Virus record (IMG/VR): IMGVR_UViG_3300031227_000494
Span: 1-21,896 of that record
Length of the DNA: 21,896 nt
Origin: a virus
Strand: one strand, 5' to 3'
Positions 1 through 21,896 of the stretch are shown piece after piece (position 1 is the first letter of the stretch; each line of letters opens with the position of its first letter). A program made the translations under genes and the position numbers. The notes under the pieces are model-generated. The model ran no database searches and was not told where the DNA came from. It was given only the letters and a program-made list of their open reading frames with translations.

Positions 1-2
1 AG

Positions 3-56
3 CGTATCAAGATCGACTATGCCAAGTTCATGATGGCAGATATCACAAACAACTAA
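3..56 (+). CDS. C-terminal end of a possible rightward gene (partial)
   Basis: An open frame enters from the left edge and ends at TAA 54-56. It reads RIKIDYAKFMMADITNN. Only 17 residues are visible, and a frame this short stays open by chance fairly often. The composition looks protein-like, but there is nothing to identify. It would converge on the leftward gene that stops at 61, with 4 bases between the two stop codons and no visible terminator. Confidence 0.3.
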   Translation, partial: RIKIDYAKFMMADITNN

Positions 57-60
57 TTGA

Positions 61-282
61 TTATTCACTTAGCACCTTCCTGTCTTCAACTTTTTTTAAT
101 TCATGTTGATACCTAATCCATGCACCACACATATCTTTAGTTCCATCATGGTTGGGAATATGTTCTATCAACTCTTTAGCTGCAATAAATGCGTAAAACA
201 ACGTAATATAATCCGTGAGTAGATTTCTGTTAGATCTTTGAATATCGTCAAGTTTATCTAATAATTCTATGTGCTTATTCAT
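61..282 (-). CDS. Small phage protein of unknown function
   Basis: This 73-residue protein begins MNKHIELLDKLDD. It is mainly helical, with a charged N-terminal heptad-like stretch and a moderately hydrophobic middle (YITLFYAFIAAKELIEHI). There is no signal peptide, and the hydrophobic part is too interrupted to call a membrane span. Its start overlaps the end of the upstream gene by 8 bases, so it is probably translationally coupled. It is the last gene of the leftward packaging operon visible here. I do not recognise the family. Confidence 0.7.
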   Translation of the reverse strand: MNKHIELLDKLDDIQRSNRNLLTDYITLFYAFIAAKELIEHIPNHDGTKDMCGAWIRYQHELKKVEDRKVLSE

Positions 283-481
283 AGTCTAAAGCCTCCTTAT
301 CTAAATCAGACGGCCCAGGGTCATAAACAATATCGTCTGTTATTTTTGTTTCTGACGATTGAACTTTGTTGAAATCAGTCTGCGAACCCATCTTAAAACC
401 TATTTTTATTGCTGCATAATGCGACCAAAATAGAATTAAGAAACACAGTATTATTAATATTTGTATCATGTACTCGTTCAT
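275..481 (-). CDS. Single-pass membrane protein, small, unknown function
   Basis: The protein has 68 residues. Residues 5-20 (MIQILIILCFLILFWS) form a clear hydrophobic span, followed by a positively charged stretch and an acidic C-terminal tail (DDIVYDPGPSDLDKEALDYE). By the positive-inside rule the tail is probably cytoplasmic. The start codon lies one base after the stop of the YopX-family gene and the end overlaps the next gene by 8 bases, so it sits in a tightly packed operon. The function is unknown. It is too far from the lysis genes to call it a holin or spanin. Confidence 0.7.
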   Translation of the reverse strand: MNEYMIQILIILCFLILFWSHYAAIKIGFKMGSQTDFNKVQSSETKITDDIVYDPGPSDLDKEALDYE

Positions 482-482
482 A

Positions 483-857
483 TCAACCTGCCTTTAGAAT
501 ATCTTGGTTTTCATAAATATTACCGACAATTTCAAACTGGATAGTCCCACGACCGAAAAAACCAGATAGGCTACCTGTATCCCCATCGTCTGCAAACTTA
601 ACATAATATTGGCCGCCTTCATTATCCCATAAAACTTCACAAAAGAATGGGAAATCGTCTATATACGTTAAGATATCACCTTCATAAATTTCTTTTCCGT
701 TCTTATCTTTCAATCCTGTGTATTGCATAATCGGCATATCACTATCAAATTCATTGCCATTGTCTGTATAGATATAATCACCATTTGCACAAATGTTTGA
801 TAACTTAAAGTAACCCAATTTTTTCCCATTCCACGCTCTAAATTTGAATATTCTCAT
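483..857 (-). CDS. YopX-family phage protein
   Basis: This 124-residue protein fits the YopX family (named after Bacillus SPbeta YopX). It starts MRIFKFRAWNGKK, has the family hallmark MQYTGLKDKNGKEIYEGDIL at about residues 44-63, and ends with the beta-rich FEIVGNIYEN. Length and order of motifs match full-length members, which are common in phages but have no settled function. Its ATG overlaps the upstream stop by one base (TAATG), which implies translational coupling. Confidence 0.92.
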   Translation of the reverse strand: MRIFKFRAWNGKKLGYFKLSNICANGDYIYTDNGNEFDSDMPIMQYTGLKDKNGKEIYEGDILTYIDDFPFFCEVLWDNEGGQYYVKFADDGDTGSLSGFFGRGTIQFEIVGNIYENQDILKAG

Positions 858-1591
858 TATATCAACCCACCTTCTAAATTATTTTGTATATGCTTCATTG
901 CTTGATCGTGTTCGTATCTTGCTATATCTTCAAAAGTAGTTGGCACTAAATCAGTTACTTCGACTGCCTGCTCCCACGGTCGCATTATCAAAAGAGTATG
1001 AACAACAGACCCCAACACATAAATAGACGGGTTGGAATCTTGCTTTGCGCCTTTCTCTTCTATAAACGACATAATGTAGTTGCGAACCAAATTGGTTTCG
1101 CCCAGGTAAAGAGTTTTGTGTGTTTTATTCAATGCAACTTTAATTCTGGCTGTGTATATCTCAAAGTTATCAGTCTGGTTATAGTCAATCGGGCTAGATA
1201 TTCTTACCGGTTCTTGTTTTGTATCTTCTATATTTAATTCGTTAACAATACTCATTAGTTGTAAAGGATCACCCCACCAATTTGTAATAATCCCTTCGCC
1301 GTATTCTTTCTGTATCTCTTTTGCCTTTGCGACAAGCTCATAAGCATCATCAGTTTCAAACTCGTCAATACAGTCAAAAGTTATTGTATCATCATATTTA
1401 ACGCCAACTGTTAGCAAATACCCCTTGTGAGAAAATGTAGGAAGTATTATACCACCTGTAATGTGAGAGTAGAGATTGTCCTTAGCATCCCGGTAAGCAT
1501 AATCACGGACATTAGCCTCAATTCCCTCCATCTCTGCAACAAAAGCATTGGTGAAAGGGTTGCCGTATATTTCTTTTTTAAATCTCGGCAT
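857..1591 (-). CDS. Phage protein of unknown function, 244 aa
   Basis: I do not recognise the family. The protein is soluble and mixed alpha/beta. Visible segments include GNPFTNAFVAEMEGIEANVR near the N-terminus, a beta-rich stretch with FDCIDEFETDDAYELV, and YGEGIITNWWGDP near residue 100. There is no membrane span or zinc cluster. It lies three genes downstream of the large terminase subunit in the same operon. It overlaps the gene before it by 14 bases and the YopX gene by one base. A packaging or accessory role is possible, but position alone suggests it. Confidence 0.8.
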   Translation of the reverse strand: MPRFKKEIYGNPFTNAFVAEMEGIEANVRDYAYRDAKDNLYSHITGGIILPTFSHKGYLLTVGVKYDDTITFDCIDEFETDDAYELVAKAKEIQKEYGEGIITNWWGDPLQLMSIVNELNIEDTKQEPVRISSPIDYNQTDNFEIYTARIKVALNKTHKTLYLGETNLVRNYIMSFIEEKGAKQDSNPSIYVLGSVVHTLLIMRPWEQAVEVTDLVPTTFEDIARYEHDQAMKHIQNNLEGGLI

Positions 1592-1775
1592 TGTTTTCTT
1601 TTATTCTTTTAATATTAGCATCTTGACTTTTTTTTAATGCGTCCATTGAAGGTTCACGCCCTACAATCTCAAAAAACACATCAAACAATTCTTCAAAATC
1701 GTTGATTCCCCATACTATATCATTCTCATGATCTAACAAATATTGATTTAAAATTGCTTCTGTTTCTGGTTTCAT
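1578..1775 (-). CDS. Small acidic protein of unknown function
   Basis: The protein has 65 residues and begins MKPETEAILNQYLLDHENDI. It is acidic and helical, with an FEELFDVFFEIVGREPS segment. The ATG overlaps the stop of the 32-residue frame upstream (ATGA), and its own end overlaps the next gene by 14 bases. This chain of overlaps supports it as a real operon member. No family was recognised. Confidence 0.75.
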   Translation of the reverse strand: MKPETEAILNQYLLDHENDIVWGINDFEELFDVFFEIVGREPSMDALKKSQDANIKRIKENNAEI

Positions 1776-1870
1776 ATTAAAGTCTTAAGCCTATGCAGAT
1801 TTAAGCCTTTTATTTTTTTAACGTTATAATTACAACCACTTACAAAATCACTGTTTTTTACTGAAATCAT
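1772..1870 (-). CDS. Micro-ORF bridging terL and the next gene
   Basis: This 32-residue frame begins MISVKNSDFVSGC and ends LHRLKTLI. It exactly fills the gap after the large terminase gene: its ATG overlaps the terminase TGA (ATGA), and its TGA overlaps the next ATG (ATGA). The product is basic and has no recognisable domain. The double stop/start overlap is the main reason to call it. It may serve mainly to carry ribosomes across the gap. Confidence 0.55.
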   Translation of the reverse strand: MISVKNSDFVSGCNYNVKKIKGLNLHRLKTLI

Positions 1871-4131
1871 GATAAATCCATGCCTTTTATAAATGTTTTG
1901 TACGCACCTTCGTGAGAATACCTCAAAGCATCCATAATGTGGTTGTTTGCATCAATAATAATCGGCAAGATATTGTCCGTATGTGGATCTTTCTTATATT
2001 TATAGTGTATAAACTCGCTGATTGTCTCAACACACCGAGGGTCTATCACAACATCAAATCCTTTTATATACTCAATACCGTCTTGTATGCTGCCTTTTCC
2101 CTTTTTAGATCCTTTGATATGGAAGCCTTCGTCTTTAACAAAGTCTATCGTATCCGGTCTTGCACTATCCCCAATCAAGGGCCATTGCCTTGAACCAGGA
2201 ACCGTATCAATAAAAGCAGCTATATCAACAGTCTTAACACCTTTCCCCCATGCTTCATAATCAATATACATAGTCTCGTCTTGAATCCATGACCTGATTA
2301 CAGCCATTGGGTCTGCTGCGAACCCCCAATCAACACCATATTTTAAGATTGCATCCTTCGGAGGTTTCGGTACTTCTTCAATTCTCCAACATCCGTGCAT
2401 AACCTGTTCGTCACTCTGCTGGACTGTCTGGCCTTCCCAAACGTGGAGATATTTATCAAAGTCTTTTGTCTTGCAGAACTCCATTTCTTCTCTTAACACG
2501 TCGGGGAACCACGGGTTATCGTAATATTGAACATCAATAACGCAAGATCGTGGAGGCTTAATCTCGTCTGAAAACATTGCGTGAACTGGATCGTCATCGA
2601 ATCTTGGATTGTATGAGAACCAAATTTCTGAACCTTCTTGGCGAATCGTAGGAATTAATATGTCCAAAGATATTTGCGAACAAGTGTGTGCCTCTTCTAC
2701 CCATGCGAAGTCTACCCCTTCTGTTGACTTTATACCGTCTGGGTCAGATCTAAGCCCAGCAAATATAAAATTAGAGCCTGTACGCTTGTGTCTTATCTCA
2801 CTTAGAGTCGATTCGAACTCCTCTTGTAACCCAAACTTTTCTATCTGATCGTCTAATATTCGTTTTACTGAATCTTTTATAGAACGCTGAATCTCACGAC
2901 AACATAAGATCCTATGCTTTCCGTTTCTTGCGTATCCTATTAGCGCTGCTGCAAATGACCTTGAATTATGGGTAACTGTACCATCTGACAAACAAAACAA
3001 ATTGTCACTGTCAACGCTAAAACCATAATATTTACCGATACCGGCTGGCTTTACAACTAAATACGATAATGTTTTATCTTTATTAGGTTTAACCCCATGA
3101 CAAATTTTTCTCTTTATTTTGCATGGTATTTTATCAACAAACCCATTTATTCCGACAGCCCAAGCCACACCCCTCACGCCATTATTTGTGCAAATTGTTG
3201 ATTTCTTTATTATAGTAGTTCTAAAACCTAAAGAATCGACAAGCCTTTTGACATCATATATAAGTTTTTTATTTGCTAAGGTTATCTTATAGCTACCCCT
3301 GCCATTATATGTGCCATCGGTATCTATTAAGCCTGCAAGTAGTTGCAATCTTACATTCTCGGAATTAGATATATAACTATCTGGGATATGCTTATTAAGT
3401 ATCAAATTATAAGATTTAAATAAATCTTTTAATGGGTTTTGACGCCCTTTATTACCTACTATCCTTGATAGTCCTATATTTTGTGCTTTACCTTTTTTTG
3501 TGCAATAAGTTGCTTTTACATTATAAGTTGGTGCTATTTTTTCTAAATAATTAACTATTTCTTTATCGGCTGTTGTGATTACCATATCCCTGCTATGCCC
3601 GTCTCCCAACCAAACCCCCAATAAATATGGGTCTATCGCTACTTTCTGCCCTTTAAACTTTATAAGCCCAGCCCTATACCCCCTGAAGTTTTCCTTCCAT
3701 CTATTTGATTGTTTTAAATATTCGGATACAGAAATATTGACGATACCTCCCCATCCAGGGTATCTACCGTTAGGACATTTATAATTACCAGATTTTAATT
3801 TTATGCCCCTATCTTTAGCGCAGGATTTAGATTTTTTTAAAGACAAGATATGGTCTTTGTTGACGGTATAGCTAATAGCAGACGTTTGATTTATTTCAAA
3901 CATTTCAGACTCACCAACCATCGTATCTATGACATTCCTCGGTCTAGAGTCTGGCCCCATAAGCTTATCACCGATTATGATATCTTCAACATTTTTTAGC
4001 TTACCGTTATACATTAACACTGGCGTACCAAGAGCAAAACACTTTGCACCACCACGACCGCCTCTAAATACTTTATATCTAAAGTCAGTCTGCAATAATG
4101 GTTCAAATATTTCAGGTATTTCAGCTTTTAT
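1867..4131 (-). CDS. terL: Terminase large subunit with intein in the P-loop
   Basis: This is the ATPase/nuclease motor that packages phage DNA. The precursor has 754 residues, of which 359 are an intein, leaving a 395-residue terminase. Counted from the in-frame TTG at 4095, the P-loop FRGGRGGAK|S is split at residues 18/378, and Walker B (FAWVEEA) is at 463-469. The nuclease acids are D589 (VDWGF), D643 (GDS) and D722 (MDALRY). I place the start at ATA 4131-4129, not at the TTG. The upstream codons read EIPEIFEPLL, typical of terminase N-termini. GGAG lies 8 bases before the ATA, which overlaps the small-subunit stop (ATAA). The fallback is the TTG at 4095, which has no clear Shine-Dalgarno. 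The product should be active only after intein splicing. Confidence 0.95.
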   Translation of the reverse strand: MKAEIPEIFEPLLQTDFRYKVFRGGRGGAKCFALGTPVLMYNGKLKNVEDIIIGDKLMGPDSRPRNVIDTMVGESEMFEINQTSAISYTVNKDHILSLKKSKSCAKDRGIKLKSGNYKCPNGRYPGWGGIVNISVSEYLKQSNRWKENFRGYRAGLIKFKGQKVAIDPYLLGVWLGDGHSRDMVITTADKEIVNYLEKIAPTYNVKATYCTKKGKAQNIGLSRIVGNKGRQNPLKDLFKSYNLILNKHIPDSYISNSENVRLQLLAGLIDTDGTYNGRGSYKITLANKKLIYDVKRLVDSLGFRTTIIKKSTICTNNGVRGVAWAVGINGFVDKIPCKIKRKICHGVKPNKDKTLSYLVVKPAGIGKYYGFSVDSDNLFCLSDGTVTHNSRSFAAALIGYARNGKHRILCCREIQRSIKDSVKRILDDQIEKFGLQEEFESTLSEIRHKRTGSNFIFAGLRSDPDGIKSTEGVDFAWVEEAHTCSQISLDILIPTIRQEGSEIWFSYNPRFDDDPVHAMFSDEIKPPRSCVIDVQYYDNPWFPDVLREEMEFCKTKDFDKYLHVWEGQTVQQSDEQVMHGCWRIEEVPKPPKDAILKYGVDWGFAADPMAVIRSWIQDETMYIDYEAWGKGVKTVDIAAFIDTVPGSRQWPLIGDSARPDTIDFVKDEGFHIKGSKKGKGSIQDGIEYIKGFDVVIDPRCVETISEFIHYKYKKDPHTDNILPIIIDANNHIMDALRYSHEGAYKTFIKGMDLS
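2965..4041 (-). mobile_element. Intein with LAGLIDADG homing endonuclease, inside terL
   Basis: The 359-residue protein intron starts with Cys in block A (CFALGTPVLMYNG) and has block B with its His at residue 64 (VNKDH). Two dodecapeptide endonuclease motifs are LLGVWLGDG at 140-148 and LLAGLIDTDG at 234-243. Block F is YYGFSVDSDNLFCL and block G is TVTHN, followed by Ser as the +1 nucleophile. All splicing residues are present and the frame is open, so it is probably active in splicing. Both LAGLIDADG motifs keep their acidic residue, so homing is plausible. It sits between Lys and Ser of the terminase P-loop, a conserved site of the kind favoured by inteins. Confidence 0.95.
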
Positions 4132-4517
4132 TTTTTAGTCTCCGATTTAACGAGAGTAAATTGTGTTACTTCTACAGGCCCACCACCTGGAGAAGATAGT
4201 GTGTTGTCTGACTTATCATGGTATCCATGCTTACCTAACACAAGCTTAACTATGTTAGAGTTAAATTTCCCTGTAAGCCCACTATTGATTAAGATTTGAT
4301 GTTGTTTTTGTAAAATTTCTTCTAATATCTCCGAAAATTCTTTCTTATCTTCATGCCCTGCCCAATCATACAGAGTTGATGACCTAATGCCACAAGCTAA
4401 TGCAACCCCTATGTGAGATGGTATAACGTCCCCTAATAATTCGAAATTATTAACATAATGGCGTGCCTTTTCAAGTATGCCTTTATTATATTTCGTTGGC
4501 CTCCCGACTTTAGCCAT
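4128..4517 (-). CDS. terS: Terminase small subunit (gp3-like DNA packaging protein)
   Basis: This 129-residue protein should recognise the packaging site and load DNA onto the large subunit. It starts MAKVGRPTKYNKGILEKA, followed by an HTH-like segment around residues 30-55 (VALACGIRSSTLYDWAGHED). A helical oligomerisation region and the sequence GLTGKFNSNIVKLVLGKHGY follow. This pattern matches the P22 gp3-type packaging family. A good site (AGAGG) lies before the ATG. Its stop overlaps the proposed ATA start of the large subunit, so the two are probably made in a coupled way. Confidence 0.9.
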   Translation of the reverse strand: MAKVGRPTKYNKGILEKARHYVNNFELLGDVIPSHIGVALACGIRSSTLYDWAGHEDKKEFSEILEEILQKQHQILINSGLTGKFNSNIVKLVLGKHGYHDKSDNTLSSPGGGPVEVTQFTLVKSETKK

Positions 4518-4526
4518 GATACCTCT

Positions 4527-4703
4527 CTATGCTTTAACCTTCAAAACGCTAAATTTGCCTACCTTGTTGAGTTGTAATGTTCCACTTTTTGTTGAATCTT
4601 TGCAACTTATTGCTTTTTCTATACTATTCCAAATAATTTGGTCAAAATTCTCTCTGTAATTATTATTAGCTACTCTTTGATTTGATTTTGATTTGATTGA
4701 CAT
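4527..4703 (-). CDS. Small basic protein upstream of terS
   Basis: The 58-residue frame begins MSIKSKSNQRVANNNY and ends FSVLKVKA. It stops 9 bases before the small-terminase ATG, and the AGAGG site of that gene lies in the gap. It overlaps the preceding small gene by 34 bases in another frame. The product is basic and soluble, with one helix likely (FDQIIWNSIEKAI). No family was recognised. Placement in the chain of overlapping genes supports it. Confidence 0.6.
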   Translation of the reverse strand: MSIKSKSNQRVANNNYRENFDQIIWNSIEKAISCKDSTKSGTLQLNKVGKFSVLKVKA

Positions 4704-4825
4704 TCTTTTATTCTTTCCCTTGCTGCTTTTAGATCTTTAGCATATTTTTTATCATCCCAATCCGGTTCGTCTCTTGCATATTCTTTTGCAGTTTTTGTAA
4801 CCGGTTCGTGCCTAAATATTAGCAT
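4670..4825 (-). CDS. Small charged helical protein
   Basis: The 51-residue frame begins MLIFRHEPVTKTAKEYARD and continues with a highly charged helix (WDDKKYAKDLKAARERIKEC). Its ATG overlaps the stop of the previous gene (TGATG), so coupling is likely. Codon use and the amphipathic helical pattern look real. The function is unknown. A DNA-packaging accessory role is only suggested by its place upstream of the terminase genes. Confidence 0.65.
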   Translation of the reverse strand: MLIFRHEPVTKTAKEYARDEPDWDDKKYAKDLKAARERIKECQSNQNQIKE

Positions 4826-5022
4826 CAGTATACTCTACCAGTGCTGTAACATCCACTTGTTGCACCAGGACTACTTTTACCCTTCGGTCTTATCACCTGT
4901 GACTCAATATAATCTATTTTTTTATTTAGTATTTGTATTTTACCACCTCTGTCTAAAAAAGATTTTATTGTTTCTTTTTCTTTCCCCCTGCTACTCTTTG
5001 TTTTGTGAGTCTCAAAGTTCAT
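4825..5022 (-). CDS. First gene of the packaging operon, unknown function
   Basis: I start this at ATG 5022, giving 65 residues beginning MNFETHKTKSSRGKEKETIK. An in-frame TTG at 5034 is an alternative, and neither has a clear Shine-Dalgarno. The segment TIKSFLDRGGKIQIL resembles short phage proteins that carry an LxRGGKI motif, but I cannot assign a function. The C-terminus is rich in Gly and Ser. It is the first gene after the leader that carries the promoter at 5185-5213 and the palindrome at 5079-5102. Confidence 0.65.
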   Translation of the reverse strand: MNFETHKTKSSRGKEKETIKSFLDRGGKIQILNKKIDYIESQVIRPKGKSSPGATSGCYSTGRVY

Positions 5023-5078
5023 TAATAATGTCAACTATATCAGATATTTAGCTACAGCACAAACAAAAATAGCCCTCA

Positions 5079-5102
5079 TCGGTATACTCAATTGTATACC
5101 GA
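5079..5102. promoter_or_regulatory. Perfect inverted repeat in the packaging-operon leader
   Basis: Nine-base perfect arms (TCGGTATAC and GTATACCGA) flank a 6-base centre (TCAATT). The site lies about 75 bases downstream of the likely transcription start for the leftward operon and about 55 bases before its first gene. It could be an operator for a dimeric repressor, an RNA hairpin in the leader, or a recognition site near terS. No T-run follows, so a terminator is unlikely. Confidence 0.55.
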
Positions 5103-5184
5103 CTTGGACTATCGACGAAGGAAGAGAAAAATGAAAAAATCAAACTTACCATCCTACATAAATTGTGTTCACTACTAAAATTAA

Positions 5185-5213
5185 TATATACAAAAATATC
5201 GTGTTTATGTCAA
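5185..5213 (-). promoter_or_regulatory. Sigma70 promoter of the packaging operon
   Basis: On the minus strand, -35 TTGACA (5213-5208), a 17-base spacer and -10 TATATA (5190-5185) form a near-consensus promoter. It points left into the terminase operon, with a leader of about 145-155 bases before the first start codon. The boxes lie just past the end of the HTH gene, in an otherwise gene-free 200-base gap. Confidence 0.75.
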
Positions 5214-5228
5214 TAGCAAACATTTTAA

Positions 5229-5450
5229 TTATTCGATTCCAACCACTTTTCCCGAAGGTAAGATACGACTAAAATTACTCGTTGCAACGGTTATTATTTC
5301 TTGCCGCCAGCGCTGGATGCCTTGCCTGATTGCAGCCGGGTTCTTTCTATATAATATCTCAGCGATTTCTTTTAACGTAAACCCATTTTCATACATTAAC
5401 ACCGCAGTTCGTCGTTCTAGAGTACTATATTTCCCTGATCTGTGTCCCAT
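5229..5450 (-). CDS. Small helix-turn-helix protein with repeat-derived tail
   Basis: This 73-residue protein has a resolvase/sigma-like HTH at about residues 10-48 (ERRTAVLMYENGFTLKEIAE, then NPAAIRQGIQRWRQ). It is probably a small DNA-binding regulator. A strong AGGAGG site precedes the ATG. After RWRQE the frame runs straight through a copy of the intergenic repeat core, giving EIITVATS, and ends 19 residues later (SGKVVGIE). The tail looks acquired: one base fewer in the run before the core would stop the protein at RWRQE, as in neighbouring genes. It is the last gene before the packaging promoter. Confidence 0.75.
   Translation of the reverse strand: MGHRSGKYSTLERRTAVLMYENGFTLKEIAEILYRKNPAAIRQGIQRWRQEIITVATSNFSRILPSGKVVGIE
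5280..5300 (-). repeat. Repeat core inside an ORF
   Basis: The minus strand carries the core AATAATAACCGTTGCAACG of the repeat family in the coding frame of the HTH gene. The right half of the element (hairpin arm and T-rich part) is missing here. Confidence 0.7.
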
Positions 5451-5460
5451 TTTGTCCTCC

Positions 5461-5490
5461 TAATGTTTTGTGTTAAGTGGCAGGCGGTTA
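5461..5490 (-). repeat. Degenerate copy of the intergenic repeat
   Basis: This stretch lies between the Cys-rich gene and the HTH gene. On the minus strand it reads TAACCGCCTGCCAC, then TTAACACAAAACATTA before AGGAGG. It keeps the stop codon, a shortened core and the right arm, but has lost the hairpin. Confidence 0.5.
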
Positions 5491-5724
5491 TTCTGGACAA
5501 TGTTTACAAGAATAACCATATCCATCACTGCCACATACTTTACAAGTAGAAATCTCTTTAGCCTGTCCAGCTTCAACAACTTGATTAGGAGGCTGTTTGA
5601 TAGGGCAATAAGCTTCATTGCAGTAGACAGGTCCATTCTCATACGCACAATAGCGTAAGCCGTCATCCATATAATGACTGGGACAATCGTGAAATTTAAC
5701 GGTAATATTCCAAGTTTTTAACAT
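5488..5724 (-). CDS. Cys-rich zinc-ribbon-like protein
   Basis: Starting at ATG 5724, which follows a strong AGGAGG, this gives 78 residues beginning MLKTWNITVKFHDCP. Cysteines occur in pairs: HDCPSHY, RYCAYENG, VYCNEAYCPIK, STCKVCGSDGYGYSCKHCPE. The last group (CxxC-x8-CxxC) is a typical zinc ribbon. The longer frame to 5760 is rejected because it begins inside the upstream hairpin repeat. A role in binding nucleic acid or protein is plausible but unproven. Confidence 0.75.
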   Translation of the reverse strand: MLKTWNITVKFHDCPSHYMDDGLRYCAYENGPVYCNEAYCPIKQPPNQVVEAGQAKEISTCKVCGSDGYGYSCKHCPE

Positions 5725-5742
5725 ACTAATAGTCCTCCTAAT

Positions 5743-5780
5743 AATGCAGATCAGCGGCAAGGTACGCCGCCCGTTGCATT
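5743..5780 (-). repeat. Intergenic hairpin repeat
   Basis: This element has outer arms AATGCA/TGCATT and an inner stem GCGGC/GCCGC around a GTACCTT loop. It keeps the GCAACGG part of the core. It lies between a small membrane-protein gene and the AGGAGG of the next gene. Confidence 0.7.
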
Positions 5781-5794
5781 AGCTGATTATAAAA

Positions 5795-5935
5795 TTACGC
5801 GCCTAAAGTTAGTATTAAGTCCATAATAAGGGTGCACAGGGCGCCACCAATGTATAATTGCCAATCTTTTTTGCATAGCTTTAAAATAATATATGTCCAA
5901 ACTGTTGAAAATATAAGCCCTACTAAATTTTCCAT
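5795..5935 (-). CDS. Small membrane protein, two hydrophobic segments
   Basis: The 46-residue frame begins MENLVGLIFSTVWTYIIL and contains a second hydrophobic stretch (LYIGGALCTLIMDLILTLG). A charged hinge (KLCKKDWQ) separates the two, which suggests a helical hairpin. An excellent site (TTGGAGG) precedes the ATG, so I consider it a real gene. It is flanked on both sides by parts of the repeat family. The function is unknown. A holin-like or immunity role cannot be decided from sequence. Confidence 0.7.
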   Translation of the reverse strand: MENLVGLIFSTVWTYIILKLCKKDWQLYIGGALCTLIMDLILTLGA

Positions 5936-5957
5936 TTTTCCTCCAAGTAATTTTTAT

Positions 5958-5974
5958 AATATTAAGTTCACCGG
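5958..5974 (-). repeat. Right half of the intergenic repeat
   Basis: On the minus strand CCGGTGAACTTAATATT matches the right arm of the copy at 6504-6566 (CGGTGAACTTA). The TGA within it is the stop codon of the zinc-ribbon gene at 5968. Its left half lies inside that gene at 6054-6077. Confidence 0.65.
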
Positions 5975-6198
5975 CGCTCTATTACGTCGGAGCAAGTAGG
6001 GCACATTAATTGTGGTAGTTCATAATCGCCACAATTTTTGCACTGGAAAGCGTCCGTTGCAACGGTTATTATTTTTTCGGTATTAGTTACCATTTTCCAT
6101 TCCTCATCACACGCCATGCAATGATAAATTTCTTCATCACGCTTTACTGTTGCACAGTTGCAGATAGGGCAAGTCATTCTCTTATATAGTTTTGACAT
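5968..6198 (-). CDS. Double zinc-ribbon protein spanning a repeat core
   Basis: This 76-residue protein begins MSKLYKRMTCPICNCATV. The first ribbon is CPIC...CMAC (residues 10-32) and the second is CKNC...CPTC (about 54-69). Between them lies EKIITVATDA, which is the repeat core translated in frame. With one A fewer before the core the protein would end after NTEK, exactly as the neighbouring gene ends after HEK. The second ribbon is therefore probably an appended piece between the left and right halves of a repeat. A GGAGG site precedes the ATG. Nucleic-acid binding is plausible. Confidence 0.75.
   Translation of the reverse strand: MSKLYKRMTCPICNCATVKRDEEIYHCMACDEEWKMVTNTEKIITVATDAFQCKNCGDYELPQLMCPTCSDVIERR
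6054..6077 (-). repeat. Repeat core inside the zinc-ribbon ORF
   Basis: The minus strand reads AATAATAACCGTTGCAACGG, preceded by a longer A run than in sister copies. It is translated as IITVAT within the 5968-6198 gene. Confidence 0.7.
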
Positions 6199-6213
6199 CG
6201 TTCCTCCATTCTA

Positions 6214-6275
6214 AATAAAAATAATATTTTAATTCATCAGCAGCTTTGCTGCCTGTTGCAATGGTTATTATTTTT
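6214..6275 (-). repeat. Complete intergenic hairpin repeat
   Basis: Directly at the stop codon of the 6268 gene the minus strand reads AATAATAACCATTGCAACA. A hairpin GCAGC-AAA-GCTGC follows, then TGATGAATTAAAATATTATT and the ribosome binding site of the next gene. This is one of the two most complete copies. Confidence 0.8.
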
Positions 6276-6492
6276 CGTGGTCGAATAAATCTCTTGGTAG
6301 GACATGATATCTAACCAAAACCCCTTCAACAACGGCTCCTGGTGGGGCGGCATCTTTAGCTTCTTGGTAAGAAGGGAATGCCATAATATCAGTTTCTTTT
6401 CTTGTCCAACCACCCACCCTCCAATTGTCAGGGTAGTATCCATACTTCCTTTTAAACGTGTAGTACAAAGGGTTTTGTGGCAATGGTGACAT
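6268..6492 (-). CDS. Small Pro/aromatic-rich protein of unknown function
   Basis: The ATG at 6492 follows TTTAGGAGG, giving 74 residues that begin MSPLPQNPLYYTFKRKYGYY. The longer frame to 6555 is rejected because its first 21 codons translate the repeat. The sequence is basic and aromatic at the N-terminus, then YQEAKDAAPPGAVVEGVLVR and an acidic end (DLFDHEK). No family was recognised. Complete repeat copies flank it on both sides, so it looks like a single-gene cassette. Confidence 0.7.
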   Translation of the reverse strand: MSPLPQNPLYYTFKRKYGYYPDNWRVGGWTRKETDIMAFPSYQEAKDAAPPGAVVEGVLVRYHVLPRDLFDHEK

Positions 6493-6503
6493 TTTACCTC
6501 CTA

Positions 6504-6566
6504 AAGAAAAATAATGTCCTAAGTTCACCGACGAGCGTAGCGATGCTCGTTGCAACGGTTATTATA
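6504..6566 (-). repeat. Complete intergenic hairpin repeat
   Basis: The minus strand reads TATAATAACCGTTGCAACG, starting at the stop codon of the 6562 gene. Then comes a hairpin with arms ACGAGC/GCTCGT and loop ATCGCTAC, then CGGTGAACTTAGGACATTA, a T-rich stretch and AGGAGG. It is a good type copy. Confidence 0.85.
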
Positions 6567-6747
6567 CCTGCTTAAACCAACCATGTTTAATAGACGAATC
6601 ATTTATTTCTTCATCAAACTCAATTTCATCAAAATTGTCATTCTGTTCTAAACTAACAACAAGCTTACTCGTACTGGCTGCGCTCCTCAAGATGGTTGCC
6701 TTGTGTTTTACGAGTAACGTTTCTAACTCCTTTAGAAATTCATTCAT
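6562..6747 (-). CDS. Small acidic protein of unknown function
   Basis: The 61-residue protein begins MNEFLKELETLLVKHKATIL. It has an amphipathic N-terminal helix and a strongly acidic middle (DNFDEIEFDEEINDSS). AAGGAAG lies before the ATG. Its stop codon forms the first bases of a complete hairpin repeat. Acidic short phage proteins can mimic DNA, but nothing here proves that. Confidence 0.65.
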   Translation of the reverse strand: MNEFLKELETLLVKHKATILRSAASTSKLVVSLEQNDNFDEIEFDEEINDSSIKHGWFKQV

Positions 6748-6839
6748 TTTTCACTTCCTTTTCGTTAAGGTATGATAAGTAGTTATGTAGATCTGTGTAA
6801 CTTGTAAATTGTAATGTTATCCAGACCAGCATGTTATAT
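6748..6839. other. Short gap without recognised features
   Basis: These 92 bases between two small leftward genes contain no convincing promoter, hairpin or reading frame, apart from the AAGGAAG ribosome binding site at the left edge. Confidence 0.5.
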
Positions 6840-6986
6840 TTAATCAATTCTTTTTTTGCCAAAATAAACAGCCAAAGCCATTAAAGATACACCGATCATA
6901 TTAATATGATTAGCGTTTTCATTCATTGCCATTATTAATCCTGACATTCCGGTTAAAACATATAACAAATTAATTACTTTTTCCAT
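6840..6986 (-). CDS. Small membrane protein, two hydrophobic segments
   Basis: The 48-residue frame begins MEKVINLLYVLTGMSGLIMA. A second hydrophobic stretch (MIGVSLMALAVYFG) follows, and the protein ends in a basic tail (KKRID). AAAGGAAA lies before the ATG. It falls between the Rha gene (17 bases away) and the acidic small protein. The helical-hairpin layout resembles the 46-residue membrane protein at 5795, though the sequences are not closely alike. The function is unknown. Confidence 0.65.
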   Translation of the reverse strand: MEKVINLLYVLTGMSGLIMAMNENANHINMIGVSLMALAVYFGKKRID

Positions 6987-7003
6987 TTTGGCATTTCCTT
7001 TTA

Positions 7004-7690
7004 TTATTTAAGTCTTAGAACTGAGCCGAAAGAAAGTATATCTTCTTTCACAGAATTATAAATATCTTTATAATGTCTACCAATAGTCATATATTTTTTT
7101 AAACTTTTTTTAGCTAATCTTTCAGCAAGCAACAGTTCAGATATTTCATAAAGATTCATTGTGTCACGCAGTTTCGGCTTACTCTGTGCCATTAATCCAA
7201 GAGCTTTATATGTGGCATTTGTTATATGCTTGTAATAAAACTTAGCAGATTTGCTTCCTTGGTTTGTGGCATAATCAACAAATTCTTTTATAACATCTGT
7301 TTCCTCAAGTCTTGCAAGCTTGCCCTGTTCTCTTTGGATCAACCATTTAGGGTCCGTTGCATTTTTGTCAGCAATCAAAATATGCTGTTCCATTGCATTA
7401 AATGCTGCAATAAATTTACCTTGCCACTGGCGAGCCTTTTTTGTATCGAATCTCATACCAAGAAGAATAAAACAATCACGATTTAATAAATACGCTTTAT
7501 ACTTTTTACCTCTATATTCTCTATCCTCAATTTCAAATTTAGGGTGAAAGCCTGTCACTCTAAAATCATCTAATTTCGGGATTAATGTTTTCATTGCTTG
7601 AGAGACTTTGGCGTGTTGCATCCCAAATTTTCTTGCGATTACTCCTGTGTCACAATAAATCTCATTTCTTTTAAATTCTACTAATTCCAT
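7004..7690 (-). CDS. Rha-family phage regulatory protein
   Basis: This 228-residue protein has an N-terminal Rha domain. Residues about 10-35 resemble its DNA-binding start (YCDTGVIARKFGMQHAKVSQ), followed by the hallmark YLLNRDCFILLGMRFDTKKA and KFIAAFNAMEQ (about 67-102). The C-terminal half is charged and helical (KLARLEETDVIKEFVDYATN) and may bind a partner or DNA. Rha proteins are known as phage regulators whose exact role is unsettled. In phage P22-related systems they affect growth in hosts lacking IHF. It has its own consensus promoter at 7730-7758. Confidence 0.9.
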   Translation of the reverse strand: MELVEFKRNEIYCDTGVIARKFGMQHAKVSQAMKTLIPKLDDFRVTGFHPKFEIEDREYRGKKYKAYLLNRDCFILLGMRFDTKKARQWQGKFIAAFNAMEQHILIADKNATDPKWLIQREQGKLARLEETDVIKEFVDYATNQGSKSAKFYYKHITNATYKALGLMAQSKPKLRDTMNLYEISELLLAERLAKKSLKKYMTIGRHYKDIYNSVKEDILSFGSVLRLK

Positions 7691-7729
7691 TTTGCACCTT
7701 ACTATTTATGGTTAATATTTACAGTACAT

Positions 7730-7758
7730 AATATAACTCTTAAATAGTATGATGTCAA
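7730..7758 (-). promoter_or_regulatory. Sigma70 promoter for the Rha gene
   Basis: On the minus strand, -35 TTGACA (7758-7753), a 17-base spacer and -10 TATATT (7735-7730) lie about 40 bases before the Rha start codon. It suggests that the Rha and accessory genes form a separate leftward unit from the replication operon. Confidence 0.75.
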
Positions 7759-7771
7759 CACATTATTTCAA

Positions 7772-8158
7772 TTAAGTTTCGATAAAATTCATATCAGGAT
7801 TCTGTTTCAATAAAAGTTTTTTCTTTATCAAATAAACATCAGTCTTGGTCGCATTTCCACCTTTCACATCTTCAATAATCAATCTACCTTCTTGAGTATA
7901 TCTAAAATCAGCATAATAATTAATCGGGTAGTAAGTCTTACCCATATGTTTAAAACCGTCCTGTAGCTTAAATTTTGGCTGTAATTCAAGGTTTTTGATA
8001 AACCCACAATGCTCCTGTAATTTTAATTCTTTATATCGCTTACTTTCCTTGATCGAATCGAATTTTAGTCCATCTACAACAGTCTTTTTGTTGTTGTATT
8101 TCTGCTTTTTTTGTTTCGGATATAAATTTTTATATGCTTTTGGTAAATAAACCATCAT
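7772..8158 (-). CDS. DUF1064 family protein (nuclease-like)
   Basis: The 128-residue protein matches DUF1064. KYNNKKTVVDGLKFDSIKES is at about 20-39, then a KRYKELKLQEHCGFIKNLEL helix, QPKFKLQDGF, the strand YADFRY and IIEDVKGG. The pattern E...D-x(n)-ExK, here FDSIKES and ADFRY...IEDVKG, resembles the PD-(D/E)XK nuclease fold. Members occur in phage replication and recombination regions, and a role in resolving or trimming DNA is an inference. Its start overlaps the HNH gene stop (ATGA-type overlap). Confidence 0.88.
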   Translation of the reverse strand: MMVYLPKAYKNLYPKQKKQKYNNKKTVVDGLKFDSIKESKRYKELKLQEHCGFIKNLELQPKFKLQDGFKHMGKTYYPINYYADFRYTQEGRLIIEDVKGGNATKTDVYLIKKKLLLKQNPDMNFIET

Positions 8159-8391
8159 ATTCCTTTAATCTTTAAGTTACCTGAATGAATTTTAAAATGA
8201 CATTTTGTGCAAACTAAAGCTAAATTATCAAGATTATCGTTGCCAGAACTACCGAATGTTTTTATGTGATGGGCTGCCGATTCGTTTCTTTGTAACCATT
8301 TTCCACAACATTGACATAAATGGCTTTCTCTTTCACAAAGAGCGTCTACTCTGTCTTTCCATGCTTTGCTATTTCTTTTGAGTTTTTTCAT
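8155..8391 (-). CDS. HNH endonuclease-like protein
   Basis: The 78-residue protein has a complete compact HNH motif. Zinc ligands are C26/C29 (LCQCCG) and C61/C64 (CTKC). The catalytic AHH is at residues 40-42, with a central Asn in NDNLDNLALV and a final His in CHFKIH. In phages such proteins act in packaging next to terminase, or as homing or recombination nucleases. Here it sits in the replication operon, coupled to DUF1064 and to the upstream gene by 4-base overlaps, which favours replication or recombination. Confidence 0.9.
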   Translation of the reverse strand: MKKLKRNSKAWKDRVDALCERESHLCQCCGKWLQRNESAAHHIKTFGSSGNDNLDNLALVCTKCHFKIHSGNLKIKGI

Positions 8392-8738
8392 CTTATGTCC
8401 ATTTCGCTTTTAGCAACTGATAACAACGATCTGTAAGCGTCTAAATTAGCGTGGAGCCTTTTCACATTTTCCCTGCAAGCATGGAATATACCCTCCGCTT
8501 TTCGCATTTCGAACCTTTCGTCAGCTACTTTGCCTTTTACAATCGCAGGAATTAATGTAACAGACTGGCCCTGATCCTTTAAGTCAAGTATGCATATACT
8601 TTTAGCGACCAAATAATCCCTTTCTGTGCTTGCCATTTTTTCAGATAGCTCTTGGTATTTAGATAATGCAGTTTCAAGCTCTTTACATTTTTTAATATAT
8701 GCCAGCTTTAGTGTTTTTATCTCTTGGTAATCTTGCAT
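8388..8738 (-). CDS. Coiled-coil phage protein of unknown function
   Basis: The 116-residue protein begins MQDYQEIKTLKLAYIKKCKE and is a long helix followed by LIPAIVKGKVADERFEMRKA and a second helix ending SLLSVAKSEMDIR. This helix-short insert-helix plan, with a K/R-rich turn after 'VKGKVADERF', is common in small phage proteins next to replication genes. I cannot name a function. Its stop overlaps the HNH start (ATGA). Confidence 0.75.
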   Translation of the reverse strand: MQDYQEIKTLKLAYIKKCKELETALSKYQELSEKMASTERDYLVAKSICILDLKDQGQSVTLIPAIVKGKVADERFEMRKAEGIFHACRENVKRLHANLDAYRSLLSVAKSEMDIR

Positions 8739-8790
8739 ATTTACTCCCTATACTCACCACATTTCATTAATGAATCACCGTCTAACCGTC

Positions 8791-8955
8791 TTAGTTTTGT
8801 TTCCTCCCATACCACTGCCCAATTTCTGCAACCCTTTGAATAAATTGTTCTAAATTTTCAGTCCTGGTATCGTCTGAATCACACCAATATTCTGATAATT
8901 GGTCTATAAGTTCATTTGGTAATACATTTTTAGGTTTGAAATTTAATACATCCAT
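8791..8955 (-). CDS. Small acidic protein of unknown function
   Basis: The 54-residue frame begins MDVLNFKPKNVLPNELIDQL and contains SEYWCDSDDTRTENLEQFIQ. ACTGGAGG lies before the ATG and supports the call. Its 5' flank carries a half copy of the repeat family. A second frame overlapping its end (ending LMKCGEYRE) also looks protein-like but has no start signal. Confidence 0.65.
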   Translation of the reverse strand: MDVLNFKPKNVLPNELIDQLSEYWCDSDDTRTENLEQFIQRVAEIGQWYGRKQN

Positions 8956-8965
8956 TATTCCTCCA

Positions 8966-8987
8966 GTAGCATTGTTTTATTATTTTT
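8966..8987 (-). repeat. Left half of the intergenic repeat
   Basis: The minus strand reads AATAATAAAACAATGCTAC, close to the left arm of the 9517-9559 copy. It is joined straight to the GGAGG of the next gene, so the hairpin and right arm are missing. The stop codon of the 8980 gene is within it. Confidence 0.6.
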
Positions 8988-9195
8988 CTGGTTTGAAGTA
9001 ATAATCAAGGTGACTTTCCAAAACATCGAAGTCACTAAGCTCCAAATCAGCACACTGGTGACAAAGAGTTGGGGTGTCATAATCTTGGCTTTCCCATAAT
9101 TTGTCTGATGCATCAATAAACTGTTCTGGTGTGTCTATCTCAACGTCACCAATGTAAAAGCTTGCATTAGTGGTAATGTATACTGGTACTTTCAT
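8980..9195 (-). CDS. Small acidic protein with CxxC, unknown function
   Basis: I start this at ATG 9195, which follows AAAAAAGGAG, giving 71 residues from MKVPVYITTNASFYIGDVEI. The longer start at 9231 would translate the repeat right arm and is rejected. The protein is acidic, with one CHQC pair (about residues 45-48) and a C-terminal VLESHLDYYFKPEK. One CxxC alone is too little for a zinc-finger claim. The family was not recognised. Confidence 0.65.
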   Translation of the reverse strand: MKVPVYITTNASFYIGDVEIDTPEQFIDASDKLWESQDYDTPTLCHQCADLELSDFDVLESHLDYYFKPEK

Positions 9196-9204
9196 CGTCA
9201 CTCC

Positions 9205-9230
9205 TTTTTTAAAAATAATGTCGTAAATCA
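9205..9230 (-). repeat. Right half of the intergenic repeat
   Basis: Starting at the TGA of the 9228 gene, the minus strand reads TGATTTACGACATTATTTTT and then AAAAAAGGAG. It matches the right arm (GACATTATTTTT) of the 6504-6566 copy. Confidence 0.6.
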
Positions 9231-9506
9231 CTGGCTAAGAGCCCGTCCGCAATCGCAACAATATTTATGACTCGGGTGATTTATTTTGGTGTAATTACAA
9301 TAATAACTGCAAGGCTCTTTGTCCACGTGCATTGCAGTATTGGACGGCTGGTCATCAAGGGGGCAAAACTTTGGGAACCTTAACAGAGTGTCCGGTAATA
9401 TTTCCTGAGAAAAACCGCACCATTGCTTTCCAATATTTCCACCTGTCCTGATAATGTTACGTTCAGGACACGTTAAACAACTTGCTACATAGATAATTTT
9501 ATTCAT
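9228..9506 (-). CDS. Cys-rich zinc-binding protein
   Basis: Starting at ATG 9506 after GGAGCGG, this gives 92 residues beginning MNKIIYVASCLTCPERNII. Cysteines appear in CLTCPE, WCGF, FCPLDD, PCSYYCNY and YCCDCG. The final CSYYC...CCDCG looks like a zinc ribbon. It may be a small nucleic-acid- or protein-binding accessory protein. It carries a full hairpin repeat upstream and a repeat right arm at its stop, so it looks like another cassette-type gene. Confidence 0.7.
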   Translation of the reverse strand: MNKIIYVASCLTCPERNIIRTGGNIGKQWCGFSQEILPDTLLRFPKFCPLDDQPSNTAMHVDKEPCSYYCNYTKINHPSHKYCCDCGRALSQ

Positions 9507-9516
9507 AGTCCGCTCC

Positions 9517-9559
9517 AATATTAAGTTCTACGGCTCGCCCGTAGCAACGGTTTTATTAT
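9517..9559 (-). repeat. Complete intergenic hairpin repeat (variant B)
   Basis: The minus strand reads TAATAAAACCGTTGCTACGG, then a GCGAG loop, CCGTAG and AACTTAATATT. The stem CTACGG/CCGTAG can extend by GTT/AAC past a bulged G. The first 20 bases recur exactly on the plus strand at 16354-16373. Confidence 0.85.
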
Positions 9560-9595
9560 ATTAATTGTTTTAGGTTTTCTGCTAGTATTATTTTT

Positions 9596-9706
9596 TTAAA
9601 ATCTCAACAAACTAACAAGCTTTTTTAGTTGCTCAATGATTATTTTATATCTATCAATCTCAATTTTTAGTTTTGTTATTTCTTCGTGCATTTCTTTTTT
9701 TGTCAT
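9596..9706 (-). CDS. Micro-protein, single coiled-coil helix
   Basis: The 36-residue frame begins MTKKEMHEEITKLKIEIDRY and continues as a heptad-patterned helix (IIIEQLKKLVSLLRF). GGAG lies before the ATG, and the ATG follows the helicase stop by one base. It may oligomerise or bind the helicase, but that is only inferred from position and shape. Confidence 0.55.
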   Translation of the reverse strand: MTKKEMHEEITKLKIEIDRYKIIIEQLKKLVSLLRF

Positions 9707-9707
9707 T

Positions 9708-11027
9708 TTAAACATCTCCATATTTAATTATATTATTAAAGTTAAAACAGCCTTTTTTAATATCAAATTTCGTTGTGAAATCACTTCCAGGTATTCCATT
9801 CCGGCACTTTGCCATTATGATTTCTGTAAAAGACTTATCGTGTTTTTCACCTGCGTTATTTTTTAATCCGTAAACCCCTGGTCTATAGATGAATAAGATC
9901 ACATCCCCGTCCTCTTCTATCGCCCCAGTCTGCTTGAGATATATCATTTGTGGACGTTTTGTTGCTGTTTCTTCAACCTTTCTACCCAACTGACACAACA
10001 CAACTAATGGTATTCTTAATTCCTTCTTTAACTCTGCTAATCTGTTACTATTCTTTGTATAACCTTGAAATTCAGATAGGCTTTTAGCGTATGATATTTT
10101 AGATAACTGATCTATAAAAATAATCTTACACCCATCTTTTTTCATTCTTCTACATCTTCTTACCACATCTTCAATACTCGATTTTGAATCATTCATTTGT
10201 ATTGGCAATGTTGATAAAGTATCTGCTGCCATATCTATTTTTGAAAAATCTTCCCTTGTTAATTTGCCAGGGTTATAAAAAGTTAAAGAGTTAATCCCTG
10301 TCTCTGCCGACATCATCCTGTCCGTTAATTCTTCCTTGTCCATTTCAATTGACAACACACCAACTTTTATATTTTGCAATCCTATATGTTTAACCATTGC
10401 AAGCATTAGTGCGGTTTTCCCCTGCCCAGGTCTTGCAGAAATATAAATTAATCTTGATCCTGATACAAACATTCTGTTTTCTATACCAACCAAGCCAAGA
10501 TTTATCCCAATTTTGTTTTTTGATTTCTGGCTTTTATCTATCCGGTTAACAGTATCCATCATTAACTTTTCAGAATCATAAAATTTATCTCTTGCTCCTG
10601 TTGGCTCAACTGACATTATTTGCTCTTGTGCATATTCAATAATTTTATCCGGTGCGTCTGATTGTTTACATTTATCAAGAATATTCATACAGGATATCAT
10701 CAAGTCTCTTGCTTTTGAATAGTCTCTAACTTTCTTGGAATATTCAAAAGGATTTAATGCTACCTCAGAATTATCAGCAATATTTGTAAGGTGTTTACCT
10801 ATTTTATCATCAAGATACCCCCTTGATTCTAATACAGCACCAAGCATGGGTAATTCAATCGGGTCTTTTCTGGCTTTTAATACCAGCATTGCACCAAATA
10901 TTTTCTGGTTCATTGAATTGTAAAAATCAATAGGGTCTAAATCTATTATTTTGTGTATATTGTCAGGCATTAAAATTATAGATGCCAGCAAATGGTCTTC
11001 TATGTCTGTATTGTGAGGTAAAATCAT
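9708..11027 (-). CDS. DnaB-like replicative DNA helicase
   Basis: This 439-residue ATPase should unwind DNA at the phage fork as a hexamer. The DnaB N-terminal helical domain covers about 1-100 (DIEDHLLASIILMPDNIHKI). The RecA-like core has Walker A ARPGQGKT at 198-205, the catalytic Glu in SIEM at 228, Walker B IIFIDQ at 302-307, and the DnaB H4-like IMAKCRNG at 404-411. The length is typical of phage DnaB proteins. It lies downstream of the initiator-like and methyltransferase genes in the leftward operon, with GGAGATTATG just before the ATG. Confidence 0.95.
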   Translation of the reverse strand: MILPHNTDIEDHLLASIILMPDNIHKIIDLDPIDFYNSMNQKIFGAMLVLKARKDPIELPMLGAVLESRGYLDDKIGKHLTNIADNSEVALNPFEYSKKVRDYSKARDLMISCMNILDKCKQSDAPDKIIEYAQEQIMSVEPTGARDKFYDSEKLMMDTVNRIDKSQKSKNKIGINLGLVGIENRMFVSGSRLIYISARPGQGKTALMLAMVKHIGLQNIKVGVLSIEMDKEELTDRMMSAETGINSLTFYNPGKLTREDFSKIDMAADTLSTLPIQMNDSKSSIEDVVRRCRRMKKDGCKIIFIDQLSKISYAKSLSEFQGYTKNSNRLAELKKELRIPLVVLCQLGRKVEETATKRPQMIYLKQTGAIEEDGDVILFIYRPGVYGLKNNAGEKHDKSFTEIIMAKCRNGIPGSDFTTKFDIKKGCFNFNNIIKYGDV

Positions 11028-11034
11028 AATCTCC

Positions 11035-11895
11035 TTAAAATGTCTTTTTAAATATTAAGACGTTTTGGTGTATTTTTACAAGCTTTTTACTTTTCATATT
11101 CCCCGATGCTCTCATACTTGCACTTGCTATCATATTTAGTAAAATAGCTTCGTTATAAAAAGACATACCACACTCTTTAAAAGCATTTATAGTATCTGGG
11201 ACAAAACCTATAAAATTACCCTTTTTATCTCTTACCTCCCCAACAACGAAACAAGCATACCCCCCAGATTTTAATAAAGAACATGATTTTCTTATAATCT
11301 TTGTATATGATTCTAAGAAAGAATGATAATCCATATTAGAGATATCCCCATCCAAATCACTATATACCTCAAGATTTGCGTATGGAGGGCAACTAAAGAC
11401 AAAATCAAATTTATTCAACCATTTATCTTTTAATATTTCGTTAGAATCACCAACATACCAAGATGGTTGGTTATTTATATCTAATATGTCGAGGGCTTGA
11501 TCTCTATTGCTATCAATTTGTTCTTGCCTTATATCTACACCAGTATATTTAAAACCAAGATAATTTGCTACTATACCACGCACAGAACCACCAGAAAAAG
11601 GGTCAAGTATACTCCCACCATCAGGACAAAACCAATGATATAATACTTCGCATAAAGCAGGATCAAATATTGAAACATATTTTGCAGAATTTTTATCTCT
11701 TTTTGTGGTGTCCATATTTATTACCACAGAATCTCTGCCTATTTCGCTTTTCATCCCAAGTCTTGCCCATTGCCTTTTTCTGCCTTGCCAAGATCTGCTT
11801 TTTGTATCCAATATAGAGAATGGTGGCTCTTTGAATTTGCTTCTCAATAAAGGATTTTCAATTATTTCATCTCCAAAAATATCTATATTATTCAT
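11035..11895 (-). CDS. DNA methyltransferase (motif I before motif IV type)
   Basis: The 286-residue enzyme transfers a methyl group from AdoMet to DNA. AdoMet-binding motif I is DPFSGGSVRG (98-107), with GVDIRQEQI (119-127) as the following acidic strand. The catalytic motif IV is SCPPY (168-172). The order I then IV differs from the second methyltransferase at 16404. SCPPY fits N4-cytosine or N6-adenine amino methylation, but the sequence does not decide the base or the target site. It is coupled to the initiator-like gene by a 4-base overlap. It could protect phage DNA from host restriction or mark origins. Confidence 0.9.
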   Translation of the reverse strand: MNNIDIFGDEIIENPLLRSKFKEPPFSILDTKSRSWQGRKRQWARLGMKSEIGRDSVVINMDTTKRDKNSAKYVSIFDPALCEVLYHWFCPDGGSILDPFSGGSVRGIVANYLGFKYTGVDIRQEQIDSNRDQALDILDINNQPSWYVGDSNEILKDKWLNKFDFVFSCPPYANLEVYSDLDGDISNMDYHSFLESYTKIIRKSCSLLKSGGYACFVVGEVRDKKGNFIGFVPDTINAFKECGMSFYNEAILLNMIASASMRASGNMKSKKLVKIHQNVLIFKKTF

Positions 11896-12614
11896 ATCCC
11901 ATATTCCTTATTCTCTTGATCTATTTCAGATTGAGATTTTATTTTAATTTCACAATTGCCGTTTATTGGTTCAAGTTCATCTTCCCATCTTCTTTGATTT
12001 AGCCAAGTTGTAAAATGTGGTATGTATTTTTCATTCTCCCATTGTTCAGATTTGCTTTGTATTTTAATTGAATCAAGAATTATTTGTAAAGATGGTATTG
12101 GTTCTTTTATCTTTTTGTATATTTGGAACCCTTTTGATTTTCCTATTTTTCTTGGATATGCTTTCCAGATTGTTTCAAAATCTTCTGTATATATTTCTTT
12201 TCTTTTGTTCTTATGTTCTTGTTTGTGGTTACTTGTTGGTTGTCTGTTGGTTACATGCTGGTTAGATTGCTGGTTGATTACTGATTCTTTGTTCTGGTAA
12301 GTGTCCCAATTTATTATAGTTATTATGCTAAATTTGTTGGTTGTTTTGATGGTTAGATTTTTACACTTTTTTAAAAAAGATAAACAAGTCCTGATTTTCT
12401 GTTCTGACAACCATGTTTCTTCAGCAGCTTTTTTACGCCCAAAGATAAACTGTCCAGGTTGTAATATTATTTCTTGGAATCCAACCACTTGCTTATAATC
12501 CTTTTTATGGTTTGCTTTCATTAAACAATATGTCCAGAATATCCACACATTGTGATTCTTAATTAATCCAGTATCTATGGATTTTCGCCATAGCTTAACC
12601 CACCCGTCAACCAT
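11892..12614 (-). CDS. Replication initiator / replisome organiser-like protein
   Basis: The 240-residue protein has a winged-helix-like N-terminal domain. WVKLWRKSIDTGLIKNHNVW is at 5-24 and PGQFIFGRKKAAEETWLSEQ near 53-72, as in phage O-like and DnaD-like replication proteins. A low-complexity Asn/Gln linker follows (INQQSNQHVTNRQPTSNHKQ). The C-terminal segment FETIWKAYPRKIGKSKGFQI with HFTTWLNQRRWEDE is typical of helicase-loading phage replication proteins. It should bind the origin and recruit the DnaB-like helicase. The linker may contain the origin in its coding DNA, as in lambda O, but no iterons were confirmed. Confidence 0.85.
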   Translation of the reverse strand: MVDGWVKLWRKSIDTGLIKNHNVWIFWTYCLMKANHKKDYKQVVGFQEIILQPGQFIFGRKKAAEETWLSEQKIRTCLSFLKKCKNLTIKTTNKFSIITIINWDTYQNKESVINQQSNQHVTNRQPTSNHKQEHKNKRKEIYTEDFETIWKAYPRKIGKSKGFQIYKKIKEPIPSLQIILDSIKIQSKSEQWENEKYIPHFTTWLNQRRWEDELEPINGNCEIKIKSQSEIDQENKEYGI

Positions 12615-12615
12615 T

Positions 12616-12819
12616 TTAAACCTCTTTGGATGGTTCTCTTATTGCTGTCTTTGGAATACCTATTTCAGCCAGCTTCCGAACATAAAAAGGGCTTATAACA
12701 GAGTTTCCAGTTATCCAATTAGAAACAGTGATCTCACTTGTACCTATTTTTTTTGCGACATCTTTCTGAGTCATACCTATAAGCCTAATTTCTTTAGCCA
12801 ACAACTTTTCTTTTTTCAA
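12616..12819 (-). CDS. Cro-like XRE-family HTH regulator
   Basis: The 67-residue protein is a single XRE helix-turn-helix. IGMTQKDVAKKIGTSEITVS at 14-33 is the HTH, followed by NWITGNSVISPFYVRKLAEI. It starts with TTG, preceded by a strong AGGAG at 7-base spacing. It is the first gene of the leftward replication operon, next to divergent promoters, so it probably binds operators there and switches early transcription. No partner CI-type repressor is seen in the window. Confidence 0.9.
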   Translation of the reverse strand: MKKEKLLAKEIRLIGMTQKDVAKKIGTSEITVSNWITGNSVISPFYVRKLAEIGIPKTAIREPSKEV

Positions 12820-12862
12820 TTTAAATCTCCTTTTATTATAATGATCCTTCCACTTGAATCAT

Positions 12863-12891
12863 ATAGTACCTTAATATTGCATGAATGTCAA
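12863..12891 (-). promoter_or_regulatory. Leftward early promoter (replication operon)
   Basis: On the minus strand, -35 TTGACA (12891-12886), a 17-base spacer and -10 TACTAT (12868-12863) lie about 45 bases before the HTH start. It forms a back-to-back pair with the rightward promoter 18 bases away. Confidence 0.75.
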
Positions 12892-12908
12892 ACTATTTTT
12901 ATTTGTAC

Positions 12909-12936
12909 TTGACTTTAACTTTCATTGTGATATTAT
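12909..12936 (+). promoter_or_regulatory. Rightward early promoter (recombination operon)
   Basis: -35 TTGACT (12909-12914), a 16-base spacer and -10 TATTAT (12931-12936) point right. Transcription would start near 12943, giving a leader of about 155 bases before the first gene with a good start. Operators for the HTH protein are expected between this and the leftward promoter, but I could not define a convincing repeated motif. Confidence 0.65.
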
Positions 12937-12972
12937 TTAGACACTCAAGCAAGAAACAAGGTCACTGATTGA

Positions 12973-13098
12973 GTTCAAACCGGCAACAAGCTTGATGATG
13001 ATTTCATATTACCTGATCTGTCAGACCACGAATGTTTGTGCGAGGAAGATGTGTTGGATGAAATCAAAGCATTTTATAAGAGTTTGGAGGATAATTAA
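12973..13098 (+). other. Open frame without a normal start codon
   Basis: The frame encodes LDDDFILPDLSDHECLCEED, then VLDEIKAFYKSLEDN, and ends at TAA 13096-13098, two bases before the next ATG. The sequence is acidic and protein-like, far more so than the overlapping frame with an ATG at 12992. It has no ATG or GTG near its beginning. A TTG at 12969 with AAGG upstream opens an 8-codon frame ending TGA that could feed it only by a +1 shift. It may be a gene with a frameshift, an error in assembly, or recoding. Confidence 0.4.
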
Positions 13099-13099
13099 A

Positions 13100-13309
13100 A
13101 TGGAACCACGCTTTGCAATTAAATGCTGTTCTGAATTAATAGCTTTGACAATACCAGAAATGGAAAAGGTTGAAGTTGAAATTAGGTCATTATTGATGGA
13201 GAGGGCATATATTCAGACCCATCCAGAAAAATATGATTCAAAATTGCACGTTGGAATATTTGCACCGGAAGAAATCAAAAACCTTTCACAAGGTATGAGG
13301 ATAGAATAA
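13100..13309 (+). CDS. Small phage protein, paralogue of 14974-15222
   Basis: Starting at ATG 13100 after TTTGGAGG, this gives 69 residues beginning MEPRFAIKCCSELIALTIPE. The earlier in-frame ATG at 12992 is rejected because that region reads better in another frame. The C-terminal part HPEKYDSKLHVGIFAPEEIK is clearly similar to NPEKFDSRLHGDIFTEEEKI of the later gene, with the shared pattern PEK[YF]DS[KR]LHxxIFxxEE and MR near the end. The function is unknown. It is coupled to the annealing-protein gene by a TAATG overlap. Confidence 0.75.
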   Translation: MEPRFAIKCCSELIALTIPEMEKVEVEIRSLLMERAYIQTHPEKYDSKLHVGIFAPEEIKNLSQGMRIE

Positions 13310-13947
13310 TGGATAATTTAATTTACTGGAATAAAGTCTCAACACCACCACCAAATATGTTAAAAACAATAAAAGCTGGTCGGTTAAAAGGTATGTCTGA
13401 TATAAAACCACAGTGGAGATACCATATTATGACAGAAGTTTTTGGGCCGTGTGGTATTGGTTGGAAATACACTGTTACAAATAAATGGACTGAAAATGGT
13501 TCTGATAATCAAATTTTTGCATTTGCAGATATTGAGCTATATTTTTTACACGCTGGTGTTTGGTCTGAACCAATTCCGGGTCATGGTGGTAGTATGTTAG
13601 TCGCAAAAGAATCAAAAGGACCACATTCAAGTGATGAGGCTTTTAAAATGGCGATAACTGATGCACTTAGTACGGCAATGAAATTAATTGGTGTTGCATC
13701 TGATATTTATATGGGTAATTGGGATGGAACTAAATATATAAACAAGCCACCAGCTCCGCAAAAAGAAATAACAATAGGTGAAGAAAACGTTGCTTGGTTG
13801 GTTGGTTTCTGCAAAAGAAATAAAATAATAGATCCATCAACTAAAAAAGAGTTCCAATCTCATTATCAATTCAACCCATACGTTACTACTGAAAAAGAAT
13901 TTGGAGAGATAAGAAAGCAAATCGAGTCAGAATACAATGAGGCTTAA
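13309..13947 (+). CDS. Rad52/Sak-like single-strand annealing protein
   Basis: This 212-residue protein would coat and anneal single-stranded DNA during phage recombination. The core spans about 20-140: GRLKGMSDIKPQWRYHIMTE, then beta strands (WKYTVTNKW, IFAFADIELYF), then DEAFKMAITDALSTAMKLIG and VASDIYMGNWDGTKY. A helix-rich segment ending 'ALSTAMKLIGVASDIYMG' is typical of Rad52-superfamily phage annealing proteins, possibly Sak3 type. The subfamily is uncertain. The next gene encodes a YqaJ exonuclease, the usual partner. The C-terminal 50 residues are a charged helical tail that may bind that partner. Confidence 0.8.
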   Translation: MDNLIYWNKVSTPPPNMLKTIKAGRLKGMSDIKPQWRYHIMTEVFGPCGIGWKYTVTNKWTENGSDNQIFAFADIELYFLHAGVWSEPIPGHGGSMLVAKESKGPHSSDEAFKMAITDALSTAMKLIGVASDIYMGNWDGTKYINKPPAPQKEITIGEENVAWLVGFCKRNKIIDPSTKKEFQSHYQFNPYVTTEKEFGEIRKQIESEYNEA

Positions 13948-13948
13948 A

Positions 13949-14536
13949 ATGATATATGACTTCAGCCAATATAGCCCAGAATGGTGGAAAATAAGAGAAC
14001 AGAGGTTAACAGGCTCCCATGCTCAAGCTATTGGTGTTAACGGTAAAGGATTGAAAACATATACCCGTAAAATAATGTCAGAGTATTATTCTTCTGCTCA
14101 AATTGAAACATACTCAAACGATGATATGCGAAGAGGTCTTGAGCGTGAAGACAAAGCGGCAAGTGAATATAGTATTGAACACATGACAGTATTAAAAAAG
14201 GTCGGATTTGTTACGAGAGGGGATCATGTTGGAGTCAGCCCTGACAGACTTGCAGATGAAAATGGCTTGGTGGAAATAAAATGTCCTAAAGACTCAACAT
14301 ACCTTGATTTATTATTGGATAAAAAGATAGACACGAAATATATATGGCAAATGCAAATGCAGCTACTTATATGCGAGAAAGATTGGTGCGACTATGTTGT
14401 GTATAACCCAAACTTTGAAACACGCTTATTTGTGCAAAGAATCGAACCAGATGCTAAAAAGTTCAAGGCTTTGGAAGAAGGGATTGAGTCAGGAATTAAA
14501 ATGATAAAAGATATAGAAGAAAGGATGGCATTATGA
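13949..14536 (+). CDS. YqaJ-family recombination exonuclease
   Basis: The 195-residue nuclease is related to lambda exonuclease and should resect DNA ends for the annealing protein. From ATG 13949 (GAGG upstream) the motifs are WWKIREQRLTGS near the N-terminus, RGLEREDKAASEY with its Glu at 67, and the active site SPDRL...GLVEIKCP (D99, E109, K111). IWQMQMQLLI follows. The in-frame ATG at 13937 is an alternative that would overlap the upstream gene. All catalytic residues of the family are present, so it is probably active. Confidence 0.93.
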   Translation: MIYDFSQYSPEWWKIREQRLTGSHAQAIGVNGKGLKTYTRKIMSEYYSSAQIETYSNDDMRRGLEREDKAASEYSIEHMTVLKKVGFVTRGDHVGVSPDRLADENGLVEIKCPKDSTYLDLLLDKKIDTKYIWQMQMQLLICEKDWCDYVVYNPNFETRLFVQRIEPDAKKFKALEEGIESGIKMIKDIEERMAL

Positions 14537-14607
14537 AAAAAGAAATAGAAATAGACACAACACCATACGAATTAGCTGAAAGGAAATCGCATGATCACAT
14601 TAAATGA
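14533..14607 (+). CDS. Micro-ORF coupling exonuclease and next gene
   Basis: The 24-residue frame is MKKEIEIDTTPYELAERKSH then DHIK. Its ATG overlaps the exonuclease stop (ATGA) and its end overlaps the next gene by 17 bases. The ribosome binding site of that gene lies within it. It may be a tiny protein or just a coupling frame. Confidence 0.4.
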   Translation: MKKEIEIDTTPYELAERKSHDHIK

Positions 14608-14986
14608 AACAACCAAAACAAAAACAATCGAGATTGACGGATTTGAGTTAGATATTGACATAACTTTTGAATTTACAATATCAAAAGGCTACCCGGCAAC
14701 ATGGGACGAACCAGGGGTTGATGAAGAAATCGAGATTATCTTGAATGAATCAAGAACAATCGAAAGCATTATAAAAGAATGTTCTGATCTGGTTGATATT
14801 GAGAAAGAAGGTATAGTAATTGATTTTGGCAAGGTTTTAGACGATATACAGCAGCTTATTGATGCAGATGATATCCTACATCAAGAACTGTACGAAGATG
14901 CAAGGAACGACTATTTAAGCGACTATGGCGATTATCTTTATGAACAGAAAAAAGATAGAGAAATGGAGGAAACATGGGGAAATTAA
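14591..14986 (+). CDS. Acidic phage protein of unknown function
   Basis: The 131-residue protein begins MITLNETTKTKTIEIDGFEL. Beta strands at the start include the phrase ITFEFTISKGYPATWDEPGV, which I have the impression is common in small proteins of phage recombination and replication regions. The rest is acidic and helical. No catalytic motif is visible. AAAGGAAA lies before the ATG. Its 3' end overlaps the next gene by 13 bases. Confidence 0.75.
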   Translation: MITLNETTKTKTIEIDGFELDIDITFEFTISKGYPATWDEPGVDEEIEIILNESRTIESIIKECSDLVDIEKEGIVIDFGKVLDDIQQLIDADDILHQELYEDARNDYLSDYGDYLYEQKKDREMEETWGN

Positions 14987-15222
14987 CAGATAAAGAAAGG
15001 CAGATTGCAACAAACGCAATAGGCAAAAGATACAAAATGGAAGTAGGGGCAATGACATTAAATTTAACAATAAAAGAAATGAATCAAACGGTTATGAACA
15101 TAATGTCTTTTAATATTAAACGTTCTCGTAAAGACAATCCTGAAAAGTTTGACTCGCGCTTGCATGGTGATATTTTTACTGAGGAAGAAAAAATTAATAT
15201 TAATAATAGTATGAGAGGATAA
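14974..15222 (+). CDS. Small phage protein, paralogue of 13100-13309
   Basis: The 82-residue protein begins MGKLTDKERQIATNAIGKRY. Its C-terminal half, NPEKFDSRLHGDIFTEEEKI, matches the 13100 gene, so the two are probably an old duplication inside one operon. The N-terminal halves have diverged. GGAGG lies before the ATG. The function is unknown. Confidence 0.75.
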   Translation: MGKLTDKERQIATNAIGKRYKMEVGAMTLNLTIKEMNQTVMNIMSFNIKRSRKDNPEKFDSRLHGDIFTEEEKININNSMRG

Positions 15223-15223
15223 T

Positions 15224-15370
15224 ATGGAAACAAGTGAAAAATTAGACAAGCTTGCCCCAGCATTAATAAAAGCTCAGGATGAGATGGCAGGAGCTAAAAA
15301 AGGATCTTTAAACCCATTCTTCGGCTCAAAATATGCGGACTTAACGTCTGTTTGGCAAGCGCTATCGTGA
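15224..15370 (+). pseudogene. Truncated ERF-family recombination gene (remnant)
   Basis: The 48-residue frame begins METSEKLDKLAPALIKAQDE and continues AGAKKGSLNPFFGSKYADL, TSVWQALS, ending at TGA 15368. The NPFFxSKYADLxSVWxA phrase is the conserved start of ERF (essential recombination function) annealing proteins, which are normally some 200 residues. Everything after it is missing. The start has a good GAGG site, so the fragment may still be translated. A complete Rad52-like annealing protein lies upstream, so ERF is probably redundant here. Confidence 0.8.
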
Positions 15371-15528
15371 CGTTACTCTTAAAATAGTGATTATGGGTAA
15401 CAAGAGTGTACTACTTTGCACTAAAACAGGTATAAAAATGAAATTAAGGGTATCACAGTGTTACTACTAAGAGTATCAACACGTTACTTTTGAATATAAA
15501 ATAACAATATACAAAAAGGAAAACAAAG
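15371..15528 (+). other. Gene-poor patch replacing the rest of the ERF gene
   Basis: No ERF homology continues in any frame. The stretch has several imperfect repeats of a GTTACTCTT-like word (near 15371, 15404 inverted, 15461 and 15483), including ACGTTACTCTTAAAATA against ACGTTACTTTTGAATATA. A 25-codon frame is present but has no ribosome binding site. It may be foreign DNA or the scar of a deletion. Confidence 0.4.
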
Positions 15529-15723
15529 ATGGCCTTTATAAAAGGAAAATCATATTTAACAAGTCGTGGGGATCATGTTGAATTTGTAAGAACAATAGAA
15601 GAAGACGGGCAGTATAATGTATTTAGGCACAATAAAAAACTAAACTACAGACCATTTTACACTGATAAAGATGGGAAAACAGCATATGGTGAATTTATAT
15701 CAGATACTAAAGTCGACAAATAA
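15529..15723 (+). CDS. Small basic protein of unknown function
   Basis: The 64-residue protein begins MAFIKGKSYLTSRGDHVEFV. It is beta-rich and basic, with YNVFRHNKKLNYRPFYTDKD and a C-terminal YGEFISDTKVDK. AAAAAGGAAA lies before the ATG. It is intact although it sits between two broken genes. It may be an SH3-like or OB-like small fold, but this is only a guess from strand content. Confidence 0.65.
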   Translation: MAFIKGKSYLTSRGDHVEFVRTIEEDGQYNVFRHNKKLNYRPFYTDKDGKTAYGEFISDTKVDK

Positions 15724-15761
15724 ACAACAACTCCCCTGACAGGGAATAAAGGAGAACAAAG

Positions 15762-16034
15762 ATGAATATCACAATAGGAAAATATAAACTATCATCAAGC
15801 TAAAATGATTTCACAGTATCAGAGATCAAAACAATTGAGAAGAGTGAGAAAAGTGAAAAGGTTGGTGAAACATACGAATCTGGAACAAGTTACCATCCTT
15901 CTTTAGAATCAGCATTAAATAACGTTTTTAAGAGACGTTTACTTATATCTTAGGCTACTACACTAAAAGCGTTGATAGAAGAGGTTCATGCGTACGGAGA
16001 AGAACTGAGAACTATATTTAAACAAATTATATAA
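15762..16034 (+). pseudogene. Phage small-protein gene broken by two in-frame stops
   Basis: AAAGGAG and ATG start a frame of 91 codons, interrupted by TAA at codon 14 (15801-15803) and TAG at codon 64 (15951-15953). It ends at TAA 16032. Read through, it encodes MNITIGKYKLSSS, then NDFTVSEIKTIEKSEKSEKV...YHPSLESALNNVFKRRLLIS, then ATTLKALIEEVHAYGEELRT. This overall plan (IGKYxL, ExKTI, SLESAL, a final helix) resembles a common small phage protein. No indels are seen, so decay is recent, or the stops are suppressed. Other genes here end with TAA and TAG, which argues against recoding. Confidence 0.75.
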
Positions 16035-16046
16035 AGGAGCTACACT

Positions 16047-16352
16047 ATGAAGTTAGGAATATCAATTAAGTTAGATGTCACAAAAATAGACAAGTCAAGA
16101 ATCTTTGCTGGCAAGAAAGGTAAATATATAGACCTAACCACATTTATTGACCTTGATAATGAAGGGCAGTATGGTGACCACGGATTCATAAGTCAATCAG
16201 TTTCGAAAGAAGAAAAGGAACAGGGTGTGCAAACTCAGATCTTGGGGAATTGCCGTGTGTTTTATAACGATAACCAAACACAAAATACACAAAATAACAA
16301 CCAGCAGAACAACCAACAACAACCTATACCAGATGACCAAATTCCGTTTTGA
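16047..16352 (+). CDS. SSB-like phage protein with acidic tail
   Basis: The 101-residue protein begins MKLGISIKLDVTKIDKSRIF and continues FAGKKGKYIDLTTFIDLDNE, then YGDHGFISQSVSKEE and ILGNCRVF. It ends with an Asn/Gln-rich linker and the tip IPDDQIPF. The short OB-like core, flexible linker and acidic PF tip match single-strand-binding proteins, whose tip recruits partners. Its position in a recombination operon fits. Members of this small group are common in phages, but DNA binding by this one is inferred. AAAGGAG precedes the ATG. Confidence 0.8.
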   Translation: MKLGISIKLDVTKIDKSRIFAGKKGKYIDLTTFIDLDNEGQYGDHGFISQSVSKEEKEQGVQTQILGNCRVFYNDNQTQNTQNNNQQNNQQQPIPDDQIPF

Positions 16353-16390
16353 TTAATAAAACCGTTGCTACGGACAAGCCGCTGAACTGC
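16353..16390 (+). repeat. Intergenic hairpin repeat, plus-strand copy
   Basis: Two bases after the SSB-like gene stop, TAATAAAACCGTTGCTACGG is identical to the minus-strand copy at 9517-9559. ACAAG, CCG and CTGAACTGC follow, a decayed right arm. As with the others, it sits between a stop codon and the next start, in the direction of transcription. Confidence 0.8.
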
Positions 16391-16403
16391 AAAGGGCACA
16401 GAT

Positions 16404-17435
16404 ATGATAAAATTAATACATGGTGACTGTTTAGAAAAAATGAAAGATATTGAATCTGGATCGGTTGATTTAATACTTACCGACTTGCCTTATGGTAATA
16501 TGAATACAGACGGTGGGCGTAAGATGGGAATTGATGGGTGGGATTTAGCAATAGAACCTGCGACTGTCCATGAAATATCAAACCGTATTTTAAGAAAAAA
16601 TGGAAAAATGATTTTGTTCGGACAAGAGCCTTATACCGGCAGATTAATAGACCAATCTGTTCCTAATCTACCCTTTAGTTATCGTGCTATATGGGAAAAG
16701 GACAATTTTGCAAATGCCTTGGGTACAAAGGTTAATATGGTTTCTTTTACCGAAGATGTCTTAATCTTTAGCAAGAGGCATCAGAAGCATGATTTTGAAG
16801 GTATGCACCCATTAAGAGAATACTTCAAATATATAATGATTTTTATAGGGCTAAACCTCAAGCAAATTAATAGCAGATTGGGACACAGGAGAGCCGAACA
16901 TACTTTTTATATAAATAGCACTCAATACGGATTATGCACTGAAAAAACATATCTGGAATTAATGGAAGTTTTCAGCATTGATGTGCTTTCCGATTTTAAA
17001 ACTTTCGGCGAGCTAAAAGAAATTGATACCGAATATAGACAAACCCTCCTAAAACAAATGAATGATCAATATCCAAGTATTTTTAACCTTTGGGAAGGCG
17101 GAAAATATAAATCAAACATACTCAAATATAAAAAAGATTACGATGGTTATCACCCAACACAAAAACCAGTTTTATTACTTGAAGATTTGATTAAAACTTT
17201 CAGCAATGAAAATAATTTGGTTGTTGATTTGACAATGGGTAGTGGCTCAACAATGGTAGCTTGCCAAAACACAAATAGGAATGGGATAGGCATAGAGCTT
17301 GACGAAAACTATTTCAATATAGCTAAACAGCGTTGTTGCATAAAATCCGCTAATAAGTTAATGCACCGGACGAGCCGGTGCATCAACACATTATTTCCGT
17401 ATTTTAAAAATAATACTAATAAACTCGCCCCATAA
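16404..17435 (+). CDS. DNA methyltransferase (beta-type motif order)
   Basis: The 343-residue enzyme has catalytic motif IV TDLPYG (26-31) first, then a target-recognition region of about 220 residues including LKQINSRLGHRRAEHTFYI. HPTQKP (250-255) and AdoMet motif I DLTMGSGST (275-283) with GIGIELD (294-300) follow. This order is the beta class of amino-methyltransferases, and DLPY fits N6-adenine or N4-cytosine. The conserved enzyme should end near NYFNIAKQR (302-310). The last 33 residues (from CCIKSANKL) are odd: they translate a hairpin and run 45 bases into the convergent gene, so the original stop is probably lost. Confidence 0.92.
   Translation: MIKLIHGDCLEKMKDIESGSVDLILTDLPYGNMNTDGGRKMGIDGWDLAIEPATVHEISNRILRKNGKMILFGQEPYTGRLIDQSVPNLPFSYRAIWEKDNFANALGTKVNMVSFTEDVLIFSKRHQKHDFEGMHPLREYFKYIMIFIGLNLKQINSRLGHRRAEHTFYINSTQYGLCTEKTYLELMEVFSIDVLSDFKTFGELKEIDTEYRQTLLKQMNDQYPSIFNLWEGGKYKSNILKYKKDYDGYHPTQKPVLLLEDLIKTFSNENNLVVDLTMGSGSTMVACQNTNRNGIGIELDENYFNIAKQRCCIKSANKLMHRTSRCINTLFPYFKNNTNKLAP
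17357..17387. terminator. Bidirectional hairpin between convergent operons
   Basis: ATGCACCGG and CCGGTGCAT form a perfect 9-base stem around ACGAG, and GTT/AAC extend it outward past one mismatch. It lies between the rightward recombination operon and the leftward tail/lysis operon. There is no strong T-run, so termination efficiency is uncertain. The ACGAG loop and GTT/AAC arms resemble the hairpin-repeat family. Confidence 0.6.
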
Positions 17436-17750
17436 GTAAGTTGCAACCCACCATGTTCTTGCCCTGATCCAACGCCCTTCTGATTTTAGAATATCTGAGA
17501 GTATGCAGCTTGCCTGGAAGTTGGTGCATTTTGTTCCATCAACAAACTTTTTTGTCTTTTTCAATTTATCATGAATAATCCACGCTTGAGAAGCAAGAAT
17601 ATAAGCATGTTTCTTTGTATCATATACTTCAAGCGGTCCTGATATATCAACCGCGCCGGTTGCCCCATCAGACGGGAACTGTGGTTCAACCCGAATCCAT
17701 TTGCCATATCTTGGATTATAATAACGTATTTGGTCTTGAATTATATACAT
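17391..17750 (-). CDS. DUF1353-like phage protein next to lysis genes
   Basis: I start this at ATG 17750 (AGGT upstream), giving 119 residues from MYIIQDQIRYYNPRYGKWIR; a TTG start at 17783 is less likely. The middle reads FPSDGATGAVDISGPLEVYD, then AWIIHDKLKK and CTNFQASCILSDILKSEGRW. The 'SDGAT...WxxHDxL' pattern is that of DUF1353-type proteins found beside phage lysozymes. A role at the cell envelope has been suggested for such genes but is unproven. The 3' end overlaps the extended methyltransferase frame. Confidence 0.7.
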   Translation of the reverse strand: MYIIQDQIRYYNPRYGKWIRVEPQFPSDGATGAVDISGPLEVYDTKKHAYILASQAWIIHDKLKKTKKFVDGTKCTNFQASCILSDILKSEGRWIRARTWWVATYLWGEFISIIFKIRK

Positions 17751-17775
17751 ATTAATACCTATTGACTTATAACAT

Positions 17776-17925
17776 TTACTCAACGATATTACTTAAAATA
17801 TTTCCAAGTTCCCCTGATACAGTTAAACAAATAATCAACGTCACAATAACAATCGACAACGTGATATATGCCGTCATTCTGCCCTTAACAGATACAGGCA
17901 ACAAAGATTTTAAATATTCTTTCAT
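17776..17925 (-). CDS. Small single-span membrane protein (lysis region)
   Basis: The 49-residue frame begins MKEYLKSLLPVSVKGRM and has one hydrophobic span, AYITLSIVIVTLIICLTV (19-36), followed by a short polar tail. Its ATG overlaps the lysozyme stop (ATGA). Location and topology fit a holin, antiholin or small spanin-like protein. The N-terminus carries net positive charge and is probably cytoplasmic. No cysteine-based lipobox is present. Confidence 0.7.
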   Translation of the reverse strand: MKEYLKSLLPVSVKGRMTAYITLSIVIVTLIICLTVSGELGNILSNIVE

Positions 17926-18338
17926 GCGAAATCCTCGATTATTTTTGCAAGACGTTCTGCTCGTTCAGGAGTCTGTTTATACCACAAACTGTCACGCATT
18001 TGTGCTGCTGCCTCTCTTAAATCGTTACATTGAAAAGCAAATATCATTTTCTTGAATTTACGGAATCCACCGAAACCTAACTGAAACCGCATATTAATTA
18101 AAGAATGTTGGACATCTTGTGGGTATTTCTCAAAGTCATCTAAAAATATAAGCTGTAAGTCTGTAAAACAAGAGTTTATATCTTCACCTAACATGAACAA
18201 AGCTTCACGCTCAGAAATGCCCTTTTTAGCAAGGTTACGTCCCACACCTATTGTATGGTATCCCTCAGTGCATAAATACGGGTATAACGACAACCCCTCA
18301 TCATCAACAAGCATTTTTTGAATTAATTGTTTATCCAT
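17922..18338 (-). CDS. Phage lysozyme (GH24, T4-lysozyme family)
   Basis: From ATG 18338 this gives 138 residues, beginning MDKQLIQKMLVDDEGLSLYP. The family core is EGLSLYPYLCTEGYHTIGVG: catalytic Glu at 14, Cys at 23 where T4 lysozyme has Asp20, and Thr at 29. Cys at this site is known in natural members and is compatible with activity. The C-terminal lobe ends QMRDSLWYKQTPERAERLAK. There is no signal peptide, so release should depend on a holin. Its ATG overlaps the upstream stop (TAATG). The longer frame to 18407 is rejected. Confidence 0.92.
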   Translation of the reverse strand: MDKQLIQKMLVDDEGLSLYPYLCTEGYHTIGVGRNLAKKGISEREALFMLGEDINSCFTDLQLIFLDDFEKYPQDVQHSLINMRFQLGFGGFRKFKKMIFAFQCNDLREAAAQMRDSLWYKQTPERAERLAKIIEDFA

Positions 18339-18646
18339 TACAGAACACCAAAAGCTTTTAAAGCTATTCCTATCACGGTTGTCGTTAGCAACGCAATAGT
18401 AACCCACTGTCTTGATATCGAATATTTTATTTCATCACGTGGACAGCTTGCTTGAAAATTTTTAATTTGGCTTATAGTACCTTCTGGACTAAATGCAACG
18501 TCATATTTTGCCCACAAAGAATTAACTTGATTTGAGACATTATTTATTCGTTCTGTTTGCACAGCTATAAGCCCGACTGCTGTTTCAATTTTATCAACTT
18601 TCCGTTCCATTACATCCAGCTTTTCCAGAATCAATTTTTCAGTCAT
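18338..18646 (-). CDS. Holin-like protein: coiled coil with C-terminal membrane span
   Basis: The 102-residue protein begins MTEKLILEKLDVMERKVDKI, a heptad-patterned coiled coil (about 1-45). A linker with two cysteine-free turns follows, and then a C-terminal span QWVTIALLTTTVIGIALKAF (about 79-98). This tail-anchored design resembles XhlA-type lysis proteins. It lies immediately before the lysozyme and is coupled by TAATG. A holin role is the best guess from shape and position, and is not proven. Confidence 0.7.
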   Translation of the reverse strand: MTEKLILEKLDVMERKVDKIETAVGLIAVQTERINNVSNQVNSLWAKYDVAFSPEGTISQIKNFQASCPRDEIKYSISRQWVTIALLTTTVIGIALKAFGVL

Positions 18647-18661
18647 TTCAGCCCCGTTTAA

Positions 18662-18880
18662 CTATAGCTCCAATTTATAAACAAATTGTCTAGCTGAATC
18701 CAGAACATATGTTCCGCTATCAGTTTCAACTTTAACCGCAACATGCGGAAAGAACATCCTGGCATCATATCCAAGCTTATGAAGTTCTTTGATGTAATAC
18801 GCTGTATAATTTGTGCAATCACCAACACCATTTTCAGGCACGACCCATTTATGGTCTGGGGTCGCATAATTAACTCCCAT
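18662..18880 (-). CDS. Mini transglutaminase-like cysteine protease-fold protein
   Basis: From ATG 18880 this gives 72 residues, starting MGVNYATPDHKWVVPENGVG. A catalytic-triad pattern is visible: Cys22 in GDCTNYTAYY, His46 in FPHVAVKV and Asp61 in YVLDS. This order and spacing match bacterial transglutaminase-like (BTLCP-type) proteins, which are much larger, so this is a minimal core. The frame overlaps the spike gene by 11 bases. A different frame with a better GGGAG site (from 18867) is not protein-like. It may act on the cell wall at entry or lysis. Confidence 0.65.
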   Translation of the reverse strand: MGVNYATPDHKWVVPENGVGDCTNYTAYYIKELHKLGYDARMFFPHVAVKVETDSGTYVLDSARQFVYKLEL

Positions 18881-20489
18881 CAGTCCATGAATTTGTCGAA
18901 GCATACCAGCCTGTTGCACCATAATAAGTAAGGACTGCAATATCCCCTGCTGTACTCAGATTTGTTATCTTATCACCGTCGTCTAGAATGGTCCCGTCAA
19001 GATATATCAAATCTGAACCGTTTGGATCAATAGATATAGCCACTGCTCCAATCGTAATAACAGTGACACTCATCCCTGCGGCAATCGCTGGAAGGGTTAT
19101 TGTTGCTGCACCTGTGACATAAACTACGTAACCGCCGCATTCCGCTGTTGAGAGCGTTTGATCTGTCGAATACGATGCTGTTTTAACTTCGACACTACCC
19201 TTAATGGCTCCCGTAACAGTTAAATCGCCATCCGAATCACTGGACACCATATTTACATTACCTGTATAGCCATCAACTGCAACAATATCATCCATATGTG
19301 AATTAATTTCGCCGGCACCCGATTCCACAAAACTATTTGCAGTACCGCTACCAGAGCACTCAACATGCATATGATTAAAAGCACTTCGGAACGATCCCAA
19401 CAAAGCCAATGCCCCAACAGCATTATTATCCGCTGCATGCACATGAATAACATTTCCGATAAACTCACTGTCCTCACTTGTGGCAGATCCTATGTAACCG
19501 ATTCCGGCGGTTGTTGTCGAAGTGTCGTCATCAATATCAATAATACACTTTTCTATTTTAACGATCCCTGTACCAGCTACGATGCCAACTGTGATAACAT
19601 TGGACGAGCCAGAACCATTAACATCAATCTCATTCATATTAAAACATTTTACAGTGCCACCAGTAGCAGCTTTAAACGGTGCCTTAATACCTGTAGTTGT
19701 GGTTCCTGAATGGGTATATATTGCTTTACCAAGATTAAATTTGATAGTTCCAGCACCAGTAACACAACCGATAGTCGGTTGATCTGATTGACTTAGATTC
19801 TCTGTACAGGTCAGGATTGACCTACACATCCTGACCTGAAAATTACCTGTTGAACCAGTAATTGCACAAATTGCTGTTGTGGGTGCTGTTAAGGATATTG
19901 CAAAATTATTAATCCTACCACCAGTAGTGGCTCCAAAATCAATTACCTTTGTATCAACCTGTGTTATTGTAGTATTAAATGAACTGCCTAACCCTATAAT
20001 AGATATATTATTTGCGGGGATTACAATTGACTCAATGTACTCACCAGGGTAAACAAGTATAGTATAATCTGCTGAGGCCGCAGCAAGGGCCAAGGTAATT
20101 GTAGCGTAGCCCCCACCAGTCGGGGAAACAATCAATGTCTTTTCAGGATTCAAACCAAGCATCGTTTTAACTTCTGTTATTGACAGATCGTCAATATTCC
20201 CACCAGTTTTCCTCCCGACGATTGTTTGTTCGGCAATAGCAAGGGCCACTGGTGTGTCATCGGTAGTTGCAGCAAGAATTGTATTTGCGTCGAAGTCAAC
20301 CTCTTGAACCGCACCGGCAGCACTGTAAAGACTATCAAAATAGGTTTTAAGGGTCGCTTTTAAATTCGCCCAGGTCAGGGCTTTAAACGTCCAGCCTGCC
20401 GATTCAAATAAATTAAATCGATCAGCATCCGCCGGAGTCGCCTTTGAATCTGCCACCCCTGTTGCTGTTTTTAAATCAAGATCAGCCAT
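18870..20489 (-). CDS. Tail spike/fibre protein with predicted beta-helix
   Basis: The 539-residue protein starts MADLDLKTATGVADSKATPA, a short N-terminal attachment region. From about 115, GGGYATITLALAAASADYTI and YPGEYIESIVIPANNISIIG mark the entry to a right-handed parallel beta-helix, with short Gly/Ser/Thr-rich turns through about 430. The C-terminal part has TGAATITLPAIAAGMSVTVI and the end VLTYYGATGWYAST, typical of trimerising spike domains. It probably binds or cleaves surface polysaccharide. No catalytic acids can be placed. AGGTATAAC precedes the ATG. Confidence 0.85.
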   Translation of the reverse strand: MADLDLKTATGVADSKATPADADRFNLFESAGWTFKALTWANLKATLKTYFDSLYSAAGAVQEVDFDANTILAATTDDTPVALAIAEQTIVGRKTGGNIDDLSITEVKTMLGLNPEKTLIVSPTGGGYATITLALAAASADYTILVYPGEYIESIVIPANNISIIGLGSSFNTTITQVDTKVIDFGATTGGRINNFAISLTAPTTAICAITGSTGNFQVRMCRSILTCTENLSQSDQPTIGCVTGAGTIKFNLGKAIYTHSGTTTTGIKAPFKAATGGTVKCFNMNEIDVNGSGSSNVITVGIVAGTGIVKIEKCIIDIDDDTSTTTAGIGYIGSATSEDSEFIGNVIHVHAADNNAVGALALLGSFRSAFNHMHVECSGSGTANSFVESGAGEINSHMDDIVAVDGYTGNVNMVSSDSDGDLTVTGAIKGSVEVKTASYSTDQTLSTAECGGYVVYVTGAATITLPAIAAGMSVTVITIGAVAISIDPNGSDLIYLDGTILDDGDKITNLSTAGDIAVLTYYGATGWYASTNSWTDGS

Positions 20490-20490
20490 G

Positions 20491-21896
20491 TTATACCTCC
20501 AATTTTAAATTATCTGCGCCAAGGACAAGATTATCAGATCCGAGGACTAAGTTACTGTTTACGGTAGAGTCTGCTATTTTTAAGATATAAGGCTTAGTTC
20601 CGAGTTTAAACCACTCATTATTATCGTATCCAAGTTTCATATAGTCACCAGGATCGAAAGTACCAACGAAATCCGTCACGGCTGAATCCCATGTGGTTGT
20701 TCCGTCTGTTATGCTGAGTTGCATTTTTGGTTGGTTGGTTGCTTTGAGTGTGAAATTATCAAAATCACAACTTGAATCAGTTTCGCCCGAAACTATCCTA
20801 TAACCGCCTGTTGTCTCTGCTGTCCAAGTAAGAATACCTTGTGTAGCATTCGCTGAGATAGTCCCAATAACTTGTGTTCCATCAAAGCTTTGCACTATCC
20901 ATGTTGAAACTATATTAGCAATATCATATGTTAACTGATAACCTTTTCCAATTGTTGTAGGTGCTGATAATACAGGACAGGTGCAATATTGGCCTGCTGA
21001 TGTTGCAGTTATAGTCAAATCACCAGTTTCATCATAAGCGTTAACATCAACGTTTGCCCACGCTGAAGCGCCTGAAAAATCTCTGTCAACTTGGTTGGGC
21101 ATAAGCTCAGAACTCAACTCACTTGACGGACCCCATTGTGCTGTTATTTGGTATGGGGTGCTGGCTGTCCAGTTTACTGCCGCTGCTGTAGCTACAGTTG
21201 CCCCATCGTCGAGAGCTATCCCACCAGTGGCATCGAATCTAAGTGGGTCAATTGCAGTCCCATTTCCAACGTTAATTATATTTCCTGCTGCTATTCCAGA
21301 AATATCGTAAGCAAACGTAGGAGTAAATTCAGGTATTACCATCTCGGCTTTGGCTGCTGAGATTTGTTTTACTGTATTGTTAGCATCAAGAGCAGTTGTA
21401 AGTCCTGTTATCCTATCATCAATTACCTTACCAGCACCAAAATGATCAGCTTCAGTTGTGACTATCTCGTATCTATTTGCTGCAACAAGATTTCCAGAAT
21501 TTTCGATTACTCCATCAGCAACCCCATCAAAAGCATCAAGCAGGTTATCTCCGCAAGTTGAACCGTCACCAATAGGGTAACTATATCCATGAGTTGCGTC
21601 TGTTTCATTACTCGGTACTAATAGTGTGGCAGAATCGCTTGGGTTTGGTGCGTATGGTAGGCGGTATGTGCTGGCTGTTACTTGGAAGTCTGTTATTGTT
21701 ACTTCTGCCCAATCGGAAGAGTTGTTATCTGCAAGGCCGAAATTTACATCCCCACCACCACTTCTCCCCAAGACCGTTATCGAATACTTAGTTGGTTCTT
21801 CAGAGAGTGTAAGTGATGAAGAATTACCAGTAGCACTGCTTTGGTGTCTGAATCTATATGTTCCTGTTTGCCCTCCAGAGGCTACATGCGCCACAA
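20491..21896 (-). CDS. Large tail/virion surface protein (5' end off window)
   Basis: The frame is open to the right edge. The first codon that could start it is GTG at 21894, but the gene probably begins outside. The 467 visible residues are rich in Ser, Thr, Gly and beta strands. They begin with a jelly-roll-like part (SSLTLSEEPTKYSITVLGRS), then ADNNSSDWAEVTITDFQVTA. A second sandwich-like domain follows at about 290-380 (GQYCTCPVLSAPTTIGKGYQ and SCDFDNFTLKAT). It ends in a short repeat, VLGSDNLVLGADNLKLEV. The two carbohydrate-binding-like domains suggest a receptor-binding or decoration protein acting with the next gene's spike. Confidence 0.75.
   Translation of the reverse strand, partial: VAHVASGGQTGTYRFRHQSSATGNSSSLTLSEEPTKYSITVLGRSGGGDVNFGLADNNSSDWAEVTITDFQVTASTYRLPYAPNPSDSATLLVPSNETDATHGYSYPIGDGSTCGDNLLDAFDGVADGVIENSGNLVAANRYEIVTTEADHFGAGKVIDDRITGLTTALDANNTVKQISAAKAEMVIPEFTPTFAYDISGIAAGNIINVGNGTAIDPLRFDATGGIALDDGATVATAAAVNWTASTPYQITAQWGPSSELSSELMPNQVDRDFSGASAWANVDVNAYDETGDLTITATSAGQYCTCPVLSAPTTIGKGYQLTYDIANIVSTWIVQSFDGTQVIGTISANATQGILTWTAETTGGYRIVSGETDSSCDFDNFTLKATNQPKMQLSITDGTTTWDSAVTDFVGTFDPGDYMKLGYDNNEWFKLGTKPYILKIADSTVNSNLVLGSDNLVLGADNLKLEV

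Follow-up and report, generated by a model that had tools for sequence, protein, structure and literature searches.

What is the function of the hairpin repeats that separate the small genes of this phage segment, and do these genes move as units? In the 21,896-nt stretch of DNA analysed here (hereafter, the window), the original prediction placed at least nine copies of the repeat on the minus strand (5280-9559), and our own count gives nine full or partial copies at 5274-9564; the sequences named as complete examples (6504-6566, 6214-6275 and 9517-9559) read as described. The minus strand is only part of the picture: the plus strand has two further copies (16354-16397 and 17343-17397), which flank the gene of an N6_N4 DNA methyltransferase (16404-17435, plus strand; Pfam PF01555, E 2e-29) and are likewise oriented with transcription. 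The copies had been thought to begin at the stop codon, which is true of some of them, but the open reading frames 5968-6198, 5229-5450 and 9228-9506 continue through the 5′ arm of the repeat. A repeat search recovers the family (D1) as a 23-mer in four copies, and AACCGTTGCNACG occurs five times in the record, against zero occurrences of the reversed-pattern control. A structural finder for the repeat architecture, which had been tuned on these same sites, yields four matches in the window and two in the related record L006, compared to 0.2 expected from Markov shuffles.

Architecture of the sites

The sites are built like integron attC sites: they have outer R″/R′ arms, a spacer of 4-6 bases, an L″/L′ stem in which one G is unpaired, and a loop that varies. 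The proposal that conserved flanks and a compensating stem reflect a selected structure, the stems of which might covary, is borne out by the L stem: among 13 sites, both sides of L″/L′ change in seven of eight pairs, 83.7% of the L″/L′ cells are paired compared to 19-43% when slid, and the unpaired G is present in every site (13/13). Because MAFFT misaligned the full sites, covariation was counted on ungapped L boxes alone, with no third model built; the L-box register and the cassette edges were chosen by hand. When folded as DNA, most of the sites tested show modest hairpin stability (z about -2).

The sequence had been described as one that could not be matched, yet the arms match the L boxes of integron attC sites (GTTgCA...TGAAC), as found in the VIM-2 and IMP-4 attCs, and the L″/L′ stem with its extrahelical base is that of an attC. 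Cutting by integron integrases is believed to require a G/C base pair at the cleavage position. The AAC/GTT core is the sole sequence conserved among attC sites (PMC2727003), and the secondary sites of IntI1 require GNT (PMC10127599). In the intact minus-strand sites, as well as in L006 and in the phage contig L037, the core is AAT/ATT; in all intact minus-strand sites both core sides are changed together, and a search for mixed AAC/ATT sites found none. Since AAT/ATT stands in place of the conserved AAC (R″) and GTT (R′), we call these sites attC-like rather than attC by definition. Outside AAT, the R″ sequences vary widely (TCCAAT, GTTAAT, GCATAAT, CGAATAAT). The sites are clustered, several within 4 kb, with no pass against the canonical attC model. 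Under the unmodified model of 13 canonical attCs, on which known attC sites score 18-67 bits, the best match in the window is weak (site c5, 12 bits, E 0.43); under a model with the core adapted to AAT/ATT the best match is again c5 and again weak (18.5 bits, E 0.089), and six of the eight matches listed in the window and L006 are cassette junctions.

Complete minus-strand sites include c1 (9515-9564), which has a short loop and scores 14.2 with the structural finder; c5 (6505-6569; score 16.6), with R″ TATAAT, L boxes GTTgCA...TGAAC and R′ ATTATT; and c6 (6217-6275), identified by covariation, the core-adapted model and sequence, in which L″ ATT and L′ AAT covary with the GTT/AAC of other sites. 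Two sites have long loops: that of c2 (9211-9347; R″ CCGTCCAAT), recognized from own-start complementarity and covariation, lies within coding sequence, and that of c7 (5952-6077), recognized by the structural finder and sequence, contains the codons for a zinc-ribbon C-terminus; in both, the TGA of L′ serves as the stop codon. In c8 (5735-5798), supported by the attC model, complementarity and sequence, the R″ GTAATTTTATAAT has its match at the start of the same cassette. Site c9 (5456-5496) is a variant (GCCACTTAACACAAAAC|ATTAGG) at the junction of the cassette encoding a helix-turn-helix (HTH) protein, where homology to L006 begins exactly at 5464. By sequence, c3 (8951-8987; R″ AAAAATAAT) is degenerate with truncated arms, and c10 (5274-5302) consists of a 5′ half only, L006 and L007 having at this position a complete site followed by a methyltransferase cassette. 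On the plus strand, the attC-like site upstream of the methyltransferase gene (16354-16397) shares 18 consecutive bases, CGGACAAGCCGCTGAACT, with a canonical attC carried by the viral contig L051. The site at the 3′ end of that gene (17343-17397) is 97% identical over 36 bp to positions 4906-4941 of L006, which come after a different methyltransferase; because it is nearly palindromic, the structural finder assigns it to the minus strand.

Cassettes and their ends

The minus-strand cassettes typically combine one small open reading frame with a 3′ site, in a single orientation. W2 (8979-9219; 71-aa protein, 8980-9195) and W5 (6226-6515; 74-aa protein, 6268-6492) each start with ATTATTTTT and have the R″ AAAAATAAT, and W7 (5746-5960; 46-aa membrane protein, 5795-5935) starts with ATTATAAAAATTAC and has the R″ GTAATTTTATAAT. 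Complementarity also marks W1 (9220-9519; Cys-rich protein, 9228-9506), W4 (6516-6776; acidic 61-aa protein, 6562-6747), for which the comparison with L006 adds evidence, and W6 (5961-6225; 76-aa zinc-ribbon protein, 5968-6198). It is not seen in W8 (5465-5745; 78-aa Cys-rich protein, 5488-5724) or in W9 (5274-5464), which is common to L006 and encodes the HTH protein (5229-5450) whose reading frame runs through the site.

Overall, the 5′ edge of a cassette is complementary to its own R″, not to that of the neighbour, in 12 of 15 cassettes (permutation p about 5e-6), own-end complementarity being absent in the other three. The mean score with the own R″ is 5.5, compared to 1.7 off the diagonal, and the own end scores above the next one in 11 of 12 cases; six class 1 integron cassettes behave alike, with 7.2 against 2.3 for the identical score. 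The preserved complementarity is between the two ends of one cassette rather than the two sides of a transcribed hairpin, and end-to-end complementarity of a single cassette is what an excised DNA circle needs.

Gene turnover and a candidate entry site

The original prediction regarded the small genes as exchangeable cassettes whose content might differ among relatives, and this is what the computed comparison with L006 reveals: between the same flanks, L006 has a different gene set, and the homology edges fall exactly at |ATT of R′ (left 7/22 and 5/22; right 20/22 and 21/22), outside the conserved arms and not inside them. Genes have thus been gained or lost with breakpoints at R′, as is the case for integron cassettes. 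The Cys-rich gene of W1 is present in L006 at another position, and L006 contains a gene-less mini-cassette (4104 to about 4180). The difference between the window and L007 at 5254-5278 shows no break at R′.

The main array is immediately preceded by a non-coding segment of 63 bp (6777-6839, minus strand), which adjoins the first cassette and is identical in the window and L006 (63/63), compared to 128/147 (87%) for the adjacent gene. The identity ends at the cassette junction, and the segment holds three TAAC motifs and one GTTA motif. Judging by this conservation, it may be an attI-like entry site.

Searches for a recombinase, a host and further arrays

No tyrosine recombinase (PF00589) scored above the Pfam cut-off in 13 virus records, including the array-bearing ones, all of which are fragments. 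A search for IntI in viral contigs gave 11 loci, of which about half are class 1-like; the contigs that carry them have no AAT/ATT arrays. AAT/ATT sites are carried by the unrelated phage contigs L032, in which one cassette begins with GTT and ends with AAT, and L037, which shows 10-nt own-end complementarity; the exact-pattern matches in L009, L011, L012 and most of L033-L042 are coincidences inside genes. The repeats have no match in Rfam at the gathering threshold, BLASTN with the entire region found nothing among 50,697 phages, and BLASTN of one site against phages and plasmids gave chance-level matches only. Scanning 84,980 species of bacteria and archaea for the pattern returned one chance-like match and thus indicates no host, nor do relatives of the terminase and DnaB point to a single one. 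The structural finder detected no arrays in other Rha-bearing phage relatives, and a generic search for end-complementary cassettes was dropped due to excessive noise.

Proposed mechanism and alternative explanations

In the reading that we consider likely, the phage carries small mobile cassettes, most of them with a single gene, and each repeat is a recombination site of the attC type that forms the 3′ end of a cassette. The mechanism would be that of integron cassettes. One strand of the site would adopt a hairpin made of the R″/R′ and L″/L′ stems, the unpaired G and the variable loop; an IntI-type tyrosine recombinase, provided either by the host or by an unsequenced part of the phage, would cut at the R′ box; and cassettes would leave as circles, then insert and reorder. 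Since AAT/ATT takes the place of AAC/GTT in the core, this recombinase is probably related to IntI but recognizes a different core, and the system may still be active.

The sites could instead be decayed relics, that is, integron cassettes that were once acquired and whose core drifted from GTT to ATT, with current shuffling due to homologous recombination between the conserved arms by RecE-like and Rad52-like phage proteins. The window indeed encodes a RecE-type exonuclease (13937-14536) with an adjoining recombination protein, no integrase was found in the array-bearing records, which are fragments, and the truncated sites c3 and c10, the change at 5254-5278 away from R′ and the cassette of L032 with unlike ends all fit such decay. 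Nevertheless, drift would erode both the R″/R′ and the L pairing, which are kept; the joint change of both core sides without mixed sites and the position of the homology edges outside the arms also speak against this scenario, and we regard it as rather unlikely.

Still less probable, in our assessment, is that the repeats are regulatory RNA hairpins between operon genes that would terminate or process the transcript or couple translation. T4-type mobile regulatory stem-loop cassettes, with which the repeats had been compared, are thought to carry promoters and to act through the transcript. In favour of this reading, every site is oriented with transcription and sits after one stop codon and ahead of the following ribosome-binding site, and the folding is modest. 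The AT-rich region contains 32 promoter-like matches against 17.9 in shuffles, and some of these matches overlap sites. The analogy is not supported, however: terminator prediction gives no intrinsic terminator at any of the repeats, and a transcribed hairpin pairs R″ with the start of the next gene, whereas the complementarity found is with the start of the same gene. Moreover, at several sites the coding sequence extends through the repeat to a stop codon in L′, and the attC architecture is left unexplained. The IS200/IS605-type transposition and the XerCD recombinases both act on folded single-stranded DNA. A mover of either kind, IS200/IS605-type or host XerCD using folded sites as in filamentous phages, would suit hairpins with conserved edges, but the widely differing R″ sequences provide no fixed Xer arm, no transposase was found in the window, and the L boxes match attC, making this explanation highly improbable.

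An entire array in which the two core sides have changed together, with genes exchanged precisely at the altered base, points to a core specificity that can switch. The array further suggests that counts of phage cassettes are too low, since the usual searches depend on GTT. It would offer a direct reason why small phage genes, such as those for zinc-binding proteins and methyltransferases, are swapped singly between close relatives, and a new single-strand recombinase might be sought with the help of such arrays. More speculatively, some phages might own an integron-like platform, in which shuffled ATT-core cassettes come after a conserved attI-like entry site and are served by an integrase lineage with a core specificity unlike that of every described IntI; GTT-anchored tools would have missed such platforms.

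Comparison with known systems

The T4-type stem-loop cassettes resemble the phage sites in having hairpins between small exchangeable phage genes, and differ in that the complementarity of the phage sites joins the ends of a DNA unit. With the attC sites and cassettes of class 1, Vibrio and other chromosomal integrons, the phage sites share the order R″-spacer-L″-loop-L′-spacer-R′, the unpaired base of the L stem, the variable loop and, in most sites, a 5-base spacer; the cassettes share single small genes of one orientation, a start complementary to the own R″, and gene-less members. Unlike integrons, which have the AAC/GTT core, the phage sites have AAT/ATT, several phage open reading frames continue across the site as far as the TGA of L′, which ends them, and the cassettes occupy three places of the segment, in which no integrase gene was found. 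Clusters of attC sites in phages are already known; the papers that we found do not describe the altered AAT/ATT core. Phage CALINs, clusters of attC sites that lack an integrase, contain small unknown genes and DNA methyltransferases, and their sites have GTT cores, five of six tested being used by IntI1 (Qi et al., 2023, PMC9892861). The arrays described here resemble these CALINs (PMC9892861) in that no integrase gene was found in the fragments bearing them and in possessing small unknown genes, a gene-less mini-cassette and methyltransferase cassettes, and are set apart by the ATT core, the turnover between close relatives and the candidate attI-like site.

Organization of the repeat elements

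In the 21,896-base record of this uncultured virus, nine complete or partial copies of a single element are interspersed with small genes on the minus strand, and two more copies, on the plus strand, flank a methyltransferase gene. One complete copy, as an example, has the sequence TATAAT AACC GTTgCA ACGAGC...GCTCGT CGG TGAAC TTAGGAC ATTATTTTT. On the 5′ side, the outer arm has AAT at its end, and a 4-6-base spacer separates it from GTT (or ATT, AAT) and an unpaired G; the inner stem is variable in sequence and encloses a loop of variable length; and on the 3′ side, the complement of the inner arm, ending in AAC (or AAT, ATT), is followed by a spacer and ATT. The same order, R''-L''-loop-L'-R', is found in attC, the recombination site of integrons, exemplified in class 1 integrons by GCATAAC ATGAA GTTgCAGCCG...CGGCTGAAC TTCGGC GTTAGAC. 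Across 13 distinct sites from the window, its relative L006 and two other phage contigs, L032 and L037, with the L-box register fixed by hand, the L stem shows covariation: 7 of its 8 pairs are changed on both sides, and 83.7% of its cells are paired, compared with 19-43% for slid controls. All 13 sites retain the unpaired G.

Several ORFs run through recombination sites (window 5968-6198, 9228-9506, 5229-5450 and 16404-17435; L006 3158-3430), which in these cases serve also as coding sequence; in two of the window genes and in L006 3158-3430, the loop supplies the codons of a Cys-rich C-terminus, with the TGA of L' serving as the stop. The site at L006 2745-2861 (~130 bases) lies among short sites of the same array and resembles Vibrio attC sites in size. 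An HNH endonuclease gene (window 8155-8391, minus strand) separates the two minus-strand cassette groups.

Cassette turnover between relatives

L006, ~93% identical to the window across the 4212-5254 region, contains different genes inside the same flanks, each bordered by the same kind of site. When a cassette (a small, mostly single gene with an attC-like site at its 3′ end) is common to both but its neighbours differ, identity starts exactly at ATT: left and right of this boundary, it amounts to 7/22 and 20/22 for the cassette encoding an HTH protein (5274-5464, minus strand), and to 5/22 and 21/22 for the ATTGGAGCGG cassette. Most of L007, another relative, is identical to the window, but L007 has an extra methyltransferase cassette, with ~1 kb identical to the methyltransferase cassette of L006. 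The window methyltransferase (16404-17435) and an unrelated one in L006, of the MT-A70 type, are flanked by nearly identical site pairs.

Other differences were observed as well. At window 5254-5278, 23 unrelated bases replace ~865 bp that include the methyltransferase cassette (L007 3157-4020, L006 4075-4938), with breakpoints away from R'. At window 1645-1648, where three relatives have ~280 bp extra (L008 1835-2114), the window looks to have undergone a deletion inside a gene region. The large terminase (1867-4095, minus strand) is interrupted immediately ahead of its Walker A motif; the insert is a LAGLIDADG intein with Hint and Hom_end domains; at this locus in L006, the large subunit is largely different and the small subunit is close.

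Cassette ends and a candidate entry site

The first bases of integron cassettes pair with R'' at the end of the same cassette because both meet in the excised circle. Among 15 phage cassettes, with edges placed by hand (those of the cassettes W4, 6516-6776 on the minus strand, and A1 come from the window/L006 breakpoint), the mean score for own-end complementarity is 5.5, and that for other combinations is 1.7 (permutation p 5e-6). The own end is better than the neighbour's in 11 of 12 cases; own-end complementarity is absent in 3 of the 15 cassettes scored. Clear pairs are ATTATAAAAATTAC with GTAATTTTATAAT in the window, ATTAACAAAAATAC with GTATTTTGTTAAT in L006 and ATTATGCGGC with GCCGCATAAT in L037. 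Class 1 integron cassettes behave similarly under the identical score (7.2 vs 2.3, n=6). For a hairpin that works within the transcript, pairing of the opposite kind would be required. In L037, a 44-kb contig, region 7900-8450 holds more hairpins with AAT/ATT edges and unusual arms, including one cassette start, ATTAAAAATATCGCC, complementary to its own end, GGCGAATTTTTAAT.

Ahead of the first cassette, the window and L006 share 63 bases without a mismatch (63/63; 6777-6839), the preceding gene is identical at 128/147 positions, and the identity of the 63-base segment stops at the cassette junction. This segment contains three TAAC motifs and one GTTA and occupies the position of the integron attI, directly before the first cassette, which makes it a candidate attI-like entry site. 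No tyrosine recombinase was detected above the cut-off in the 13 virus records, all of them fragments, or when the remaining main ORFs of the window were scanned with Pfam, and IntI-bearing viral contigs contained no AAT/ATT arrays.

Comparison with integron attC sites

A covariance model built from 13 canonical attCs assigned 18-67 bits to known attC sites and 22-23 bits to two sites of phage TJE1. The top match of the unmodified model in the window and L006 was the complete site at 6505-6569 (minus strand), with 12 bits and E 0.43, weak as a single-site score; with the core columns set to AAT/ATT, this site reached 18.5 bits (E 0.089, still weak as a single-site score), and cassette junctions made up 6 of the 8 matches listed. 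A structural finder, itself tuned on these sites, recovered 6 sites in the window and L006 versus 0.2 in Markov shuffles. CGGACAAGCCGCTGAACT is common to the plus-strand copy at 16354 and a canonical attC of the GTT type in the viral contig L051.

Clusters of attC without an integrase, 17 in number and including methyltransferase cassettes, have been reported in phages, and IntI1 uses 5 of the 6 phage attC sites tested (Qi et al., 2023; PMC9892861); phage attC clusters in general are thus already known. None of the papers found describes the altered core, turnover at this core between close relatives or the candidate attI-like site. AAT/ATT sites are present also in L032, which has an AAC/GTT site upstream, and in L037; these contigs derive from different phages, and thus the variant core is not private to the window phage. 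Other viral contigs (L051 and L061) contain arrays with the canonical AAC/GTT core. According to the literature, conservation among attC sites is confined to the bases AAC and GTT (PMC2727003), and secondary sites of IntI1 require GNT (PMC10127599). The core of the window sites is AAT/ATT, whereas that of integron attC is AAC/GTT, and under the latter definition the window elements are not attC sites. Nevertheless, they appear to function like attC sites, and we class them as attC-like because they depart from the definition of attC in one tested feature, the core.
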